Shown: positions 1 to 64,000 of the stretch, one piece after another | Position numbering within the stretch: position 1 is the stretch's first letter | Layout of the letters: the number at the start of each line of letters is the position of its first letter | Source of the DNA: Hymenobacter rubidus | GTDB taxonomy: Bacteria; Bacteroidota; Bacteroidia; Cytophagales; Hymenobacteraceae | Assembly (NCBI RefSeq): GCF_016734815.1 | Contig: NZ_JAERQF010000031.1 | Span: 1 to 64,000 of the forward strand | DNA: 64,000 nt | Direction: 5' to 3' | The notes under the pieces: model-generated | What the model saw: only the letters and a program-made list of their open reading frames with translations | Databases searched by the model: none | What the model was told of the DNA's origin: nothing | Position numbers and translations under genes: made by a program

Positions 1-133
1 TAGGCGGTCATGCAGAGCGCAGCGAAGCATCTTGCCCGCTTCGTTCTGACGTAGCGCCTCACCCCCGGCCCCTCTCCTAAGGAGAGGGGAGCCTGACAAA
101 ATCATAGAGAAAGTTTGGCGCACGGACGCCAAA
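1..133. repeat. Intergenic repeat half-site plus two hairpins
   Basis: Positions 7-36 hold one arm of the family A intergenic repeat (GTCATGCAGAGCG, then GAAGCATCTTGC); its partner would lie outside the window. A perfect 9-bp stem with a TAA loop follows at 69-89 (CCCCTCTCC/GGAGAGGGG), then a 7-bp stem at 114-133 (TTTGGCG/CGCCAAA). The last hairpin lies downstream of the minus-strand SDR gene and could help end its transcript, though no strong T-run follows it. Confidence 0.6.
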
Positions 134-195
134 TGAGCAGGACGTTCAAGCGTGACGTTTAAAGGGACGCAGACACCCTCTAAATACCTGAACTG

Positions 196-933
196 CTACC
201 AGGCACTGATGCCCGTTTCCGGGGCGTTGTCGTCGCTAAAGAACTGGCCGGTGGGGCCATCCGGCGCCAATACGGCGGCTTTCACCACGCGCGCCGCCGC
301 ATCGGGCACGGTGCCGGGGCCGCTGTGGTGGTTGAAATCGGTGGCGGTGTAGCCGGGGTCCACGGCGTTCACTTTGAACGGGGTGTCGCGCAGCTCATAG
401 GCCAGCACGATGGTGTACATGTTGAGCGCGGCTTTGGACGAGCCGTAGGCCGCCGTCTTCACAGGGTAGTACTTCCAGCTGGGGTCGGTGTGCAAGGTGA
501 GCGAGCCCAGGCCCGAGGTCACGTTCACGATGCGGGGCTCGGCCGAGGCCCGCAGCAAGTCGAGGAAGGCCTGGGTGGTCTGCACCACGCCAAATACGTT
601 GGTGTCGTACACTTCCTTGAACGTGGCTACGTCGGTAGCCGCCGCCGTTTGGGGCAAAGCCCCGCTGACGCCGGCGTTGTTGATGAGCACGTCGAGCCCG
701 GTTCCTTTCTGGCCGATGGCCTGCCGGGCGGCGGCCACCGAGGCGGCATCGGTTACGTCGAGCTGCACGGGCTCTACCTGGGTGAGGCCTTCGGCGTGGA
801 GCTGGGCCACGGCTTGCCGGCCGTTTTCAAGGCTGCGGCTGCCGAGGTACACGTAGTAGCCCTGCTGGAGCAACTGGCGGGCGGTTTCGAAGCCAATGCT
901 TTTGTTGGCGCCGGTGATGAAGGCGTATTTCAT
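196..933 (-). CDS. SDR family NAD(P)-dependent oxidoreductase
   Basis: A 245-residue short-chain dehydrogenase/reductase, normal for the classical family. The N-terminal Rossmann glycine motif reads TGANKSIG (about residues 7-14), the NNAG motif follows near residue 80, and the active site has a Ser in the VTSGLG strand and a Tyr/Lys pair in YGSSK. The substrate cannot be told; close relatives reduce carbonyls using NADPH. The start at 933 is chosen because the family begins MKYAFITGA; an in-frame upstream ATG would add an unlikely 11 residues. It lies 103 bp downstream of, and in the same direction as, an AraC-type regulator that may control it. Confidence 0.9.
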   Translation of the reverse strand: MKYAFITGANKSIGFETARQLLQQGYYVYLGSRSLENGRQAVAQLHAEGLTQVEPVQLDVTDAASVAAARQAIGQKGTGLDVLINNAGVSGALPQTAAATDVATFKEVYDTNVFGVVQTTQAFLDLLRASAEPRIVNVTSGLGSLTLHTDPSWKYYPVKTAAYGSSKAALNMYTIVLAYELRDTPFKVNAVDPGYTATDFNHHSGPGTVPDAAARVVKAAVLAPDGPTGQFFSDDNAPETGISAW

Positions 934-1036
934 GGGGGAGTTGTGACTGCGTTGATTGAACAGCACAAAAGTCCCCTACCCCGCCGCGCGGCCCTAACGA
1001 GATTCAAACGAAAAAGTAAGAAATTCAAACCGCCGA

Positions 1037-1921
1037 CTAGGCCGCTGTTAGTCTGCCCACCAGCGCGCGGTGGGCCGAGGGCGTGGTGCCGGTTTGCTTC
1101 TTGAAGAAGTTGTTGAAGTAGGTGGGGTACTCGAAGCCGAGGCTGTAGGCAATTTCGGCGGTGGTCCAGTCGGTGTGCTGCAGCAGGGCCCGGGCCTCGC
1201 GCACGATGCGCTCGGCAATGTGCACGGAGGTGGTTTTGCCGGTGAGGTCGCGCACGGCCCGGTTGAGGTGGTTGACGTGCACCGAAAGCTGGCGGGCGAA
1301 GTCGCCGGGCGTGCGCAGCTGCAGGCCGTGGGTGGGCGAGTCGATGGGAAACTGCCGCTCCAGCAGCCCCTGAAACAGGGTTGCAATGCGCGTGGCGGCG
1401 TTGGGGTGCTGGTAGTAGCTGGCCTGCGGCTGCAGCTTCAGGGCCTCGTGAATGAGCAGGTTGAGGTAGTTGCGGATGACTTCCTGCTGGTACACGTAGC
1501 CCGAATTCATCTCCTGCAGCATCTTGCGAAAGAAGTAGCTCAGGTCGGCGTATTGCGCGTCATCCACGAGGTACACTGGGTCGGACCCGAGCCGGAACAG
1601 CGGCGACTCCTGCAGGCTGGCGGCCCGGTCATTCACGATGAGAAACTCCTCGGTGAACATGCACAGGTAGCCGCCCTGCTCCTCCGACACCCGCTCCCAG
1701 GAATACGGAATCAGCGGGTTGGAAAACACCAGCGCGGGCTGGTCGATGAGCACGCCGCGGGTGGCGTAGTTGTAGCGGCTGCTGCCGGTGAGCAGCGAAA
1801 TCTTGTAGTAATCGCGCCGCCCAAACGCCACCTTGTCGCTGATGAACTGCTCGCGGGCATACACGTTGAAGCTGCCCGAGGCGATGGGTGTGTTGGCGGG
1901 CGTGAGGGAATGGGGCGACAT
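1037..1921 (-). CDS. AraC family transcriptional regulator
   Basis: A 294-residue one-component regulator. The N-terminal half is a cupin-like sensor domain; the last 100 residues carry two helix-turn-helix motifs, with typical AraC signatures such as TTAEIAYSLGFEYPTYFNNF and FKKQTGTTPSAHR. The ligand is unknown. It precedes an SDR oxidoreductase in the same orientation, a common pairing in which the regulator controls the enzyme. A TACTTTTG element ends only 4 bp before the ATG, so the transcript may be nearly leaderless. The upstream DNA contains a striking array of TTCGGAA sites, which could be its own or another regulator's binding sites (inference). Confidence 0.9.
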   Translation of the reverse strand: MSPHSLTPANTPIASGSFNVYAREQFISDKVAFGRRDYYKISLLTGSSRYNYATRGVLIDQPALVFSNPLIPYSWERVSEEQGGYLCMFTEEFLIVNDRAASLQESPLFRLGSDPVYLVDDAQYADLSYFFRKMLQEMNSGYVYQQEVIRNYLNLLIHEALKLQPQASYYQHPNAATRIATLFQGLLERQFPIDSPTHGLQLRTPGDFARQLSVHVNHLNRAVRDLTGKTTSVHIAERIVREARALLQHTDWTTAEIAYSLGFEYPTYFNNFFKKQTGTTPSAHRALVGRLTAA

Positions 1922-1925
1922 ACTT

Positions 1926-1933
1926 CAAAAGTA
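1926..1933 (-). promoter_or_regulatory. Candidate -7 element of the AraC gene
   Basis: The minus strand reads TACTTTTG, an exact match to the Bacteroidetes -7 consensus TAnnTTTG, with 4 bp between it and the ATG at 1921. No good TTG is present 17-21 bp upstream (TTC at about 17). Transcription would begin at or within a few bases of the start codon. Confidence 0.45.
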
Positions 1934-1962
1934 AGCATATCAAACCGAGCGAAGGTTTATGC

Positions 1963-2280
1963 TTCGGAAGCAAGGTTTACGCTTCGGCACGAAGGTTTAT
2001 GGTTCGGCAAGAAGGTTTGTGCTTCGGAAGCGGTTGGCGGGCGTTCGGAACCGATTGGCGAGCCTTCGGAGGCAAAGTTTGTGCTTCGGAAGCGGCTGGC
2101 GATGCTTCGGAGGCCAAGGTTTGTGGTTCGGAACCCGTTGGCGGGCGTTCGGAAGCCAGGGTTTGTGGTTCGGAAACCGTTGGCGAGGCTTCGGAAGTAG
2201 ATAGCGGGTGTTCGGAAGGGAAGGTTTGTGGTTCGGAAGCGGTTGGCGGGCATTCGGAAGCCGTTGGTGGGGCTTGGGAA
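1963..2280. repeat. Array of 16 TTCGGAA-type sites at 20-21 bp spacing
   Basis: Sixteen copies of TTCGGAA or a one-base variant start at 1963, 1983, 2003, 2023, 2044, 2065, 2085, 2106, 2127, 2148, 2169, 2190, 2211, 2232, 2253 and 2274. The spacing is 20 bp at the left and 21 bp through the rest, close to two helical turns. Many cores sit in the palindrome GCTTCGGAAGC. Two kinds of 21-bp spacer alternate (AAGGTTTGTGG and GTTGGCGGGCG types), giving a 42-bp higher-order period. The array fills the region between the AraC promoter and the upstream lipoprotein gene. All frames stay open because 21 is a multiple of three, but the 20-bp units break any single heptad frame, so coding is unlikely. Confidence 0.9.
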
Positions 2281-2348
2281 ACAGCCCCCCGCTTCCATGC
2301 CGAAAGCGGCAGAAGCGCCCGTAGCTGCCGCCGCTTGCGTTTCAACAG

Positions 2349-3200
2349 TTACTTCCCTACTCGCAATACCCTTCCACGCTCATAGCTGTATGCTCCCGCG
2401 GGTAACGAGCTAAGCTCAGCGGTGACCGCACCGCCGGCTACACCCATTACCGGCCCAACAATAATTTTCTTCTGCCGCAGGCTAATCAATTGTTGGCAGC
2501 AAACTCGTTCAGGACTTTGTTCTTCGGCGGCGGCGTCCTGGCTATTCTCGCAATTGTAGCTCTCGGCTTTAAGCAGCATCTGCGGCTCCTCAGACACATC
2601 AATGATGTTGACGCAGTTGGTAATGCCGTCCCAATTGCGCATCCGCTGCAGCTCTCCCACGGTTATCATGACAACCGACGCCATTTGCGGTCCCAAATGG
2701 GCCGTATCGGCTTTCTGAAACTGGCAATTGGCTTCCCAATTTTGCAGGCGCCCTCCTACTAATTCCAATGGCGTTTGAATCCAATCGGTTTTCGCGGGGT
2801 CGGGCCGGTAGAGCAATTGCATGGAATAGTAAGCCGGCCCAAGAGGATTGGGAAGAATATTGATGAGTAGGAATTTCCCAAACAGGGTGTCGACGTGCAA
2901 ATCATTGTTCGCAATCATTTGCCGTAAGGCAGCGTCGCTGATGTGCTGAAAGCGCATTTTTCGCGGCCCAACGGCGGCTTGTAAAGAATCCGCCAAGGTT
3001 GAGACGTTCACTTGTACTGGACGTTGCGGCACCGCCCGTTCTCCCTGATTCACGCTCGAATCTTTTGGCGGCGGTGTAGAATCAGTGGTGCTAACAGTTG
3101 TCGTATTTCGGGCTGAGGTTTCAGCTTCTGTTGTTTTCGGTTGGGCGCCGCAAGCCATTAGCAGCGCGAATAGGGGTAGCAGAAAAAGACAATTGCGCAT
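2349..3200 (-). CDS. Hypothetical lipoprotein
   Basis: A 283-residue protein of no family I recognise. It begins with a lipoprotein signal (MRNCLF, then LLMAC with the lipidated Cys near residue 17), followed by a Ser/Thr-rich linker to about residue 60 and a globular region. The start at 3200 is chosen because it opens the signal peptide directly; an upstream in-frame start would put 16 residues, partly encoded by the terminator stem, in front of it. It is predicted to be anchored in the envelope. It has a single-gene context between lpdA's terminator and the TTCGGAA array. Confidence 0.75.
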   Translation of the reverse strand: MRNCLFLLPLFALLMACGAQPKTTEAETSARNTTTVSTTDSTPPPKDSSVNQGERAVPQRPVQVNVSTLADSLQAAVGPRKMRFQHISDAALRQMIANNDLHVDTLFGKFLLINILPNPLGPAYYSMQLLYRPDPAKTDWIQTPLELVGGRLQNWEANCQFQKADTAHLGPQMASVVMITVGELQRMRNWDGITNCVNIIDVSEEPQMLLKAESYNCENSQDAAAEEQSPERVCCQQLISLRQKKIIVGPVMGVAGGAVTAELSSLPAGAYSYERGRVLRVGK

Positions 3201-3215
3201 ACCTTTAATAAAATA

Positions 3216-3253
3216 AAAAGTGCCTAAAGCTATGGAAGCCTTAGGCACTTTTT
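3216..3253. terminator. Bidirectional intrinsic terminator after lpdA
   Basis: Perfect stem AAAAGTGCCTAA / TTAGGCACTTTT with a 13-base loop, flanked by A and T runs. It lies just downstream of the minus-strand lpdA stop and upstream of the lipoprotein start. Confidence 0.85.
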
Positions 3254-3276
3254 CATGACGTGATACTCGTCGGTTG

Positions 3277-4683
3277 TTACATGTGAATGGCCCGGCTCTC
3301 CGTCGCCGCCAAACACGCTTCTTTCATGGCCTCGGCGTAGGTGGGGTGCGAGTGGCTCATGCGGGCCACGTCCTCGGCGGAGGCGCGGAACTCCATGGCG
3401 GTCACGGCTTCGGCGATGAGGTCGGCGATGCGCGGGCCAATCATGTGGACGCCCAGGATTTCGTCGGTGGTTATGTCGGCCAGCACCTTCACAAAGCCGT
3501 CGGTGTCGCCGCTGGCGCGGGCGCGGCCGCTGGCTTTGAAGGGGAAGGAGCCCACCTTGTAGGCCTTGCCCTGCTCCTTGAGCTGCTCCTCGGTGTAGCC
3601 CACGCCGGCCACTTCGGGCCAGGTGTACACCACGCCGGGGATGAGCAGGTAGTTGATGTGCGGCTTCTGGCCCACGATGGTTTCGGCCACGAACACGCCT
3701 TCTTCCTCGGCCTTGTGGGCCAGCATGGCGCCCCGAATCACGTCGCCGATGGCGTAGATGCCGGGCACGTTGGTTTGCAGGTGCTCGTCGACCTTGATGC
3801 GGCCGCGCTCTTCCATCTGCACGCCGGCGGCTTCGAGGTTGAGGCCGGCGGTGTAGGGCACGCGGCCCACGGCCACGAGGCAGTAGTCGCCCTCAAACTT
3901 CACTTCCTCGCCCTTGGCGTTGGTGGCCGTCACGGTCACGGTGTCGCCGTCGCGGGTGGCGCCGGTCACTTTGTGCGAGAAGAAGAATTCGATGCCGATT
4001 TTGCCCAGCACGCGCTTCAGCTCTTTGCCCAGGCCGCGGTCCATGGTCGGGATGATGCTGTCCATGAACTCCACCACCGACACTTTGGCGCCGAGGCGGG
4101 CGTACACGGAAGCCATTTCGAGGCCAATCACGCCGCCGCCAATCACAATCATGTGCTTGGGCACTTCACGGATGTTCAGGGCCTCGGTGCTGGTGATGAT
4201 GCGCTCCTTGTCCTGGGCGATGAACGGCAGCACCGTGGGCTTGGAGCCAGTGGCGATGATGACGTTTTTGGTTTCAATCTGCTGGGCTTCGCCGCCTTCG
4301 CGGGGCGCGATGCTGATGTGGTTTTTGTCAACAAAAGAACCCACGCCGGTGAGGACGTCGATTTTGTTCTTCTTCATCAGGTAGGCAATGCCGTCCACGT
4401 TGGCCTTCACCACCCCGGCCTTGCGGTCAATCATGCGGTTCATGTCGACGGTCAGGTTGTCGAGGCCGATGCCGTGCTCGGCAAACACCGAATGGGCGTT
4501 GTGGTAGTGCTCAGAGGAGTCGAGCAGGGCCTTGCTGGGGATGCAGCCCACGTTGAGGCAGGTGCCGCCCAGGGTGGGGTATTTCTCGATGAGGGCCGTT
4601 TTGAGGCCGAGCTGGGCGCAGCGGATGGCCGCTACATAGCCGCCGGGGCCGGAGCCGATGACGGTGACGTCGTATTGATTCAT
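3277..4683 (-). CDS. lpdA: Dihydrolipoyl dehydrogenase (E3)
   Basis: A 468-residue flavoprotein that reoxidises dihydrolipoamide on 2-oxo acid dehydrogenase complexes and the glycine cleavage system, passing electrons to NAD+. Visible are the FAD-binding GSGPGG motif (residues 10-15), the redox disulphide in GGTCLNVGCIPSK (Cys42 and Cys47), the second NAD-binding GGGVIGLE motif near residue 180, the AIGDV FAD motif near 310, and the C-terminal HSHPTYAEA active-site His. Full length for the family. It is not linked to odhA/odhB, which lie about 9 kb away, so it may serve several complexes. A TACCTTCG promoter-like element lies 31 bp upstream. Confidence 0.97.
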   Translation of the reverse strand: MNQYDVTVIGSGPGGYVAAIRCAQLGLKTALIEKYPTLGGTCLNVGCIPSKALLDSSEHYHNAHSVFAEHGIGLDNLTVDMNRMIDRKAGVVKANVDGIAYLMKKNKIDVLTGVGSFVDKNHISIAPREGGEAQQIETKNVIIATGSKPTVLPFIAQDKERIITSTEALNIREVPKHMIVIGGGVIGLEMASVYARLGAKVSVVEFMDSIIPTMDRGLGKELKRVLGKIGIEFFFSHKVTGATRDGDTVTVTATNAKGEEVKFEGDYCLVAVGRVPYTAGLNLEAAGVQMEERGRIKVDEHLQTNVPGIYAIGDVIRGAMLAHKAEEEGVFVAETIVGQKPHINYLLIPGVVYTWPEVAGVGYTEEQLKEQGKAYKVGSFPFKASGRARASGDTDGFVKVLADITTDEILGVHMIGPRIADLIAEAVTAMEFRASAEDVARMSHSHPTYAEAMKEACLAATESRAIHM

Positions 4684-4713
4684 GAGGAGGTTTTCAATGA
4701 TTGTACGCTCGGG

Positions 4714-4721
4714 CGAAGGTA
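4714..4721 (-). promoter_or_regulatory. Candidate -7 element of lpdA
   Basis: The minus strand reads TACCTTCG, one mismatch from TAnnTTTG, 30 bp before the ATG. No convincing TTG was seen upstream, so this is a weak call. Confidence 0.3.
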
Positions 4722-4768
4722 CGGCACAGCGGCGGCGGGTGGGGCGATTTTTGGGGAGGAGACGAATT

Positions 4769-4885
4769 AAAAGAACGTCATGCTGAGCGTAGTCGAAGCA
4801 TCTCGCATGCAGTAGTAACTCAATCGAATGGGTTTACTATTGCACGCGAGATGCTTCGGCCGCGCTCAGCATGACCGTTCTTTTT
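4769..4885. repeat. Family A intergenic inverted repeat
   Basis: Two facing arms (TCATGCTGAGCG then GAAGCATCTCGC; and GCGAGATGCTTCGG then CGCTCAGCATGA) surround a central loop; the outer ends add AAAAGAACG/CGTTCTTTT, giving T-runs on both strands. It lies directly downstream of the minus-strand M1 peptidase stop, so it may double as that gene's terminator. Confidence 0.8.
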
Positions 4886-4896
4886 GTCGGTTCTGC

Positions 4897-6564
4897 CTAA
4901 TCAACCAGCACGCCGATGTAATAGTTGAACGTGTCGACCTCCAGCGTTTCCTTGGTGGCGCCGGCCAACTCCTTTATTTCGGTAAAGCGGGCAGCGGGCT
5001 TGATGAACTGGTACTCGCCGCCTTTCAGCCGCACGCGCACCGGCAGGTCGAACTTGTCGACGTCGGCCACCCAGCGGGCCAGGGTCTTGCCGTCTTCGAA
5101 GCGGATTTCCAGGGTGGGAATGTTGCGGTGGCGCAGGTACTGGTCGAAAACCTTGGTGAAGTCGCGGCCGCTTTCGCGGTTGATGTAGTCGATAACCTGC
5201 TGGCCCGTCACGGTCTGGTGGTAGAAGGTGGCCGAGAGGCCGCGCAGCAACTGGCGCCATTTCGCGTCGTCGTTCAGCACGGTGCGCAGGGTGTTGAGCA
5301 GGGCGCTGCCCTTGTCGTACATGTCGCCCGAGCCTTCCTTGTTCACGCCGTAGGGGCCGATGATGGGGGCGTCGTTCTGGATGTTGCGGCGCTGGCCGTG
5401 GATGTACTCATGGCCCGCCTGCTTGCCAAACTGGGTTTCCACAAACAGCGCTTCGGAGTAGGTGGTGAAGCTTTCGTGCACCCACATGTCGGCAATGTCC
5501 TTCGTGGTAATGTTGTTGCCGAACCACTCGTGGCCGCTTTCGTGGACGATGATGAAGTCCCACTTCGTGCCCCAGCCGGTGTTGCTGCGGTCGCGGCCAA
5601 GGTAGCCGTTCTGGTACTTGTTGCCGTAGGCCACGGCGCTCTGGTGCTCCATGCCGAGGTGGGGCGCATCCACCAGCTTGTAGCCGTCCGGGTACCACGG
5701 GTAGGGGCCAAACCAGCTTTCCATGCTTTTGAGCATGGGCTTCACGTTGGCGGCAAACTGGGTTTTGGCTTTGGCTACGTTTTCGGGCAGCACCCAATAA
5801 TCGAGCGTGAGCAAGCCTTTTTCGCCCTGGTACGAGTCGGAAAAATGCTGATAGTCGCCCACGTTCAGGGCCACGTCGTAGTTGTTGATGGGGTTGCGCA
5901 CGGCCCAGTCAAAGCGCGTGTAGCCGCCTTTCAGCTTGGTGGTGCGCCGCAAACGGCCGTTGGAAACGTCCTTCAGGCCATTGGGCACGCTGATGCTGAT
6001 GAGCATGCTGTCCACTTCATCGGCCTGCTGGTCTTTGCACGGCCACCAGATGCTGGCCCCGATGCCCTGGCAGGCCGACGCTACCCAGGGCTTGCCGGCG
6101 GCATCGGTGCTGAAAACCAGGCCACCGTCCCAAGGCGCTTTTTTGGCCACCGTGGGGCTGCCGGAATACTGCACGGTGAATTCGTCGCGGCTGCCTTGCT
6201 GAATGAGTTTGGGGAAGGTGACAAATACCGCATTTGCTTCGCGGGTGAAAGGCACATCCTTGCCCTGATAGAGCACCTTCTCCACCTGCAGGTTGGCAAA
6301 AAGGTCGAATTGCAGGCGGGTGAAATCCTGTGTGGCGGTGAAACGGAAGAGGGTGGAGCCGCTGAGGAAGCGCTGGGCCGGGTCCAGCTTCACGTCGAGG
6401 TGGTAGTAGTGGAGGTCGTAGCAGGCGCGGAGCGGGCCGTTGCCGCCGCGCAGCGAGTCGGCGCGGGTGTAGGCGGCCGGTTTGGGCTGGAGCAGCTGGG
6501 CCGTGGCGGGGGGCAGCAGCCACAGAAACGCCAGCAGCGCGAGGAGAAGCTTCTTTTCATTCAT
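4897..6564 (-). CDS. M1 family zinc metallopeptidase
   Basis: A 555-residue exported aminopeptidase-like enzyme. The zinc site HESGH, near residue 340, is followed 19 residues later by the third ligand in WVHESF, the M1 signature HExxH-x18-E. An N-terminal M1 beta-saddle domain precedes it (residues 40-220). A signal peptide (MNEKKLLLALLAF to TAQ) directs export. It is shorter than full aminopeptidase N because the C-terminal helical domain is absent, as in many Bacteroidetes M1 proteins. Two adjacent ATGs (6567 and 6564) are possible; the second lies 4 bp after a TTGCTTTG promoter-like element. It probably trims peptides in the envelope or outside. Confidence 0.93.
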   Translation of the reverse strand: MNEKKLLLALLAFLWLLPPATAQLLQPKPAAYTRADSLRGGNGPLRACYDLHYYHLDVKLDPAQRFLSGSTLFRFTATQDFTRLQFDLFANLQVEKVLYQGKDVPFTREANAVFVTFPKLIQQGSRDEFTVQYSGSPTVAKKAPWDGGLVFSTDAAGKPWVASACQGIGASIWWPCKDQQADEVDSMLISISVPNGLKDVSNGRLRRTTKLKGGYTRFDWAVRNPINNYDVALNVGDYQHFSDSYQGEKGLLTLDYWVLPENVAKAKTQFAANVKPMLKSMESWFGPYPWYPDGYKLVDAPHLGMEHQSAVAYGNKYQNGYLGRDRSNTGWGTKWDFIIVHESGHEWFGNNITTKDIADMWVHESFTTYSEALFVETQFGKQAGHEYIHGQRRNIQNDAPIIGPYGVNKEGSGDMYDKGSALLNTLRTVLNDDAKWRQLLRGLSATFYHQTVTGQQVIDYINRESGRDFTKVFDQYLRHRNIPTLEIRFEDGKTLARWVADVDKFDLPVRVRLKGGEYQFIKPAARFTEIKELAGATKETLEVDTFNYYIGVLVD

Positions 6565-6608
6565 CATGCAAAGCAACAACCGCCGCCGGCATAACGGCCG
6601 TTTCAGGG

Positions 6609-6682
6609 GTGCGAACTTTGTAGTTCGCGTCCCCACGTCATTGCTACGACTCGTTCCGGGACGCGGACTACAAAGCTCGCGC
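6609..6682. repeat. Imperfect inverted repeat in divergent promoter region
   Basis: The arm at 6609-6633 (GCGAACTTTGTAGTTCGCG, then TCCC) faces an arm at 6658-6682 (GGGACGCGGACTACAAAGC, then TCGCGC). Each arm also folds on itself. It sits between the divergent M1 peptidase and EamA genes. No other copy was seen in the window. Confidence 0.65.
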
Positions 6683-6694
6683 TACAGCGGGGCG

Positions 6695-6702
6695 TAGTTT
6701 TG
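6695..6702 (+). promoter_or_regulatory. Candidate -7 element of the EamA gene
   Basis: TAGTTTTG matches TAnnTTTG exactly and ends 20 bp before the ATG at 6723. No TTG lies at the expected upstream distance; that region is filled by the inverted repeat. Confidence 0.4.
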
Positions 6703-6722
6703 CGGCCATCATTCGTGTTGCT

Positions 6723-7649
6723 ATGCCCGCTGCTGCTTCCACTCCTGCCCCTTCGCGGGCCGCTTTATTCATTGCTTTTGCGCTGGTCTACCTCATCTGG
6801 GGCTCTACCTATCTGGTCATGAAATTTGCGGTGGCCAGCATGCCGCCGCTGCTCATGGCGGGCACGCGCTACGGCTTGGCGGGCGGGCTGCTGTATGGCT
6901 ACATGCGCTGGCGCGGCGAGCCGGCGCCCACGTGGCGGGGCTGGGGTTTTGCGGCCATTATCGGGCTGTGTTTGCTGGGCTTTGGCAACGGGGGCGTCAC
7001 GCTGGGGGTGCAGTATTTGCCCAGCGGCATCACGGCGCTGCTGGTGGCCACGGTGCCCATGTTTCTGGCGGTGCTGGGGTGGCTGAGCGGCGTGTCGCCC
7101 CGGCCCAACAAGTGGGTGACGCTGGGCTTGGGCGCGGGCATGGTGGGCATGTACCTGCTGGCCGCGCACACCTCCGCTACGGCCGTAAAGGTGCCGGGCC
7201 ATGCCTTGCTGGGCCTGGGCTGCGTGCTGGTGGCTTCGCTGGTGTGGGCCGTGGGCTCGCTTTATGCCAAGAACCACCAGCCCGCGCCGTCGCCCTTTGC
7301 CTCGGGCGGCATGCAGATGCTGTGCGGCGGCGCGGCCATGCTGGTGGTTGGCTTGGTGCGGGGCGAGGCCTCGGGATTTGAGCTGGCGCAGGTCACGGCC
7401 AAGTCGTGGATGGCGTATGCGTATCTGGTCACCTTTGGGTCCATTGTGGCTTTCACGGCCTACATCTGGCTGTTGCGGGCAGTGGAGCCGGCCCTGGCGG
7501 GCACCTACGCGTTTGTCAATCCGGTGGTGGCCGTGCTGCTGGGCTGGGCCTTTGCGGGCGAAAGTTTGAGCCTGGAAATGCTGGGCGGCGCGGCCCTGAT
7601 TGTGCTGGCCGTGGTGCTGGTAGTACTAGGCGGCCGCCGGAAAACCTAG
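6723..7649 (+). CDS. EamA/DMT family transporter
   Basis: A 308-residue integral membrane protein with about ten hydrophobic helices arranged as two EamA repeats, each of five. The first helix carries the typical YLIWGSTYLVMKFA stretch, and the second repeat begins near residue 155 (VLVASLVWAVGSLY). Length and pattern fit the drug/metabolite transporter superfamily, whose members export amino acids, metabolites or drugs. The substrate cannot be inferred. It stands alone on the plus strand, with the haemoglobin gene 45 bp downstream possibly on the same transcript. Confidence 0.92.
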   Translation: MPAAASTPAPSRAALFIAFALVYLIWGSTYLVMKFAVASMPPLLMAGTRYGLAGGLLYGYMRWRGEPAPTWRGWGFAAIIGLCLLGFGNGGVTLGVQYLPSGITALLVATVPMFLAVLGWLSGVSPRPNKWVTLGLGAGMVGMYLLAAHTSATAVKVPGHALLGLGCVLVASLVWAVGSLYAKNHQPAPSPFASGGMQMLCGGAAMLVVGLVRGEASGFELAQVTAKSWMAYAYLVTFGSIVAFTAYIWLLRAVEPALAGTYAFVNPVVAVLLGWAFAGESLSLEMLGGAALIVLAVVLVVLGGRRKT

Positions 7650-7694
7650 CCGTGCAGTCGGAACCAACGGCCTCGAACCTCGCTTCTTTTAGCC

Positions 7695-8096
7695 ATGAAC
7701 GTCTTGCCCCTCCCCGACCTCGAAACCGAAGCCGACATTGTGCGGCTGGTAGACACGTTCTACGCCCGCGTAAATGAGGACGAGCTGCTGCGGCCGGTGT
7801 TCAACGACGTGGCGCAGGTGGATTGGGCGCAGCACCTGCCCACCATGTACGATTTCTGGAGCAGCGTGCTGCTGGGCACCAGCCGCTACAAAGGCCGGCC
7901 GATGGCCAAGCATTTCCCGCTGCCCATCACGCCGGCCCATTTTCAGCGGTGGCTGGTGTTGTTCCGAGCCAGTGTCGACGAGCTATTTTCGGGGCCAAAA
8001 GCCGACGACGCCAAAGCCCGCGCCCACAGCATTGGGGCCATGTTTGAGCACCGCATGATGCCCAACCGGCTGTCATTGCCCAGCCGCCAGAGCTAG
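7695..8096 (+). CDS. Group III truncated haemoglobin
   Basis: A 133-residue 2-over-2 globin. The B10 Tyr is Tyr23 (DTFYARV); the probable proximal F8 His is His73 in GRPMAKHFPLPI, followed by HFQRWL (residues 82-87), typical of the group III class. Such proteins bind O2, NO or peroxide haem-ligands, and their exact role is poorly known. The gene follows the EamA transporter by 45 bp and its stop codon overlaps the convergent membrane-protein gene by 4 bp. An FNR-like regulator lies 4.3 kb away, which may or may not be related. Confidence 0.88.
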   Translation: MNVLPLPDLETEADIVRLVDTFYARVNEDELLRPVFNDVAQVDWAQHLPTMYDFWSSVLLGTSRYKGRPMAKHFPLPITPAHFQRWLVLFRASVDELFSGPKADDAKARAHSIGAMFEHRMMPNRLSLPSRQS

Positions 8097-8617
8097 AGCG
8101 CCCGGCCGCTGGGTGCTGGCTTTTGCATCCGCAGCAATGCTGCGCCACTGCCTACCACCAACGCGTCTTCGCCCACTCCCACGAGGGCAATGGGCACATT
8201 TGCTTGCCGGCTAATGCCCGTGCGCAGCGCATAGCTCGCGAATGTGGCCGCCACGGCCGCCAGGCCACCCAGCACCCCGCCGCCCAGGGCGCTGCCATGA
8301 CGCGACTTGTACCAGGCCGCCCCCACCAACGCCCCCGATAGCAGGCGGCCCAGCAGCACCGGCGGGGCCGTGCGGTTGGGCGTGCCGGGCAGCTTGTCCA
8401 TCACCATTTCGCCGGCTGCCAGCACCTTCAGCAGCTTCGCGGCAATGGGCTTTTGCAAAAGCCGCAACGGCGATTTCGCCAGGCCGGAATGCGGCTGCCG
8501 CGACAAATAATGGCTCAAGAAGGCCGGGGCGCTTACGCTGCGCATGCCCGCCAGCGTCGCAAAACCCATTACGGGCCAAAATTTGGCCGGGCGAAAGAAA
8601 TAGTTAGTCTTATTCAT
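8093..8617 (-). CDS. DUF4126-like membrane protein
   Basis: A 174-residue protein with hydrophobic stretches near residues 13-30, 85-125 and 140-160 and a GMRSVSAPAF motif near the N-terminus, which resembles DUF4126 proteins. The function of that family is unknown. The start at 8617 (MNKTNYF) is preferred over an upstream in-frame start because it gives a compact N-terminus. It is convergent with the haemoglobin gene, the two 3' ends overlapping by 4 bp. The family call rests on a motif recalled by eye. Confidence 0.6.
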   Translation of the reverse strand: MNKTNYFFRPAKFWPVMGFATLAGMRSVSAPAFLSHYLSRQPHSGLAKSPLRLLQKPIAAKLLKVLAAGEMVMDKLPGTPNRTAPPVLLGRLLSGALVGAAWYKSRHGSALGGGVLGGLAAVAATFASYALRTGISRQANVPIALVGVGEDALVVGSGAALLRMQKPAPSGRAL

Positions 8618-8710
8618 ACTGAAATGCAGGTGAATTCGGTTTAACGGCCGTCGCCCCGAAAGGATGACGCGCAACGCCTAAAAAGTAGCGGCGGCCTGAC
8701 GCTTTCTTTC

Positions 8711-9175
8711 GTGTCCATCGCCGCTGCCCGTGGCGCGGGCCAGCCAGCTACAATCGGCCGCCGTATGCTCCTGTTTGGCTACGTGGCTGTGGCACTGCAC
8801 GTTGGCAAAGCGCCTTTTACCGGCCTCTCGCCCGCGTCGGCACTGCTGGCCAGGCCGCGTCGCCCCCTAGAGGCCGGTCTGCTCTACCCGGCATTGCTGG
8901 CGCTTTCGCTGCTGCTCATGCTCGAAATCGTAGCCGTGCTCAGCGCCAGTCTCTTGCTGCGGCGGCAGGACCTGCGCTACCTGTTGCTGGCGGAAATGCT
9001 GACCTGCTTGGTGCGGTTGGTGTTCTTCGACCTCAGCCGCAGCGGCACCATCACCCGGGCAGTGGTTTTCATCCTCATGGGCCTGCTGCTGCTGGGCATG
9101 AATGCGCTCTACGCCCGCTTTAAAACCCGTTTTACACCAAGCCCAGCGGACATCCTTTCAGACACCGCAGAATAA
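8711..9175 (+). CDS. Hypothetical four-helix membrane protein
   Basis: A 154-residue protein of unrecognised family with about four hydrophobic helices (near residues 20-38, 58-82, 88-107 and 117-136). The listed start is GTG; an ATG at 8765 just before the first helix is an equally good choice and would give 136 residues. It lies divergent from the DUF4126-like gene and is followed by a strong terminator, so it is a single-gene unit. Confidence 0.6.
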   Translation: MSIAAARGAGQPATIGRRMLLFGYVAVALHVGKAPFTGLSPASALLARPRRPLEAGLLYPALLALSLLLMLEIVAVLSASLLLRRQDLRYLLLAEMLTCLVRLVFFDLSRSGTITRAVVFILMGLLLLGMNALYARFKTRFTPSPADILSDTAE

Positions 9176-9195
9176 GTTGCCGGTCTGCCTTATAA

Positions 9196-9233
9196 GCAAA
9201 AAGCCCGTCCAACTCCTTGGACGGGCTTTTTGC
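9196..9233. terminator. Bidirectional intrinsic terminator
   Basis: Perfect 15-bp stem GCAAAAAGCCCGTCC / GGACGGGCTTTTTGC. It separates the plus-strand membrane protein from the minus-strand Roadblock operon and can serve both. Confidence 0.9.
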
Positions 9234-9263
9234 AGGCCTTAACTATGGGCTAACGAAGCCGGC

Positions 9264-9644
9264 TTAGTTGATTTCGTCAACGTGGGCCCGCAGCACCTCG
9301 CGTGCAATGGCCAGGTTGGTGTCGCGCGAGTTGACCACGAGGTAGATGAACTTGGTGCCGTTGTTGACCAGCTTGATGATGTGCAGCTGGTTGGTGAGGG
9401 TGATGAGGATGTCCTCGATGTTCTCGCCGCTGAGCTTGAGGGCCGACATGGCCTTTTGCTTCTGCTTCACCACTTCCGTGTTGTAGGCCGCCGCCGTTTC
9501 CGGGTTGATGCTCGGCGAGTTCGAGTGCGACGCCAGCGCCATGCCGGAGCTGATATCGACTACCGCCACGGCCACCAGGCCCGGCAAATCGTTGATGATG
9601 GCCTCGATGGCTTTGCCGGCAGCAGTATTTTTAGAATAGGCCAT
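9264..9644 (-). CDS. Roadblock/LC7-like protein, copy 1
   Basis: A 126-residue soluble protein with a Roadblock/LC7 fold pattern: an N-terminal helix (AIEAIINDLPG), strands with SSGMALASHSN, a long helix (about residues 45-72) and C-terminal strands plus helix (FIYLVVNSRDTNLAIAREVL). In other bacteria Roadblock proteins such as MglB act on small Ras-like GTPases or as dimeric scaffolds. The start at 9644 is set by alignment with copy 2. It is the last gene of an apparent five-gene operon, followed by a terminator. Its last three quarters are identical at DNA level to copy 2 at 11090-11470. Confidence 0.8.
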   Translation of the reverse strand: MAYSKNTAAGKAIEAIINDLPGLVAVAVVDISSGMALASHSNSPSINPETAAAYNTEVVKQKQKAMSALKLSGENIEDILITLTNQLHIIKLVNNGTKFIYLVVNSRDTNLAIAREVLRAHVDEIN

Positions 9645-9764
9645 AGTGGCTGATGGAGAAAGAGAAATGGATAAAGAAGATTCTTTAAGCTTGTTCGCAA
9701 CGTGCTTACGGTAGGTCCTCGCTTTCACTTAGGATAACACGAATAGGCAACTAAAGACAGTTGA

Positions 9765-10460
9765 TTAGAAGAAAAGCCAGTGCTTGCGCTTGGCCACTTG
9801 GGGCTGCAGGCTCACGCCCTCAGCGGTAACGTCGGCCGCTTTCAGCTCCTGGTCGGCATAGCCGGCGTAGCCATACTGCAGCGTCGCAGAAGTGGCTTCG
9901 GCGGCGGGTACGCGCAGGGCGTAGTTCCCGGCCGCGTCGGTGCTGGCGCCAAAGTGCGTGCCCTTACGCAGCACGGTGGCGCCTACCAGCGGCTGGCCTT
10001 TTTCGTTCAGGATGCGGCCGTGCACCGTCACCATGCGCGTGGCGCTGGCTTCGGCGGCGGCACCGGCGGCAGTTTCCAAAGCGGCCAGTTCTACGGGGGC
10101 CGTGGTTATCACTGGCGAGTTGTGCGAGGGCAGGCGGGTGCCGGCCATCGATGCGCCGGCCACCAGCGCGGCGCCGGCCACCATGGTCAGGGCCCGGCGA
10201 CGGAAGCGCTGCGGCTGCTCCCGAATAAAGAGCAGCTGCTTCTGCACCCACGTGGTGGAGGCAGCGGCTTCGGCTCCTTCCGTGGTGGTCATTTCGTGCC
10301 AGCGCGTCACGGTGGAGTGGGCCTGCGTAGCATCTTTGCGCAGGTACTCTTCCACGGCGCGGGCCGAGGAGCGGACCAGGTCGCCGCGCAGGTAGGCGTC
10401 CCGGTACACCGGCAACAGGTCGCCGGTTTGCGGGTCGAAGGGGGTAGCGGTAAGCTTCAT
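9765..10460 (-). CDS. Membrane protein with CarboxypepD_reg-like domain
   Basis: A 231-residue predicted single-pass protein. Residues 1-88 are a soluble, probably cytoplasmic region resembling the N-terminal part of anti-sigma-like proteins (YLRGDL, then ARAVEEYLRKD). A transmembrane helix follows basic residues RFRRRA at about 90-108. Residues 145-215 form a beta-sandwich of the carboxypeptidase regulatory type (VHGRILNEKGQPLVGATV, then TDAAGNYALRVP) expected in the periplasm. It sits inside the Roadblock operon, between two Roadblock genes, so it may anchor or signal to them. That link is inference. Confidence 0.75.
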   Translation of the reverse strand: MKLTATPFDPQTGDLLPVYRDAYLRGDLVRSSARAVEEYLRKDATQAHSTVTRWHEMTTTEGAEAAASTTWVQKQLLFIREQPQRFRRRALTMVAGAALVAGASMAGTRLPSHNSPVITTAPVELAALETAAGAAAEASATRMVTVHGRILNEKGQPLVGATVLRKGTHFGASTDAAGNYALRVPAAEATSATLQYGYAGYADQELKAADVTAEGVSLQPQVAKRKHWLFF

Positions 10461-10525
10461 GGGATGATGGAGAAAAAAGGTGAGAAAATGAACATTGTGG
10501 CTTCATCAGCCAGCCACGAGCCTTT

Positions 10526-10990
10526 TTAGGCTTCCGCCACCGTTCCCAGCAGCGCCAAACTGCTGTGCATCACCGCACGGGCAATGCCCAGATTGGTATC
10601 CCGGCTATCCACTGCCAGGTACACAAACTGCTGCCTGCTCGGCACCAGCCGCACCAATTGCAGCTGCGTGGGTAGCGTCAGGAGCAGTTCTTCCAGGTCA
10701 TCAGGTTCCGTGCCTTGCGTGAGCAGCAGCGCCCGCACCTGCCGCACCGCCTCAACGTCGAAGCCAACAACCGCCGCAGGACGCAGCGTGCGCTCAGCGG
10801 TGTAGGTGGCCAGCGGCCGGCCGGTGCTCAGGTCCACCACGGCAGCCATTAGCAAATCAGGCAGTTCGGCCAGCAAATGCTGCATAGCCTGCTCGATGCC
10901 AGCGCTGCCCGGGCCGGTAGTGGCCAGTTCAATCTGGTTGGGAGCCGGCCCGGTCAGGCGCTGCAGTTGCTTGAGAAAGGGGATTTTCAT
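10526..10990 (-). CDS. Roadblock/LC7-like protein, divergent paralogue
   Basis: A 154-residue protein that aligns with its neighbours over the Roadblock region: helix LLAELPDLL, strand STGRPLATY, then LVPSRQQFVYLAVDSRDTN and a terminal helix. It carries an extra 35-residue N-terminal extension. The start at 10990 (MKIPFLKQL) is chosen because it opens a plausible helix; upstream in-frame sequence is low-quality. It lies 65 bp upstream of the membrane-protein gene and 99 bp downstream of copy 2. Function as for the other copies is unknown; it may form heterodimers with them. Confidence 0.75.
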   Translation of the reverse strand: MKIPFLKQLQRLTGPAPNQIELATTGPGSAGIEQAMQHLLAELPDLLMAAVVDLSTGRPLATYTAERTLRPAAVVGFDVEAVRQVRALLLTQGTEPDDLEELLLTLPTQLQLVRLVPSRQQFVYLAVDSRDTNLGIARAVMHSSLALLGTVAEA

Positions 10991-11089
10991 AATGCGCGGG
11001 TCCTCCGTCCCCGGCTGGTGCCCGGCCCGCTGCCCCGCCGCGGTTCCCGGCAATCGTGTTGCAACCCGACGGCGGGGCCGTCGCCGAAA

Positions 11090-11470
11090 TTAATTGAGCT
11101 GGTTCGCGGTAGCCCGCAGCACCTCGCGTGCAATGGCCAGGTTGGTGTCGCGCGAGTTGACCACGAGGTAGATGAACTTGGTGCCGTTGTTGACCAGCTT
11201 GATGATGTGCAGCTGGTTGGTGAGGGTGATGAGGATGTCCTCGATGTTCTCGCCGCTGAGCTTGAGGGCCGACATGGCCTTTTGCTTCTGCTTCACCACT
11301 TCCGTGTTGTAGGCCGCCGCCGTTTCCGGGTTGATGCTCGGCGAGTTCGAGTGCGACGCCAGCGCCATGCCCGAGGTGGTGTCGACTACGGCAATAGCCA
11401 CGAGGCCCGGCAGGTCGTTGAGAACCTCCTGTACTACTTTGCCAGCGGGAGAATTAGTTGAATAAGCCAT
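11090..11470 (-). CDS. Roadblock/LC7-like protein, copy 2
   Basis: A 126-residue paralogue of copy 1. The first 30 residues differ at many positions (AYSTNSPAGKVVQEVLNDLP against AYSKNTAAGKAIEAIINDLP), whereas residues 32-119 are identical, with no silent change seen across 260 bp (11112-11371 against 9286-9545). This indicates recent gene conversion or strong recent duplication of part of the gene. Its ATG is well supported by the matching N-terminus of copy 1. It is the second gene of the apparent operon. Confidence 0.8.
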   Translation of the reverse strand: MAYSTNSPAGKVVQEVLNDLPGLVAIAVVDTTSGMALASHSNSPSINPETAAAYNTEVVKQKQKAMSALKLSGENIEDILITLTNQLHIIKLVNNGTKFIYLVVNSRDTNLAIAREVLRATANQLN

Positions 11471-11515
11471 GTTGGGGAATGAAAAAGGGTGGGTAAAATG
11501 AGTTAAAACAAACGG

Positions 11516-11971
11516 TTATGGAATAATCGATTTCAATATTTCACGGGCCAGGGCCAGGCTTGTATCCTGCGTTTTCACGGCCAGATGCACAAACCACTCG
11601 CCGCTTTTCGCCATCCGAATGAGGTGAAGCTGCTTGCGAAACGGCACGAGAATATCTTCTAGCCGCTCGCCGCGCATGCCCAACCGGACCATAGTTAGCT
11701 GCTGCTGGCGCACAAGTTGCGCGTGGCACTCTGCCACACCTGCGGTGTCTAAGCCGCGTGCCCGGCCTATGTGTGCCAGGCAGGTTCCAGTAGCCGTTTC
11801 CACCACCATAATGGTTGAGGGTCCGGAAATCTGAACTAAAACATGATTTATTATTTTTTTAATAGCAGCGCCTGTCACCACTGCGCTTTCCTTTACCTCC
11901 AGCGAAGTATTCGCTTGTTTTCTATTAGCACGTCTGAGCAGTAATTTATCAGGAACGACAACAGAAATCAT
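11516..11971 (-). CDS. Roadblock/LC7-like protein, most divergent paralogue
   Basis: A 151-residue protein with the same pattern in its last 110 residues: TATGTCLAHIG strand, a long helix with LVRQQQLTMVRLGMRGERLE, then WFVHLAVKTQDTSLALAREIL. The N-terminal 40 residues are basic and lower in GC than the neighbours, and the upstream DNA is AT-rich. It is the first gene of the apparent operon, 45 bp before copy 2. The start is not certain, since no later Met lies before the domain. Confidence 0.7.
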   Translation of the reverse strand: MISVVVPDKLLLRRANRKQANTSLEVKESAVVTGAAIKKIINHVLVQISGPSTIMVVETATGTCLAHIGRARGLDTAGVAECHAQLVRQQQLTMVRLGMRGERLEDILVPFRKQLHLIRMAKSGEWFVHLAVKTQDTSLALAREILKSIIP

Positions 11972-12384
11972 TGGATAAAAACCTAATCTAATTCGTTATA
12001 ATTTTCACATTATATGATATTTACCTCTCTCCAATAGCAACTTTTTTCTAATACAAAGCTCAACAACAATGGTACCCAATAAAAATAACATTCGTCACTT
12101 TTCAATATGATTTACATTACTTAAGAAATTAAAAAATCATATTCATTAATGTAATTAAACCCATTTCATGTAATAAACAAGCTCAACACTACCAATCCCG
12201 TTTCGATTTCGCTGCTTTGACGTCAAATGCGTTATCCCACGCTCCACCTGGCGAAGTCAATCGATGGCCAAATCCCGATTCTCAGTTGTTGCCAGCGCAA
12301 TCGCTTTGATTCGTTCAAGAACTGCCCGAGCAGGCTTGTCGGGGCAGTTTGCTCCACTCTCTACCGCCGGGCGCAGCACCAGCT
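11972..12384. other. AT-rich gene-free region between FNR-like gene and Roadblock operon
   Basis: No gene is seen in 413 bp. Positions 11972-12185 are strongly AT-rich against a GC-rich background and probably hold the operon promoter; a TAGGTTTT sequence lies on the minus strand near 11977-11984, one mismatch from TAnnTTTG. A hairpin with a 10-bp stem and one bulge (AACTGCCCGA / TCGGGGCAGTT) at 12320-12349 follows the FNR-like gene but lacks a clear T-run. Confidence 0.5.
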
Positions 12385-13092
12385 TTAATCGTAGAGCGAA
12401 GCAATCTGGCTAAGGCCATTCAAGTCAAGAATCGTCACCTGGCTGCCGCGGGTGCTGATAATGCCTGCTTCTTTAAACTCCGAAAGCAAGCGGGTTGCCG
12501 TTTCCTTGGCCGTGCCCACCAGCGCCGCCAGGTCTTCCCGCGAGACAGCCACGCTGAACGGCAACAGCGCCTCCTTCTCCCGAAACGTATGGTACAGCAG
12601 CAGCAGCGCCTCGGCCAGACGCTCGCGCACGGGCTTGTAGGCCAAGTGCAGCAGTTGCACTTCGGCCTCGCCCAAGGCCTTGGCCATCATCTGCATCAGG
12701 GAAGTTGAGAATTGCTGATTCGATTGCCACACCCGGAAGAAATCGGCGCGCGGAATAAAGCACACCACGCAGTCTTCCAATGCCACGGCCGAGGTTGAAT
12801 ATTGGGGCTCGGTGAGCACCGAATGAAAGCCCAACATGTCGCCGCCTTTTGCCAGGCGGGTGATTTGCTCTTTGCCTTCGCCGCTGGCTTTGGTAATCTT
12901 GATTTTGCCTTGGCTCACGCAATGCAGCCCCAGCGCCGGGCTGCCCTCGTGAAAGATGCGCTGTCCCTTCTGATAGCTCTGCGATACCTTACTACGAGCG
13001 ATAAAATCCAATTCCTCTAATTGACAGCAGCCCATCAGCGGCCCTTTGCGGTGAGGGCATTCCTGACACGTCGGAGTGATAAACTTTGCCAT
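12385..13092 (-). CDS. Crp/Fnr family regulator with FNR-like cysteines
   Basis: A 235-residue regulator with an N-terminal cyclic-nucleotide-binding-type beta-roll (residues 30-145) and a C-terminal helix-turn-helix (SREDLAALVGTAKETATRLL). The N-terminus has Cys9, Cys12, Cys22 and Cys23; Cys111 in ALEDCVVCFIP sits where E. coli FNR has Cys122 (MVCEIP). FNR uses three N-terminal cysteines plus Cys122 to hold an oxygen-labile [4Fe-4S] cluster, so oxygen or NO sensing is plausible here, although the N-terminal spacing differs. It is monocistronic with a good promoter, upstream of the Roadblock operon in the same direction. Confidence 0.9.
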   Translation of the reverse strand: MAKFITPTCQECPHRKGPLMGCCQLEELDFIARSKVSQSYQKGQRIFHEGSPALGLHCVSQGKIKITKASGEGKEQITRLAKGGDMLGFHSVLTEPQYSTSAVALEDCVVCFIPRADFFRVWQSNQQFSTSLMQMMAKALGEAEVQLLHLAYKPVRERLAEALLLLYHTFREKEALLPFSVAVSREDLAALVGTAKETATRLLSEFKEAGIISTRGSQVTILDLNGLSQIASLYD

Positions 13093-13124
13093 AAAATATA
13101 ATTATGCTACCTTCAACCGGCCCT

Positions 13125-13152
13125 CAAAGATACTAAAGCCGATAAATCACAA
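13125..13152 (-). promoter_or_regulatory. Bacteroidetes-type promoter of the Crp/Fnr gene
   Basis: The minus strand reads TTG (13152-13150), 17 bp, then TATCTTTG (13132-13125), an exact fit to TTG-N17-TAnnTTTG. The -7 element ends 32 bp before the ATG, giving a leader of about 25 nt. Confidence 0.6.
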
Positions 13153-13229
13153 GCAAGCATTATATTTTTTCAACCGGCAAATTCTATTGTTCAACGAGCA
13201 AAAAACGGTCTTAATCGTCCAAAAATGAA

Positions 13230-13260
13230 AAGGCCAATTCCCGGCATGGGAACTGGCCTT
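13230..13260 (-). terminator. Intrinsic terminator after odhB
   Basis: Stem AAGGCCAATTCCC / GGGAACTGGCCTT with one internal mismatch. On the minus strand it is followed by a T-rich tract, as expected for ending the odhA-odhB transcript. Confidence 0.8.
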
Positions 13261-13282
13261 CATAAAATCCAAAATCTGGAAT

Positions 13283-14932
13283 TTACACCCCTAACAACAG
13301 ACGAGTCGGGTCTTCGAGCAATTCTTTTACCCGCACCAGGAAGCTCACCGACTCACGCCCGTCGATGATGCGGTGGTCATAGCTCAGGGCAAGGTACATC
13401 ATGGGGCGCACCACCACTTGGCCATTCTCGGCCACCGGGCGCTGAATGATGTTGTGCATGCCCAGAATGGCCGACTGTGGCGCGTTGATAATGGGCGTGC
13501 TGAGCATGGAGCCAAACACGCCGCCGTTGGTGATGGTGAACGTGCCGCCGCTCATTTGCTCAATGGTGAGCTTGTTGTCGCGGGCCAAGGTGGCAAGGCG
13601 CACCACTTCCTTTTCGATGCCATCGAAGGACAGTTGCTCGGCGTTGCGAATGACGGGCACCACCAGTCCTTTCGGCGCCGATACGGCAATGCTGATGTCG
13701 CAGAAATCGGAATACACGATTTCGCCGTTGTCAATTTGGGCATTCACCGCAGGCCACTCTTTCAGGGCCACGCACACGGCTTTGGTAAAGAAGGACATGA
13801 AGCCCAGACCCACGCCGTTTTTCTCCTTGAACTTGTCTTTGAACTTGTTGCGCAGGTCCATGATGGGCTGCATGTTCACCTCGTTGAAAGTAGTGAGCAT
13901 GGCCGTCTCATTCTTCACCGAAACCAGGCGACGAGCTACCGTCTTGCGCAGGTTGCTCATGCGCTCGCGGCGCACTTCGCGGCTGCCCCCGGCGGGCGCA
14001 GTTGGTGCGGGGGCTGCGGCGGGAGTTGGTGCAGCCTGAGGCGCGGGGGCTGCCGGCTTAGCCTGGGCATTCTGCGCGTCCTCTTTGGTGATGCGGCCGT
14101 CGCGGCCGGTGCCGGCTACGTCGGCTGCTGCAATACCTTTCTCGCCGAGAATCTTGCCGGCAGCCGGCGAGGGCACCCCCGTGGCGTAGGTAGCCGCGCC
14201 GCTCGCGGCGGGTTGCGAAGCCAGCGCTGCGACAGGTGCAGCCGGAGCAGCGGCCGGCGCAGCAGGTGCCGAAGCACCGTTGCCCACTTTACCACCGCCT
14301 TCAATCCGGGCAATGGTGGCGCCGATGCTGATGGTTTCACCTTCTTTCACGGCGTGGCGCAGGGTGCCAGCGGCTTCTGCCGGCAGCTCAAACGTGGCTT
14401 TGTCCGATTCCAACTCGGCAATCACCTCGTCGCGCTCTACTTGGGCACCGTCGGGCTTCAGCCACTTGGCCACCGTCACTTCCGTGATGGACTCGCCCAC
14501 GGCGGGGATTTTCATTTCTACTGAGCCACCGCCAGCGGCGGGAGCCGCCGGGGCCGCGCCGCCTTCCGGCGTGCCTCCGTAGCCGGCTTGGTCGCTGGCT
14601 TTGGGATTTTCTTCGCCTTTGCTGATGGGGTCAGCAACCGGAGCGCTGGCGGCCGGGGCCGCAACAGGTGCTGATGCTGCGGGTGCGCTGCCAGCGGCAG
14701 CGCCATCCAAATCGGCGATTACGGTACCGATACCGATGGTTTCGCCTTCGGCAACGCGGATTTTTAGCACGCCGTCGGCTTCGGCGGGCAGCTCAAACGT
14801 GGCTTTGTCGGACTCCAATTCCGCAATGACTTCGTCGCGTTTCACGGCTTCGCCGTCCTTTTTGAGCCACTTCGCAATGGTGACTTCGGTGATGGATTCG
14901 CCAACGGCGGGAATTTTGATTTCGAGGGCCAT
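13283..14932 (-). CDS. odhB: 2-oxoglutarate dehydrogenase E2 (dihydrolipoyl succinyltransferase)
   Basis: A 549-residue E2 subunit that moves the succinyl group from E1 to CoA. It has two lipoyl domains (residues 1-76 and about 137-215), each with the lipoylated Lys in [11 protein letters not shown], joined by Ala/Pro-rich linkers; then an E3/E1-binding domain ([11 protein letters not shown], about 265-300) and a catalytic acyltransferase domain ending in [11 protein letters not shown] with the active-site His and Asp. E. coli SucB has one lipoyl domain, so two is an expanded form, though known in Bacteroidetes. It lies 91 bp downstream of odhA and shares its transcript. Confidence 0.95.
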
Positions 14933-15023
14933 AAACTAGGGTGGCGGAAAATGGGAATTTTGCTAAGATTGAATTTGCAGACACACCGCACAACGCGGAA
15001 ACGCTAAGCCTAAAGCACCGGAA

Positions 15024-17942
15024 TTACTCCTCCTTTTTGGCTACTTCGACAGTGGCTTGGATGTTGGCATCGGCCACGGCCTCTTTGGGTTTGTCGAAAG
15101 CGCGGGCCACGAGGTCCTTCTGCTCCTTCACGTGGATTTTGTTGTAGCCCGTAGCCGGTGAGGCCGATGCCTTACGGGCCACCACGTCCTCCAGCTCGCG
15201 GCGCATGTAGCGCAGCATGAAGTTCCAGTAACCCATGTTCTCGGGCTCTTCCTGCACCCAATACAGCTTGGCTTTGCCGTACTTGGCCAGCTCGGCATCG
15301 AGCTGCTTTTTGGGGAATGGGTGTAGCTGCTCCAGGCGCACGATGGCCACATCCTTGCGGTCAGAAGCACGCTGCTCCTCCAGCAGGTCGTAATACACCT
15401 TGCCCGAGCACAGCAACACACGCTTCACCTTCTTGGCCTCAGCAAACGTGTCGCCGAGTACCTCGCGGAAACCACCGCCGGTGAACTCCTCTACCGGCGA
15501 TACGCACAGCGGGTGGCGCAACATCGATTTCGGCGACATCACCACCAGCGGCTTGCGGAAGCTCCACGTCAGCTGCCGGCGCAGGGCGTGGAAGAAGTTA
15601 GCCGGCGTGGTAATGTTGGCCACCACGATGTTGTTCTCGGCCGCGAGCTGCAGGAACCGCTCGGGGCGGGCGTTGGAGTGCTCCGGGCCCTGCCCTTCGT
15701 AGCCGTGGGGCAGCTGCATCACGAGGCCGTTCATGCGCTGCCACTTGCTTTCGGAGCTCACCACAAACTGGTCAATCATGGTCTGGGCACCGTTGGCGAA
15801 GTCGCCGAACTGCGCCTCCCAAATCACCAGGGCCGTGGGGTTGGCCATGCCGTAGCCAAATTCAAAGCCCAGCACCGCATACTCGCTCAGCAGCGAGTTG
15901 TAGATGCTCAGCTTCTCATTCTCGCCCTCCATGAAGTTGAGCGAGTTGTACGGCGCCGACGTTTCGGCATCGTGCAGCACCGCGTGGCGGTGCGAGAACG
16001 TGCCGCGCTGCACGTCCTGGCCGCTCACGCGCACAATGTGCTTCTCGCTCAGCAGTGAGCCATAAGCCAGCAATTCGCCGGCGGCCCAGTTCAGCATGCG
16101 GGTTTCGTAGAACATCTTGCGGCGCTCCTTCAGCAGGTTATCAATCTGCTTAATCGGCTTGAAGCCTTCGGGAATAGTGGTCAGGGCTTTGGCCACTTTC
16201 TGCACCGTTTCTTCCAAAATACCGGTTTCGGGCGACTGCTCGAAATCTTCCACCGTGCTGCGGCGCAGGCTGCGCCACTCGTTTTCGAGGGCCTGATACT
16301 TATAAGGAAGCGGCTTCTGCTTCACCATGTCGAGGCGGGCCTGCAGGGTGTCGCGGAATTCGCGGTCCATCTGGTTAGCCAGCTCGGCATCCACGTCGCC
16401 ACGCTGCACCAGCATGGCGTTGTACACCTCGCGCGGGTTCTGGTGCTTCGAGATGATGTTGTAGAGCGTAGGCTGGGTGAATTTAGGCTCGTCCGACTCG
16501 TTGTGGCCGTGGCGGCGGTAGCACACCATATCAATAAAGATATCGGCATGAAACTGCTGGCGGTACTCGGTGGCCAGTTGCACGGCAAACACCACGGCCT
16601 CAGGGTCGTCGCCGTTCACGTGCACCACCGGCGCATCAATGATTTTGGCGAGGTCCGTCGAGTAAATTGATGAGCGGGCGTCCTCAAAATCGGTGGTAAA
16701 ACCGACCTGGTTGTTAATCACGAAGTGAATGGTACCGCCCGTCTTGTAGCCTTCCAGCTGCGACATCTGCGTCACTTCGTAGCCGATACCCTGGCCGGCC
16801 AGCGCCGCATCGCCGTGGATGAGGATGGGCAGAATCTGGTGGTAGTCGCCGCCGTACTGGTGTTCGATTTTGGCGCGCACGAAGCCTTCTACCACTGGGT
16901 TCACCGCCTCCAGGTGGGAGGGGTTGGGGGCCAGTTTCAGGTTGACTTTCTGGCCGCCGCTGGCTTCTACTTCCGACGAGTAGCCCATGTGGTACTTCAC
17001 GTCGCCGTCGCCCATCGTGAGGTCGGGCACGGCCGTGCCTTCGAACTCGCTGAAAATCTGCTCGTAGGTCTTGCCCATGATGTTGGCCAGCACGTTCAAG
17101 CGGCCGCGGTGGGCCATGCCAATCATCACCTCTTTCACGCCCAGCTCCGCGCCTTTGCCGATGATGGCATCCAGGGCCGGAATGGTCGTTTCGCCGCCTT
17201 CGAGCGAGAAGCGCTTTTGCCCCAGAAACTTGGTGTGCAGGAAGTTCTCGAAGACAACAGCTTCGTTCAGCTTCTTCAAAATGCGCTTCTTGTACTCCAC
17301 GCCGGGGTTGAAGGCCAATGAATCCTTCTCCACTTTGGCGCGGAACCAGTCGAGCACCTGCGGGTCGCGGATGTACATGTACTCGAAGCCGATGGCGCCG
17401 GTGTAGATTTTCTCTAGCGCGGCCACGATGTCGCGCAGCTTGGCCTGGCCGCCGAGGCCCAGCACTTCGCCGTTCTTGAAGGTGGCATCCAGGTCCGCTT
17501 CGCCCAGGCCGAAGTCGGCGAGGTCGAGGCGGGCCTGGCGGTCTTTGCGCTCGCGCACCGGGTTGGTTTTGGCGCGGAGGTGGCCGCGGCTGCGGTAGGC
17601 GTGGATGAGGTTGCGCACGGCCGTTTCCTTATCGGAAGCGGGTTCGCCGCCAGCCAGCCCCGGCGCGTTATTCGTCGACGCGGCCGTGTTGAGCACGCCG
17701 TAATCGTTGGGCTGCGGCACGGGGCCGGGCGACGGCGCGGCTTTGGTGGTGCCGTTGGTTGCTGCGTTGCCGTTGGCACCGGGCACTACGGGTGCCCCCT
17801 CAGGAAATTGTTGGGAGAAGTCAAACCCTTCAAAGAATTTCCGCCAGCCAAAATCTACCGATTCCGGATTTTGCTGGTAGGCCTGATAAAGGGTTTCAAT
17901 GGCCGCCGCGTCAGCGTTGGCGATATACGAATACGTGTCCAT
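15024..17942 (-). CDS. odhA: 2-oxoglutarate dehydrogenase E1
   Basis: A 972-residue thiamine-diphosphate-dependent decarboxylase that feeds the TCA cycle with succinyl-CoA. Family marks include the N-terminal peptide (EALYQAYQQNPESVD-like region), RGRLNVLANIMGK near residue 280, HGDAALAGQG near 375, HVNGDDPEAV and YRRHGHNESDEP in the cofactor region, and the C-terminal LLCSGKVYYDL. Slightly longer than the E. coli enzyme because of a Gly/Pro/Ala-rich linker near residues 50-90. It is the first gene of odhA-odhB, with an excellent -7 element 26 bp upstream. The E3 subunit is encoded separately at 3277-4683. Confidence 0.97.
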   Translation of the reverse strand: MDTYSYIANADAAAIETLYQAYQQNPESVDFGWRKFFEGFDFSQQFPEGAPVVPGANGNAATNGTTKAAPSPGPVPQPNDYGVLNTAASTNNAPGLAGGEPASDKETAVRNLIHAYRSRGHLRAKTNPVRERKDRQARLDLADFGLGEADLDATFKNGEVLGLGGQAKLRDIVAALEKIYTGAIGFEYMYIRDPQVLDWFRAKVEKDSLAFNPGVEYKKRILKKLNEAVVFENFLHTKFLGQKRFSLEGGETTIPALDAIIGKGAELGVKEVMIGMAHRGRLNVLANIMGKTYEQIFSEFEGTAVPDLTMGDGDVKYHMGYSSEVEASGGQKVNLKLAPNPSHLEAVNPVVEGFVRAKIEHQYGGDYHQILPILIHGDAALAGQGIGYEVTQMSQLEGYKTGGTIHFVINNQVGFTTDFEDARSSIYSTDLAKIIDAPVVHVNGDDPEAVVFAVQLATEYRQQFHADIFIDMVCYRRHGHNESDEPKFTQPTLYNIISKHQNPREVYNAMLVQRGDVDAELANQMDREFRDTLQARLDMVKQKPLPYKYQALENEWRSLRRSTVEDFEQSPETGILEETVQKVAKALTTIPEGFKPIKQIDNLLKERRKMFYETRMLNWAAGELLAYGSLLSEKHIVRVSGQDVQRGTFSHRHAVLHDAETSAPYNSLNFMEGENEKLSIYNSLLSEYAVLGFEFGYGMANPTALVIWEAQFGDFANGAQTMIDQFVVSSESKWQRMNGLVMQLPHGYEGQGPEHSNARPERFLQLAAENNIVVANITTPANFFHALRRQLTWSFRKPLVVMSPKSMLRHPLCVSPVEEFTGGGFREVLGDTFAEAKKVKRVLLCSGKVYYDLLEEQRASDRKDVAIVRLEQLHPFPKKQLDAELAKYGKAKLYWVQEEPENMGYWNFMLRYMRRELEDVVARKASASPATGYNKIHVKEQKDLVARAFDKPKEAVADANIQATVEVAKKEE

Positions 17943-17967
17943 GGGAATTCAGCTTGGGTAAGACCGT

Positions 17968-17976
17968 GCAAATGTA
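17968..17976 (-). promoter_or_regulatory. Candidate -7 element of odhA
   Basis: The minus strand reads TACATTTGC, matching TAnnTTTG exactly, 26 bp before the ATG. About 19 bp upstream only TTTT is found in place of TTG. Confidence 0.5.
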
Positions 17977-18117
17977 ATGTACTTCAAACACAGGCTAAAA
18001 CCTGAATTCGGTTACACAAATAAATCTAAAAATCAATTAATTGATTCCCCATCATTGCCCTGACTGTTTCAGGTTAAGAGGCCAATTTATCGAAATTCGG
18101 GAGGAAAGCAGCATGTT

Positions 18118-18303
18118 TTACTCCAGGCCGCGCTTCTTCCGGGGGACGAGATACCCAGCATAAGCATCGGAATTGCCCCGGTGCCGAACGAACTGCAGCG
18201 GCTTTTTATATAAACTTTCGGCTATATGTACCCGTTTTTTAGCAATTCTACCCACATTGGGATTGGATAATTTATTTTTAGCAAACTTATCTATCTCGCT
18301 CAT
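18118..18303 (-). CDS. Possible small basic protein
   Basis: A 61-residue open frame rich in Lys and Arg (KKRVHIAES, then VPRKKRGLE) with an ATG start. No family is recognised. It lies in a 445-bp stretch that otherwise has no gene, with AT-rich sequence on both sides. It may be real, a remnant of a larger gene, or chance. The stretch from 17977 to 18117 shows nothing further except an AT-rich palindrome near 18035 (CAATTAATTG). Confidence 0.35.
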   Translation of the reverse strand: MSEIDKFAKNKLSNPNVGRIAKKRVHIAESLYKKPLQFVRHRGNSDAYAGYLVPRKKRGLE

Positions 18304-18387
18304 CGTTAAACATTTCCACTCTTTATAAAATGGTGGATTTTGCCTACGCTGCCAGGCTAAAATGGCAGTAGAACTAAACTGCTATTG

Positions 18388-18909
18388 ATGCATTCAACAC
18401 GGCTATTCATTGATGTGCTAATTGCCGCTGCGGCCCTGGCTACACCACTTTTTCACGCGGGACCCACCGCCGAAGCCTTGGGACTGACAAGGTTTCTTTC
18501 ACCAGCCGCCGTGGGGCGCACGGCCAGTCCGCGCTTATCCAAACGGAAATTATTGGTACCTCACAGTCCGCAATACACCGTGACGGCAACTGTGTACGAG
18601 GCCGTGCCGAGCCAAACCGATGATGAGCCGTTTGTGACGGCCGACAACTCCCGCATCAAGTCCAGCTACGGCACCAAAAAGCGGTGGATGGCGCTGTCCA
18701 GGGATTTGCTAAAGCAGTGGGGCGGTGAGTTTGAATACGGTGACAAGGTTCGCGTGCGCGGCTTGTCGGCCGAATTGGACGGCGTGTATACGGTGCACGA
18801 CACCATGAACCGCCGCCATCGCCACTGCATGGATGTGTTGGCACATCCGAGCGAAAACCTGGATATTTTTACGCCCGGCGTTAAAATTCAGAAGGTGGCT
18901 TTTGAGTGA
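18388..18909 (+). CDS. 3D (DPBB) domain-containing exported protein
   Basis: A 173-residue protein with an N-terminal hydrophobic signal (residues 5-25) and, from residue 60 on, a double-psi beta-barrel of the 3D type: YTVTATVYEA, TADNSRI, ALSRDLLK, YGDKVRVRG, then GVYTVHDTMN and HCMDVL. Members of this fold include lytic transglycosylase-related cell-wall enzymes of the MltA/RlpA group. The three Asp residues that name the 3D domain are only partly matched, so activity is uncertain. ATG at 18388 is preferred over the TTG three bases earlier. A terminator follows directly. Confidence 0.75.
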   Translation: MHSTRLFIDVLIAAAALATPLFHAGPTAEALGLTRFLSPAAVGRTASPRLSKRKLLVPHSPQYTVTATVYEAVPSQTDDEPFVTADNSRIKSSYGTKKRWMALSRDLLKQWGGEFEYGDKVRVRGLSAELDGVYTVHDTMNRRHRHCMDVLAHPSENLDIFTPGVKIQKVAFE

Positions 18910-18930
18910 CATAAGCCGCCGCCGTTCAGC

Positions 18931-18967
18931 AAAAAAGCCGCCTTGAACTATTCAGGGCGGCTTTTTC
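18931..18967. terminator. Intrinsic terminator
   Basis: Stem AAAAAGCCGCCTTGAA / TTCAGGGCGGCTTTTT with one G-T pair and a 3-base loop, 22 bp after the 3D-domain gene. The T-run serves the plus strand. Confidence 0.85.
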
Positions 18968-19020
18968 AATGCGCTGTAGAGGGGGGGTTTATTCCACCGT
19001 TGTGGTGTTGAGCGCACGAA

Positions 19021-19041
19021 GGGCGGGCGCAGGCCCCGCCC
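19021..19041. repeat. GC hairpin GGGCGGG/CCCGCCC
   Basis: A 7-bp perfect stem within GC-rich sequence, 20 bp beyond the stop of the minus-strand MRJP-like gene. It could contribute to ending that transcript. It is not repeated elsewhere in the window. Confidence 0.45.
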
Positions 19042-19061
19042 CTACAGCGTTCTGCTATTGC

Positions 19062-20249
19062 TTATTTGGGCAGAGCCATTTTGAAAATGCGGAACGGTGG
19101 GCGGGGCTGGCCCACGCCTTTGTTCCAATTGGGCGTCTTGTGAATGGACGAATTGGTGACGTATAGGGTGCCATCGGGCGTGAGGCTGTAGGTGTCGGGC
19201 CACTGCAGGCGGTCGTCCTGCACCAGGGTTTCGATTTTGCCGGCGGGAGTGCGCCGCAGCAGGGCGCTTTGCTCGAAGGACGTGAGGTAGACGTTGTTGG
19301 CCGCGTCAATTTCGAGTCCATCGGTAGCGGGGATTTCACCCACGGTTTCGACTTGCTGGCCCAAAGTGGCCTCGCTCAGCGCGGGGTCGCGCAGGGCCGC
19401 GGTTTTGATGCGGTAGAGGGTATGCCCGGTGAGCGGACAGTAGTACAGGTAGGCATTGTCGGTGCTTAGGGCAATGCCGTCGGCGTTGAACTGGGCGGGC
19501 TTGCCCTGAATGTCTATCATGGGATGGCCGGCGGCTTTGATGACCAGCCCTTTCACGGCCTTGGTAGAGGGGTGCTTGTCGAGCAAGCGGCGGGCTTTCA
19601 GGGTTTTCAAATCAACCACAACGAGGGCGCCTAGGCCCGATTCGGTGATGTAGGCGTAGTTATTCTGGAGGTCGATGCGCACATCGTTGAGGTAAGACTT
19701 GCGCGGCGCTACGCTTTCGGGGAAGGGAATGGTAAGCAGGACCTGGCCGGTTTTGGGGTCGGTTTTGACCAGTTTGGGGCCGCCGGGCACGGTGAATTTC
19801 AAGCCAGGGGCAGCGGGGTCGAGCACCCAGACCATGCCGGCTTTATCGGCAAAGACGCTCTGCGGGCAAATCCAGTGCTTGAGCGGCTCGGATTTGACGG
19901 AGTCGTTCCAGGTGCACCAGCTGGCGTTGGGGTAGGGCGTAAGCGTGCTGTTAGGGCCAACTTTGGCAATGGGAAACGACGGGTTCCAGTCCCAGCGCGG
20001 AAAACAGGCAAATACCTGGCCACCGGGTGCCACGGCCACACCCACCATCTGCGGGTCATTGAATTCGGCCACTACCTGCAAGGGAGAATTGGCTGGAGCA
20101 GTAGCGGTGTGGGTGGCTGCGGAATCGACGGGGGCGGTGCCAACGGCTTTTTCGGCGGGGGTAGTGGGAGACGAGCAACCACCCAGCACCAAGCCAGTGG
20201 CAGCTACCAAGGCGGCGTAATCTGTTGAGGAGAAACGAGGAAAGGCCAT
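19062..20249 (-). CDS. Major royal jelly/Yellow-like lipoprotein
   Basis: A 395-residue exported beta-propeller protein. A lipobox (LVLGGCSS, Cys at about 25) follows the N-terminal hydrophobic segment. The body matches the MRJP/Yellow family: FPRWDWNP, then WICPQSVFADKAGMVWVLD, YLNDVRIDLQNNYAYITESG, and DGIALSTDNAYLYYCPLTG. Bacterial members have no firm role; insect Yellow proteins are linked to dopachrome conversion, and related six-bladed propellers include SMP-30 lactonases. It is a single gene, separated from the SHOCT gene by a terminator. Confidence 0.8.
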   Translation of the reverse strand: MAFPRFSSTDYAALVAATGLVLGGCSSPTTPAEKAVGTAPVDSAATHTATAPANSPLQVVAEFNDPQMVGVAVAPGGQVFACFPRWDWNPSFPIAKVGPNSTLTPYPNASWCTWNDSVKSEPLKHWICPQSVFADKAGMVWVLDPAAPGLKFTVPGGPKLVKTDPKTGQVLLTIPFPESVAPRKSYLNDVRIDLQNNYAYITESGLGALVVVDLKTLKARRLLDKHPSTKAVKGLVIKAAGHPMIDIQGKPAQFNADGIALSTDNAYLYYCPLTGHTLYRIKTAALRDPALSEATLGQQVETVGEIPATDGLEIDAANNVYLTSFEQSALLRRTPAGKIETLVQDDRLQWPDTYSLTPDGTLYVTNSSIHKTPNWNKGVGQPRPPFRIFKMALPK

Positions 20250-20286
20250 GAAAACAAAAAGAATAGAAGGAATGAGGAGAAACAGA

Positions 20287-20313
20287 AAACCCCAGCCGGC
20301 GAAGGCTGGGGTT
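20287..20313. terminator. Intrinsic terminator after the SHOCT gene
   Basis: Perfect 11-bp stem AAACCCCAGCC / GGCTGGGGTTT with a 5-base loop, between the SHOCT-domain gene and the MRJP-like gene, both on the minus strand. Confidence 0.85.
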
Positions 20314-20381
20314 TAGCATACGACCTTATGGCCAAGGTGTTGTAATGAACCTGAATAACCTGGACGGTTGCGAACAAGCCG

Positions 20382-21104
20382 CTATTGGCCAGCAGCCGAA
20401 TCCGGTGATGCTGCTGGCACCGGGGCTTTGGCCGAGTCGGTAGCCGGCGGCGCGGGGCGGGCCGGCAACGGAGCGGCCGGATGCGCGGGGGCCAGGCGAA
20501 TGGTTTCGGGCGCGGCCGCTGGCGGGGGCAGCATTTCGGCCGGCGGGCCCGTGTCGATGGTGGTGGCCACCGAGTCGGCAGCGGTTTGGCTGGTGCTGGA
20601 AATGTGCTCCGACGGCCGCCGGTTGAGCGAGAGGTAGAGCACAAGGCCCAACAAGGCTAACAGGCCGCCGATGGAAAGAATGAGCGACAAGGGGTTGCGG
20701 GCGGGCGGCGCATCGGTGGCCGGAAACTCATCGGTGACCCAGCTTTGGGCCGAGGGCTCGGGCAACGCTTCCGGCTCGGCGGCTTCGACGAAGGGCGACC
20801 CGGCCGAGTCAGCGACTGGCGGGGCGGGGCGCAGGGTCATGGGCGGCGGGGCCAGCGCTTCCGGCACGGCGTCTTCAAACATGGGTGAGTGCTGCTCCGG
20901 TGAGGAAGGCGGGAATGGCACCGTAGCGGGCTGAGCGGGAGCAGCAACGGGCGGCAATGGGCTGGTGGGAGGCGCGGCCGGCGCCGACGTAAACACCAGG
21001 CGCTGCTTGAGCGCCTCAAATTCGGCCGGCGTGAGGGCCCCGGCGTCCAGCATTTCCTTGAGCTGGCGGAGGGTATCGAGGGGCGAAGCGGAATTATCCA
21101 TCAA
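20382..21104 (-). CDS. SHOCT domain membrane protein
   Basis: A 240-residue protein. Residues 6-36 form a SHOCT domain (LKEMLDAGALTPAEFEALKQ), a short helical motif usually found at protein ends and linked to oligomer formation. Long Pro/Ala-rich disordered stretches follow (40-130 and 175-240), with one transmembrane helix between them at about 138-160 (SLILSIGGLLALLGLVLYL). The role is unknown. It overlaps no neighbour; the gene upstream ends 22 bp away, so the three minus-strand genes 22136 to 20382 are probably co-transcribed. Confidence 0.8.
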   Translation of the reverse strand: MMDNSASPLDTLRQLKEMLDAGALTPAEFEALKQRLVFTSAPAAPPTSPLPPVAAPAQPATVPFPPSSPEQHSPMFEDAVPEALAPPPMTLRPAPPVADSAGSPFVEAAEPEALPEPSAQSWVTDEFPATDAPPARNPLSLILSIGGLLALLGLVLYLSLNRRPSEHISSTSQTAADSVATTIDTGPPAEMLPPPAAAPETIRLAPAHPAAPLPARPAPPATDSAKAPVPAASPDSAAGQ

Positions 21105-21126
21105 CGGAATACGGCCGGGAGCAGCG

Positions 21127-21855
21127 CTAGTTTTTGCGGTCGAGGGCGGAAAGGCGGTCGCGGCGGCGCTGGAGGCGCAGGCGGCTTTCGTCCAGCAGCT
21201 TGGCGTTTTTCAGCTGAGAAGCCGAATCGGTGCGGGACTGGAGTAGGTTGTCGGCGTTTTTCCGCTTCAGCTCTTCGATGCGCGCCAGGTTGGATTCGGT
21301 GTTGGTTTTCAGGTAGGCCTGCTCTTTTTCCAGCCGCTCCTTTTCCTTTTCGGTGGCTTTGAGCTTCTTCTCGGCTTCGGCAATCATGTCGCGGTAGGCT
21401 TTGAGGCGGGCGGCGCCGGCGTAGTTTTGCGTCATGGCCCGCAGGGCGTCGTACTCGGCTTTGGTGGCCGTGGGGTCGAAGAACGTGTTGTCGTCAAAGC
21501 CTCCAAAAATGGCCACTTCCGCCACCGAATCGGAGGGGGCGACGATGGTGGCGTAGAGGTCGACGAGCTTGCCCGACACGGTGCTGGCGGGCGTTTGGCG
21601 GGCCATCAGCACGTCGTTTTTGCCCACGCCCAGCACGCCGCCGTTTTTGAAGCGCACGTTGTAGCTGCTTTTCATCCATTCCTGGAGGTAGTCGCGCACG
21701 TCGGTGGCTTTGCCTTCCACCTGCACTTTGAGGGCCGCGCGGGGCTTTTTATTGTAATTCACCTCGCCGGGACGCACGTCGTAGAGCTGAGCGGCGGCGG
21801 GCGTGGCAACGAACAGCCCAACCAGGGCCAGCAGAAACAAGTAGATTTTTTGCAT
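21127..21855 (-). CDS. Exported hypothetical protein with coiled coil
   Basis: A 242-residue protein of unrecognised family. A cleavable signal peptide (residues 1-22, ending ATPAAAQ) is followed by a globular domain with short beta-strands (residues 25-130, including YNVRFKNGGVLGVGKNDV) and a long charged coiled coil (about 155-240, Lys/Glu/Leu-rich). It is probably periplasmic. It lies in the middle of a likely three-gene unit with the SHOCT protein and a small acidic protein. Confidence 0.75.
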   Translation of the reverse strand: MQKIYLFLLALVGLFVATPAAAQLYDVRPGEVNYNKKPRAALKVQVEGKATDVRDYLQEWMKSSYNVRFKNGGVLGVGKNDVLMARQTPASTVSGKLVDLYATIVAPSDSVAEVAIFGGFDDNTFFDPTATKAEYDALRAMTQNYAGAARLKAYRDMIAEAEKKLKATEKEKERLEKEQAYLKTNTESNLARIEELKRKNADNLLQSRTDSASQLKNAKLLDESRLRLQRRRDRLSALDRKN

Positions 21856-21881
21856 GAACGTAAAGGTGTTTAGGCAGCGGC

Positions 21882-22136
21882 TCAGCGCAGCTCGTGACGG
21901 TCGAAGGCGGCCTGCAAATCGTCGCGCATGGCTTGGAAGCGGGCAATGGCGGCGGCCAGAAATTCGTCATCCAGCAGCTCGCGGACTTCGGCATCGGTGC
22001 CGGTGAGCAGGTCCAGCTCGGCCACTTTGTAGGTTTGCTCCAGGTTGCCCTGCTCCAGCTTCAGCAGGAACTTGCCGTTCCAGGCCAGGAGCGTGATTTT
22101 GACGGCGGGATGAGGGATGTCGGCGACGTGGCGCAT
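21882..22136 (-). CDS. Small conserved-looking hypothetical protein
   Basis: An 84-residue soluble, acidic protein with no recognised family: an N-terminal beta region (KITLLAWNGKFLLKLEQG) and a helical C-terminus. Good codon character and the 26-bp gap to the next gene suggest it is real and is the first gene of the unit 22136 to 20382. A TATCTTCG promoter-like sequence lies on the minus strand at 22171-22164. Confidence 0.6.
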   Translation of the reverse strand: MRHVADIPHPAVKITLLAWNGKFLLKLEQGNLEQTYKVAELDLLTGTDAEVRELLDDEFLAAAIARFQAMRDDLQAAFDRHELR

Positions 22137-22270
22137 AACAGGATTAAATGGCCAGAACCAGGACGAAGATAGTAAGCTCGGCCTAACTCCTCCCCTGCCC
22201 GGCGCGTAAAATAACGCCGTGGCCCGGCAACGCGGGCCGTATCCTTTCCACTTTTTATTTCACTACTGCC

Positions 22271-22459
22271 ATGCCTCAGGGAGATAAATCGAAGTACACC
22301 GACAAACAGAAGCGCCAGGCCGAGCACATTGAAGAAGGCTACGAGAAACGCGGCGTTTCGGAGAAGGAAGCCGAAGCCCGCGCCTGGGCCACGGTGAATA
22401 AAAATGATGGCGGCGGAAAACAAGCCGGCGGCTCGGGCCGTAAGAAGGACAGTAAGTAA
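22271..22459 (+). CDS. Small hydrophilic conserved protein
   Basis: A 62-residue, highly charged protein (KYTDKQKRQAEHIEEGYEKR, then GVSEKEAEARAWATVNK) ending in a Gly/Lys tail. Proteins with this sequence pattern occur in many bacteria and are sometimes labelled plasmid stabilisation proteins without evidence of that role. Likely DNA- or RNA-associated from its charge, but this is speculation. It stands alone and is followed 44 bp later by a strong terminator. Confidence 0.75.
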   Translation: MPQGDKSKYTDKQKRQAEHIEEGYEKRGVSEKEAEARAWATVNKNDGGGKQAGGSGRKKDSK

Positions 22460-22503
22460 ATCTTGATTGCGCTTATGCGCTCGCAGGTGGCTGTCGTTCC
22501 CCC

Positions 22504-22542
22504 ACAAAAAGCCCCACCAACTGATGTTGGCGGGGCTTTTTG
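22504..22542. terminator. Intrinsic terminator
   Basis: Stem ACAAAAAGCCCC plus CCAAC / GTTGG plus GGGGCTTTTTGT with a TGAT loop and single-base offsets, downstream of the small charged protein. Confidence 0.85.
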
Positions 22543-22566
22543 TTTGTGCTGAAGCGTAGCTGTTCC

Positions 22567-22763
22567 GTCGTGCAGAGCGGAGCGAAGCATCTTGCGTGCG
22601 CCGCTTGTCATCCTAAGCGCAGCGAAGGACCTTATTACGTTCGAACAGCTTGACGTAATTCTAACGGCGCAACGGTGATAAGGTCCTTCGCTGCGCTCAG
22701 GATGACAGGCGATGGGATTAATACCCTACGCGAGATGCTTCGGCTCCGCCTCTGCATGACGGT
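22567..22763. repeat. Nested family A inverted repeats
   Basis: An outer pair (CAGAGCGGAGCGAAGCATCT at left, GAGATGCTTCGGCTCCGCCT at right) encloses an inner pair (GTCATCCTAAGCGCAGCGAA then GGACCTTA; and TAAGGTCCTTCG then CTGCGCTCAGGATGAC). The same nested layout occurs at 37807-38010. It lies between convergent genes. The 330 bp from 22460 to 22789 hold only this and the terminator. Confidence 0.85.
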
Positions 22764-22789
22764 CAGAATGGCATTGCAGGCCTGTGGAT

Positions 22790-23569
22790 TTATGGTTTTT
22801 GCGCTACCATCTTCACCAGGCGCAACTGCTCCTTGGTGAAATCGGCGGTGCCGATGGGCTCTTCGTAGCGCAGGATTTTCAGGCCGGCGGCGGTGTATAA
22901 TTTTGGCAATTCGTTGGTGTTGAAAAACACGCGGTAGTCGCCGCCCACCACTTGCAGGCGGTTGGTGGCGTCCATGTGGAAGGCTTCGAGCACCACGATG
23001 CCGCCGGGCTTCAGGGCCCGCATCACGCGGTCGGCGTAGTCGCGGCCACCGGCGTAGCTCAGCACAATGAGGTCCCATTTGTTGTTGCCCCAGTCGTATT
23101 TGGCCATGTCGGCTATTTCGGTTTTTAACTTTACGCCGGTGGCTTGGGCGCGTTTTTGGGCGTAGGCCAGGGCTTTTTCGGCGATGTCGACACCCGTGAC
23201 CTGCCAGCCTTGCTGGGCCAGGTAGATGGCGTTGCGGCCCTCGCCCATGTCGGCGTCGAGGGCGGTGCCGGGCTTGCGGCCCGCCGCGGTTTCGACCAGC
23301 AGGGCGTTGGGTTTCTCGTTCAGCACGCGGGCGCGGGCCACCGAATCGGTGAGGATGTAGTTCCAGCGCTGGCGGGTGCGCTCGGCCATCAGAGCTTTGT
23401 ATTCGGCTTGTTGGGCGGGCGTGGGGTTGGCGGGCAGCACCGGGTCGGGGCCCAGGCCAGGAATGGGCGGCAGGTTGCGCTTGCCGGTGGGCGCGGGCTG
23501 TTGGGCCTGCACAGAAATTGCAAAAACGCCCAACAGTACCAGCACGGCGAGGCTCATCAGAATTTTCAT
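22790..23569 (-). CDS. Exported class I SAM-dependent methyltransferase-like protein
   Basis: A 259-residue protein with a clear signal peptide (residues 1-22, LVLLGVFAISVQAQ) and a Rossmann methyltransferase domain from about 95 on: motif I reads ALDADMGEGRNAIYLA, followed by VTGVDIAEKAL, IADM and DLIVLSY. In motif I an E/DxGxGxG pattern is kept in altered form (DADMGEGRN). SAM enzymes are normally cytoplasmic, so the signal peptide is unusual. Possible explanations are a moonlighting envelope enzyme, an uncleaved membrane anchor, or a fold reused for another ligand. The gene is convergent with the repeat cluster. Confidence 0.8.
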   Translation of the reverse strand: MKILMSLAVLVLLGVFAISVQAQQPAPTGKRNLPPIPGLGPDPVLPANPTPAQQAEYKALMAERTRQRWNYILTDSVARARVLNEKPNALLVETAAGRKPGTALDADMGEGRNAIYLAQQGWQVTGVDIAEKALAYAQKRAQATGVKLKTEIADMAKYDWGNNKWDLIVLSYAGGRDYADRVMRALKPGGIVVLEAFHMDATNRLQVVGGDYRVFFNTNELPKLYTAAGLKILRYEEPIGTADFTKEQLRLVKMVAQKP

Positions 23570-23717
23570 AGCGAAGGAGGCAAGGTAAGTTCGACTAGCT
23601 CAGCAGGACGTTCTGATAACTTCTGGTGAATTTCTAAACAGTCTCATAATAAATATATGCTATATGAAACGAAACACGGTTAAAAGTTACCTCGCCCTTT
23701 CATGCCGCTCGGGGCTG

Positions 23718-23725
23718 TAATTTTC
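23718..23725 (+). promoter_or_regulatory. Candidate -7 element of the S9 peptidase gene
   Basis: TAATTTTC differs from TAnnTTTG only in the last base and lies 4 bp before the ATG at 23730, the same close placement seen at other genes of this window. Confidence 0.35.
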
Positions 23726-23729
23726 GGGC

Positions 23730-25793
23730 ATGAAAAAGCTCTTCTCTGCGGCGCTGGCGCTGTTGCCGCTGGCCGCCGCCGCTCAAAACCCGCCCACCAA
23801 TGTTCTCACCCCAGAAAAGCTCTGGCAATTGGGCCGCCTGGGCGAAATGCAGGTGTCGCCCGATGGCAAAACCGTGGCCTATACCGTGACCAAGTACAGC
23901 CTGGCCGACAACAAGGGCAACGCCGACATTTACCTCGTGCCCGTGGCCGGCGGAACGCCGAAAAGGCTCACTGACACGCCCGGCTCGGAAAACACCCTGA
24001 ACTGGCGGCCCGATGGCAAGCTCACCTTCGTTTCGGGCGAAGGCGGCACCGACCAGCTGTATGTGCTGAATGCCGACGGCTCGGGCAAAACCAAGCTGAG
24101 CGACTTCCCCGACCAGGGCCTGAGCAATTTGAAATACGCCCCGAAGGCCAATTTCATTCTGTACACGCAGGACGTGAAATCGAGCCCGAGCACGCTGGAT
24201 ATGTTTCCGGACCTGCCCAAGGCCGACGCCAAAATCATCGACGACCTGAACTACCGCCACTGGAACGTGTGGGACGACCATCTCGCCAGCCACGTTTTCT
24301 TCCAGCCGCTTGCAGCCGATGGCCGGCCCGAAGGCTACGGAAAAGACGTGATGGCCGGCGAGAAATTCGACTCGCCCCTGATGCCCGATGGCGGCTCCGA
24401 GCAGCTGGCCTTTTCGCCCGATGGCTACCGCATTGCCTACACCAGCCGCAAGCTGACGGGCCGGGCCGAGGCCGAAAGCACCAACTCCGACATCTACCTC
24501 TACGACATTCACAACCAGCAAACGGTGGACCTGAGCGAGGGCCTGCCCGGCTACGACACCGAGCCCGCCTTCAGCCCCGATGGCAAGCAGGTGGCCTGGC
24601 TGAGCATGGCCACGCCCGGCTTCGAGAGCGACCGCAACGGCATCGTGGTGTACGATTTCGCCAGCAAAAAGCGCGAGGACATCACCACGGGCTCGGAGCT
24701 GAGCGCGGCGAATGTGCGCTGGAGCGCCGATGGCAAAACCATCTATTTCATGGCCGTGGTGGCGGGCACGGAGCAGCTGTTTGCGTTGCCGAGCAAAGGC
24801 GGCAAAATCCGGCAGATTACGACCGGGCCGCAGAATTACAACTCGTTTGAGCTGGCGGGCAACAACCAGGCCGTGGCCAACCGCACCACGCTCAGCAGCT
24901 TTGCCGATATCGTGCGGCTGGACTTGAAAACCGGCAAGGAAACGCCCCTCACTGCCATCAACCAGCAGGAATTGGCGGGCCTCAAAATGGGCAAGGTGGA
25001 AGACCGCCGCGTGACCACCACCGACGGCAAGCAGATGCAGGTGTACGTGATTTACCCACCCGATTTTGACCCCGCCAAAAAGTACCCCACCCTGCTCTAC
25101 TGCCAGGGCGGCCCGCAAAGCGCCATCACCCAGAGCCAGAGCTACCGCTGGAATTTTCAGCTGATGGCGGCCAACGGCTACATCGTGGTGGCACCCAACC
25201 GGCGCGGCCTGCCCGGCTTCGGCCGCCAGTGGAACGACCAGATTTCGGGCGACTGGGGCGGCCAGCCCATCAGGGATTACCTCTCGGCCATCGATAAAAT
25301 TTCAGAAGAGCCCTACGTCGACAAAGCCCGGCGCGGCTGCGTGGGCGCCAGCTACGGCGGCTACTCGGTGTATTTGCTGGCCGGCAAGCACGAGGGCCGC
25401 TTCAAAACCTTCATTGCCCATTGCGGCCTCTACAACCTCACCAGCTGGTACCCCAGCACCGAAGAAATGTTCTTCGCCAAGCACGACATGGGCGGCACGC
25501 CTTGGGATGCTACCCTCAACAAATCGTACCAGGAATTTAACCCCCAGATGTTTGCCAAAAACTGGGACACGCCCATCTTGGTCATCCACGGCGGCAAGGA
25601 TTTCCGGGTGCCCGAGGGCCAGGGCATGGAGGCCTTTGGCACGGCCCAGTTACGCGGCATCCCCAGCCGCTTTCTCTATTTCCCCAACGAAGGCCACTGG
25701 ATTATGAAGCCGCAAAACGCCGTACTCTGGCAGCGGGTATTTTTTGAGTGGCTGGGCCGCACCCTCAAGCCCGACGGCACGGCGGCGAAGTAG
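23730..25793 (+). CDS. S9 family prolyl oligopeptidase-like peptidase
   Basis: A 687-residue exported serine peptidase. After a signal peptide (MKKLFSAALALLPLAAAA), WD40/PD40-type propeller blades occupy about residues 30-400 (repeated FSPDG and PDGK motifs). The alpha/beta-hydrolase domain holds the nucleophile Ser near 541 in GASYGGY, Asp near 624 in HGGKDFRVP, and His near 655 in EGHW. The family cleaves short peptides, often after Pro or Ala, in the periplasm. It is monocistronic, followed by a repeat element and a terminator. Confidence 0.93.
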   Translation: MKKLFSAALALLPLAAAAQNPPTNVLTPEKLWQLGRLGEMQVSPDGKTVAYTVTKYSLADNKGNADIYLVPVAGGTPKRLTDTPGSENTLNWRPDGKLTFVSGEGGTDQLYVLNADGSGKTKLSDFPDQGLSNLKYAPKANFILYTQDVKSSPSTLDMFPDLPKADAKIIDDLNYRHWNVWDDHLASHVFFQPLAADGRPEGYGKDVMAGEKFDSPLMPDGGSEQLAFSPDGYRIAYTSRKLTGRAEAESTNSDIYLYDIHNQQTVDLSEGLPGYDTEPAFSPDGKQVAWLSMATPGFESDRNGIVVYDFASKKREDITTGSELSAANVRWSADGKTIYFMAVVAGTEQLFALPSKGGKIRQITTGPQNYNSFELAGNNQAVANRTTLSSFADIVRLDLKTGKETPLTAINQQELAGLKMGKVEDRRVTTTDGKQMQVYVIYPPDFDPAKKYPTLLYCQGGPQSAITQSQSYRWNFQLMAANGYIVVAPNRRGLPGFGRQWNDQISGDWGGQPIRDYLSAIDKISEEPYVDKARRGCVGASYGGYSVYLLAGKHEGRFKTFIAHCGLYNLTSWYPSTEEMFFAKHDMGGTPWDATLNKSYQEFNPQMFAKNWDTPILVIHGGKDFRVPEGQGMEAFGTAQLRGIPSRFLYFPNEGHWIMKPQNAVLWQRVFFEWLGRTLKPDGTAAK

Positions 25794-25824
25794 CGCTGTC
25801 CATCGTCAAGCCGTTTACTGTGAT

Positions 25825-25977
25825 GTTGTTTGAGATGGTCGGTTCCGCTCGGTGCGACGGCGTAGGCGTCCGACCGGTTGCCGCCCGAACGTGGCGCCAA
25901 CGGCCGGTGACCGACGACCGGTCGGACGCCTACGCCGTCGCACCGGCAAGCGAGACCCTTCCCAAACAGCTTCTATG
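25825..25977. repeat. Family B MITE-like element, copy 1
   Basis: A 153-bp element centred on a 28-bp perfect inverted repeat (25851-25878 with 25917-25944, sequence core GGCGTAGGCGTCCGACC). The right end reads, on the minus strand, AGAAGCTGTTTGGGAAGGGT, and the left end TTGTTTGAGATGGTCGGTTC; both match the ends of copy 2 at 57139-57230. It carries no gene. Confidence 0.75.
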
Positions 25978-26012
25978 AAAAAAGGCTGCCCCATAACGGA
26001 GCAGCCTTTTTT
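25978..26012. terminator. Bidirectional intrinsic terminator
   Basis: Perfect stem AAAAAAGGCTGC / GCAGCCTTTTTT with an 11-base loop, between the S9 peptidase and the convergent T9SS gene. Confidence 0.88.
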
Positions 26013-26068
26013 GTTGAAAGAAAGAATAGAAAGGGATTGGTAAGGGGCAATATTATACCCAAGCAGGG

Positions 26069-28369
26069 CTACTGGCGCACAATGCGGCACATCTCAACGC
26101 CACCCGCCGTGCGCACGCGCAGCACGTACACGCCGGCTGGCAGCTGGCTCAGGTTGAGGGGGTAGGTGGTGCCCTGCGCATCGGGCGCGGCAAGGGTGGC
26201 GGCGAGCACCTGACTGCCCAACACGTCAAACAAGGCAAGCGTGGTAGCCTGCCGGTAGCCGGTCAGCTGCACGTTCACCCGGCCGTCGGGCGTGGGGTTG
26301 GGCGCCACAACTACGCTCGTGCCCGCCAGGGCCGTGCGCGAAGCCGTCACGACGGCCGCCGCGGACATGGGCGAGGAGCACGTGGCCGGGCCCGTGCCGA
26401 TGCTCGTCGTCACGGCGTAGTTGCCGGCGCTGGTCGGCACCAGGGTTTGGCTCGTAGCGCCGACAATGATGGCATTGTTGCGGTACCATTGGTTACCCGT
26501 GGTGGCGCTGCTCACCAGCGAAGACCCCACGCGGGACACGGTGGGCGCGGCCGGGCGCGGCACCACCCGCACCAACACCGAAGTAGTGTCGGTACAAATT
26601 CCTTGAGCAAAGCCTACAGTAGGCGACACGGTCAACCGGTAGCGGGTCGTCTGGGTGGGAAACACCGTGATGCTGCGGGTGTTCGTGACGGGAGGCAGCG
26701 CCACGCCGGCCGCCGCGCTCCACTGGTAAGTATATACTTGCAGCTGCGTGGAGTTGGTGGCCAAGCGCCGCACGGAGTCGGGCCGGAGCACCGTACCGGT
26801 CAACGTCAGGCCATCGCCGGTGCAGATGGTGGCTTGTGTAAACAAGGGGCCCGTCACAGTGGCCTGCACCCCGAGTCGGTTGCCTCGCAGAATGCGTATT
26901 TCAATAATGCGGTTCTGCACACCTTTTATGGGGCAGCCGTTGTCTTCGATGCGGAAGGGAATGCGAATAGTCTGCCCCGCATAAGATGCGTCCGGCTGGA
27001 AATAAAAACGCGCTTCCGGACTAGGGGTACCATCGCCCGATAGCTGATACGTACCAATGTCGCCGTTCTGCAGCTGGTTGAAGTTAATCGTGCCGTTGCC
27101 CGTGTACGACACCGTCAGGTTTTGGAGGGGGCTTACGGCCTGGTGCGTGGCCGTGGTGATGTTATCCGGGTCGGTGAAGGTCACCCGAGCCTGTGTATAG
27201 CTACAAGCATAAATGGTTATGCGAGTGGTATCAACGCTATTGACCGGCGTTGCCCCAGACGATGGGTCAGTGACGGTAATTACGGGGGGACCGGGCACGG
27301 TATTGCCGGCACCATCAACAACAATAACGAGGAAATCGCGGCGCACCGAGCCCACGCGGTAGCGGCGGTTGCTGCCCGGCAGGCGGCGGTATTCCGTGAT
27401 TTTACCTACTACCACGTATTTATTCAAGCCGAGGGCCACATTACCGGGGCGGTATAGGTTTGGCGTAAGTGTCACCAAGCCAGTAGCTGGGTCAAGCTGA
27501 AAGCGTGGCCGCACCGTTCGCAAGTAAACGGTGCCAGCTACCGTACCACACGTCCCAACGGTATCACTCGAAACCGGCATTGGAAGCTCTGCCGTGTAAT
27601 TAGGCGATTGTGGCGTGCAATTCAAGAAGCAAAGCGTGCCGGGAGGAGCAGGCAAGGGCGAGCTTCCAGCGCAGGTAGCGGAGCGGGGGGAATAAGGGTT
27701 GTTTACCCCACAAGCCGATAACGGCTGTTCTAGTGAATAGACGAGGGAATCGCCGTCAGCCTCTAAAGCACTCGCGAAACTAATAGTGCCTTTCTGATTT
27801 ACGGGCATGACAGGTACTGGCAAGTCACGCGCGGAAAACAAGGGGGAGGAATTGTTCATTCGAGTAGGCACTCCGTTCACGGTCACCAAATTATTGAGCG
27901 TAGCTTCAAAACGGAAGTTATCCTGCGTCGGGATGTTAGCTGTGCTGGGGCGGCAGCAATCGTCGTAGGATATAATCCAGTTGGCCGCTGGCGGCAGCAC
28001 GATGGTGCCGCGGTAGTCCTGTCTCTCAAAACCGGAATAGGTGGTCTGGCCAGGAGTGCAGATAGCCGCCTGAATGGCCGGACAGTAGGCTGACGGGGTC
28101 TGCCCTGTGCTAGCGACGGGGGTAAGGGTGGCACTCACTGCGGTGCTGGTACACGACTGCTGAGCGGTAATGGTGATACCGCTGGTGGGCAAAGCAGCAC
28201 CGCTGCAGTCACGATAGAAGCTGACGGTGACTTCATACGTATCGCCGCTCAAGTAGCGGTAGGTCAGTTGCCCGCCCATGATGTGGGAGGCCTGCGCCTG
28301 CGGGATGCCCGCCAGGGCCAATACCCCGGTCAGGAGCAAGCAGGTTAAAAAGCGTAAGTTTCGTTGCAT
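26069..28369 (-). CDS. T9SS type A sorted protein, tandem paralogue 1
   Basis: A 766-residue exported protein, one of three tandem paralogues. A signal peptide ends at QAQA, then a conserved start, SHIMGGQLTYRYLSGD, typical of Bacteroidetes surface proteins. Mid-region beta domains follow, with an Ig/PKD-like domain near 610-680 (NQWYRNNAIIVGAT). The last 75 residues form a type A C-terminal sorting domain (ALFDVLG, LNLSQLPAGVYVLRV), which directs secretion by T9SS and surface attachment. The start at 28369 opens the signal peptide. A stretch near the 3' end (26275-26536) is almost identical to paralogue 3. Confidence 0.88.
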   Translation of the reverse strand: MQRNLRFLTCLLLTGVLALAGIPQAQASHIMGGQLTYRYLSGDTYEVTVSFYRDCSGAALPTSGITITAQQSCTSTAVSATLTPVASTGQTPSAYCPAIQAAICTPGQTTYSGFERQDYRGTIVLPPAANWIISYDDCCRPSTANIPTQDNFRFEATLNNLVTVNGVPTRMNNSSPLFSARDLPVPVMPVNQKGTISFASALEADGDSLVYSLEQPLSACGVNNPYSPRSATCAGSSPLPAPPGTLCFLNCTPQSPNYTAELPMPVSSDTVGTCGTVAGTVYLRTVRPRFQLDPATGLVTLTPNLYRPGNVALGLNKYVVVGKITEYRRLPGSNRRYRVGSVRRDFLVIVVDGAGNTVPGPPVITVTDPSSGATPVNSVDTTRITIYACSYTQARVTFTDPDNITTATHQAVSPLQNLTVSYTGNGTINFNQLQNGDIGTYQLSGDGTPSPEARFYFQPDASYAGQTIRIPFRIEDNGCPIKGVQNRIIEIRILRGNRLGVQATVTGPLFTQATICTGDGLTLTGTVLRPDSVRRLATNSTQLQVYTYQWSAAAGVALPPVTNTRSITVFPTQTTRYRLTVSPTVGFAQGICTDTTSVLVRVVPRPAAPTVSRVGSSLVSSATTGNQWYRNNAIIVGATSQTLVPTSAGNYAVTTSIGTGPATCSSPMSAAAVVTASRTALAGTSVVVAPNPTPDGRVNVQLTGYRQATTLALFDVLGSQVLAATLAAPDAQGTTYPLNLSQLPAGVYVLRVRTAGGVEMCRIVRQ

Positions 28370-28423
28370 GGCTGTAGAAAAGGTTGGTGAGCGTATAGAC
28401 AGTTTGGGACTGCGACGAATCAC

Positions 28424-28460
28424 CAATCAGCCTTCCCCATAATGGAAAAAGCTGGTTGGC
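28424..28460 (-). terminator. Hairpin after T9SS paralogue 2
   Basis: Stem CCAATCAGC / GCTGGTTGG with one G-T type mismatch, and inner TTCC/GGAA pairing, downstream of the minus-strand gene at 28490. An equivalent, more perfect hairpin follows paralogue 3. Confidence 0.55.
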
Positions 28461-28489
28461 AGCTCGAATTTTTATAAGTATGCTGTGAA

Positions 28490-30799
28490 CTATTCGCGCA
28501 CGATACGGCACACATCAACCCCGCCCGCGGTGCGCACGCGCAGCACGTACACCCCGGTCGGCAGTTGGCTCAGGTTGAGGGGGTAGGTGGTGCCCTGGGC
28601 ATCGGGCGCAGCAATGGTCGTGGTGAATACCGGCCTGCCCAACACGTCGAACAAAGCAAGCGTGGTAGCCTGCCGGTAGCCGGTCAGTTGCACATTCACC
28701 CGGCCGTCGGGCGTGGGGTTGGGCGATACAAACACGCTGGTGCCGGCTAAGGCCGCACGGGCTGCCGTGGCTACCAGCGTGGGAGATGACATCGCAGAAG
28801 TGCACTGCGTTGGGCCGGGCCCGATGCTCGTCGTCACGGCGTAGTTGCCGGCACTGGTGGGCACGAGGGTTTGGCTTGTGGCGCCGGTGATGATGGTACT
28901 GTTGCGATACCACTGGTTGCCCGTGGCCGCGCTGCTCACCAGCGAGGTGCCCACGCGGGCCACGGTGGGCGCCGCCGGGCGCGGCACCACCCGCACCAGC
29001 ACGGAGCTTGTGTCGTTGCAGGTGCCTTGGGCGAAGCCCAGCGTGGGCGTTGCCGTCAGGTAGTAGCGGGTAGTTTGCGTGGGGCTCACGGTGATGGTGG
29101 AATTGCCGATGAGCAACGGCAGGTTGCCGCCCGCGAGCGTGCGCCACTGGTAAGCATAGACCTGCGCTACGGTCGTGCCGCTGGCCTGCTGGCGCACCGA
29201 GTCGGGCCGGAGTACTTGTCCGGTCAGTGTCAGGCTTTCGCCCGCGCATATCGTGGTCTGAGACGCCGACGTTGCCAGCGAGCCAACCTGAATAACTGCG
29301 AAGGGGCCATACCGGATGTTTATAACGATAACATGGTCCCGTACGCCTTTGAGGGGGCAGCCATCGTCTTCGATGTGCAGCGGAATGTAGATGGTTCGGC
29401 CGACGTAAGTGGAACCAGGCTGGAGGTAGAAACGCATTTCGGGATTCGAAGTGCCATTGCCCAGCAATTGGTAGGTCCCGATGTCGCCGTTTTGCAATTG
29501 GTTGGCTTGAATGGTACCTGGACCGGTGTAGGTCAGCAACAGGTTCTGCAATGGGCTGACCGCCGGGTGCGTGGGGGTCGTAATGTTATCCGCATCGGTG
29601 AAGCTCAGGCGAATCCGGTTATAGCTACAGGCAGGCACGGATATGCGGATGGTATCCGGAGAATTAATGGCGGTGCACCCAGGGGGGAAGGGCAAAACGA
29701 CTACTGGCTGGTTGGGCGTTGTGTTTCCAGGTCCGTCGAAAACGATAACCATAAAATCGCGGCGTACCGAGCCCACCCGGTAGCGGCGGTTGCTACCGGG
29801 CAAGCGGCGGTATTCCGTCACCTTGCCCACCACCACGTACTTGTTCAGGCCCAGCGCCGGGTTGCCGGCCCTGTACAAGCTCGGCGTGAAGGTTATCCGG
29901 CCATTGGTATTATCGAGCTGAAAGCGTGGGCGCACATTGCGTACGTATACCGTGCCAGCCACTGTGCCGCAGAAGCCCACTGTATCTACCGCGACAGGCA
30001 ACGGAAGCTCAGCCGAATAATTCGGCCCTGAGAATAAGGTGCAACCGGTAAAACAACTTGTACCAGGGGCAGCAGGCAAGGGACTGACCGCACAACTGAC
30101 AGCGGTTGGGCGCGGTGAGTACGGATTGTAGACACCGCAAGACGACAGCGGCGCGTCCAGCGAATACACCAGCGAGTCCCCATCTGCTTCGGCCGCTGCC
30201 GTGAGTCTAATCGTGCTTTGCTGATTGACGGTTACGAAAGGCACCAGCACGTCGCGGGCAGCAAATGTGGGGGAAGAATTATTCATGCGGGTCGGCACGC
30301 CGTTCACCGTCACCAGGTTGTTGAGCGTGGCCTCGAAGTGGTAGGCATCTTGGGTCGGGATGTTGCCCGTGCTGGGGCGGCAGCAGTCGTCGTAGGAGAT
30401 AATCCAAGTGGCCGCCGGTGGCAGCACGATGGTGCCCCGGTAGTCCATCTTCTCGTAGTTGGGATAAGCCGTCTGGCTATTGGTGCAGGTAGCCAGCGCC
30501 TGAATGGCCGGGCAGTAAGCCGTCCCAATGGTAGCCGAGCCGGGCACGGCCGTTAGCATACCCCCTACCGGAATACCGTTGCAACCCTGCTGGGCCGTTA
30601 TAAAAATAGCACTAGCAGGCAGAGAAATCCCGGTACAGTCACGGTATAGGCTGACGGTGACTTCGTAGGTATCGCCGCTCACGTAGCGGTAGGTTATCTG
30701 CCCGCCCAAGAGATGGGTAGCCTGCGCCCGCGAAATGCCGGCCAGGGCCAATACACCACTCAGAAGCACGTAGGTTAGAAAGCGTAGAGTTTGTCGCAT
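28490..30799 (-). CDS. T9SS type A sorted protein, tandem paralogue 2
   Basis: A 769-residue paralogue with the same layout: signal peptide to QAT, SHLLGGQITYRYVSGDTYEV start, Cys-rich region near 235-260 (CAVSPLP, CFTGC), beta domains, an Ig-like domain (NQWYRNSTIITGAT) and a type A sorting domain ending CRIVRE. Several blocks match paralogues 1 and 3 closely, but its C-terminal third differs from both more than they differ from each other. Function unknown; probably a surface adhesin or matrix protein. Confidence 0.88.
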   Translation of the reverse strand: MRQTLRFLTYVLLSGVLALAGISRAQATHLLGGQITYRYVSGDTYEVTVSLYRDCTGISLPASAIFITAQQGCNGIPVGGMLTAVPGSATIGTAYCPAIQALATCTNSQTAYPNYEKMDYRGTIVLPPAATWIISYDDCCRPSTGNIPTQDAYHFEATLNNLVTVNGVPTRMNNSSPTFAARDVLVPFVTVNQQSTIRLTAAAEADGDSLVYSLDAPLSSCGVYNPYSPRPTAVSCAVSPLPAAPGTSCFTGCTLFSGPNYSAELPLPVAVDTVGFCGTVAGTVYVRNVRPRFQLDNTNGRITFTPSLYRAGNPALGLNKYVVVGKVTEYRRLPGSNRRYRVGSVRRDFMVIVFDGPGNTTPNQPVVVLPFPPGCTAINSPDTIRISVPACSYNRIRLSFTDADNITTPTHPAVSPLQNLLLTYTGPGTIQANQLQNGDIGTYQLLGNGTSNPEMRFYLQPGSTYVGRTIYIPLHIEDDGCPLKGVRDHVIVINIRYGPFAVIQVGSLATSASQTTICAGESLTLTGQVLRPDSVRQQASGTTVAQVYAYQWRTLAGGNLPLLIGNSTITVSPTQTTRYYLTATPTLGFAQGTCNDTSSVLVRVVPRPAAPTVARVGTSLVSSAATGNQWYRNSTIITGATSQTLVPTSAGNYAVTTSIGPGPTQCTSAMSSPTLVATAARAALAGTSVFVSPNPTPDGRVNVQLTGYRQATTLALFDVLGRPVFTTTIAAPDAQGTTYPLNLSQLPTGVYVLRVRTAGGVDVCRIVRE

Positions 30800-30851
30800 G
30801 GCAGTAGAAAATTTTTGGTAAGCTCATGGCTTTCTCAATTTCAGCAACGCG

Positions 30852-30894
30852 TTACTAACCAGCCTTCCCCATGATAGGAAAAGCTGGTTAGTAA
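30852..30894 (-). terminator. Hairpin after T9SS paralogue 3
   Basis: Perfect 12-bp stem TTACTAACCAGC / GCTGGTTAGTAA with inner TTCC/GGAA pairing, 27 bp downstream of the stop at 30921. T-run is weak. Confidence 0.65.
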
Positions 30895-30920
30895 TCGAAT
30901 CTTGGTAAGCGCGCTGTGGG

Positions 30921-33224
30921 CTACTGGCGCACAATGCGGCAAACGTCGACGCCACCGGCGGTGCGCACGCGCAGCACATACACACCGGCCGGGAGCGAAC
31001 TCAGGTTGAGCGGGTAGCTGGTGCCCTGCGCATCGGGGGCGGCAATAGTGGCGGCGAGTACCTGGCGGCCCAGCAGGTCGAACAGACCCAAAGTAGTGGC
31101 CTGCCGATAGCCGGTCAGCTGCACACTCACCCGGCCGTCGGGCGTGGGGTTGGGCGCCACAACTACGCTCGTGCCCGCCAGGGCCGTGCGCGAAGCCGTC
31201 ACGACGGCCGCCGCGGACATGGGCGAGGAGCACGTGGCCGGGCCCGTGCCGATGCTCGTCGTCACGGCGTAGTTGCCGGCGCTGGTCGGCACCAGGATTT
31301 GGCTCGTAGCGCCGACAATGATGGCATTGTTGCGGTACCATTGGTTACCCGTGGTGGCGCTGCTCACCAGCGAAGACCCCACGCGGGAAATAGTGGGCGC
31401 CGCCGGGCGGGGCACCACCCGCACCAGCACGGAGGTGGTATCGCCGCAAGTGCCTTGGGCAAAGCCCAGCGTGGGCGAAACGGCAAGGAAGTAACGCGTG
31501 GTTGGAGTCGGATTCACGGTGATGCTGGGCGTATTCGTCACGGAGGGCAAGCCGCTTCCTCCGGCTGCCACACTCCACTGGTAAGCATACACCTGCTGCT
31601 GGGTGGAGTTGGTGGCTAAGCGGCGCACGGAGTCGGGCCGCAGCACCGCACCGGAGAGGGTCAGGCCATCGCCGGCGCAAATGGTGGCCTGCGTGAACAA
31701 GGGACCCGAAGCCGTGGCCTGCACGCCAATTCGGTTGCCGCGCACAATTCGGATTTCGATAATGCGGGTCTGAATGCCTTTTACCGGGCAGGCATTGTCT
31801 TCGATGCGCAGCGGAATGCGAATCACCTGCCCTGCATAGGATGAGCCCGGCTGCAAGTAGAAAATGGCTCGTGGATTGGGAGTTCCGTCACCAGTCAACT
31901 GATAGGTACCGATGTCTCCATTGAGCAGTTGCGTACCGTTGATGGTGCCCGCGCCGGTGTACGTCACCGTTAAGTTCTGGAGCGGAGTTACGGCGGGGTG
32001 CGTGGCCGTGGTGATGTTGTCCGGGTCGGTAAAGGCCACCCGGGCCTGGGTATAGCTGCAGGTAAATACGGTAATGCGCGTCGTGTCGGCCCCGTTCACG
32101 GTGGTAGCACCGGACAGAGGGTCGGTGGCGGTGATGACGGGCGTGCCCGGCACGGTATTGCCGCCCCCATCAATTACAATCACTAAGAAATCGCGGCGTA
32201 CCGAGCCCACGCGGTAGCGGCGGTTGCTGCCGGGCAGGCGGCGGTATTCCGTAATCTTGCCTATTACCACGTACTTATTCAGGCCGAGGGCCGCACTGCC
32301 AGGCCGGTACAGGTTTGGGGTGAAGGTAATCTGGCCATTAGTTGCGTTCAATTGGAAGCGCGGCCTCAAATCCCGCAGGTATACAGTGCCCGCAACGGTG
32401 CCGCAGACCCCTACGGTGTCGTAAGATACCGGCATGGGCAAGGTTGCGGTGTAGTTGGGAGTAAGTTGGGGACAGTTCAGGATGCAGGCAGTATTGGGAG
32501 GGCTGGGCAATACAGGGTTACAGGACGATGTAATGCGGGGGGAATAGGGATTGTAGACCCCGCAGGACGCCAGCGGCTGGTCAAGAGAATACACCAGCGA
32601 GTCGCCATCGGCTTCCGCCACCCCGGTGAAGCTGATAGCGCTCTGCTGATTCACGGGCACGAAAGGCACGGGAATATCCCGCGAAGAGAACTCCGGCGAG
32701 GAGTTGTTCACGCGGGTGGGCACGCCGTTCACCGTCACCAGGTTGTTGAGCGTGGCCTCGAAGCGGAAGTTGTCCTGCGTGGGAATATTGCCCGTGCTGG
32801 GGCGGCAGCAGTCGTCGTAGGAGATAATCCAGGTGGCGGCAGGCGGCAGCACAATGGTGCCGCGGAAATCTACCTTTTCGTAGTTGGGATAGGTGGTCTG
32901 GCCCGTGCTGCAGGTGGCCAGCACCTGAATGGCCGGGCAATAGCCGGTGCCCGTGGCAAATGAGCCAGCTACCAGTGATAGCGAGCCCGTTACTGCCGTG
33001 CCGTTGCAAGTCTGCCTAGCTGTGATGCTGATGTTGCCGGTCGGCAGCGGCGCCCCGGTACAGTCACGGTAGAAACTAACCGTGACCTCGTAGGTGTCGC
33101 CGCTCACGTAGCGGTAGGTCATTTGCCCGCCCAGAATGTGCGAGGCCTGCGCCTGGGGAATGCCCATTAGGGCCAACACCCCGGTCAGGAGCAAGTAGGT
33201 TAGAAAGCGTAAGGACTGCCGCAT
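30921..33224 (-). CDS. T9SS type A sorted protein, tandem paralogue 3
   Basis: A 767-residue paralogue, first in the direction of transcription. Signal peptide to QAQA, SHILGGQMTYRYVSGD start, Cys-rich segment near 230-255, beta domains, Ig-like domain and type A sorting domain ending CRIVRQ. It shares with paralogue 1 a 262-bp stretch (31127-31388) with a single difference seen. Each paralogue has its own downstream hairpin, so they may be separate transcripts. The divergent histidine kinase gene lies 306 bp upstream. Confidence 0.88.
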   Translation of the reverse strand: MRQSLRFLTYLLLTGVLALMGIPQAQASHILGGQMTYRYVSGDTYEVTVSFYRDCTGAPLPTGNISITARQTCNGTAVTGSLSLVAGSFATGTGYCPAIQVLATCSTGQTTYPNYEKVDFRGTIVLPPAATWIISYDDCCRPSTGNIPTQDNFRFEATLNNLVTVNGVPTRVNNSSPEFSSRDIPVPFVPVNQQSAISFTGVAEADGDSLVYSLDQPLASCGVYNPYSPRITSSCNPVLPSPPNTACILNCPQLTPNYTATLPMPVSYDTVGVCGTVAGTVYLRDLRPRFQLNATNGQITFTPNLYRPGSAALGLNKYVVIGKITEYRRLPGSNRRYRVGSVRRDFLVIVIDGGGNTVPGTPVITATDPLSGATTVNGADTTRITVFTCSYTQARVAFTDPDNITTATHPAVTPLQNLTVTYTGAGTINGTQLLNGDIGTYQLTGDGTPNPRAIFYLQPGSSYAGQVIRIPLRIEDNACPVKGIQTRIIEIRIVRGNRIGVQATASGPLFTQATICAGDGLTLSGAVLRPDSVRRLATNSTQQQVYAYQWSVAAGGSGLPSVTNTPSITVNPTPTTRYFLAVSPTLGFAQGTCGDTTSVLVRVVPRPAAPTISRVGSSLVSSATTGNQWYRNNAIIVGATSQILVPTSAGNYAVTTSIGTGPATCSSPMSAAAVVTASRTALAGTSVVVAPNPTPDGRVSVQLTGYRQATTLGLFDLLGRQVLAATIAAPDAQGTSYPLNLSSLPAGVYVLRVRTAGGVDVCRIVRQ

Positions 33225-33530
33225 ACGTAGAGTGATTGTGTGAAAGGATTACGTGAAAAAAGTTCCATTCACACCCTACAATTTTAACGCCAGAAGTTCA
33301 GCGGCTTACCTACACTGTGTCTCAAATTGCGGGTGCGAGAGAACATTGCAGTGAACCGCAACCAGCAAAAAGCAGTATTATCAATAATTCAAATACCCTG
33401 TAATTAAACATCTTAACTATAGTGCCTCCTGGCGCAAGCAGAGGAAGCAAAACAATCGACTTTGGAATAAAATAATTTTTAAGTGAAATAATTGTTATTT
33501 GCTAACTCACGGGGAATTCACCATTGGCCT
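33225..33530. other. AT-rich divergent intergenic region
   Basis: Contains no gene. It separates the minus-strand T9SS paralogue 3 from the plus-strand histidine kinase, and its AT-rich part (33370-33505) probably holds the kinase promoter, but no clear TAnnTTTG element was found at a usual distance. Confidence 0.5.
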
Positions 33531-35462
33531 ATGCGATTTCGCCTTCTTGTGCTGTTGTTGCTGGGCTGGCGGGCTAATGCAGCTGCGCAAACCGCTGACA
33601 AACTCCACGTAGTGCGTGATACCCTGCTGCTAAAAGACCCCAAAGGCCCGCACATTTCGGAGGCCTACCTCTACTACACCGAGCCTATCACCCTGCCGCC
33701 CGACCCCGAACGCGCCGAAGCGGCCTGGCGAGCCGGCAGGTTCCGGCCCGGTCCCTGGCACAAGCCCCTGAACCTGGGCCTGCTCCATGAACGGGTGTGG
33801 ATGCGCCTGACGGTGCGCAACACCGACCCCGAACGCCTGCGCTTCCTGTGGAGCATTTTCAACTTCACCGACAGCGCCGCGCTGTACTGCCGACGGCCCG
33901 GCGACTCGACCTTTGCCCGCCTGGGCGCAGCCAGCTCCTGGGTGCCGGCTGCTGAGCGGCCCTTTCCGGCCCGCTCGCTGAGCTTCCCTTTCACCCTGGC
34001 AGCGGGCGAAACAGCCGTGCTGCTCCTGCGCATCGACCAGCACAGCGGCGCCCTCTACCTGCCCACCTACATCGAAACGGCCGAGCATTTTCTGGCCTGG
34101 GAAATGGGGTTTCCCTTTGAGCGCTACTGGGTGTGGCTGCTGGGCCTGTACCTGGGCAGCGCCTTGTTCAACCTGGTGCTGTACGTGTTTCTGCGCGACC
34201 GGATTCACCTGTGGTATATTGTGTACGTGCTGTGCGTCAGCCTGTTCCTCATGATGGAGGACGGCCTCGACGCTATGCTGTTTCCCGCCTGGTTCTACCG
34301 ACTGGAGTGGCTGGTGGGGCAGTTCAATTTTATGCTGCTGGCGGCAGCGGCGGGCATTCGCATCATGCAGCTGTTTTTGCGGCTGCGCGCCAACTGGCCC
34401 CGACTGCACCGGGCGGGCAACTGGCTGGCGGGGGCGGCCGTGGGGTTTGTGGTGGTGTATGCGGGGCTGTTTCCGTGGGCCGTGCGGCACAACCTGGCGC
34501 TGCTGCACGCCCTCAACATCACCCGCGAAGTGCTGCTGCTGGCGGTGTTCGGCTTCGGGTGGGTCACGCTGCTTTCCACGCTGCTCAGCCGCCGCTCGCA
34601 GCAGTTGGGCGCGTACTACAGCCTCACGTATTTTTTCTTTTTTGGCGGCTACGTTGTTTTCTGGCTGAACCACTTGGGACTTAGCAGCTTCAACCCCATC
34701 TACCCCAACCCGCTGGCCTGGGGCCTGTTTCTGGAGCTGCTGGTGCTGAGCGCGCTACTCACCGGCCGCTTCCGTTTCACGCTGCGCCAGAACGCGCTGT
34801 TGCGCATTCAGGAGCTGCAGCAGCGCAACGAGGTGGGCAGCCGGCTGATTGCGGCGCAGGACGCCGAACGTGAGCACCTGGCCCGCGAGCTGCACGATGC
34901 CCTGGGCCCCAACCTGGCCGCCCTGCACATGGCCTGGCAAAGCCGCGCCGTGCGCGATGCCCTGGCCGCGGCCCCGGCTGCTGCCGCCATCGGCCACCTC
35001 ACCGAAGAAATTCTGGGCCAGCTTTACGAGCAGGTGCGGCAACTCAGCCACGCCCTGCTGCCCACCGAGCCCGGCGCCGGACGCCTCGCCGCTTCCATCA
35101 CCACCCTCTGCACCACGCTCAACCTGCCCGGCACCATTCAGGTAGTGCCCAACCTGGACACCGACCTTGACCAATTGCCGCCCGCCGTGCAGTCGGCGGC
35201 TTACCGCATTGTGGCCGAGCTGGTGAACAATGCCGTGCGCCACGCCCAGGCCCACCGCGTGCAGGTGCAGCTGCGACGCCGGCTTACTGTCCTCGAAATC
35301 TGCGTAGAGGACGACGGCCGCGGCTTTGCCAAAGGCGAGGACACGCCCGCTACCGGCATTGGCCTGCGGGGCGTGCAAACCCGCGCTGCCTATCTCGGGG
35401 GCAGCGTCCGCATCGAGGTGCCGGCGCAAGGCACCCGCGTGCTGGTGCAGCTGCCGTGCTGA
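33531..35462 (+). CDS. 7TMR-DISM sensor histidine kinase
   Basis: A 643-residue membrane kinase. After a signal peptide (residues 1-20), an extracellular 7TMR-DISMED2 carbohydrate-binding-like domain (about 30-185) leads into seven transmembrane helices (about 200-415). The cytoplasmic part has a HisKA_3 dimerisation helix with phospho-acceptor His near 454 (ARELHDALGPN) and a HATPase_c domain with N box ELVNNAVRHA, G1 DDGRGF and G2 GIGLRG. These kinases usually phosphorylate NarL/LuxR-type response regulators, but none is adjacent. ATG at 33531 opens the signal peptide; an upstream TTG would add 13 residues. Confidence 0.9.
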   Translation: MRFRLLVLLLLGWRANAAAQTADKLHVVRDTLLLKDPKGPHISEAYLYYTEPITLPPDPERAEAAWRAGRFRPGPWHKPLNLGLLHERVWMRLTVRNTDPERLRFLWSIFNFTDSAALYCRRPGDSTFARLGAASSWVPAAERPFPARSLSFPFTLAAGETAVLLLRIDQHSGALYLPTYIETAEHFLAWEMGFPFERYWVWLLGLYLGSALFNLVLYVFLRDRIHLWYIVYVLCVSLFLMMEDGLDAMLFPAWFYRLEWLVGQFNFMLLAAAAGIRIMQLFLRLRANWPRLHRAGNWLAGAAVGFVVVYAGLFPWAVRHNLALLHALNITREVLLLAVFGFGWVTLLSTLLSRRSQQLGAYYSLTYFFFFGGYVVFWLNHLGLSSFNPIYPNPLAWGLFLELLVLSALLTGRFRFTLRQNALLRIQELQQRNEVGSRLIAAQDAEREHLARELHDALGPNLAALHMAWQSRAVRDALAAAPAAAAIGHLTEEILGQLYEQVRQLSHALLPTEPGAGRLAASITTLCTTLNLPGTIQVVPNLDTDLDQLPPAVQSAAYRIVAELVNNAVRHAQAHRVQVQLRRRLTVLEICVEDDGRGFAKGEDTPATGIGLRGVQTRAAYLGGSVRIEVPAQGTRVLVQLPC

Positions 35463-35485
35463 GTAGTGCTTCGAAAACGGAATAT

Positions 35486-35529
35486 AAAAGGCCGTCCTGC
35501 TTCGACTACGCTCAGCAGGACGGCCTTTT
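35486..35529. terminator. Terminator built on a family A repeat
   Basis: Perfect 16-bp stem AAAAGGCCGTCCTGCT / AGCAGGACGGCCTTTT with a loop reading CGACTACGCTC, the family A repeat core. It ends both the kinase gene and the convergent FUSC gene. Confidence 0.88.
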
Positions 35530-35565
35530 CATACGGGCAGTGGCGCATAGCTACTTCAGTGTCCC

Positions 35566-37710
35566 CTACCCTACCAACACCTCGGTCACCTTGCCAATGT
35601 CGCCGCTTACTTTTTGCAGGAACGTGAGTTGGTCGAGCAGGGATTTATCCTCGGTCGTGACGGGAACGGTGGGCTCGATGGGGCCCAGCTCGGCCGTGGG
35701 GGCAGTGCTGGCGGGCGCAATGCGGCCCAGGCTTTTGTGCAGCGCGGCCAGGGCGCTGGTGAGGGCCCGGCGGCTTTCGGGCACGAAGGGCGGCACGGCG
35801 GGCGCGGCCTCGCGCAGGGTGCCGGTGATGGCCGCGATGTTGGACGAAAGAATGTGGTTCAGCACCACAAACTCGTGGGTTTCGATGGGGCGATGCTGCT
35901 TGCTCTTGGGCTCGGTGAGCATGCGCTGGAACGCGGCCGCAAGGTTGGCCCCGCTCACGTACACCTCCTTGCGCAGGAGGCGGTACTGGTTGGGCGGCAG
36001 GGGCCGGCCGGCCAGGCGGTCGGCCAGCTGGCGCAGGTAGGCCAGGTTGGCGCGCAGGGCCGCGGCCATGAAATCGGTGAGCTGGTCGGACTCCCAATTG
36101 GGAAAGAGAAAATAGCCCGCCGAAAACGCAATGGCACAGCCAATAAGCGTGTCCGTGATGCGTTCCTCGGCCACACCCAGATAACTCAGCCCCAGGAAGC
36201 TGAAGAGGATAAGCAGGTAGGCCGTGAGAAACACTACTGTGACCAGGTACTGGGTGCGCTGGAAGCTGTAGGCCACCACCATGAACACCACCAGCACCCC
36301 AAACCGCACCTCCGACCACGGCAGCAGCCACAGCAGCAGGCCCCCCAGCGCCCCACCCGCCAGCGTGCCGATGATGCGCTCGGTGTTGCGCTGCCGCGTG
36401 AGGCTGAAGCCGGGCTTGAGCATAATGGTTACCGTCATCACAATCCAGTAGTTGTGCTGGCCGTGCCACAGCAGTTCGGCCACGGCAAAGGCGGTGAGGC
36501 AGGCCAGCGTCATGCGCACGGAGTGGCGGAACACGCTGGAATTCAGCGTCAGGTTCTGGCCCAGGGCCCGCAGCTCGATTTCCTGATGGGCTACGAACTG
36601 GTTGTGCTCATGGGCGCGGCTGGGCGTGGGCGCGGCAGCCAGGCTCTCATCGAAATACCGCCGGATATTACCAACCCGCCGCGTGATGTCGCGCAGATTA
36701 ACCAGAATTTTCTTCAGCACCAGCGTGCTGCCGCCGGGCGTGTCGGCCGGCTCCAGGGCGTTGATGCGGGCTTGCAGGCGGGTGAGGTCGGGCAGCAGGT
36801 TGGGGCCGGGACCGGCGGGCTGGTTGGCCTGGATGGCCACGCCGAGGTGGTCGAGCTCGGTGGCCACGCGGCGGATGTAGGCGTACACATCGAGCAGCAC
36901 GCCGCTATCGGCGAAGGCGGCGCGCACGGCCGTGTAGTCGTAGTAACCCACGGTGATGCGCTCGTACAAGTCCACGGTTTCGACGAAGGTGAGCACCAGG
37001 CGGCGGCCCACGCTGGTGGTTTCGTTCACAATCTGGCGGGTGCGAAACAGAAAATCCCGGGCGGCTTCCTGCTTTTCATTCACCACTACTTGCTGGGCCA
37101 CCAGCTGCCGGTAGTCGTCGTTGAGGTCGGTTTCGGGGTTATAAAAACGCGCTTTCAGGTCCAGAAACCGGGCCAGGGCGTGAATGCACTCGCCCAGCGC
37201 CTGCTGGGCCGGGCGGTAGGGCCGCACCTCGTAGGCCACCATGGCCAGGCCCGCGTACCAAAGCCCGCCCAGCAGCAGCAGCCCCGCGTGGGGCAGCGCC
37301 TGGCCCAGCGTGGGCGGGTGGGCCAGCAGCAGCACCACGTTCAGCAGCCCGGCCGAGCCCACCAACCCCGCCCGCGCCCCCCACACCAGAAACATGGTCA
37401 GCAGAAAGCTGAGCACCCCGATTTCCAGGCCCAGCAGCCAGGGACTCACGGCCGCCACGCTGGTGAGCAGCGCCGTGAGGAGCACCACGGCCAGGGCCGC
37501 CAGCATGCCGTTGCGGCGGTGCGCCGCCGGGCCGGGCGTATCAGTCGCACTCACGCACACGGCCCCGGTCGAGACGGTGAGGCCCTCGGCAAAGTGCCCC
37601 CACTGCGCAAACAGCAGCGCCGGCAGCAAAATGGACACCGTCATGCGTACCCCATCGGAGAAATGCTGTCCGGAAAAGAAGTAGCGCAGGCGGCGCGTGT
37701 GGTGGTTCAT
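35566..37710 (-). CDS. FUSC family (YccS-like) membrane protein
   Basis: A 714-residue inner-membrane protein. Two blocks of about five helices (residues 20-150 and 395-520) flank a large soluble region (about 170-380); a C-terminal soluble domain completes it. This is the arrangement of YccS/aromatic-acid-exporter-like FUSC proteins, with the motif HNYWIVMTVTIMLKPGFSLT at the start of the second block. Family members are linked to efflux of aromatic acids or related compounds, but the substrate is unknown. ATG at 37710 is used; a TTG two codons earlier is possible. Confidence 0.88.
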   Translation of the reverse strand: MNHHTRRLRYFFSGQHFSDGVRMTVSILLPALLFAQWGHFAEGLTVSTGAVCVSATDTPGPAAHRRNGMLAALAVVLLTALLTSVAAVSPWLLGLEIGVLSFLLTMFLVWGARAGLVGSAGLLNVVLLLAHPPTLGQALPHAGLLLLGGLWYAGLAMVAYEVRPYRPAQQALGECIHALARFLDLKARFYNPETDLNDDYRQLVAQQVVVNEKQEAARDFLFRTRQIVNETTSVGRRLVLTFVETVDLYERITVGYYDYTAVRAAFADSGVLLDVYAYIRRVATELDHLGVAIQANQPAGPGPNLLPDLTRLQARINALEPADTPGGSTLVLKKILVNLRDITRRVGNIRRYFDESLAAAPTPSRAHEHNQFVAHQEIELRALGQNLTLNSSVFRHSVRMTLACLTAFAVAELLWHGQHNYWIVMTVTIMLKPGFSLTRQRNTERIIGTLAGGALGGLLLWLLPWSEVRFGVLVVFMVVAYSFQRTQYLVTVVFLTAYLLILFSFLGLSYLGVAEERITDTLIGCAIAFSAGYFLFPNWESDQLTDFMAAALRANLAYLRQLADRLAGRPLPPNQYRLLRKEVYVSGANLAAAFQRMLTEPKSKQHRPIETHEFVVLNHILSSNIAAITGTLREAAPAVPPFVPESRRALTSALAALHKSLGRIAPASTAPTAELGPIEPTVPVTTEDKSLLDQLTFLQKVSGDIGKVTEVLVG

Positions 37711-37806
37711 TGGCAAGCGGGAATGGGCTGGCGAATAAACGCGAAAATGAGCCGAATAGATAATGGAGCGGTTTGGGAAGCGGGGCTATTCGAACGATTG
37801 TAGGCC

Positions 37807-38010
37807 GTCATGCAGAGCGTAGCGAAGCATCTCGCTCGCGCCGGTTGTCATCCTGAGCGCAGCGAAGGACCTTCTCTTGACTGAACGTAAGTAGTATCCC
37901 TTTGCTATGGCAAACTGTTCGAACGTGACAAGGTCCTTCGCTGCGCTCAAGATGACAGCCGATTATGCTTACTACCCCACGCGAGATGCTTCGCTGCGCT
38001 CTGCATGACG
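37807..38010. repeat. Nested family A inverted repeats
   Basis: An outer pair (TCATGCAGAGCGTAGCGAAG at 37808 and CTTCGCTGCGCTCTGCATGA at right) encloses an inner pair (GTCATCCTGAGCGCAGCGAA and TTCGCTGCGCTCAAGATGAC). The layout copies that at 22567-22763. It fills most of the 334 bp between the FUSC start and the small lipoprotein stop; nothing else is seen there. Confidence 0.85.
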
Positions 38011-38044
38011 TTCTAATACCTACTCGACTGCCTCTAAGCAGCTC

Positions 38045-38332
38045 TTACAGCTGCATGGGCGGCGGCCGGTCATCGTCCTCATACGCGGTCGAATCTTCGT
38101 CGTACACCGCGCTTTCCAGGTCGTCGACGCACTGTTCCAGCTCGGCCACTTCTTCTTCCTTCTGGGCCAGCTGCTGGCGTAGCGCGGCCAGCTCGTGGGC
38201 CTGCTGGCGCTGCACGGCTTCGAGGCGATTGAGGCGCTGCTGCTGGCAGGCGGGCAAGCCCGCGAGCAAGACTGCAGCAAGCACCACGTAGCGCCCGGCG
38301 GTCGGGACGAAGCCAAAAAGTGAGCGTTTCAT
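38045..38332 (-). CDS. Small coiled-coil lipoprotein
   Basis: A 95-residue lipoprotein. The signal (MKRSLFGFV to LAGLPAC) places the lipidated Cys near residue 29; a coiled coil of about 40 residues (LNRLEAVQRQQAHELAALRQ and on) and an acidic tail follow. The layout resembles Lpp-like or other envelope spacers, but no homology is claimed. ATG at 38332 is favoured by the signal peptide and by a perfect TATTTTTG element 5 bp upstream. Confidence 0.7.
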   Translation of the reverse strand: MKRSLFGFVPTAGRYVVLAAVLLAGLPACQQQRLNRLEAVQRQQAHELAALRQQLAQKEEEVAELEQCVDDLESAVYDEDSTAYEDDDRPPPMQL

Positions 38333-38337
38333 TGCCC

Positions 38338-38345
38338 CAAAAATA
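38338..38345 (-). promoter_or_regulatory. Candidate -7 element of the coiled-coil lipoprotein gene
   Basis: The minus strand reads TATTTTTG, an exact TAnnTTTG match, with 5 bp between it and the ATG at 38332. The message would have almost no leader. Confidence 0.45.
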
Positions 38346-38402
38346 CAGTACCCGGACAGGTATTCGCCGCCCCGAAAGCCACCGCCCGGCCCAATGGAGC
38401 GA

Positions 38403-39365
38403 TTAATAGAGAATATCATCAACGGCCTCGATGCGGGGCGGCAGGTCCGTTTCGCCGAGCAGCTCGCGCAGGTCGATTTCAATGCTGCGGCAAATGGCCG
38501 TCATGGGCACGTCGTAGAGGTCGTTTTCGAAGGGATTTTCGCTGGTGTGTCCCACCACTTCAATCACGTTGAACACCCACGACACCAGCACCGAAAACGG
38601 CACCATCAGCCACACGTGGTACTGGCCCAGCGCCTGGCGGCTGTCGAACTCCTCGACCAGGCCCAGCGGCAGCAGCGCCGCAAACAACCACACGAACACG
38701 AAGCTAAAAAAGGCAAACTGCCGCGGAAAAGGCGTGTTTTTGATGCGTTCGCAGCCGCCCTGGGCATTCAGCAGGTCCTGAATGGTCTGCATGAGGGCTA
38801 CCTGGCGGAACTCGGTGAGCAGGCCGCGCTCAAACAGCTCGCGCATTTCCACGCTCTGGCGGCGCAGCAGGTGGGTGGGCGGGTTGCTCAGAAACTTGGC
38901 CGAAACGGCTTCGTCGGCGGGCAGGAAAGGCGCCACTTCGGTATCCCAGAGGGCGGTGGTTTGGCGACGCAGGTGCAGGCGCAGGGCGTTGCACCAAGCA
39001 ATCTGGCGGTAGAGCAGGCGGCGGTGCAGGGTGGTGATGTCGTGCGAGTCGGAAGTGATTTCGGGAGAAGTACTCTGCACAAATTCGAAGGCCCGGATGG
39101 CCCAGATGCGGCTGGTGTTCACGATGCTGCCCCACAGCTGGCGGCCCTCCCAGAACCGGTCGTAGGAGCCGTTGCTCTTAAAGCCGATGTAGAACGCCAC
39201 GGCCGTGCCCAGCATGGCCACCGGCTGCCACGGAATGTCGAGCACGTGCACATTGAGCGGGCCATACAAAAAGCATATCAGCGTGTTGTAGACAATGAAC
39301 AGGAGCAGGCTGCGGCGGGTAAGGCGCCACACCACGGAGAAGCGAAGATTTTTACGGACGTACAT
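38403..39365 (-). CDS. Bestrophin family anion channel
   Basis: A 320-residue membrane protein of the bestrophin/UPF0187 family. It starts with a basic segment and helix (RRSLLLFIVYNTLICFL), a second helix with the family motif AFYIGFKSNGSYDRFWEGRQ (residues 57-76), and a third and fourth helix near 208-260 (FFSFVFVWLFAALLPLGLVEE). Bacterial homologues form pentameric anion or cation channels. Normal length, apparently complete. It stands alone; the gene downstream is a small lipoprotein with its own promoter. Confidence 0.9.
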   Translation of the reverse strand: MYVRKNLRFSVVWRLTRRSLLLFIVYNTLICFLYGPLNVHVLDIPWQPVAMLGTAVAFYIGFKSNGSYDRFWEGRQLWGSIVNTSRIWAIRAFEFVQSTSPEITSDSHDITTLHRRLLYRQIAWCNALRLHLRRQTTALWDTEVAPFLPADEAVSAKFLSNPPTHLLRRQSVEMRELFERGLLTEFRQVALMQTIQDLLNAQGGCERIKNTPFPRQFAFFSFVFVWLFAALLPLGLVEEFDSRQALGQYHVWLMVPFSVLVSWVFNVIEVVGHTSENPFENDLYDVPMTAICRSIEIDLRELLGETDLPPRIEAVDDILY

Positions 39366-39611
39366 GCAAGAAAATATTATATCAACCCAACAAGGTCAGA
39401 CAACCAACAAAAGCGGATTGTTGGACACCGTATAGCACACTGGGCCCTTTTTAATGGAAATTTAATTCCGGTCGTGCGCGGCCGAGCGCATCAACCAAGG
39501 CAGAGGCCCGCTAGGGAATGTCGCGATTGGACCATTTCTTGCAGGGCCATTCACCCAATTGGCACCTCTTTTTCCTGCCTCCCCCACATTTTTTCACCCC
39601 CTCGCCACCCA

Positions 39612-42062
39612 ATGAGAACAAAAATTACTCGCTTGGCTTGCCTGCTGACGGTGCTCGCCGCCTGGGCCATGCGGCCCATACTGGCTCAGACGGTATACGT
39701 GCCCGCGGCCGTGACCGGCTACACGGCCGACGTTATTGCCAACGGCGCCGGCACGGTGGCCAGCTCCACCACCAACACCGTGGACCGGGGCAATGCCACC
39801 GTGAAGTGGTGCTTTGCCAACCACACCTTCACCAATCCTGCGGGCATCAGCCTGCTCAACCAGCCGGCTTTGCCCGACAACGGCCTCATCACGAGTATTT
39901 CTACGCCCGGCCTCACCTTTCAGATGGCGGCGGCCAACGTCAACAACTCGCTCCGCATCGACGGGGCTGCCTCGGGCACCCTCACGCTGGTAACGCCGCA
40001 GCCCTGCAGCGAGGTGATGGTGCTGGCCACCGAAGGCAACGGCAGCACCGCGCCCAAAACTTTTACTGTTACCTTTACGGACGGCACCACCCAGGTGTTC
40101 ACCAATATCGTGGTACCCGACTGGTTCAACGGCACCATCACGCCGGCCATTCTGGTGGGCAGCCGTGTGGGCTACGTCGACAACAGCGTGGACGTGCAAA
40201 CCACCAACCCCCGCCTCTACGAAGTGCGGCTCACGCTGAACGTGGCCAACTACAGCAAGCTGGTGCAAAGCGTGAACGTGTCGAAAACCTCGACCGACCC
40301 GGTGCTGAACGTAATGGGCATCAGCCTGGGCTCGAACTGCCTGGGCGTGCCCACGCCGGGCACGGCCAATGCTGCCCCCACCACGGTGTGTTCCGGCAGC
40401 CCCACGCTGCTCACGCTCACCGGCAATACCGTTTCGGGCGGCATCACCTTCCAGTGGCAGTCGTCTACCAACGGCGGCACCACCTGGACCGATATCGCAG
40501 GGGCTACCGCCAATTTCTATTCTGCCCGCCCCACCGTCACGACCCAGTACCGGGCCCGCGTGACGTGCAGCCTGCAATCGGCTATTTCTACGCCCGTGAC
40601 GGTCACGGTGCCGCCTTCCGTGGCTACAGTGGCCTACAACTCCACGCCCGGTACGCCCGCCAGCTTCTGCCTGGGCGGCACCGCCCCCGTGGTAACGGCC
40701 ACCCCCGCCGGCGGCCGCTTCACCAGCAGCAACGCCGGCCTCGTGCTTGATGCCACCACCGGCACCCTGAACCTGGGCGCTTCCACGGCCGGCACCTACA
40801 CCGTCACCTACACCGTGACCACGCCCTGCCCGGCCACCGGCACCACCACCGTCACGGTGAACCAGACCATTGCGGCCGTGGCTTACAGCGCGGCCTCGTT
40901 TTGCCGCAACAGCACCACTACCGTGGTTCCGGCCGTGACTCCGGCGGGCGGCACGTTCACCGCTACCACGGGCCTTTCCATCAACGCTACTACCGGTGCC
41001 ATCAACCTGCCCAACTCGCTGCCGGGCACCTACACCGTCACGTATGTGAGCGGCGGCACCTGCCCCGGCACCGCCACCACCACCGTTACCGTAAGCGAAA
41101 CCATCGCCACGCTGGCCTACAGCGCCTCTTCGTATTGCCGCACGGGACAAACCACTTCGCCCACGCCAACGGTAACGCCGGCGGGCGGCGCGTTTACCAG
41201 CACTGCGGGCCTGTCGCTTAACGCGACCACAGGCGCCATCAACCTGACGGTTTCGCAGCCGGGCACCTACACCGTCACCTACGTGAGCGGCGGTGCCTGC
41301 CCCGGCGTGGCCACCGCGAATGTTACCGTGACCGAAACGGTGCCCCGCCTGGCCTATTCTGGGGTCAGCACGCCGCCTACGTTTTGCGCGTCGGGTACGG
41401 CTTCGGTGGTGACGGCTACGCCGGCCGGAGGCACGTTCAGCAGCACGACGGGCCTGGCCATTAACGCCACTACGGGAGTGGTGAACCTGGCCTCGTCCAC
41501 GCCCGGCACTTATACCGTGACCTACACAGTCGCAACGCCCTGCCCGGCTTCTACCACGGCCACTTTCACCATCTCGCCGCCGGTGGCCGCGTTCAGCTAT
41601 GCCTGCCCGCCCTTCTACCAGAACGGCCCGGCAGCGGTGCCCAACGTGCCGGCCGGAGGCGGTACTTTTTCGGCTCCGGCCGGGCTCACCATCAACCCGA
41701 CCACGGGCGTGGTGGACCTCACCAACTCGACCATGGGCAACTACACCATTTCCTACACCACGGCCAATGGCTGCGTGGGCACCGCCCCCTTCCAGGTGGT
41801 TGACAGGTTGATATTCCCGAACGTCATCACGCCCAACGGCGACGGCAAAAACGACGCGCTGAAGCCCAACCTGCCCAACGTGACCGGCTACCACATGCAG
41901 ATTTACAGCCGCTGGGGCATCAAGGTGTTCGATGGCCGTGACCCCGCCCAGGCCTGGAGCGCCGCCGACAACAGCGGCGGCATGTACTACTACCAACTCG
42001 ACTACACCGACTGCACCGGCAAAGCGCAGTCCCTCAAAAGCTGGGTTGACGTCATCAAATGA
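39612..42062 (+). CDS. T9SS type B sorted repeat protein (CHU_C domain)
   Basis: An 816-residue surface protein. A signal peptide (residues 1-25, ending ILAQ) is followed by a globular region, an Ig-like domain near 255-330 (ITFQWQSSTNGGTTWTDIAG), then five tandem repeats of about 80 residues (starting near 339, 422, 500, 578 and 660), each with ATPAGGxF, INATTG and GTYTVTY motifs. The last 85 residues are a gliding-motility-associated C-terminal (CHU_C) domain: FPNVITPNGDGKND, then IYSRWGIKVFDG. It is secreted by T9SS and probably is an adhesin. A terminator follows 16 bp after the stop. Confidence 0.92.
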   Translation: MRTKITRLACLLTVLAAWAMRPILAQTVYVPAAVTGYTADVIANGAGTVASSTTNTVDRGNATVKWCFANHTFTNPAGISLLNQPALPDNGLITSISTPGLTFQMAAANVNNSLRIDGAASGTLTLVTPQPCSEVMVLATEGNGSTAPKTFTVTFTDGTTQVFTNIVVPDWFNGTITPAILVGSRVGYVDNSVDVQTTNPRLYEVRLTLNVANYSKLVQSVNVSKTSTDPVLNVMGISLGSNCLGVPTPGTANAAPTTVCSGSPTLLTLTGNTVSGGITFQWQSSTNGGTTWTDIAGATANFYSARPTVTTQYRARVTCSLQSAISTPVTVTVPPSVATVAYNSTPGTPASFCLGGTAPVVTATPAGGRFTSSNAGLVLDATTGTLNLGASTAGTYTVTYTVTTPCPATGTTTVTVNQTIAAVAYSAASFCRNSTTTVVPAVTPAGGTFTATTGLSINATTGAINLPNSLPGTYTVTYVSGGTCPGTATTTVTVSETIATLAYSASSYCRTGQTTSPTPTVTPAGGAFTSTAGLSLNATTGAINLTVSQPGTYTVTYVSGGACPGVATANVTVTETVPRLAYSGVSTPPTFCASGTASVVTATPAGGTFSSTTGLAINATTGVVNLASSTPGTYTVTYTVATPCPASTTATFTISPPVAAFSYACPPFYQNGPAAVPNVPAGGGTFSAPAGLTINPTTGVVDLTNSTMGNYTISYTTANGCVGTAPFQVVDRLIFPNVITPNGDGKNDALKPNLPNVTGYHMQIYSRWGIKVFDGRDPAQAWSAADNSGGMYYYQLDYTDCTGKAQSLKSWVDVIK

Positions 42063-42077
42063 CCCTTATTGATTGGT

Positions 42078-42116
42078 AAAAAGCCCCGCAGCCGAAACTT
42101 GGCTGCGGGGCTTTTT
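42078..42116. terminator. Intrinsic terminator
   Basis: Perfect 16-bp stem AAAAAGCCCCGCAGCC / GGCTGCGGGGCTTTTT with a 7-base loop, directly after the T9SS type B gene. Confidence 0.9.
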
Positions 42117-42132
42117 TGTGGGTGTAGAATGA

Positions 42133-42250
42133 AATTCGTCTGTCATCCTGAGCGCCGCGAAGGCCCTTCTCACGGTCGAACGGTGAGCAGCAATTCAATC
42201 CGTACAGGCGTGACAAGGTCCTTCGCGCTGCTCAGGATGACAGACGAATT
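42133..42250. repeat. Family A inverted repeat
   Basis: Arms AATTCGTCTGTCATCCTGAG and CTCAGGATGACAGACGAATT pair perfectly over 20 bp; the inner part (GCGAAGGCCCTTCTCAC / GTGACAAGGTCCTTCGC) is imperfect. It sits between convergent genes, the T9SS type B gene and the RidA gene. Confidence 0.85.
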
Positions 42251-42266
42251 CAATTACTCAGCGTGC

Positions 42267-42680
42267 TTACCCTTGCAGCGCCGCAATGCACTTCAGTTCG
42301 ATGGCAATGGGGGTGGGCAGGCAGTTGATTTCGAGGGTGGTGCGGCAGGGCTGGGCCGTGGCAAAATATTCGGCGTAGAGGCGGTTGTAGGTGGGGAAGT
42401 CGTCCTGCATATTGGTCAGGAAGACGGTGACGTCCACCAAATCGTCCCATCTCGCGCCGGCTTCCTCCAGAATGTAGCGCACGTTCTGGAACACGGCGTG
42501 GCACTGGCTTTCGAAGTCGTATTTGAGGATGTTGCCGTCCTCGTCGAGTTCAACGCCGGGCACGGCCATGTGGCCGCGCTGGCGGGGGCCCACGCCCGAG
42601 AGAAACAGCAGGTTGCCCACGCGGCGGGTGTAGGGATAGGCGCCCACGGGCTCGGGGGCGCGGGAGGGTTGTTCGGTCAT
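42267..42680 (-). CDS. ridA: RidA family reactive-intermediate deaminase
   Basis: A 137-residue enzyme of the YjgF/YER057c/UK114 family, which hydrolyses reactive enamine/imine products of PLP enzymes. Matching features are GAYPYTRRVGNLLFLSG near the start, the DVTVFLTNM strand, and PCRTTLEINCLP with the substrate-binding Arg. The length is normal. The start at 42680 (MTEQPSRAP) is supported because the DNA just upstream, 42683-42722, belongs to an inverted repeat shared with the divergent gene. It could be a RidA-type paralogue of other substrate choice. Confidence 0.9.
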   Translation of the reverse strand: MTEQPSRAPEPVGAYPYTRRVGNLLFLSGVGPRQRGHMAVPGVELDEDGNILKYDFESQCHAVFQNVRYILEEAGARWDDLVDVTVFLTNMQDDFPTYNRLYAEYFATAQPCRTTLEINCLPTPIAIELKCIAALQG

Positions 42681-42682
42681 GG

Positions 42683-42885
42683 CGCTTCGCTTAATGAGCA
42701 ATGAAGAATGAGGAATGAAGAATTACCCTGACGGGTTAAGGATTTAAGTATTTGCTGCAAAAGAACGTTATTCCCTGCGGGAAGGCCGTATCTGGCAGCC
42801 GACGTGCCTTTCTTTGCAACGGCACGGCACCGTTGGCCGGGCTCCTTCTTCATTCCTCATTCTTCATTGCTCATTAAGCGAAGCG
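42683..42885. repeat. 40-bp perfect inverted repeat between ridA and the TonB-like gene
   Basis: The arms 42683-42722 and 42846-42885 are exact reverse complements over 40 bp (core AATGAGCAATGAAGAATGAG). Each arm stops 2-4 bp before a start codon, so both messages would carry the same 40-nt leader. The 123 bp between the arms holds the promoters and a small hairpin (CAACGG/CCGTTG near 42818). Inversion between the arms would exchange the two promoters while leaving both leaders intact. Confidence 0.9.
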
Positions 42886-42889
42886 TCCT

Positions 42890-43708
42890 ATGAAATCTCC
42901 GCTGCTCCTGCTCCTCGGTTGCCTCAGTTTCTTCGGCTTCAACGCCCACGCCCAGAAGCGCAAGATGCCGCCCAAGCCCTCGGCCGATGCCGTGTACGAC
43001 TCGGTGGCCCAGCCGGCCGTGCCGCTGGGCGGCACCGAGAAGTACGCCCGCTTCCTGGCCGACCACCAGAAATACCCCGCCACGGCCATGCAGAAGGGCA
43101 TTCAGGGCACGGTGAAGGTGAGCTTTATTGTGGAAAAAACCGGCACCGTGAACGAAGTTAAAGTCCTCACGCCGCTGTCGCCGGAGCTCGATGCCGAGGC
43201 CATCCGCCTCATCAAGAGCGGCCCGAAGTGGACGCCGGCCAAGCACCTGCGCAACCAGGTGGTGCGCCAGCGCGTGGTGGTGCCCATCTCGTTTGTACTG
43301 TCGCCGGGCAGCACCGTCACCATCGGCGGCCCGGCCAAAGAACGGCCCATCACCACCTCTGCGGCTGACATTGCCGCCTCGGCTCACCCCGACCGGCCCG
43401 CCGTGGTGGCCCCCGACCGCGCCACCCAGCCCGTGGGCGGCAACGAGGCTTTTTTCGAATGGATTGAAAAAAACCAGAAGTACCCCACACTGGCCCGTCA
43501 GCGCAAGATTCAGGGTAAAGTAATGGTCGAGTTTATAGTGCAAACCGATGGCAGTCTGACCGATGCGCGTGTGATTAAACGACTCGGTTCTGGCCTCGAC
43601 GAAGAGGCCATGCGCCTGATTAAGACGGCACCGAAGTGGGAGCCGGCCATGTTTCAGGGCAAGCCAATAAAGCAAAAGATGGTGTTGCCGGTTCTATTTC
43701 AGCTGTAG
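42890..43708 (+). CDS. TonB C-terminal domain protein with two domains
   Basis: A 272-residue protein with two copies of the TonB C-terminal domain, about residues 50-145 and 180-272. Each shows YPATAMQKGIQGTVKVSFIV or YPTLARQRKIQGKVMVEFIV and a KWTPA/KWEPA motif. In place of the usual TonB N-terminal anchor and Pro-rich spanner there is a cleavable-looking signal peptide (ending AHAQ). It therefore looks fully periplasmic, unlike an energy transducer bound to ExbB/ExbD. It may act in periplasmic protein contacts. It is divergent from ridA. Confidence 0.88.
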   Translation: MKSPLLLLLGCLSFFGFNAHAQKRKMPPKPSADAVYDSVAQPAVPLGGTEKYARFLADHQKYPATAMQKGIQGTVKVSFIVEKTGTVNEVKVLTPLSPELDAEAIRLIKSGPKWTPAKHLRNQVVRQRVVVPISFVLSPGSTVTIGGPAKERPITTSAADIAASAHPDRPAVVAPDRATQPVGGNEAFFEWIEKNQKYPTLARQRKIQGKVMVEFIVQTDGSLTDARVIKRLGSGLDEEAMRLIKTAPKWEPAMFQGKPIKQKMVLPVLFQL

Positions 43709-43975
43709 AGCGGTTTGAACGTTAAACGCCCTTCCTGAGCAAGCAGGAGCCTGCTGGCGCGCAACGGCAGCGGGGGTGTTTTCGGGCGTCGAACAACGCC
43801 TCCGCGATGCCCGCTTTGCTCACGCAACCGCTTGTGCAGCACCGTCCCCATCCGTGTCGGTGGCTCGAACAGGCTCTTCTGCTACGTCGCCCTCTACTCG
43901 TAAAAAGGGCGTTTTTTGGCTACCCTTCTTCTCGCTCCACCCATGCTTTTTTCCTGCGCTTTGCCCATCCTTCCC

Positions 43976-45475
43976 ATGCCGTCCGTCGTTGTTTCGTCAG
44001 CTACCCAGCTTTGGCCCCATCAGGTGCGTTACCGCCAGGGCGCTCAAACCTTGGCGCAGGAACTGTTCGATGGGCTCGACGACGACCTGAAGCCCTACGT
44101 GCTGCTGCTGGGCCTGCCCACCGACGACACGCTGCCCGCCCGCTGCCTGGAACCGGAAGACTGCAACCTGCCCGCCGAGGCGTTTTCCGACGCCATGGCC
44201 CGGGGCCGGGTCATTCAGCACACCACCTCCTGGCCCTATCCGGAGCGCGATGATGTGACGCCCGAAACCGTGCGCCGCAAACACCAGGGCCTGGGCATCC
44301 GCGCGGCCGTGCAGGAAACCCTCGACCTGCTGGACGAGCACAGCGGGCAGTACCAGCACTTTGCCGGCTGGCCGGTTGAAATCAACGGCTACTTTGTGGT
44401 GACAGTGCTGCGCCTCCAGCGCAAGCCGCTGCGGGCTTTCCCTTCCCTGCGGCCAGCTCGCTACTACACCGATGGCAAGCCCTTGGCGCCCTCGCTGGTA
44501 CTGGCGGCCATGTATCGCTTCAGCGAAGAAGGCGTGAAGGCGCTGAGCGAGCCGGAGCCCGGCGCCAGCTTTATTGTGCGGCCCCGTGAGAGCGAGGAAC
44601 TGTTACGCTCGGCCGGCAAAACATTCCTGGATACGCCCGCCCAGGCCCTGGGCCTCGACCCCGCCACCACCAAGCTTTTTGCCACCTGCAACACCATCAG
44701 CAGCCTGCGCTACGAGGGCGCCGAAGGCGTGGGCAAGATGCTGCTGGCCCGCCGCGGCCACCCCAACGTGGAGGAAATTTTTGCCCTCACCTGCCCCACC
44801 GAGCTGACGGACTACCGCGCCGTGCGCAAGCTATTGGAGATGACCACGCCCGACGTGCACCTGCTCTCCGACGGCGAAAACGTGTACGCCCTGGGCCGCC
44901 AGGTGGGCCACTACGATGCCGTGCGCGAGGACTTGTTCGTCATCAACTTCGTGACGCACTACGCCTGGGAGCTGCAGCACGCCAGCCATGTGCTCATGCG
45001 CTCGCACTACGGCCTGCCCGGCCTGCCGCGCACGCGCCTCAGCCGCCCCGAATTCCGGCGCTCGCTCAAGCGCACGTTTGGCCTCACCGACGGCGCCAAA
45101 ATTGAGCGCCTCTGGGACGTGGTGCTCGAAGCCAGCCGCCAGAAGCACGGCACCCTGCTGGTCATCACCACCGAGGCCCTGGCCGAAGCCGACCGCCTCA
45201 AGCTGCAATGCACGCTCATCGAGCCCGTGCCACTCACGCCGCTCATCACCCGCCTCGTCACCAGCATCGACGGGGCCGTGCTGCTCGACCCCGAAGGCTA
45301 CTGCTACTCCATCGGCGTCATCCTCGACGGCCGGGCCTCGGGCCGGGGCGATGGCACCCGCGGCGCCCGCTACAACTCGGCCCTGCGCTATGTAGAAAGC
45401 TCGGCTTATCCCTGCCTGGCCGTGGTGGTGAGCGAAGACGGCATGGTGGATGTGATAACGCCGGTTCAGGAATAA
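43976..45475 (+). CDS. Diadenylate cyclase (DAC) domain protein with large N-terminal region
   Basis: A 499-residue protein. Residues about 375-495 match a DisA_N/DAC domain: HGTLLVIT, then LTPLITRLVTSIDGAVLLD with the catalytic DGA, then GDGTRGARYNSALRY in place of GTRHRAA, and CLAVVVSEDG. DAC enzymes make c-di-AMP from two ATP. The RHR motif is changed to RGAR, so the product or activity may differ. The first 370 residues are a soluble region unlike DisA or CdaA, perhaps a sensor domain of the kind described N-terminal to DAC enzymes. ATG at 43976 is chosen; upstream in-frame starts give unlikely sequence. It is tightly coupled to the next gene. Confidence 0.8.
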   Translation: MPSVVVSSATQLWPHQVRYRQGAQTLAQELFDGLDDDLKPYVLLLGLPTDDTLPARCLEPEDCNLPAEAFSDAMARGRVIQHTTSWPYPERDDVTPETVRRKHQGLGIRAAVQETLDLLDEHSGQYQHFAGWPVEINGYFVVTVLRLQRKPLRAFPSLRPARYYTDGKPLAPSLVLAAMYRFSEEGVKALSEPEPGASFIVRPRESEELLRSAGKTFLDTPAQALGLDPATTKLFATCNTISSLRYEGAEGVGKMLLARRGHPNVEEIFALTCPTELTDYRAVRKLLEMTTPDVHLLSDGENVYALGRQVGHYDAVREDLFVINFVTHYAWELQHASHVLMRSHYGLPGLPRTRLSRPEFRRSLKRTFGLTDGAKIERLWDVVLEASRQKHGTLLVITTEALAEADRLKLQCTLIEPVPLTPLITRLVTSIDGAVLLDPEGYCYSIGVILDGRASGRGDGTRGARYNSALRYVESSAYPCLAVVVSEDGMVDVITPVQE

Positions 45476-45481
45476 AGCAAT

Positions 45482-45838
45482 ATGTGCGGGGACTGTTACC
45501 ACCGCGGTTTCTTTGTTTTTCCCACTTATTGGAAGTTCGATACCTTTGCGGAGGAGCTACAGCAGAAAGTAACGTACGGTCCGTTGCAGGCGGTGGCATG
45601 CGCTGCCAACTTTCCGGACAGTATTGGCAAGCCAGAAGCTTTTTACCGATGTCCGTCGTGCCGGGAAACCTGGGCGCTTTCCAGCCCGGACAATGCATGG
45701 CGCGGCTATTTTCTACCCATGCACATGGCGAAAACATATCTTCGAGACACCCAAAGAAAAGCCTTCATTCGGGGGATTATTCGCAAAATCCTGCTGCTGG
45801 CAATTGCTGCTTACCTCTTCTGGAAATGGCTGCATTAG
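45482..45838 (+). CDS. Small membrane-anchored CxxC protein
   Basis: A 118-residue protein with two CxxC pairs (CGDC at residues 2-5 and CPSC near 57-60), a likely zinc-binding site, and a C-terminal transmembrane helix (about 98-115, ILLLAIAAYLFWKW). It starts 6 bp after the stop of the DAC-domain gene, so the two are almost certainly co-transcribed and probably translationally coupled. I do not recognise the family. It could tether the DAC protein to the membrane or act as its effector; this is inference. Confidence 0.7.
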   Translation: MCGDCYHRGFFVFPTYWKFDTFAEELQQKVTYGPLQAVACAANFPDSIGKPEAFYRCPSCRETWALSSPDNAWRGYFLPMHMAKTYLRDTQRKAFIRGIIRKILLLAIAAYLFWKWLH

Positions 45839-45853
45839 CCCCGCCCTGCCGTC

Positions 45854-46351
45854 CTATTTTTTCGCCCGAAACGACCAGGTGAGGCGGAACACGGCCACTA
45901 CGTCGCCGGCTTCGTCCACGCCGGTGCTGGTGCACTCCACGGTGCGGCCTTCGCCAGTGGCTCGGCTTTCGGCTACGGCTTGGGCAATGCGCGCCCCATC
46001 GGGGCAAGTGAAGGAAATCAGGCCCACGGCTTTCTTGGTGAAGTCGCCCTGAATGCCCGTCACCAGCATCGAAACCGGGCTGCCTGCCTGCACCTGCATC
46101 ATGGCCTGAATGCCGCTGGCCAGCTCCGCCGCCATGGCCAGGCAGGCAAAATAGAGGCTACGAAACGGGTTTTGGGTGAGGTACTTGTAGCGAATGGTAA
46201 CAGTCGCAGCATCCGGCGAAAGCACCGTGAGGCGCAGGCCCGCCAGCCACGCCATGGGCAGCTTGCGCAGCATAAACAGCCGCAGCTTCAGTGGGTTGAG
46301 CACCTGGCGGCGGAAGGCGGCGGCCTGCGGAGTGTCGGCGGTGGGGGTCAT
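45854..46351 (-). CDS. DUF4442 hotdog-fold protein
   Basis: A 165-residue protein resembling DUF4442, a group of thioesterase-like hotdog proteins: RLTVLSPDAATVTIRYKYLT, NPFRSLYFACLAMAAELASG (helix after strand), and FTCPDGARIAQAVAESRATG. Members may act on acyl-CoA or acyl-ACP, but the catalytic residue is not identified. It is the last gene of a run on the minus strand, 27 bp after the PPC-domain gene, and convergent with the CxxC protein gene. Confidence 0.75.
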   Translation of the reverse strand: MTPTADTPQAAAFRRQVLNPLKLRLFMLRKLPMAWLAGLRLTVLSPDAATVTIRYKYLTQNPFRSLYFACLAMAAELASGIQAMMQVQAGSPVSMLVTGIQGDFTKKAVGLISFTCPDGARIAQAVAESRATGEGRTVECTSTGVDEAGDVVAVFRLTWSFRAKK

Positions 46352-46378
46352 ATTATGCTGCTAGGATTACGCTTATGG

Positions 46379-46903
46379 TCACGGTTTAGTCGGCTTGGGC
46401 GCGGCCGGATGTACGACCAACTCTTTGTAGCCAAAAGTGGCATCGGTTTCGCGCCGAAACTCCAGCTGCGACAATTCGCCCAGTACAATTTCAGCCGTGG
46501 TATACACCCGGCAGCCGTCCAGCAAATGCCCGCCGATGGTGCGCCCCGTGCTGTCCGACACCGCCAGGTGCAGGTGCGAGCCGTTGGTGGAAAGCGTGCC
46601 GACCAGCGACACGATTTCAAAATGGCCCCGGTACACCGTGGGGCCTTCCTGGTTGGCCAGCCGCAGCGTGGCCACCGTCAGGCTGCCCACGCAGGTCAGC
46701 ATCGTGCCCGCCACAATATGGTTGGCCTGCACAAAAGCCGTGAGCTGCTGGCGCAAATCATCGCCGGGCTTCAGGCGCAGGGCGTAGGTTTTAAGCGCGG
46801 AGGACTGGGCAATGGGCACGGCGGCGGGCGAAATAGGTGTTGGCCGCTGGGCCAGGGCCGGACCGGCTAGCAGCCCAAGCAGCGGCAAAAGCAAGCGTTT
46901 CAT
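46379..46903 (-). CDS. Exported PPC (DUF296) domain protein
   Basis: A 174-residue protein with a signal peptide (MKRLLLPLLGLLAGPALAQ) and a PPC/DUF296 domain from about 40 to 165: LRLKPGDDLRQQL, TCVGSLTVATLRLANQ, GSHLHLAVSD, and GGHLLDGCRVYTTAEIVLGEL. PPC domains form trimers and in plants accompany AT-hook motifs; bacterial stand-alone forms are usually cytoplasmic and often bind metal through such His residues. The signal peptide is unusual. It sits downstream of the sigma/anti-sigma/beta-helix genes, with its own promoter-like TACCTTCG 3 bp upstream. Confidence 0.78.
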   Translation of the reverse strand: MKRLLLPLLGLLAGPALAQRPTPISPAAVPIAQSSALKTYALRLKPGDDLRQQLTAFVQANHIVAGTMLTCVGSLTVATLRLANQEGPTVYRGHFEIVSLVGTLSTNGSHLHLAVSDSTGRTIGGHLLDGCRVYTTAEIVLGELSQLEFRRETDATFGYKELVVHPAAPKPTKP

Positions 46904-46906
46904 GGC

Positions 46907-46914
46907 CGAAGGTA
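46907..46914 (-). promoter_or_regulatory. Candidate -7 element of the PPC gene
   Basis: The minus strand reads TACCTTCG, one mismatch from TAnnTTTG, 3 bp before the ATG at 46903. Confidence 0.3.
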
Positions 46915-46938
46915 AACCACGACCGTGCTCTTGCGCCC

Positions 46939-48216
46939 CTATTTGCTGAACCGCACCGTGCCGTAGCGCACCTTGATGTTGACGTTGCCGGCCCGCCGCG
47001 CGGGCACCACGCCGCCAAATACGCCCAGCACGTCGCTGGTTTGTGGGCCGTTTTCCTGCGACAGCACCCGTACCAGGTTCTTGTCCACCAACAGCTGCCC
47101 TTGCTCGGTGCTCACATCGAAGCGGAAGCCGGGCGCATCGGCAAAGCCCAGCCGAATGGTGCTGAAGCCCCCGTCCAGATTTACCTGCCGGAAATTGGCG
47201 CCCATGTCGCGGACCACGAAGTCGGGGCAATAGCGCAGGGCCATGTCCAGGGCTTCATCGAGTTTGGCGATGGTGAAGCGCGAGTAGCCCGACGAGCCCC
47301 GCAGGTTGCGCACGGTGCCCAGGGCCACGTCGCCGTACTTGCTGTGCACGGTCAGGTCATGCACGGTACCAATGTCCACGTCGGAATAGTTGTTGCGCAA
47401 GTCCACGGTAGTGCCTTCGTCGAGGCGCAGGCGGGCGTAGCTGGCATCGATGCTGGCGCGGCCAGCGAAGGGAATATTGCAGTCGCCGTTGCCAATACGC
47501 ACCAGGTTGCGCGGGCCGTTGAGGCGGCCGGTGCGCAGGGCTCCGTACTCCACGGCCAACTCGGTGGGGCCACTCAGGTCACCGGTAATGGCTACCTCGC
47601 CGAAGCTGTTGTACACGCGCAGGGCGGTGGTGCGGGGCAGCCACACGGTGTAGTTCACCTCGTAGCGGCAGCCGCCCGCGCGCCCGCGCAGGGCCGGGCC
47701 AAATTGCGTGCTCACGGCCACACCGCCGGTTTTGCAGTCGTAGTCCAGCCACTGTACGCCCAGCGCATCCAGCACCTGCCGCACTCCGGCTTCGGTTTCG
47801 GAGCGGGCCACCAGCTCAGCCTCTACTTTGATTTCGTGCTTATTCCACGGGTTGATTTGCACCCGGCCGTAGCGCGTGTCCAACGAAAACGGCCGGCCGG
47901 CTTTGGGCACCGAATAGCTGCGGCTGATGTGGCGGCGCTGCTCTACCTGCAGGCTGGCCATGTCCGGGGTGTCGGTTTGGTCCGGCTGGGGGTTCTGCGT
48001 CTGAGTCAACGTTTGCGGCGGGTTCTGCGGCTGGGTTGGGTCGGGGCCAAACAGGGCTTCTTCGGCCCGGCGTGCCTCGGGCGACAGCACTCGCACGGCC
48101 ACTTCGGAGCCCACCACTACCCACTGGCCCGACTGAGCCACGGCCACCGGTGCCAGCAGCACGCTCATGGCGGCCAGCACGGCACGGCCCCACCGAAGTC
48201 CGTTGCGCAAACTCAT
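46939..48216 (-). CDS. Exported adhesin-like beta-helix protein
   Basis: A 425-residue protein with a signal peptide (ending PVAVAQ), a Gln/Pro/Thr-rich linker (60-90) and a repetitive beta-strand body resembling DUF4097/auto-transporter-adhesin-like proteins: LRVYNSFGEVAITG, LAVEYGALRTG, DLRNNYSDVDIG, LTVHSKYGDVALG. Such genes are often under ECF sigma control in Bacteroidetes. Its start codon overlaps the end of the anti-sigma gene (4 bp), which indicates translational coupling. Confidence 0.8.
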   Translation of the reverse strand: MSLRNGLRWGRAVLAAMSVLLAPVAVAQSGQWVVVGSEVAVRVLSPEARRAEEALFGPDPTQPQNPPQTLTQTQNPQPDQTDTPDMASLQVEQRRHISRSYSVPKAGRPFSLDTRYGRVQINPWNKHEIKVEAELVARSETEAGVRQVLDALGVQWLDYDCKTGGVAVSTQFGPALRGRAGGCRYEVNYTVWLPRTTALRVYNSFGEVAITGDLSGPTELAVEYGALRTGRLNGPRNLVRIGNGDCNIPFAGRASIDASYARLRLDEGTTVDLRNNYSDVDIGTVHDLTVHSKYGDVALGTVRNLRGSSGYSRFTIAKLDEALDMALRYCPDFVVRDMGANFRQVNLDGGFSTIRLGFADAPGFRFDVSTEQGQLLVDKNLVRVLSQENGPQTSDVLGVFGGVVPARRAGNVNIKVRYGTVRFSK

Positions 48217-48974
48217 TCGGCCTGGCGCCGGCTGTCGGCCAGCACGTAAGAGCCCGTGTTGCGGTCCGGTTCAGTGGTGGTGCCCAAGTGCAGCTGCTGG
48301 TCCAGAATGTCGAGGCGAATTTGCAGGTTGCGGTTCATGGCTGTGAGCACGGCATCGGGCTGCGGATGGTGCAGCAGCTCCTGCTTCAGCTGCCGGTAGC
48401 TAGAGTCGAGCGACACCAGTTCGCTTTGCCAGTCCGCCGTCATGCCCGCCGCACCGGGGCCGTTCAGCTGGCGCAGCTCGCTCTGGCGGCGGGCCAGTTG
48501 GTTGGTGTAGTAGGTTTCCATGCCCCGCACCGCCCGCACCAGTTGGCTGTCGGCGCCGGTGCTGCGCTCGGTGGCGGTCAGGGCCAGCGGGTTGCCGCCC
48601 TGGTACAGCGCGGCATCAGCACCAGCAGTAGCTTCTTGGCTGGGCTGCACGGTGGCAACAGTTGGTTCGGCTTCCTGTTGGTTGGCCTTCCAGGCCTCGC
48701 TGGCGCCCGCGGCAAAAACCAGCAAAGCCAGGGCGGCGGCCACACCGTAGCGCTGCAGCCAATTGGCCCGCTCCACTGCCGCTGGCTGAGCAGCTGGCAG
48801 GGAGGGCCTTTCCTCGGCCAGCCGCATGGCGGGCGTGGCCGTAGCCGTGGCCGCGGGGGCAGCCAACTGCTGCTCAAGCGCGGCCCATAGGTCGGGGCGC
48901 GGCTCGTGGGTGTCGAAATCGGCCCGGTGCCGCTCGACGAAGTTTTCCAAAGAATCAGGCTTAGTAGTATCCAT
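48213..48974 (-). CDS. Anti-sigma-like membrane protein
   Basis: A 253-residue single-pass protein. Residues 1-75 are a soluble region with helices (LENFVERHRADFDTHEPRPD), a transmembrane helix follows at about 82-100 (AAALALLVFAAGASEAW), and residues 110-253 form a periplasmic helical domain. Placement 129 bp after an ECF sigma gene, and the topology, suggest an anti-sigma factor, though no standard zinc motif is visible. It overlaps the following gene by 4 bp. Confidence 0.72.
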   Translation of the reverse strand: MDTTKPDSLENFVERHRADFDTHEPRPDLWAALEQQLAAPAATATATPAMRLAEERPSLPAAQPAAVERANWLQRYGVAAALALLVFAAGASEAWKANQQEAEPTVATVQPSQEATAGADAALYQGGNPLALTATERSTGADSQLVRAVRGMETYYTNQLARRQSELRQLNGPGAAGMTADWQSELVSLDSSYRQLKQELLHHPQPDAVLTAMNRNLQIRLDILDQQLHLGTTTEPDRNTGSYVLADSRRQAE

Positions 48975-49103
48975 GAGAGAGAAGCAGACGCACGATTCGT
49001 CCAGGTTCAGATTGGGCAGCGGGGCTATATGAAAACCGCCATCGGGCGAAAAAGGATGAAGGGTAGTGAAAACGATAAGTAATGAATGCCGGAAAAGAAT
49101 ACG

Positions 49104-49682
49104 TTAACCAAGGCCGCGCTGGGCGGCCAATTCGCGCAGCCGAACCCGCGCCCGGCTGTATTGGGATTTGGAAGTAGACTCGGAAATGCCCAGAATGCCG
49201 GCAATTTCGAGGTGGTCGTAGCCTTCCAGCAGGTACAGGCTGAGCACCACGCGGTAGCCATCGGGCAGTTCCTGAATGCAACGGCGCAGCACATCGGCCC
49301 GGTAATGGGCATCGGCTTCGTCCTCGGGCGAAAGGCTGGGGGCCTCCGCGGGCTCTTCGTGGTGCTGCTCGCCCAGCGGCACCAGCGCCAGCCGGCGCTG
49401 CCGCAGGCAATTGATGCTTTTGTTGACGACGATGCGCTTCAGCCACGCCCCAAAAGAGGAATCGCCCTTGTAGCCGCTCAACTCCCGGAAAGCACTCAGA
49501 AAAGATTCCTGGAGCACGTCCTCGGCCTCGGCATAGTCGCCGGTGATGCGCAGCGCCGCGTTGAACATAGCCTTGGAGTAGCGCCGGTAGATTTCGGCCT
49601 GGGCCTGGCGGTCGTTCAAGCGGCAGCGCTCCACCAGCGGGGCGTTGATGTCGACGTAAGCGGAGATGGAGAGGGCTTCCAT
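49104..49682 (-). CDS. ECF RNA polymerase sigma factor
   Basis: A 192-residue sigma-70 family protein with region 2 at about 25-95 (YRRYSKAMFNAALRITGDYA, EDVLQESFLSAF) and region 4 at about 125-185 (LPDGYRVVLSLYLLEGYDHL, EIAGILGISESTSKSQYSRA). Typical extracytoplasmic-function length. It is the first gene of a run with an anti-sigma-like gene, a beta-helix protein, a PPC protein and a DUF4442 protein, so this is probably an autoregulated envelope-stress operon. A promoter-like sequence lies about 95 bp upstream. Confidence 0.92.
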   Translation of the reverse strand: MEALSISAYVDINAPLVERCRLNDRQAQAEIYRRYSKAMFNAALRITGDYAEAEDVLQESFLSAFRELSGYKGDSSFGAWLKRIVVNKSINCLRQRRLALVPLGEQHHEEPAEAPSLSPEDEADAHYRADVLRRCIQELPDGYRVVLSLYLLEGYDHLEIAGILGISESTSKSQYSRARVRLRELAAQRGLG

Positions 49683-49776
49683 GTGCAGAAAAAGCGGAGT
49701 ATTAAAGAGCTTAAGCGCCGAAGAGACTACGTGGCTGCCTCAAGGGTTGCACCGGTTATGTGGCTACGCTTAGCAG

Positions 49777-49806
49777 TAAATTTAGGCGCTTCTTACCTTT
49801 TTGCAA
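49777..49806 (-). promoter_or_regulatory. Candidate promoter of the ECF sigma gene
   Basis: The minus strand reads TTG (49806-49804), 19 bp, then TAAATTTA (49784-49777), one mismatch from TAnnTTTG. The spacing is right for a Bacteroidetes housekeeping promoter, but the leader would be about 90 nt. Confidence 0.35.
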
Positions 49807-49826
49807 TCAACCCTTCTTTCCTTTCC

Positions 49827-50188
49827 ATGCTGCGTCATCTACGTCCTTTTCTGCTGCCCGCGCTACTGGCTTGTAGCAAGTCCGACTCTAATTCCATTAT
49901 TGATTTCGGTGAAGGACAAGCATCACCTACCGAAACGGTTAAAGCCTACGCCGGCCCGCAAGGCCCTGTTCCCGGACGGGGGCTCTGGTCTCAACGCCCC
50001 AAAGACCTTCCCTGGCTGCGTACACTGCCGACTATCCCAACCCATCGGCGAGCCAATCCAATTTGACTATCCCGGTACCTTCCTTGGCCCTAACGGGCTG
50101 TGCCGGCTTTGTTATGCACTATTCTGAGCCAATATTTTGGCCTACAAAGGCCACAGAGGTGTGCGCCACCAGTAAGCCAAGCGCCTAA
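49827..50188 (+). pseudogene. Probable frameshifted small lipoprotein gene
   Basis: The frame from ATG 49827 starts like a lipoprotein (MLRHLRPFLLPALLACSKSD, Cys near 16) and runs past residue 50, then reaches a stop at 50064. If one G is added at the GGGGG run at 49978-49982, the reading changes to a second open frame (STPQRPSLAAYTADYPNPSA onward) that ends with TAA at 50186, immediately before a terminator. Joined, the product would have about 120 residues with a second Cys-containing C-terminus. This fits a real gene with a one-base deletion, or a sequencing error. The alternative is a shorter intact protein of 79 residues. Confidence 0.4.
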
Positions 50189-50230
50189 AAAGGAAAGCCC
50201 CGCCAACGTATGGGTAGGGCTTTCCTTTTT
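50187..50230. terminator. Bidirectional intrinsic terminator
   Basis: Perfect 14-bp stem AAAAAGGAAAGCCC / GGGCTTTCCTTTTT with a 16-base loop, between the lipoprotein frame and the minus-strand aldehyde dehydrogenase. Confidence 0.88.
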
Positions 50231-50246
50231 TATCTGAATCCAAGGA

Positions 50247-51851
50247 TTACACGTCGAACTTAATGCCCTGCGCCAGCGGCAGTTCAGTAGAATAGTTGAT
50301 GGTGTTGGTCTGGCGGCGCATGTACACTTTCCAAGCGTCGGAGCCGGATTCGCGGCCGCCGCCGGTTTCCTTCTCGCCCCCGAAAGCTCCGCCGATTTCG
50401 GCCCCGCTCGTGCCGATGTTCACGTTGGCAATGCCGCAGTCGGAGCCGCTGGCGGCCAGGAAGGCTTCGGCCTCGCGCAGGTTCAGGGTAAAGATGCTGC
50501 TGGACAAGCCTTGGCGCACGTCGTTCTGCAGGTCGATGGCGTTCTGCACCCCGCCGCTGTACTTGATGAGGTACAGAATGGGCGCAAAGGTTTCTTCCTG
50601 CACCGTGTGGTAATGGTTTTCGGCCTCTACCAAGGCGGGCTGCACGTAGTGGCCGCCGTGCAGTTCGGCGCCGCTCAGCACCTGGCCGCCGGTGAGCAGC
50701 GTACCGCCTTCGGCCTGCACCTTCGCCAAAGCATCTTCGAACAGTTTCACCGCGTCGGCATCAATCAGCGGGCCCACCAGCGTGCCTTCCTGCAACGGAT
50801 GGCCAATGGGCAGCTTGGGGTAGATGCTGAGCAGGCGGCTCTTCACCTCCTCAAAAACGCCGTCTTCGATGATGACGCGGCGGGTGCTCGTGCAGCGCTG
50901 CCCGGCCGTGCCCACGGCGCCAAACACGATGGCGCGAATGGCGATGTCGAGGTCGGCATTTTTGGTAACGATAATGGCGTTGTTGCCGCCCAGCTCCAGC
51001 AGGGCGCGGCCCAGGCGGGCGCCTACCACCTCCCCTACTTTGCGGCCCATGCGGGTGCTGCCCGTGGCCGATACCAGCGGCACGCGCTTGTCGGCGGCCA
51101 GGGCTGCTCCAATCTGCGCATCGCCGATAATCAAGTTGAACACGCCTTCGGGAATGTCGTTTTCAGCCAGCACGTCGCGGATGATGTGTTGCACGGCCAC
51201 GGCCGTGAGCGGTGTTTTTTCGGAGGGTTTCCAGATGCACACATCGCCGCACACGGCCGCGAGCATGGCATTCCAGCTCCACACGGCCACCGGAAAGTTA
51301 AAGGCCGAAATGATGCCCACAATGCCCAGGGGCTGGTACTGGTCGTACATGCGGTGCGCCGGGCGTTCCGAGTGCATGGTGAAGCCGTGCAGCTGCCGCG
51401 AAAGGCCCACGGCAAAGTCGCAGATATCAATCATTTCCTGCACTTCGCCCAGGCCTTCCTGCAGAATCTTGCCCATTTCGGCGCTCACCAGCTTGCCCAG
51501 CGGCTCCTTGAACTTGCGCAGCTTGTTGCCAATCTGGCGCACAATTTCGCCGCGCTTGGGGGCCGGCACCAGCCGCCAGGTTTTGAAGGCTTCGGCGGCG
51601 GCCTGCACCACGGTTTCGTAGTCGGCCGGGGTGGCAAACGCCACGCTGGCCATGCGGCGGCCATCGGCGGGCGCGTTCACGGTGCGGCGCTCCGTGTTGG
51701 CGTGGCCGCCCCAGGTGCGGCCGGTGCTGAAAGCAGCATTGTCCGACTCGACGCCGAGCTGGCGCAACACGTCCTGAATGCCGTGCGGGTCGTGGTGCGG
51801 ATGGGCTACGGTAACGTCGGGAGCGGTGGCTTCTTCGAGGGCTTGCTTCAT
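50247..51851 (-). CDS. ALDH7-type aldehyde dehydrogenase (alpha-aminoadipic semialdehyde/P6C dehydrogenase)
   Basis: A 534-residue NAD(P)-dependent dehydrogenase. It has the general ALDH signature with active-site Glu in ELGGNNAI and Cys in GTAGQRCTS, and the C-terminal FGGEKETGGGRESGSDAWK typical of the antiquitin (ALDH7) group. Bacterial members oxidise alpha-aminoadipic semialdehyde, in balance with piperideine-6-carboxylate, in lysine and pipecolate degradation. The N-terminal 30 residues are somewhat longer than in close relatives. It has its own terminator and a TAGATTTG promoter element 38 bp upstream. Confidence 0.9.
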   Translation of the reverse strand: MKQALEEATAPDVTVAHPHHDPHGIQDVLRQLGVESDNAAFSTGRTWGGHANTERRTVNAPADGRRMASVAFATPADYETVVQAAAEAFKTWRLVPAPKRGEIVRQIGNKLRKFKEPLGKLVSAEMGKILQEGLGEVQEMIDICDFAVGLSRQLHGFTMHSERPAHRMYDQYQPLGIVGIISAFNFPVAVWSWNAMLAAVCGDVCIWKPSEKTPLTAVAVQHIIRDVLAENDIPEGVFNLIIGDAQIGAALAADKRVPLVSATGSTRMGRKVGEVVGARLGRALLELGGNNAIIVTKNADLDIAIRAIVFGAVGTAGQRCTSTRRVIIEDGVFEEVKSRLLSIYPKLPIGHPLQEGTLVGPLIDADAVKLFEDALAKVQAEGGTLLTGGQVLSGAELHGGHYVQPALVEAENHYHTVQEETFAPILYLIKYSGGVQNAIDLQNDVRQGLSSSIFTLNLREAEAFLAASGSDCGIANVNIGTSGAEIGGAFGGEKETGGGRESGSDAWKVYMRRQTNTINYSTELPLAQGIKFDV

Positions 51852-51889
51852 GGAGTTTGCGCAGGAAATGGGGTGGGATGATGCACCGG

Positions 51890-51897
51890 CAAATCTA
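51890..51897 (-). promoter_or_regulatory. Candidate -7 element of the ALDH7 gene
   Basis: The minus strand reads TAGATTTG, exact to TAnnTTTG, 38 bp before the ATG at 51851. No TTG is present at the expected distance upstream. Confidence 0.45.
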
Positions 51898-52065
51898 CGG
51901 CTGCTTAGGGAGATGAGCGGGAGGGCCGCTAAGGCAAACGCCTAGCTGCGCGCACCCGAAGGCCCGCCTCTGCTAGCGCGTTCCAGGTGAATGGACTACG
52001 CTTGGCGTAGCGTGCATTGGCCGCGCCCGGCAGGACGTGCTATTTCTCCCTTTAGTGCTCTACGT

Positions 52066-53259
52066 TTACATCACCTTGCGAACCACGGGCTCCTGGGCCA
52101 GGTGGTGCAGGTTGTTGAACACATCGTGGCTGTCGCGGCGCAGGCTGCGCACTTCCTCGTCAGATAATTGCCGCAGCTTGGTTTGGAAATCTTTGTAATA
52201 GGCCACAAATACCGCGAGCTCGGGCACGCGGTTTTCGTAGGGCACCATGTTCTCGAGCACGTCGCCGAAAAGCTGCGGGCTGTGCGTGGTCACAAAAAAC
52301 TGATTTTCCTGCTGCGTGGCAATACGCTCGGCCAGTTGCGCTACATAAATCGGATACGAATGCGCTTCCGGCTCTTCCAGCAGAATCACCGCTTGGTGGT
52401 TCGATTCCATGGCCGCCAAGTGAAACCCATAACGCTGCAAGGTATCGCCGCTGCTGGAATACGGATAAGCGAAACTCAGGCCGTCCAGCTCTTTCATCAC
52501 CTCAAAGCGACCAGCGTCGGGGCGCACGCGCATGCGCAGGTTGTGGTCGGCAAAAAGCGTGGCAAATTCCTGGCGTAAGTCGGCGTTGTTTTCCAATACC
52601 TGCACCAGGTTGTTGCCGTGGGGCGGGCGCAGCGATGCTTCGGCGTAGCGGCGGTTGAGCGGGCCTTTGCGCTTGAAGCTGTAGGGCTTCACCGCGCGGG
52701 GTTGCCAGGCTGGAGTAGAAGTAAGGTAGTGGCCGCCTTCGCCGGGCTGGTCCATTTTGCCTTCCCGGTCTATTTCGGTATACAGAAACCCCGGCTCCGG
52801 CAAGGGGCCCGCGGCGACCAGGTGGTCGTGGAGGCGGTGCAGCAGTTGGGCATCGTCGCCGTTGCGGGTTTTGCTGCGCCCTTCCAGCAGCGGCAGTCCC
52901 AGTTGGGCCCGCAACAGCCGGTAAGCGGCCTGGCTGAACACACCGTATTGGAAACGCTTGTCGTGGCCAGTTCCTGCCCGCCCCAGCAAACACACGTCGC
53001 GGTCGGTTTCGATGCGAATCGGGTTGGTCATCAGGCTGTCGTGAAAAAGCTGCGACGGCTTCTCGTAGCGGATGAAGCTGCGCATAAACTTTTTCTTGTG
53101 CTCGTACGGCAAGCTGCCCAACAAGCACATGGCTTCCAGCACAGTCGATTTTCCCACATTGGGCTGGCCAATGATGAGATTAACCCGCCGCGGGTGCAGC
53201 ACGGCGCTTCTAATCGACTTAAAATTCTGAATATATAAAGTGTTGATTACGTTTTCCAT
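52066..53259 (-). CDS. AAA family ATPase (OLD/RecF-like, no TOPRIM)
   Basis: A 397-residue P-loop protein. The N-terminus is the RecF/SMC type (IQNFKSIRSAVLHPRRVNL) with Walker A GQPNVGKST near residue 30; Walker B and signature region appear near 300 (AVILLEEPEAHSYP), followed by FFVTTHSPQLF. This is the AAA_15/AAA_21 pattern of ABC-ATPase-like proteins related to OLD nucleases, but the C-terminal TOPRIM nuclease domain is missing. Such proteins are often found in defence or DNA repair contexts, alone or with a partner; no partner gene is seen here. ATG at 53259 is chosen as the family begins MENVINTLYI. Confidence 0.85.
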   Translation of the reverse strand: MENVINTLYIQNFKSIRSAVLHPRRVNLIIGQPNVGKSTVLEAMCLLGSLPYEHKKKFMRSFIRYEKPSQLFHDSLMTNPIRIETDRDVCLLGRAGTGHDKRFQYGVFSQAAYRLLRAQLGLPLLEGRSKTRNGDDAQLLHRLHDHLVAAGPLPEPGFLYTEIDREGKMDQPGEGGHYLTSTPAWQPRAVKPYSFKRKGPLNRRYAEASLRPPHGNNLVQVLENNADLRQEFATLFADHNLRMRVRPDAGRFEVMKELDGLSFAYPYSSSGDTLQRYGFHLAAMESNHQAVILLEEPEAHSYPIYVAQLAERIATQQENQFFVTTHSPQLFGDVLENMVPYENRVPELAVFVAYYKDFQTKLRQLSDEEVRSLRRDSHDVFNNLHHLAQEPVVRKVM

Positions 53260-53578
53260 GCACGGGTGGAAGCAGAACAAAACCGGAGCGGCCGCCGGCC
53301 AAACCGTAAGATACAACCTCCCGGCTTGGGATACTCACTTACGAGAAAAACCGCGAACTGGCCTTAAAGATGGGGCCGATTTCACCGCATTTCAAACTTT
53401 TTTTGCCTGACTCTCAATCCCCTATTTGCACTTTACCGGTGTCGCGGACTTCCATTCGCAAGGTATCAAAATGCCCCGTGCATTAGTCCCAAATTGAGAG
53501 AAAAAAAGCCCCTTGGTATCAGGCAAAAAAAAAGCCCCAGCCGAAGCGGCAAGGGCTTCTTTTCAACTAAAAATCTTA
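53260..53578. other. Gene-free region with HtrA terminator
   Basis: 319 bp with no gene. It probably holds the promoter of the AAA ATPase, though no good TAnnTTTG was found. At 53527-53563 a hairpin (AAAAGCCC / GGGCTTCTTTT with inner GCC/GGC pairing) lies 16 bp downstream of the minus-strand htrA gene and is likely its terminator. Confidence 0.6.
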
Positions 53579-55081
53579 TTACTCCTGGCCAATGGGATAA
53601 TAGGCTTTGCGGCCATCGGGGTAAACCCCTTCCACCAAAGCGCCCGAACTTTCACGCGCCTGGTCCAAATAGTTTTTCACGTCGGCGGGCTTGGTCACCT
53701 GATGCTTGTCGATGCGGGTGATGATGAAGCCATCGGCCATGCCCGTTTCGCGGAAATTGCTTTCCTTGATGCCGCTGATTTTGGCGCCGCCTTCCAAGCC
53801 CAATTTGGCCAGGTCGCGTGCCGGTACAGCCGCAACGGTCGCGCCCTCGTACTTGATGGACGCCGCGGCCGCATCCTCCCGCACCACGCCCGTGGTGCCG
53901 GTGGCGTTGCGCAAGGTAGCCTCCGTCGTGCTGGCCGAACCGCCCCGCAGGTAGCTTACTTTAATCTTATCGCCGGGGCGGAAGCGGGCCACCTGCTCCT
54001 GAAGTTGCGAGGAGGTGTTTACGGCCACGCCGTTGATTTGGGTGATGATGTCGCCCATTTTCAGGCCGGCCTGGGCAGCGGCGCTGCCTTCGGTGAGGCC
54101 CTGCACATACACGCCGTTCAGGGTGTTGAGCTTCTTCTCGGAGGCCAGCTTGGCGTCGACTTCCTGAATCTGCACACCGAGCAGCGCCCGCTGTACCACT
54201 TTGTATTTCAGCAGGTCATCCACCACTTTGCTGGCCAGCGAGCTGGGAATGGCGAAAGCGTAGCCCTCGAACGAGCCGGTGTGCGAGGCAATGGCCGAAT
54301 TGATGCCAATCAGGTCGCCGTTGAGGTTGACGAGGGCGCCGCCCGAGTTGCCGGGGTTCACCACGGCATCGGTCTGAATGAACGACTCGATGCCCATGTT
54401 GTCCTTGCGACGTAGGATGTCAATGTTCCGGCCCTTGGCCGAGATAATGCCGGCCGTCACGGTCGAGTTCAGGTTGAAGGGGTTGCCCACGGCGAGCACC
54501 CACTGGCCCACTTTCACGTCGTCGGAGTTGCCGTACTTCACGAAGGGCAGGTTGTCGGCCTTCACTTTCAGCACGGCCAGGTCGGTATTGGGGTCGGCGC
54601 CCACCAGCTCGGCCTCGAACTTGCGCTTGTCGTCGAGCACCACTTCAATTTTGGAGGCTTTGTCGATGACGTGGTTGTTGGTGACGATGTAGCCGTTGGC
54701 GGCAATGATGACGCCGGAGCCGGAGCCCTGGCCGCCGCCCTGCGGCTGCTGGCCCTTAAACTGGTCGAACTGGTCGCCAAAAAACTGGCGCAGGAAGGGG
54801 TCCATCTGCATCTGGCGCTGGTCCACGGCCGGCGCGGCGTATTCGGTCATGACGTGCACCACGGCCGGGGTTACGGCGGCGGCGGCGGCCACGAAGTTCA
54901 GGCCTTCGGGCACGGTGTAGGGGCTGCTCCGCATCTCGGAAGTGTAACGCACCTGGGGGTCGGCGGCTACCGCCTGCTGCACTGAGGGAGCAGGTTCCAG
55001 CAGCTTGTACCCCCCCACGGCCACGCCGCCGCCCAAAATGGCGGAACCGAGCAGGCCGAGCATCATTTGTTTTGCTTGCAT
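53579..55081 (-). CDS. degP: Do/HtrA family serine protease
   Basis: A 500-residue periplasmic protease and chaperone. The N-terminal hydrophobic segment (residues 5-28) is followed by the protease domain with His near 136 in TNNHVID, Asp near 165 in NTDLAVLKV and Ser near 246 in GNSGGALV, then two PDZ domains (about 295-385 and 410-495). Its role is removal of misfolded envelope proteins. The neighbouring gene encodes the small heat-shock chaperone Hsp20, on the same strand but split off by a very strong terminator. Confidence 0.95.
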   Translation of the reverse strand: MQAKQMMLGLLGSAILGGGVAVGGYKLLEPAPSVQQAVAADPQVRYTSEMRSSPYTVPEGLNFVAAAAAVTPAVVHVMTEYAAPAVDQRQMQMDPFLRQFFGDQFDQFKGQQPQGGGQGSGSGVIIAANGYIVTNNHVIDKASKIEVVLDDKRKFEAELVGADPNTDLAVLKVKADNLPFVKYGNSDDVKVGQWVLAVGNPFNLNSTVTAGIISAKGRNIDILRRKDNMGIESFIQTDAVVNPGNSGGALVNLNGDLIGINSAIASHTGSFEGYAFAIPSSLASKVVDDLLKYKVVQRALLGVQIQEVDAKLASEKKLNTLNGVYVQGLTEGSAAAQAGLKMGDIITQINGVAVNTSSQLQEQVARFRPGDKIKVSYLRGGSASTTEATLRNATGTTGVVREDAAAASIKYEGATVAAVPARDLAKLGLEGGAKISGIKESNFRETGMADGFIITRIDKHQVTKPADVKNYLDQARESSGALVEGVYPDGRKAYYPIGQE

Positions 55082-55263
55082 GGGTAAGGGAAAATGAAAA
55101 AAGTGGAGTGGGTGATTGAAGAGCCTAATTTACGATTTCGAGCATGAAAACCGGATGAGTCGGGGCCGGTTTTTACGCTAACGCTCGAAAGATTCGCTTT
55201 CGCATCTAAAGGTTGCTTTTAGCAGAAAATGGGCCAAGGGAAGCGGTGCGTACAGGCAACAAC

Positions 55264-55311
55264 CGATTCTGCAAAAAAGGCACCCGTCAGGGTGCCTTTT
55301 TTGCAGAATCG
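55264..55311. terminator. Very strong intrinsic terminator after hsp20
   Basis: A 22-bp perfect stem (CGATTCTGCAAAAAAGGCAC, then CC) with tetraloop GTCA, 8 bp after the stop of the minus-strand hsp20 gene. A and T runs are inside the stem, so it works in both directions. It isolates htrA from read-through. Confidence 0.92.
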
Positions 55312-55318
55312 TCCGGTA

Positions 55319-55840
55319 TTAGCGGACTTCGATGTGTTGTTTCGTCACTTTTTCCGTGTCGAAGGGCAGCGTCACGCGCAGGATGCCGTCGGTCAGCTCG
55401 GCGCCGATGGCTTTCACGTTCACCGTTTCGGGCAGGCGGAAGCTGCGGGTGAAGGCGCCGTAATTGGTTTCGAGGCGGCGGAACTTGGGCGCAGCCGGCG
55501 CTTCGGGGGCTACCACGGCCGGCTTGTTTTCATCGGTCGGGTTGGCTTCGGTGGCCGTAGCAGCGGCTTCTTTGGCGGCAGCGGCCGGGTTGGGGCGCTC
55601 GCCGGATATCACTAGCTGGCCATCGAGGAATTCGATGTTGACGGCTTCTTTTTTCACGCCGGGCAGCGCCAGGTGCAACTCAAAGCCACTGGCCGTTTCG
55701 AGAATGTCGGCAGCGGGCGTGAAAGCGGGGGTGGGTTGGGTGGTAGCGGTTTGCGGCTCGTGCAGCATGTCGGCGAGCATGGCGCTCAACGCACGGCTGG
55801 GACGCAGGGAAGGACGGGTGTTATACAGCAGAGTTGCCAT
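55319..55840 (-). CDS. Hsp20/alpha-crystallin small heat-shock protein
   Basis: A 173-residue chaperone that holds unfolded proteins. The alpha-crystallin domain starts near residue 48 (ASGFELHLALPGVKKEAVNI, then LVISGER) and resumes with YGAFTRSFRLPE and AELTDGILRVTLPF, ending in the HIEV tail. Between GER and the RxExxYG motif there is an Ala/Glu/Pro-rich insert of about 35 residues (PNPAAAAKEAAATATEANPT and on), where most family members have about ten. The insert lies in the region of the loop that makes dimer contacts. ATG start is supported by the MATLLYNTRP N-terminus. Confidence 0.92.
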   Translation of the reverse strand: MATLLYNTRPSLRPSRALSAMLADMLHEPQTATTQPTPAFTPAADILETASGFELHLALPGVKKEAVNIEFLDGQLVISGERPNPAAAAKEAAATATEANPTDENKPAVVAPEAPAAPKFRRLETNYGAFTRSFRLPETVNVKAIGAELTDGILRVTLPFDTEKVTKQHIEVR

Positions 55841-55941
55841 TGGTATTAAATAATTAAGAGTTTGTGTGAAAGGGGTGCTGCCGAGTGGCGCACACTGGCT
55901 TTCCTTAAATTCTATACCAATCCATTACGAGGGCTTTTTAC

Positions 55942-55956
55942 AAGACAAATTGTCTT
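55942..55956. promoter_or_regulatory. 15-bp palindrome upstream of hsp20
   Basis: AAGACAA-A-TTGTCTT is a perfect inverted repeat with a single central base, about 100 bp upstream of the hsp20 start in AT-rich DNA. It could be an operator. The 258 bp around it (55841-56098) hold no convincing gene; an open frame at 55866-56102 begins with GTG and has no recognisable sequence. Confidence 0.35.
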
Positions 55957-56098
55957 ATTTTACTGAATTTAGCAAACATGCGTCGACAAGCACAACTATA
56001 AATATGTCATTCAAGAGCCATAGAAGCACTATTCAGATATCCGCGCAAACTGAAAATTTGTCAGCAAGCGTGGACGGGGCTACTAGTGGCGGCCCCTG

Positions 56099-56905
56099 TT
56101 AGTGTTGCGTGGGCAATGGCTGGCGGTCGTTGGCAGTGTGCCATTGCAGTAGCGTGAAGCGGATATCAAGCCCCAGCACTGGAGTTACCAGATTCACGCG
56201 GGCGGCGGGAATGATGCCGTTGGAACCGCTCTGCTCCAGGGCGAAGTAGTAGGCAGTTTGGTAGGCAAACCACGGCGTTATATCGAATTCGGGCGCTAGC
56301 CGAAGGCCCAGTTCACCGCGCAGACTGGTGAATTGGATGGTGCGCTCTTTGGTGTCGGTATCCGATTTGAGCAGGCGCACGTGCGAGTCGGCCTGGTAGC
56401 TGAGGCGCGGACGCAGGCCGAAATCGCCGAGAGCAATTAGCTTTTCTAGGTCTACGCGCAAGCGGGCATTGGTCTGGGCCAGCGCGTACTTATCGCCCGG
56501 AAGTGTGCGTTCCAAGCTCAGGCGCTGCCCAAACGTGAGCGGCCCAATGGCACTGCGGTGGCGGACCAGCACCTCAGGCAGCACCACGTAGCTGCCGTAG
56601 CCCGAGTAGTAGCCCAACGTGCCGCCCAGGCTCCAGTGCTCGTTCCAGAAATGCTCGTAACCGGCAGTCACACGCCGCTCATCGAAGCCCAGGAAGCGGT
56701 TGGGGTTGGAGTAGCGACTGTCGTTATAATCGGTGTTGTTTTGGCCGCGCACCGCCAGCAGCAGGTAGTCGTGGCCGGGCAGGGCCAGCTCAGCCTGCGC
56801 TTCGGGCCACAGCTGCAAGCCGTAGACTGCGCGACGGGTTTGGGCAGCGGCCGGGTTTGCCAGCAGGAAGGACAGGAATAAAAAGCAGGGCAGGCTTCGT
56901 TTCAT
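56099..56905 (-). CDS. DUF2490-like outer membrane beta-barrel protein
   Basis: A 268-residue exported protein with a signal peptide (MKRSLPCFLFLSFLLANPAA AAQ region) and a body of alternating strands with aromatic girdles, resembling the DUF2490 outer-membrane family: WPEAQAELALPG near the start, GFDERRVTAGYEHFW, LRPRLSYQAD and DIRFTLLQW at the end. The role is unknown; DUF2490 proteins are predicted to be small porin-like barrels. It stands alone; downstream 3' sequence has no obvious terminator. The start at 56905 begins the signal peptide. Confidence 0.7.
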   Translation of the reverse strand: MKRSLPCFLFLSFLLANPAAAQTRRAVYGLQLWPEAQAELALPGHDYLLLAVRGQNNTDYNDSRYSNPNRFLGFDERRVTAGYEHFWNEHWSLGGTLGYYSGYGSYVVLPEVLVRHRSAIGPLTFGQRLSLERTLPGDKYALAQTNARLRVDLEKLIALGDFGLRPRLSYQADSHVRLLKSDTDTKERTIQFTSLRGELGLRLAPEFDITPWFAYQTAYYFALEQSGSNGIIPAARVNLVTPVLGLDIRFTLLQWHTANDRQPLPTQH

Positions 56906-56990
56906 GGCAGGTAAAAAAGGACAGATTCCGTGGTATTGGGACAGCCCTATTGTGGAATCGCAGTGGCTAGTAGCCCAACTTTTTGCCGTT

Positions 56991-57093
56991 TGTCATCTGA
57001 GCCTGCGAAGAACCTGCTCACGCTTGCGGCGACTGATTTACTGCAAACTGTTTGTTCTTCGGGGAGAAGGCCCTTCGCAGGCTCAGGATGACA
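56991..57093. repeat. Family A-related inverted repeat
   Basis: Arms TGTCATCTGAGCCTGCGAAG and CTTCGCAGGCTCAGGATGAC pair with small bulges. It differs from other family A copies by a CTGC core. It lies in the 338-bp gap (56906-57243) between the outer-membrane gene and the M20 gene, together with the family B element; nothing else is seen there. Confidence 0.75.
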
Positions 57094-57138
57094 GCTTTGA
57101 GGAATTGCGAACGACTTCATCAGCTACTGTGAGGACTT

Positions 57139-57230
57139 ACAATGAAGCTGTTTGGGAAGGGTGCCGTTTGCCGGTCCGACGCCTACGGCGTCGGACCGGG
57201 CGGAACCGTCTTTCTAAACAGCTTCATTGT
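57139..57230. repeat. Family B MITE-like element, copy 2
   Basis: A 92-bp element bounded by a 15-bp perfect inverted repeat (ACAATGAAGCTGTTT / AAACAGCTTCATTGT), with an internal 13-bp hairpin (CCGGTCCGACGCC / GGCGTCGGACCGG). The end sequences match copy 1 at 25825-25977, in inverted order. It carries no gene. The shared ends and differing interior suggest a short non-autonomous mobile element. Confidence 0.78.
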
Positions 57231-57243
57231 CTGCGCTACGGGC

Positions 57244-58431
57244 TTATTGCCCCAACTCCTTGATGGCCAGCCACGCCATCAGGCCCGGCCCGGTGGCTAG
57301 GGCTTGCTCGTCGATGTCAAACGTGGGCGTGTGCACGGACGAGGCAAACCGGCCATCCTCGTGCCGGGTGCCGAGGCGGTAGAAGCAGGCCGGCGCGGCT
57401 TGCGAGAAGTAGGCGAAATCCTCGGCGGCCATCCACTGGTCGAGCTCCACCACGTTTTCGGGGCCGAGGTATTCTTCGGCGGCGGCGCGCACGCGGGCCG
57501 TGAGGGTGGGCTCGTTTTCGAGGTAGGGGTAGCCGTGGCGAATTTCCAGCTCGCACACCGCGCCCATGCTTTCGGCCAGGCCCTCGCACAGGCGGCGCAG
57601 GTGCTGGTGGGCCTCGGCGCGCCACTCCTCGTTGAGGGTGCGGAAGGTACCTTCGATGTACACTTCGTTGGGGATGACGTTGGTGGCGCCGTTGGCGATG
57701 ACCTTGCCAAAGCTGAGTACAGAGGGAATTTTGGGACTGGCGCGGCGGCTCACAATCTGCTGGGCCGCCACGATGATGTGGGCGGCCACCAATACGGGGT
57801 CGAGGTTCATTTCGGGCATGGCGCCGTGGCCGCCTTTGCCCCGAATGGTGAGATAAAGCTCGTCGGTGCTGGCCATGTAGCGGCCGGGGCGCAGGCCGAT
57901 TTTGCCGGCCGGCAGGTGCGGAAAAACGTGCTGGCCGAGCACGTTGCTCACGGCCGGGTTTTCCAGCACGCCTTCCTTAATCATAAGCGACGCGCCACCG
58001 GGCAGGCGCTCCTCGCCGGGCTGAAACATGAGCTTGACGGTGCCTTTGAACTCGCTTTTCAGCCCGGCCAGGATGCGGGCCGCGCCCAGCAGCGAAGCCG
58101 TGTGCACGTCGTGCCCGCAGGCGTGCATCACGCCGGGGTTGGTCGATTTATAAGGGATGTCGCTGGTTTCCGTGATGGGCAGCGCGTCCATGTCGGCCCG
58201 CAGGGCAATGGTGGGGCCGCCGGGCTGGCCTTCGATGAGGGCCACCACGCCGGTGTTGGCAAGGGGCTGCGGCGCGAGTCCCAGCTTTTCCAATTCCTTC
58301 GTCACAAAGGCAGCCGTGTTCACTTCCTCAAACGACAGCTCGGGGTGGGCGTGCAGGTGGCGGCGAATGGCCACGGTATCGGCCGCATGCTGGGCAGCGA
58401 GGCGCTGGATACGGGGAATGAGTTCAGTCAT
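57244..58431 (-). CDS. M20 family amidohydrolase/carboxypeptidase
   Basis: A 395-residue zinc hydrolase of the N-acyl-amino-acid amidohydrolase (M20D) type. The metal site includes ADMDALPI (residue about 87-95) and HACGHDVHTASLLG near 107-121; the dimerisation domain holds GKGGHGAMPE near 203, and the C-terminal part has AAEDFAYFS. It removes acyl groups or cleaves peptides from modified amino acids, probably in the cytoplasm. ATG at 58431 (MTELIPRIQR) is chosen; upstream frame is repeat DNA. It is the downstream gene of the deoC/SPOR group, with a repeat in between. Confidence 0.93.
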   Translation of the reverse strand: MTELIPRIQRLAAQHAADTVAIRRHLHAHPELSFEEVNTAAFVTKELEKLGLAPQPLANTGVVALIEGQPGGPTIALRADMDALPITETSDIPYKSTNPGVMHACGHDVHTASLLGAARILAGLKSEFKGTVKLMFQPGEERLPGGASLMIKEGVLENPAVSNVLGQHVFPHLPAGKIGLRPGRYMASTDELYLTIRGKGGHGAMPEMNLDPVLVAAHIIVAAQQIVSRRASPKIPSVLSFGKVIANGATNVIPNEVYIEGTFRTLNEEWRAEAHQHLRRLCEGLAESMGAVCELEIRHGYPYLENEPTLTARVRAAAEEYLGPENVVELDQWMAAEDFAYFSQAAPACFYRLGTRHEDGRFASSVHTPTFDIDEQALATGPGLMAWLAIKELGQ

Positions 58432-58445
58432 AGGATAGTCAGAAC

Positions 58446-58535
58446 GTCCTGCTGAGCAAAGTCGAAACATCTCTACTGCGAAACTAAAGTTGATTAGTGC
58501 TGCGGTAGAGATGCTTCGACTTCGCTCAGCAGGAC
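58446..58535. repeat. Family A inverted repeat at the M20 gene 5' end
   Basis: Arms GTCCTGCTGAGC (then AAAGTCGAAACATCTCTAC) and GTAGAGATGCTTCGAC (then TTCGCTCAGCAGGAC) lie 14 bp upstream of the M20 ATG. It sits between the SPOR-like gene and the M20 gene, both on the minus strand, and may end the upstream transcript. Confidence 0.8.
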
Positions 58536-58555
58536 TGCCTTTCGGTTTTCTTGCG

Positions 58556-59134
58556 TTACGGGTTCTTGTTCAGCAGTACCTGGGTGGGTTCCAGTTCCAG
58601 TTTGGGCGTGAGGCCGCGCAGCCGGGCCATGCCACGGGCGGCTTCGAGCTTGGTGAGGTAGTCGCCGATGTAGAGGCGGTACACGGGCGACTTGAACGTG
58701 AGGTAATCGGTTTCGTCGGGGTAGCGGCCAATGATGGAGCGGCGAATGGCCATCACCTTGTCGCGCTCCAGGCCCAGGTACACCAGCACGCGGTAGCCCT
58801 GGGCGTACTTCACGTTTTGGTTGGTGTAGGCCTGGTCGCGCAGGCGCTGCTCCATCTGGGCATTCACCTGATTGGTGGGCGGCACCACGGCCCGCGCGCT
58901 GCTTGCCCCCGCCGTGGCCCCCGCCGGTTTGGGCGCCGAAAACACGGGGCGGTATTTGGCCACGTCTTCGGCGGGCAAGGGCGCGGGAGCCGCGGCGGTG
59001 GGCTTGCGCAAGGTGGTATCGGAAGCCGGGGCGCTGGCTTGCGGGGCCTGCGGGGCCGTGCCGGCGCAGGCCGCCAGAAAAAACAGCGGAGAGGCCAGCA
59101 GCATCAACTTACGCTTGGGCAGCAGTGGGTTCAT
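58556..59134 (-). CDS. SPOR-like domain lipoprotein
   Basis: A 192-residue lipoprotein (MNPLLPKRK to LAACAG, Cys near 23) with a Pro/Ala/Thr-rich linker to about residue 95 and a C-terminal domain like SPOR (YRVLVYLGLERDKVMAIRRS, then YRLYIGDYLTKLEAARGMAR). SPOR domains bind denuded peptidoglycan, often at the division site. The gene overlaps the end of deoC by 26 bp, so the two are coupled. A start at 59104 would avoid the overlap but would remove the basic part of the signal peptide. Confidence 0.78.
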   Translation of the reverse strand: MNPLLPKRKLMLLASPLFFLAACAGTAPQAPQASAPASDTTLRKPTAAAPAPLPAEDVAKYRPVFSAPKPAGATAGASSARAVVPPTNQVNAQMEQRLRDQAYTNQNVKYAQGYRVLVYLGLERDKVMAIRRSIIGRYPDETDYLTFKSPVYRLYIGDYLTKLEAARGMARLRGLTPKLELEPTQVLLNKNP

Positions 59135-59783
59135 TGGTTTCAGCAATCAGGGCCAGACTATTGGACGAGCCGATGCGGTCGGCGCCGGCGGCTACCAGCG
59201 CCAGCGCGGCTTCGCGGGTGCGAATGCCGCCGGCGGCCTTAATACGCACCGTTTTCGGGAGCGAACGGCGCAGCAGCTCCACGTCGGCCACCGAGGCGCC
59301 CCGGCTGGCAAACCCGGTGGAGGTTTTCACGAAGTCGGCCTCGCCGCCTACGCACAGCTGGCAGGCCAGCACTATTTCTTCTTCGCTGAGCAGGGCCGTT
59401 TCGATAATGACCTTCAGCACCGCCTGATGCACGTGGCACAGGTCGGCCAAATCCAGAATTTCGGCCTGCACGGCTTCTGCTTTGCCCGATTTCAGGGCCG
59501 AAATATTGATGACCATGTCCAGCTCCGTGGCACCGTCGTACAGAGCCACTTCGGCTTCCTTGAACTTGGCGCTGGAGGCCGCGTAGCCCAGCGGAAAGCC
59601 AATGACGGTGCAAATGCCCACGGCCGTGTTTTCCAGCCTGGTGGCGGCCAGCGCCACGTAGCACGGCGGCACGCACACGGCGGCAAAACCGTGCGCGGCG
59701 GCCTCCTCACAAAGCTGAATAATCTGGGCTTCGGTGCAGTCGGGACGCAGCAGGGTGTGGTCGATTTGGGCGGCGAGGTTCAT
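59109..59783 (-). CDS. deoC: Deoxyribose-phosphate aldolase
   Basis: A 224-residue TIM-barrel enzyme that splits 2-deoxyribose 5-phosphate to acetaldehyde and glyceraldehyde 3-phosphate during deoxynucleoside breakdown. Motifs: TLLRPD near the N-terminus, ELDMVINI, the Schiff-base Lys in DFVKTSTGF (about 152), and IKAAGGIRT. Full length. ATG at 59783 is supported by MNLAAQIDHTLLRP. A TACCTTTG element ends 4 bp before the ATG. It shares a transcript with the SPOR-like gene by overlap. Confidence 0.95.
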   Translation of the reverse strand: MNLAAQIDHTLLRPDCTEAQIIQLCEEAAAHGFAAVCVPPCYVALAATRLENTAVGICTVIGFPLGYAASSAKFKEAEVALYDGATELDMVINISALKSGKAEAVQAEILDLADLCHVHQAVLKVIIETALLSEEEIVLACQLCVGGEADFVKTSTGFASRGASVADVELLRRSLPKTVRIKAAGGIRTREAALALVAAGADRIGSSNSLALIAETNEPTAAQA

Positions 59784-59787
59784 GGAG

Positions 59788-59795
59788 CAAAGGTA
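59788..59795 (-). promoter_or_regulatory. Candidate -7 element of deoC
   Basis: The minus strand reads TACCTTTG, an exact TAnnTTTG match, 4 bp before the ATG at 59783. No TTG was found in the usual upstream window. Confidence 0.45.
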
Positions 59796-59844
59796 ACGTG
59801 GGATGCTACCATTACGTTGAGCCCCGCGGCCGGGGCCACCGCCG

Positions 59845-61668
59845 TTACCGAACCACCTCCAACCAACCCCGGTAGCGGGCACCGCTGGCTGGGTTGCGAA
59901 GCAGGTAATAGAACAGGCCGGCCGGTTGGCCCGCGGCATCCCAGGTGTTGCGGTAAGCCGCCTGCTGGTACACCAGCCGGCCCCAGCGGTTATACACAGT
60001 CAGCTCCCAATCACCGGCCGGCAGGCCGTGGCACACAAACCGGTCGTTGGGCCCGTCGCCGTTAGGCGTGATGATGTTGGGGATTTGTATTGGGCAAGCA
60101 TCCGCGCCTCCGGGCTGGGTGCAGTCGCCGGGGCCAACGCCAGCATCAGGGCCAGAGCCGGGGTCAGGATTGCCGCCAGGGTCTGCGGGCGTAGGCACAT
60201 CGGCGAGGGAGGCCAGGTAGGCAATGCGCGCCCCAACCGGGCCGGCAAGGGGGTGGGTCCCGAACGAAAGCGCGGGCGTGGCCCCGCCGGCCACGTACAC
60301 CACCGGGCCCACCACGGCTACTCCCGTCCCGAAATCATAATTGGTTCCGCCAGCGCGCTGCGCCCAGGCAAAGGCCGGGCCGGTGCTGGCGTCCGTGAGC
60401 TTGGCCACGAACAGGTCGCAGTATCGCTCGTCAATGTCGGTGGTGGCATTGGCCAGTGTGGCGGTTCCAAAGCGGGTAGTAGCGCCGAAGAAATCGCCGG
60501 TGAGGTAGAGTGCGCTGCCGCTCAAGGCCAGGCCATACAGGTCTTCCTGCCCGGTGCCGCCGGCCCGCGTGGCCCAATCGAAACGGCTGCTGGCGCCGGT
60601 GTCGGTCAGGCGGGCCACGTACACATCGGAGCCGCCCGCGCTGGTCAGCGCGGTGCTCCCGACGGTGGCAGTTTGGCTGAACTGGCCGGCGATGTAGAGC
60701 GTCGAGCCATCGAGCAACGGCCCGGCTATATTGTCGTTACCGGGGCCCCCAAAGCTCTGGGCCCACACCGCACTCGCGCCCGGCCCGGTATCCACAAATT
60801 TGGTCACAAAGGCGTCGGTGCTGTAGATGTCCGAGCCGGCGGCTTTGCTGAGTGTGGTGCTGCCGAACGTAAGCGTGGGACCGGTGAAGGTGCCGCTGAG
60901 GTAGAGGCTGGTGCCGCTGACGGCAATGGTTCCGGCTCCCTCGTGCCTGGGCCCACCCACGCGCTGCGCCCAGTCGAAAGCAGCGAGCGGGCCGTAGTCG
61001 GTGATGCGGGCCAGAAACATATCCGTGAAGTCGTTGCTGGAATTGGCATTTACCAGCACCGTGCTGCCAAAGTCGGCCGTGCGGCTGGCAAACGCGCCCG
61101 ACACATACACGCTGCTCCCACGCACCGCGAGGCCCCCAATGAAATCCTCGGCCTCGCCACCGGCGCGCACGGCCCAAACAAAATCGGCAGTGGCTCCGGC
61201 ATCGGTTAGTTTGGCCACATAGATGTCGGCCGGATAGCCGCTGTTGCTAACTGCCGCATTGAGTTTGATAGCGCCAAACGTAGCCGCACTGCCCAGAAAG
61301 CTGCCGGCTATGTAAACGCTGCTGCCCTTGACAACTACCTGGCCAGCGCCATCACTTCGTGAGCCCCCGGCCCGCCGCGCCCACACAAATGCCTGCGTGG
61401 CAATGTTCCACTTGGCGACGAAGGCGTCGGCATCGCCGGCACTGGTCAGCGTGCTGGCCCCAAAGCCAACCGTGCCGAAAAAATAGCCCACCAGGTAGAG
61501 GTTGTGGCCGCTGCTGTCGGCCACCGTGGCTTGCACCACCGAGGTGCTTCCGGCGGCTTGGCTGGGAGCAATGGCCATCTGCCAGGCTGGAGCTTGTCCC
61601 CGCGCGTCAAGCCCAGGCAGTGTTAACAGCGCCCCGACAACCAGTAGAAAAGCAGCGCAGAACTTCAT
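59845..61668 (-). CDS. Beta-propeller-like T9SS type B sorted protein
   Basis: A 607-residue exported protein. A signal peptide (residues 1-25) precedes about seven repeats of roughly 70 residues, each with FVWA(Q/R)RAGG, then a GSxVYVAGxF strand and FGS or FGA before a VAKLTD motif, a pattern like SBBP/PQQ-type propellers. After a Gly/Pro/Asp linker (about 500-520), a CHU_C-type sorting domain ends the protein (IPNIITPNGDGPNDRF, VYNRWGRLVYQ). Its neighbour upstream has the same repeats but a type A sorting domain. Probably a secreted or surface protein of unknown ligand. Confidence 0.85.
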   Translation of the reverse strand: MKFCAAFLLVVGALLTLPGLDARGQAPAWQMAIAPSQAAGSTSVVQATVADSSGHNLYLVGYFFGTVGFGASTLTSAGDADAFVAKWNIATQAFVWARRAGGSRSDGAGQVVVKGSSVYIAGSFLGSAATFGAIKLNAAVSNSGYPADIYVAKLTDAGATADFVWAVRAGGEAEDFIGGLAVRGSSVYVSGAFASRTADFGSTVLVNANSSNDFTDMFLARITDYGPLAAFDWAQRVGGPRHEGAGTIAVSGTSLYLSGTFTGPTLTFGSTTLSKAAGSDIYSTDAFVTKFVDTGPGASAVWAQSFGGPGNDNIAGPLLDGSTLYIAGQFSQTATVGSTALTSAGGSDVYVARLTDTGASSRFDWATRAGGTGQEDLYGLALSGSALYLTGDFFGATTRFGTATLANATTDIDERYCDLFVAKLTDASTGPAFAWAQRAGGTNYDFGTGVAVVGPVVYVAGGATPALSFGTHPLAGPVGARIAYLASLADVPTPADPGGNPDPGSGPDAGVGPGDCTQPGGADACPIQIPNIITPNGDGPNDRFVCHGLPAGDWELTVYNRWGRLVYQQAAYRNTWDAAGQPAGLFYYLLRNPASGARYRGWLEVVR

Positions 61669-61672
61669 CGGG

Positions 61673-61680
61673 CCAAGATA
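61673..61680 (-). promoter_or_regulatory. Candidate -7 element of the type B propeller gene
   Basis: The minus strand reads TATCTTGG, one mismatch from TAnnTTTG, 4 bp before the ATG at 61668. Confidence 0.3.
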
Positions 61681-61703
61681 GACAAGCGGCCGAAAACGCT
61701 TGT

Positions 61704-63428
61704 CTACTCCACCACCAGCCGGCGCGTAGCCGTGCTACCGCCCACAGCCACACGCACGGCGTAGAGGCCAGGGGCCAGGCCGGTCAGGTCCAGCTCGGCG
61801 CGGGTGTTGGAAGCGGCGCTTTGGCTGCGCACGGGCCGGCCCAGGGCATCGAAGACGGTGAGCGTGGCCGGGCCGGACACGGCAGGCAGTTGGACCGTGA
61901 CCGCACTGCGAGCGGGGTTGGGGTAGAGGCAGAAATCTGTCAGCGCAAGGGGGGCAGTAGTGGCCAGAGGGGTGGTGGCCAGCGTGGCCAGAAAGCCCAC
62001 GCTCACGGCGGCGGCCGTTGTAATAACCTGGCTGCCAAACGCGGCCGGCGGCGTGAGGCCGCCGCCCACAAACACGGTACTGCCCAGCACCGACACGCTG
62101 GCGGCCTGGTCGGCGCCCGTGCCTCCCGCCTTCTGCGCCCACACGAACGTGCCGGCCGGCCCCGAGTCATTCAACTTCGTCACAAATACATCGGCGGTGC
62201 GCGCGGTAGCCATCGACGTATTGGCCAGGCTAATGGTCCCGAAGCCGGCGGTGGCGCTGGTGAACCCACCGGCCACGTACACGTCCGCACCGCTCGCGGC
62301 CAGGGCGGTGGCCTGGTCGATGGCGGTGCCGCCGGCCTGCTGCACCCAGGTAAAGGCACTGGTTGTGCCGGCATCGGTCAGCTTGGCGACAAAGACGTTG
62401 GCCGTACCGGCGCTCACCACCCCGTTGGCATCGAAAACCGCGAGGCCACTGAAAACGCCGGCTACGTACACGCTGGTGCCGTTCAGGGCCAGGGCCGTGG
62501 CAAAGTCGGCGCTGGCGCCCCCTGCGCTTTTGGCCCAGGCCACGCCCACGTTACTGCCCGTGTCCAGAAATCGAATCACGTACGCATCGCGCCCGCCGCT
62601 GCTGCTTAGGGTAGTGTTGCCGAGGTTCAGGTTGCCGGTGTAGTCGCCGGCCAGGTAAATGCTGGCCCCATTGGCCACCAGGGCCGCCGCTGCGTCGTCG
62701 GCCGCCGCGCCGCCAAAGGCCCGCGCCCACACAAAGCTGGCGGTGGTGCCCGCATCGGTGAGCTTGGTGAGGTAAATGTGGGCCAGGCCGGCGGTGGTGG
62801 CCCCGGCGGTGGCGTTGGTGAGCGTGAGGCTGCCGAGCGTGGCCGTTTGGCTGCGGAAGGTGCCGGTGAGGTACACGCTGGTGTTGCTTACATCCAGCGC
62901 CGTGGCCCGGTCCTCGTTGAGGCCGCCTACCGGCTGCCCCCAGACAAAACTCGTGCTGGTGCCGGCATCGGTCAGCTTCACCACGAAGCCATCCGTCGCG
63001 CCGGCCGCCGTCAGGTTGACACTGCCGAAACTAGCCGCCACGCCAAAGGTACCCGCCACGTACACGCTGGAACCCCGCACAGCCACGGCCAGGGCCTGGT
63101 CGTTGTTGGCGCCGCCGGCCCGCTGCACCCAGGCAAAGCGCTGGTTGGCCACGTTCCACTTGCCCACAAATACATCGTTGGCCCCGGCGCTGGTGAGCAG
63201 CGCGCTTCCCATGGCCACCGTGCCCGCAAAGTAACCTGTGATGTATAAATTGGTACCAGTGGCATCGGGCACGGTAGCCGTCACGGTGTAGGCGCCGTTG
63301 CTGGCCGAGGCCAGGGCCGTGGCCGTTTGCCAAGCAGGCGCCTGGGCACGGGCCGCCACGGTACCAAACAGGCCGAAAAGCAGGCCGGTAACCAGCCGGC
63401 TGCGCACGAGGGTAAACAGGTGTTTCAT
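61704..63428 (-). CDS. Beta-propeller-like T9SS type A sorted protein
   Basis: A 574-residue exported protein with a signal peptide (ending AARAQ) and the same propeller-type repeats as the next gene (WVQRAGGANNDQALAVAVRG, VYVAGTFG, LTDAGTS). The last 80 residues are a type A sorting domain (LYPNPARSAVTVQLPAV, VFDALGRPV, LDLTGLAPGLYAVRVA). The start at 63428 opens the signal peptide (MKHLFTLVRS). It lies 36 bp upstream of the type B paralogue. Confidence 0.87.
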   Translation of the reverse strand: MKHLFTLVRSRLVTGLLFGLFGTVAARAQAPAWQTATALASASNGAYTVTATVPDATGTNLYITGYFAGTVAMGSALLTSAGANDVFVGKWNVANQRFAWVQRAGGANNDQALAVAVRGSSVYVAGTFGVAASFGSVNLTAAGATDGFVVKLTDAGTSTSFVWGQPVGGLNEDRATALDVSNTSVYLTGTFRSQTATLGSLTLTNATAGATTAGLAHIYLTKLTDAGTTASFVWARAFGGAAADDAAAALVANGASIYLAGDYTGNLNLGNTTLSSSGGRDAYVIRFLDTGSNVGVAWAKSAGGASADFATALALNGTSVYVAGVFSGLAVFDANGVVSAGTANVFVAKLTDAGTTSAFTWVQQAGGTAIDQATALAASGADVYVAGGFTSATAGFGTISLANTSMATARTADVFVTKLNDSGPAGTFVWAQKAGGTGADQAASVSVLGSTVFVGGGLTPPAAFGSQVITTAAAVSVGFLATLATTPLATTAPLALTDFCLYPNPARSAVTVQLPAVSGPATLTVFDALGRPVRSQSAASNTRAELDLTGLAPGLYAVRVAVGGSTATRRLVVE

Positions 63429-63683
63429 AAAAAACCGGGGTAATGGGTGACGGAACTGCGCCAACTGGCTACAGCAGCGCCTAACGCTACGATGACCATT
63501 TGGTGCGGAATTCTGCATTGACACCTCAACCTTTTACCGGTTTAATACCAGGGCGATAAAAATCAGAAATGTCCCGCAAGGCGCTGAAAAGGCATCTTCA
63601 CCGACCTGCCCCTCTCCTATCAATTATCCAGTTTCAAATCGGCCCCGGCATTTTGTCACCATTCATAAAATGCTTACCCGCTT

Positions 63684-64000
63684 CTATTCCACGTCCAACC
63701 GGTGTGTAGCGGTGCTGCTGCCGACGGCCACCCGCACGGCGTAGAGGCCGGGGGCCAGGCCGGTCAGGTCCAGCTCAGTGGTTGAGTTAGGGGTGGCCGT
63801 TTGGGTGCGCAGGGTGCGGCCCAGGGCATCGAGGATAGTGAGCGTGGCCGTGGCGGTGCCGGCCGGCAGCTGCACGGTGGCGCGGCCGTGGGCGGGATTG
63901 GGGAAGAGGCGGATGCCTTCGGGGTGCAGGGCCGCAGCGGTGGCGGTGAGGGTGGGGTCGGCGAGGGAAGCTAAAAAGCCCGTTGAAGCACCAATAGGCG
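63684..64000 (-). CDS. T9SS type A sorted protein, 5' end beyond window
   Basis: The C-terminal 104 residues of a third paralogue: GFLASLAD, FPNPAHGRATVQLPAG, ILDALGRTLRTQTA and LDLTGLAPGLYAVRVAVGSS. It matches the type A sorting domain of the gene at 61704. The gene runs on past position 64000, so only its 3' end is present; the frame is open to the edge. Confidence 0.85.
   Translation of the reverse strand, partial: PIGASTGFLASLADPTLTATAAALHPEGIRLFPNPAHGRATVQLPAGTATATLTILDALGRTLRTQTATPNSTTELDLTGLAPGLYAVRVAVGSSTATHRLDVE

Follow-up and report, generated by a model that had tools for sequence, protein, structure and literature searches.

Plasmid iterons are direct repeats spaced about two helix turns apart and bound by Rep initiators, and partition sites such as sopC and parC are long tandem binding arrays that coevolve with their cognate protein. 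Single-base variants that are common genome-wide are familiar from the dialects of DNA uptake sequences, which are numerous scattered single sites. Two repeat families are also relevant: BrickBuilt of Porphyromonas gingivalis is a minisatellite or MITE with a 23-nt unit and inverted-repeat ends (PMC4596501), and the TAACTGA family, which occurs in Beggiatoaceae, Cyanobacteria, and some Bacteroidetes, consists of direct repeats with a 7-bp unit of constant sequence (PMC4679880).

In this study, we have analyzed a 64,000-nucleotide stretch of the Hymenobacter rubidus genome (the window) that carries a helix-phased array of 16 repeat units. As in iterons, the repeats are direct and in helical phase and may have a dedicated protein, for which our candidate is an uncharacterized family of ~232 amino acids (aa); unlike iterons, arrays of this kind are chromosomal and stand at several loci beside housekeeping genes, and no Rep-like family was recognized in the associated protein (17 members, Pfam and NCBIfam). 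They resemble sopC and parC in being long and tandem and in having a putative cognate protein; however, they are chromosomal and occupy multiple loci, and no partition protein was recognized among the family proteins scanned. A single-base variant is common to a genome, as in DNA uptake sequence dialects, but in phased arrays rather than scattered single sites. The arrays share with BrickBuilt their occurrence in Bacteroidota, intergenic position, tandem units, distinct leader and tail, and several copies per genome; they differ in their 20/21-bp steps, few copies, one-base dialect, and tie to a protein family, and in having no terminal inverted repeats in the three arrays inspected (PMC4596501). 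Like the TAACTGA repeats, they are intergenic direct repeats, often located before genes, of unknown function; in contrast, their units are long and change in sequence while the step stays constant (PMC4679880). The array system was identified neither in the libraries searched nor in searches of open-licence PMC papers. The features of the locus are as follows.

196 to 966, minus strand: SDR (adh_short) gene, a neighbor
1037 to 1921, minus strand: AraC-family regulator gene (HTH_18, HTH_AraC), a neighbor outside the system
1926 to 1944, minus strand: promoter-like box of the AraC gene, TTTGAT...TACTTTTG, present in orthologues whether or not they have the array
1952 to 2281, plus strand: helix-phased array of 16 units in the order AAAABBABABABBABB
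1952 to 2030, plus strand: leader of four A units (AAGGTTTRTGS plus core) at 20-bp steps
2031 to 2260, plus strand: body of mixed B and A units, with core steps of 20 or 21 bp
2261 to 2281, plus strand: final unit, with the deviating core TTGGGAAA
2349 to 3248, minus strand: gene of unknown function, a neighbor, its 3' end 67 bp from the B end of the array
3277 to 4683, minus strand: lpdA-like dehydrogenase gene, whose homologue adjoins an array in several relatives

Each unit consists of spacer A (AAGGTTTGTGG) or spacer B (CGGTTGGCGGGC) followed by the core T-N-C-S-G-A-A-R. The sequence-only reading of this DNA had reported 16 cores at 20- to 21-bp steps, and this was borne out: the core positions run from 1963 to 2274, with steps of 20, 20, 20, 21, 21, and 20 bp and then nine of 21 bp, so that the 20/21-bp step is kept over many units, and the window contains a chain of 15 TTCGG motifs at such steps, compared with a longest chain of 2 in 200 mononucleotide shuffles. 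Its description of every core as TTCGGAA is correct for 11 of the 16; four others are TTCGG with a different tail, and the last is TTGGGAA. The variable core base is T in all 16 units, and GGGAAG cores resembling TTGGGAAA terminate several other arrays. The supposed placing of most copies within a palindrome does not stand, as the exact sequence GCTTCGGAAGC occurs just 3 times, and the alternation of spacers with a 42-bp period describes only part of the array because of its unit order. Tandem Repeats Finder also detected the array, with periods of 20, 21, 40, 42, 62, 63, and 84 bp. Scattered single units in the same genome are not beyond chance, since 26 pattern matches were found against 49 for the reversed control.

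A search of related genomes for the unit uncovered arrays at several loci in part of the genus. Twenty of 120 Hymenobacter genomes matched the sequence-only model at an E value of ≤0.001, a count for which part of the candidates were scored, so that misses are possible, and whose weakest matches may be other kinds of array. The family-level scan gave matches in 18 of 200 genomes and in one of six genera, and all named matches of the window unit were from Hymenobacter. The window's own genome (G000) has a second array, of five units, on a different contig. The array sites that recur across species are one that follows groL, one that adjoins lpdA and a SnoaL-like gene, and those that precede serC and the gene for the ~232-aa uncharacterized protein; the names groL, lpdA, and serC are taken from our reading of the sequences, with an Aminotran_5 match in addition for serC. 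The arrays lie in both orientations relative to genes, and also between converging genes, and the number of units varies between species.

For the unit statistics, 31 arrays of 14 genomes were parsed, giving 152 A units and 210 B units. A score or genome filter removed the arrays of L160 to L165 and, in L131 and L136, the weaker second array; units scoring <5 were also left out. Core-to-core steps were 20 bp (100 cases) or 21 bp (214 cases) in all 314 adjacent pairs, although the parser permitted other linkers; pairs with a missing unit between them were excluded. Similarity of units in register between arrays was weakly above that of shuffles (mean z of 0.58 over 435 pairs) and about equal for array pairs with the same and with different core letters; position-by-position orthology of units was rejected at so low a mean. 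Other arrays with 20- to 21-bp or 42-bp periods and different or diverged units were seen at L162, L163, L164:1-480, and L165, none of them seen beside a gene of the ~232-aa family.

The units of one array have in common above all a single base. The second base of the core, which is column 13 of the A unit and column 15 of the B unit, is T, C, or G, with A seen once in 362 units, and its agreement within arrays was 0.771, compared with 0.379 on permutation (2,000 permutations; maximum, 0.418). In B column 15, agreement was 0.81 within an array, 0.66 with other arrays of the same genome, and 0.35 with other genomes; in A column 13, it was 0.76 within arrays and 0.33 between genomes. Four columns were left unscored by the parser, namely, columns 13 and 19 of the A unit and columns 13 and 15 of the B unit; A column 19 (0.36 within arrays versus 0.33 between genomes) and B column 13 (0.43 versus 0.36) showed hardly any excess. 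A smaller within-array excess at the core columns adjoining the variable base is due in part to arrays with the word TTG, and there was a slight excess at B column 2. Outside the core word, units were hardly more alike within an array than between species across the 31 arrays.

This base also agrees across unlinked loci of one genome (0.612 versus 0.381; P = 0.0003, permuted within sites, with site labels assigned by hand from locus contexts), and it does so when the sister genome G124 is removed (0.599 versus 0.388; P = 0.0005), whereas orthologous sites in different genomes showed no extra agreement (0.341 versus a background of 0.354). No comparable genome effect was seen in other columns, the nearest being A columns 14 and 15, which also belong to the core. 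Because the base agrees across loci and the other columns do not, a genome-wide influence appears to act on the core word. There are exceptions, since G000, G021, and G105 contain arrays with different letters. Gene conversion between arrays is disfavored as the source of this agreement, because the rest of the unit would have been carried along, and no adjoining column follows beyond the core word.

The candidate reader of the arrays is the ~232-aa protein (MDNNKLDAQLRRD...), the gene for which has an array upstream in nine genomes. The distance from the end of the array to the ATG is 92 to 93 bp or about 70 to 72 bp; in G124, the array is displaced from the gene by several hundred base pairs. 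Full-length homologues with about 50% identity or more were found in 12 of 120 genomes of the genus, and 11 of these 12 genomes are strong array carriers; this co-occurrence is partly phylogeny, because both the gene and the arrays are confined to part of the genus. The protein had no significant relative in Pfam, NCBIfam, PHROG, PADLOC, or the PDB, 17 family members gave no meaningful Pfam or NCBIfam match and no recognizable DNA-binding domain, and an AlphaFold2 model, with a pLDDT of 43, was too poor to indicate a fold.

In 12 arrays located elsewhere than at the family gene, the core word matches that of the gene-linked array in the same genome (0.564 versus 0.249), and none of 20,000 permutations gave a match as high. 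G021 and G089 each have two family genes, the arrays of which bear two different words. Among 10 proteins, the residue in column 112 follows the word, with E where the word is T, A where it is C, and K where it is G; such a column arises in 2 of 3,150 relabelings, although the statistic ignores the tree and ten proteins are few, and the two K (G-word) proteins do not group in a poorly resolved tree. Coherence of the arrays was 0.89 at the family gene, 0.70 in genomes with a cognate gene, and 0.60 in genomes without one; the last two values do not differ significantly (P = 0.13).

The window array has no family gene about 100 bp downstream, and its unit sequence is the basis for classing it as a dispersed copy; tblastn over the initial 20 kb of the window found no fragment of the family gene. 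A close cognate gene is absent from the window's genome, yet the array is fully coherent (T in 16/16). The sole family member found in that genome, L319 (G000:C11:130699-131361), is distant (E value, 8.4e-43), and the 520 bp preceding it contain no array. In several genomes, pieces of the family gene are scattered and always represent its C-terminal part; they encode about 35 to 80 aa, some with stops (L219, L222, L223, L212 to L215, and L221).

The association of gene and array extends beyond the genus. Distant homologues had upstream arrays with 20/21- or 42-bp periods and other sequence at 15 of 18 genes, and a second set of family genes had upstream arrays at 8 of 10. With a wider profile, 395 Bacteroidota genomes were searched, and 14 of them yielded a total of 29 family genes; 26 of these genes lay outside the profile, and the gene start could be mapped for 23 of the 26. 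An array was scored when autocorrelation reached at least 0.55 at a period of 20, 21, 41, or 42 within 520 bp upstream, and 18 of the 23 genes passed, compared with 5 of 1,520 segments taken from the genome of the window; of 58 outer ends of the same loci, 1 passed. The five genes that failed were L319, L341, L325, L326, and L335, of which L335 fell just below the threshold and L325 has degenerate repeats that are visible by eye. Similarity of unit consensus sequences between family genes was at chance (mean, 9.7 of 21 positions, versus 9.4 when shuffled). Proteins that are 92 to 95% identical had unit similarities of 14 and 17 of 21, paralogues with 65% identity had 10 of 21, and the arrays of more distant genus genes mostly showed chance similarity to the unit of the window family. 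Chance similarity of units together with frequent upstream arrays indicates that each gene has a unit sequence of its own, whereas the step and the location of the array are conserved.

Judging from these sequence comparisons, we consider it about an even call that the array in the window is one of the dispersed copies of a multi-site, helix-phased array bound by a cognate protein. Cooperative binding at multiple sites, which the sequence-only reading had raised, is favored indirectly by the phasing of the sites on one face of the helix (314 of 314 steps of 20 or 21 bp); the part of that suggestion that involved AraC was not sustained. We postulate that the cognate protein, for which the lineage's own family member is the most likely candidate, would bind the whole array cooperatively and read the core base, that it would control its own gene and mark or control the other array loci, and that protein and sites would drift together. 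The window array would then be an orphan that has outlived its close cognate gene, or it would be read by another protein. More tentatively, and with the balance slightly against it, the family and its private arrays may represent a new recognition class in which dispersed arrays track the protein base by base, in the manner of a centromere. If so, a protein family unnamed in the libraries searched would read DNA, its target array being evident from the sequence upstream of each gene, and it would provide dozens of natural protein-array pairs with different specificities and constant geometry. It would also exemplify, in bacteria, base-specific coevolution of a protein with many dispersed sites and would make it possible to test how recognition drifts completely while spacing stays fixed.

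One alternative is that the arrays are a MITE-like mobile element, comparable to BrickBuilt, with a leader and a tail that has spread between genes and has no host function, with the shared base a mark of recent copying. Several intergenic copies per genome, a defined A leader and a deviating last core, presence or absence at the AraC locus, and the scattering of family-gene fragments are all consistent with this explanation; however, recent copying predicts likeness in all columns, whereas only the core base is alike, no terminal inverted repeats were found at the ends of three arrays, and the same array sites are kept across species. On balance, we regard a mobile element as unlikely.

It can also be envisioned that the array is transcribed and that its repeated cores serve as a target or a structure at the RNA level, in which the core base would pair with a genome-specific RNA. 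The window array folds better than shuffles on either strand (z of -2.6 and -3.0), and a one-base dialect could track a pairing partner as well as a protein, but near-palindromic cores alone may explain the folds. The orientation of the arrays either way relative to genes, some of them between converging genes, also tells against an RNA, as does the strict two-turn spacing, which is a property of DNA. A known RNA family was rejected: Rfam had none in the arrays of four loci, with one subthreshold match elsewhere in L035. We therefore consider an RNA-level element improbable.

Tandem repetition and a copy number that differs between species are what an ordinary, functionless minisatellite of 21-bp units grown by slippage would show, and this had been offered as the alternative to an operator. 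Slippage predicts likeness at every variable column; this was not seen, since units within an array are not homogenized except in the core word. Moreover, steps are never other than 20 or 21 bp, and there is a tie to one protein family across the phylum. A minisatellite is thus strongly disfavored and very unlikely.

The position of the array first suggested control of the adjacent AraC gene. The array does begin close to it: the -7 element, which on the minus strand reads as the CAAAAGTA box at 1926 to 1933, is 18 bp from the first unit and 29 bp from the first core, where the earlier reading had given about 30 bp. Directly before the AraC start is a TTTGATTTGCTTA-like box (1926 to 1944) that persists in orthologues whose proteins are as little as about 65% identical and that may be the real AraC operator or promoter. 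An array stands directly 5' of the AraC orthologue in four genomes (G000, G063, G124, and G024), but G023, G033, and G027 retain the promoter box with no array upstream, although an operator should be present wherever AraC and its promoter are kept. In G023, the AraC protein is 90% identical and the SDR gene is also retained, and the upstream sequence is too different to define the borders of an empty site. Because the array family occupies other loci, unrelated to AraC, and because of the G023 case, we conclude that the array is most probably not AraC's, and an operator of this gene is a highly improbable reading.

A heptapeptide-repeat protein, with 21 bp as seven codons, is scarcely credible even though open frames run across the array, because A-to-A steps of 20 bp (74 of 75 cases) break the frame and because GGTTT, a run of five bases in the A spacer, hardly varies even at third codon positions.

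Other readings were also rejected. A CRISPR array needs near-identical repeats separated by unique spacers, and here both halves of the 21-bp unit recur. For viral carriage, viral_contigs gave no exact pattern match; it contained 83 pattern stretches but no relative of the protein. For plasmid carriage, neither the array DNA nor two family proteins had a plasmid match.

Tandem repeats of other kinds are also present in the window. Short 14-bp repeats lie at 42693 to 42723 and 42842 to 42875, and the same genome has a stretch with a period of 14 at L278:14323-14574. An imperfect 237-bp tandem repeat at 40791 to 41338 probably represents repeated domains inside a coding gene.

Follow-up and report, generated by a model that had tools for sequence, protein, structure and literature searches.

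Five consecutive open reading frames, all on the minus strand, occupy positions 9264-11971 of the window, that is, of the whole stretch of 64,000 nucleotides of Hymenobacter rubidus DNA that was analysed. They follow one another in the order A-B-C-D-E, as checked by ORF analysis, and are separated along that order by gaps of 45, 99, 65 and 120 bp. The genes and the elements associated with them are the following.

11516-11971, minus strand: gene A, type-2 Roadblock-like protein, 151 aa (family HMM, E 1.5e-37; typed by tree and HMM)
11090-11470, minus strand: gene B, type-1 (conserved) Roadblock-like protein, 126 aa (AlphaFold, Foldseek, VIA)
10526-10990, minus strand: gene C, type-2 Roadblock-like protein, 154 aa (family HMM, E 4e-40; typed by tree and HMM)
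9765-10460, minus strand: gene D, membrane protein, 231 aa (Pfam, alignment, model, fold match, hydropathy)
9264-9644, minus strand: gene E, type-1 Roadblock-like protein, near copy of B, 126 aa (sequence identity)
11112-11371, minus strand: 260-bp tract of B identical to 9286-9545 in E, with diverged flanks (gene-conversion signature)
11972-12200, no strand assigned: AT-rich leader, presumed promoter region (73% AT against 39% in the whole window)
9196-9233, minus strand: symmetrical Rho-independent terminator-like hairpin after E (dG -31.2 kcal/mol, z -6.6, by folding)
12385-13092, minus strand: gene of an FNR/CRP-family regulator, upstream of the operon (linked in 47 of 57 loci with D)

The preferred starts of C and E, read from the sequence, are the ATG codons at 10990 and 9644, and gene A is optional among the operons of relatives. 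The AT-rich stretch ahead of A measures 413 bp, and the AT level of the leader was reached by just 6 of 6378 sampled stretches of equal length. A scan of the region for consensus promoters and terminators gave nothing above chance; it overlooked the hairpin at 9196-9233, which is perfect, because the A/T arms get counted as stem, and folding revealed it. The operon leader holds a perfect palindrome, TTTGACGTCAAA (12216-12227); a role as regulator site was weighed and dropped, as the palindrome is missing from 45 related leaders. The five-gene feature is real and non-random: the same-strand run with short gaps, the AT-rich region before it and the terminator after it, all named in the original prediction made from the DNA letters, were recovered in the coordinates, in the gaps of 45 to 120 bp, in the AT content and in the folding energy.

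Predicted Roadblock fold and two alternating types

A, B, C and E encode paralogues, with an amino acid identity over the domain of 92% for B/E and of 32-39% for the other pairs. Relatives were gathered and 57 of them were aligned as the family alignment. Pfam and NCBIfam gave no match for A, B, C or E, and nothing exceeded the curated cut-off of Robl_LC7 (PF03259) in the four proteins, in the whole of their own genome or in the 57 family members. PDB sequences searched with B alone (phmmer) or with a B-family profile (hmmsearch) gave no match, and the best sequence matches of B came nearly all from Hymenobacter. As these sequence searches were empty or sub-threshold, the Roadblock assignment therefore rests on structure and on profile-profile comparison.

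The Roadblock/LC7 topology is alpha-beta-beta-alpha-beta-beta-beta-alpha. The predicted fold was computed for B, whose AlphaFold model (pLDDT 94) shows the order helix-two strands-helix-three strands-helix; A, C and E are tied to this fold by the family HMM, which they match at E values from 1e-37 to 1e-53. In Foldseek the top match of B was Myxococcus MglB (6hjm, E 7e-7, probability 1.00), followed by more MglB and by Ragulator and Asgard Roadblock chains. Comparison with VIA gave Z scores of 16.6 and 16.5 over 115-116 aligned residues, with MglB second by Z and tied with an Asgard Roadblock, an rmsd of 1.8 over 115 residues for the match at 16.5, and Ragulator chains again among the structural matches. 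Alignment of the family with canonical Bacteroidota Roadblocks by hhalign reached 93.9% (E 1.5e-7), a match owed to the broader Roadblock set, since the Roadblocks of genus g98 alone gave a weak 3.1%; the controls stayed at or below 0.8% for 44 unrelated families and for column-shuffled alignments, and at 0.1% for reversed ones. By the predicted fold of B as well as by the profile similarity of the family, the proteins are assigned to the Roadblock/LC7 superfamily. Hence the earlier claim of four Roadblock-like paralogues holds, through paralogy, the predicted fold of B and the family HMM for A, C and E, and the structure prediction that had been named as its check returned a Roadblock fold for B and not the absence of one.

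In a tree of 109 domains, A and C fall with other type-2 proteins in one clade (support 100/94), and B and E lie within the slow, conserved type 1. Typing of whole loci with type-specific HMMs gave the order 1-2-1 in 28, 2-1 in 18, 2-1-2-1 in 8 and 1-2 in 4, the window operon being 2-1-2-1 along A-B-C-E; runs of the same type are uncommon, and borderline type calls account for several. Helix alpha-2, described as functionally important in Roadblock proteins (PMC7949163), is enriched in positions that tell the two types apart (9 of 22, p 0.006). Alternation together with the clustering in alpha-2 is the trace expected of obligate heterodimers, and the two types may pair. The number of Roadblock genes per multi-Roadblock operon varies (2, 3 or 4), and Hymenobacter genomes carry up to ten genes of the family.

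The two type-1 genes of the window, which cluster together in the tree (support 100/88), have DNA that is 89.8% identical over the gene and 93.4% over the domain, and share the fully identical tract listed above. The two type-1 domains of H. caeli (L058) are 100% identical, and at L034 and L036 B and E cluster by position instead. In some species, both type-1 copies are kept alike by recurrent gene conversion.

The membrane companion

Protein D consists of a helical N-terminal domain (residues 1-85), a transmembrane segment at about 88-108, a transthyretin-like CarboxypepD_reg domain (143-215) that scores above the Pfam cut-off, and a conserved C-terminal tail rich in basic and aromatic residues. 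Foldseek of D matched the C-terminal domain only, the closest structure being the NTE domain of a SusC transporter (9hfj). The N-terminal domain is helical and specific, and is modelled with modest confidence. The hydrophobic stretch is preceded by a basic run, and its hydropathy is marginal (Kyte-Doolittle about 1.5 in the window protein, mean 1.69 across 24 orthologues); with that margin, D is probably a single-pass protein with its N-terminus inside.

Co-occurrence was followed in 120 Hymenobacteraceae genomes. Full-length relatives of D (E <1e-79) were present in all 41 with strong Roadblock matches and in none of the 79 others (Fisher p 4e-33 over the sample and 5e-10 within the genus, shared ancestry being uncorrected in both), and D adjoins Roadblock genes in 57 of 66 multi-Roadblock loci, far above chance. 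The genome of H. rubidus itself carries a second set, D', type 2 and type 1, on contig C66. Both parts of the earlier claim about this gene are thereby sustained, namely a membrane protein with a carboxypeptidase-regulatory-like domain, as found by Pfam and with a marginal transmembrane segment, and its membership of the set.

In at least 4 of the 9 loci that lack D, a different protein is encoded, made up of an N-terminal domain, a transmembrane segment and a periplasmic OmpA domain. As this protein stands in the place of D, a Roadblock pair plus a single-pass envelope protein is therefore a recurrent theme. At L083, L095, L108 and L110, Usp-EmrA-EmrB is followed by the transmembrane/OmpA protein, replacing D, and by a type 2/type 1 pair. 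Many type-1 genes are solitary and lack D, and D is therefore dispensable for some type-1 functions.

Neighbouring regulators and the search for a GTPase

The FNR/CRP-family gene lies on the same strand as the operon, usually 380-730 bp ahead of the first Roadblock domain. Its product has N-terminal cysteines (CxxC...CC) and a further cysteine pair in the sensor domain, and is possibly an iron-sulphur oxygen sensor. A second association involves type-1 genes without D, which are often divergent from a PAS hybrid histidine kinase accompanied by a LytTR regulator. The loci with the full arrangement of LytTR regulator, kinase and type-1 gene are L077, L078, L079, L085, L088, L090, L092, L068, L096 and the plasmid locus L227. 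This arrangement is possibly an output module.

It also underlies an alternative for the operon, in which type-1 Roadblocks would act mainly on the hybrid histidine kinase and LytTR regulator, with D only tuning them from the envelope. In conservons, CvnB works with CvnA. The arrangement recurs at no fewer than nine Hymenobacter loci and on a plasmid of H. tibetensis, the kinase and LytTR genes follow the main operon in L040, and L187 encodes a receiver-Roadblock fusion; however, the window operon has no adjoining kinase and it is D, not a kinase, that always co-occurs, and we regard such a regulator as unlikely.

Roadblock proteins usually regulate small GTPases. The original prediction noted that no GTPase gene lies nearby, and indeed neither a GTPase nor a kinase gene stands beside the window operon. 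It offered as one reading that the four proteins are adapters for a distant GTPase, which a search for MglA-like genes elsewhere in the genome was to reveal. A dedicated profile for MglA/CvnD-like GTPases, which strongly detects such a GTPase in control genomes, found none in the 120 family genomes, the genome of H. rubidus included, and in the latter the Arf and Roc models had no matches beyond IF-2, Der and Era, which are housekeeping GTPases. The adapter reading found no support here and is unlikely.

Outside Hymenobacter, a canonical Roadblock adjoins a member of the family in 23 of 39 loci by our own count, and a small GTPase of one and the same family is also present in five: L187, L188, L196, L197 and the plasmid locus L226 of Agarilytica. 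The GTPase at L196 matches the ATP_bind_1, Ras and Arf models, and L188 and L187 are, in the tree, the nearest relatives of Hymenobacter type 1 outside the genus. With a GTPase beside outside relatives and none in the 120 family genomes, the GTPase was therefore lost or never arrived in this lineage. Loci in genomes of one genus of the same class (L180-L186, L155-L165) pair a canonical Roadblock with a member of the family and have no detectable small GTPase. The g98 and g99 genomes of the same class that carry family members showed no small GTPase by the profile (13 genomes); the Arf model matched large GTPase frames only (15 genomes). A GTPase encoded elsewhere, be it one that escaped detection, a housekeeping protein such as Era, Der or IF-2, or another NTPase, would fit the usual role of Roadblocks and the five outside loci; the profile result with its positive control and the housekeeping-only matches make it distinctly improbable, even if a partner NTPase from another family is conceivable.

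Members of the family also occur on plasmids of Acinetobacter, Comamonas, Streptomyces, Deinococcus, Agarilytica and Nocardia (L220, L223, L224, L225, L226, L231), at 41-49% identity. They are named hypothetical protein where annotated, and an annotated or detected Roadblock gene often adjoins them.

A proposed membrane-tethered scaffold among Roadblock systems

The interpretation that we prefer, with a probability of about 40%, is a scaffold of Roadblock proteins that is tethered to the membrane and functions with no Ras-like GTPase. It starts from computed observations: the fold of B, the two alternating types, the obligate co-occurrence of D and the lack of a detectable MglA/CvnD-like GTPase. 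The type-1 proteins B and E would form cytoplasmic heterodimers with the type-2 proteins A and C. The docking site of these would be the N-terminal domain of D on the cytoplasmic side, and D would span the inner membrane once and expose its transthyretin-like domain to the periplasm. D would report a ligand or a state of the periplasm, which the scaffold would relay to a signalling output. This output is probably a two-component system resembling the pair of hybrid kinase and LytTR regulator that neighbours type-1 Roadblocks at other loci of the genus. Redox control of the set is suggested by the FNR-like gene upstream.

Helical N-domain, one transmembrane segment and periplasmic domain form a common anti-sigma layout. 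That D, which shares it, is a decayed anti-sigma-like regulator whose N-domain binds a sigma factor, modulated by the Roadblocks, is very doubtful, for the likeness to zf-HC2 (E 0.0015 in the N-domain of one orthologue, 0.0064 or worse in 3 of 24 whole D members) stays below the cut-off everywhere (best orthologue 19.0 against 22.2 bits) and is absent from the window D, the zinc ligands are missing, and no sigma factor gene is among the recognised genes of the linked loci.

Against the scaffold model speak the marginal transmembrane segment of D, the modest confidence of its N-domain, the varying Roadblock number and the many type-1 genes without D. The original prediction had offered a GTPase-free scaffold anchored by the membrane protein: that no GTPase was found and that D belongs to the set agrees with it, and the binding to D is what we infer. 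The GTPase-free scaffold with a membrane anchor is thus the reading that survives.

The known roles of Roadblock proteins are chiefly those of platforms or GAPs that serve small GTPases. The MglA/MglB GTPase-GAP module includes a small GTPase in the genome, which was found in 0 of the 120 family genomes. With MglB and MglC, the MglA regulators of Myxococcus and Thermus, the operon proteins have a fold in common by prediction, as well as the likeness of paralogous Roadblocks working together, exemplified by the MglB-MglC complex (PMC7949163). They differ in an identity of 12-19%, in scoring below PF03259, in the lack of an MglA-like GTPase in the genome and in the linked membrane protein.

A conservon, known from Streptomyces, combines the CvnA kinase, the CvnB Roadblock, CvnC and the CvnD GTPase in one operon. 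The likeness lies in the Roadblock near a histidine kinase at some Hymenobacter loci and in the ancestral-looking L196 and L197, where a Roadblock is joined by a small GTPase (Pfam Ras/Arf, ATP_bind_1) and a second Roadblock of the family. In contrast, Hymenobacter has no recognised GTPase or CvnC, the window operon has no adjoining kinase or GTPase and its genome no such GTPase, and D and the two alternating Roadblock types are new. By definition, therefore, the operon is neither an MglA/MglB module nor a conservon, and by prediction it is a Roadblock-fold system. The alternation is new to the original prediction as well, which likewise did not mention the gene conversion between B and E, the link to the FNR gene or the relatives that adjoin a GTPase.

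The Ragulator (LAMTOR1-5) offers an analogy only, through four Roadblocks of two kinds with one membrane protein: D has no sign of kinship to LAMTOR1, there is no Rag GTPase and the Roadblocks do not always number four. As their number may be 2, 3 or 4, no fixed Ragulator-like stoichiometry is therefore conserved. Tentatively, the set could still be a bacterial Ragulator analogue without a GTPase, with two Roadblock kinds as heterodimers on a transmembrane sensor, an ancestral GTPase regulator having become a GTPase-independent envelope scaffold.

Orphan MglB homologues resemble the operon proteins in that no GTPase is linked to these Roadblock proteins; 328 have been listed, none experimentally characterised as of 2014 (Wuichet and Sogaard-Andersen, PMC4316618). 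Those were found as MglB/Robl_LC7 homologues, whereas the present family scores under the PF03259 cut-off, comes with an obligate membrane companion and shows a putative internal type-1/type-2 pairing. Among the papers searched, none dealt with Roadblock proteins in Hymenobacter.

The operon exposes a Roadblock-like family that reaches Actinomycetota, Deinococcota and Pseudomonadota, named hypothetical protein in the plasmid records checked and often adjoined by an annotated Roadblock. Moreover, with its fixed alternating order and its obligate membrane companion, and with the expected GTPase not found, it provides a clean genetic system for the role of Roadblock proteins without a switch.
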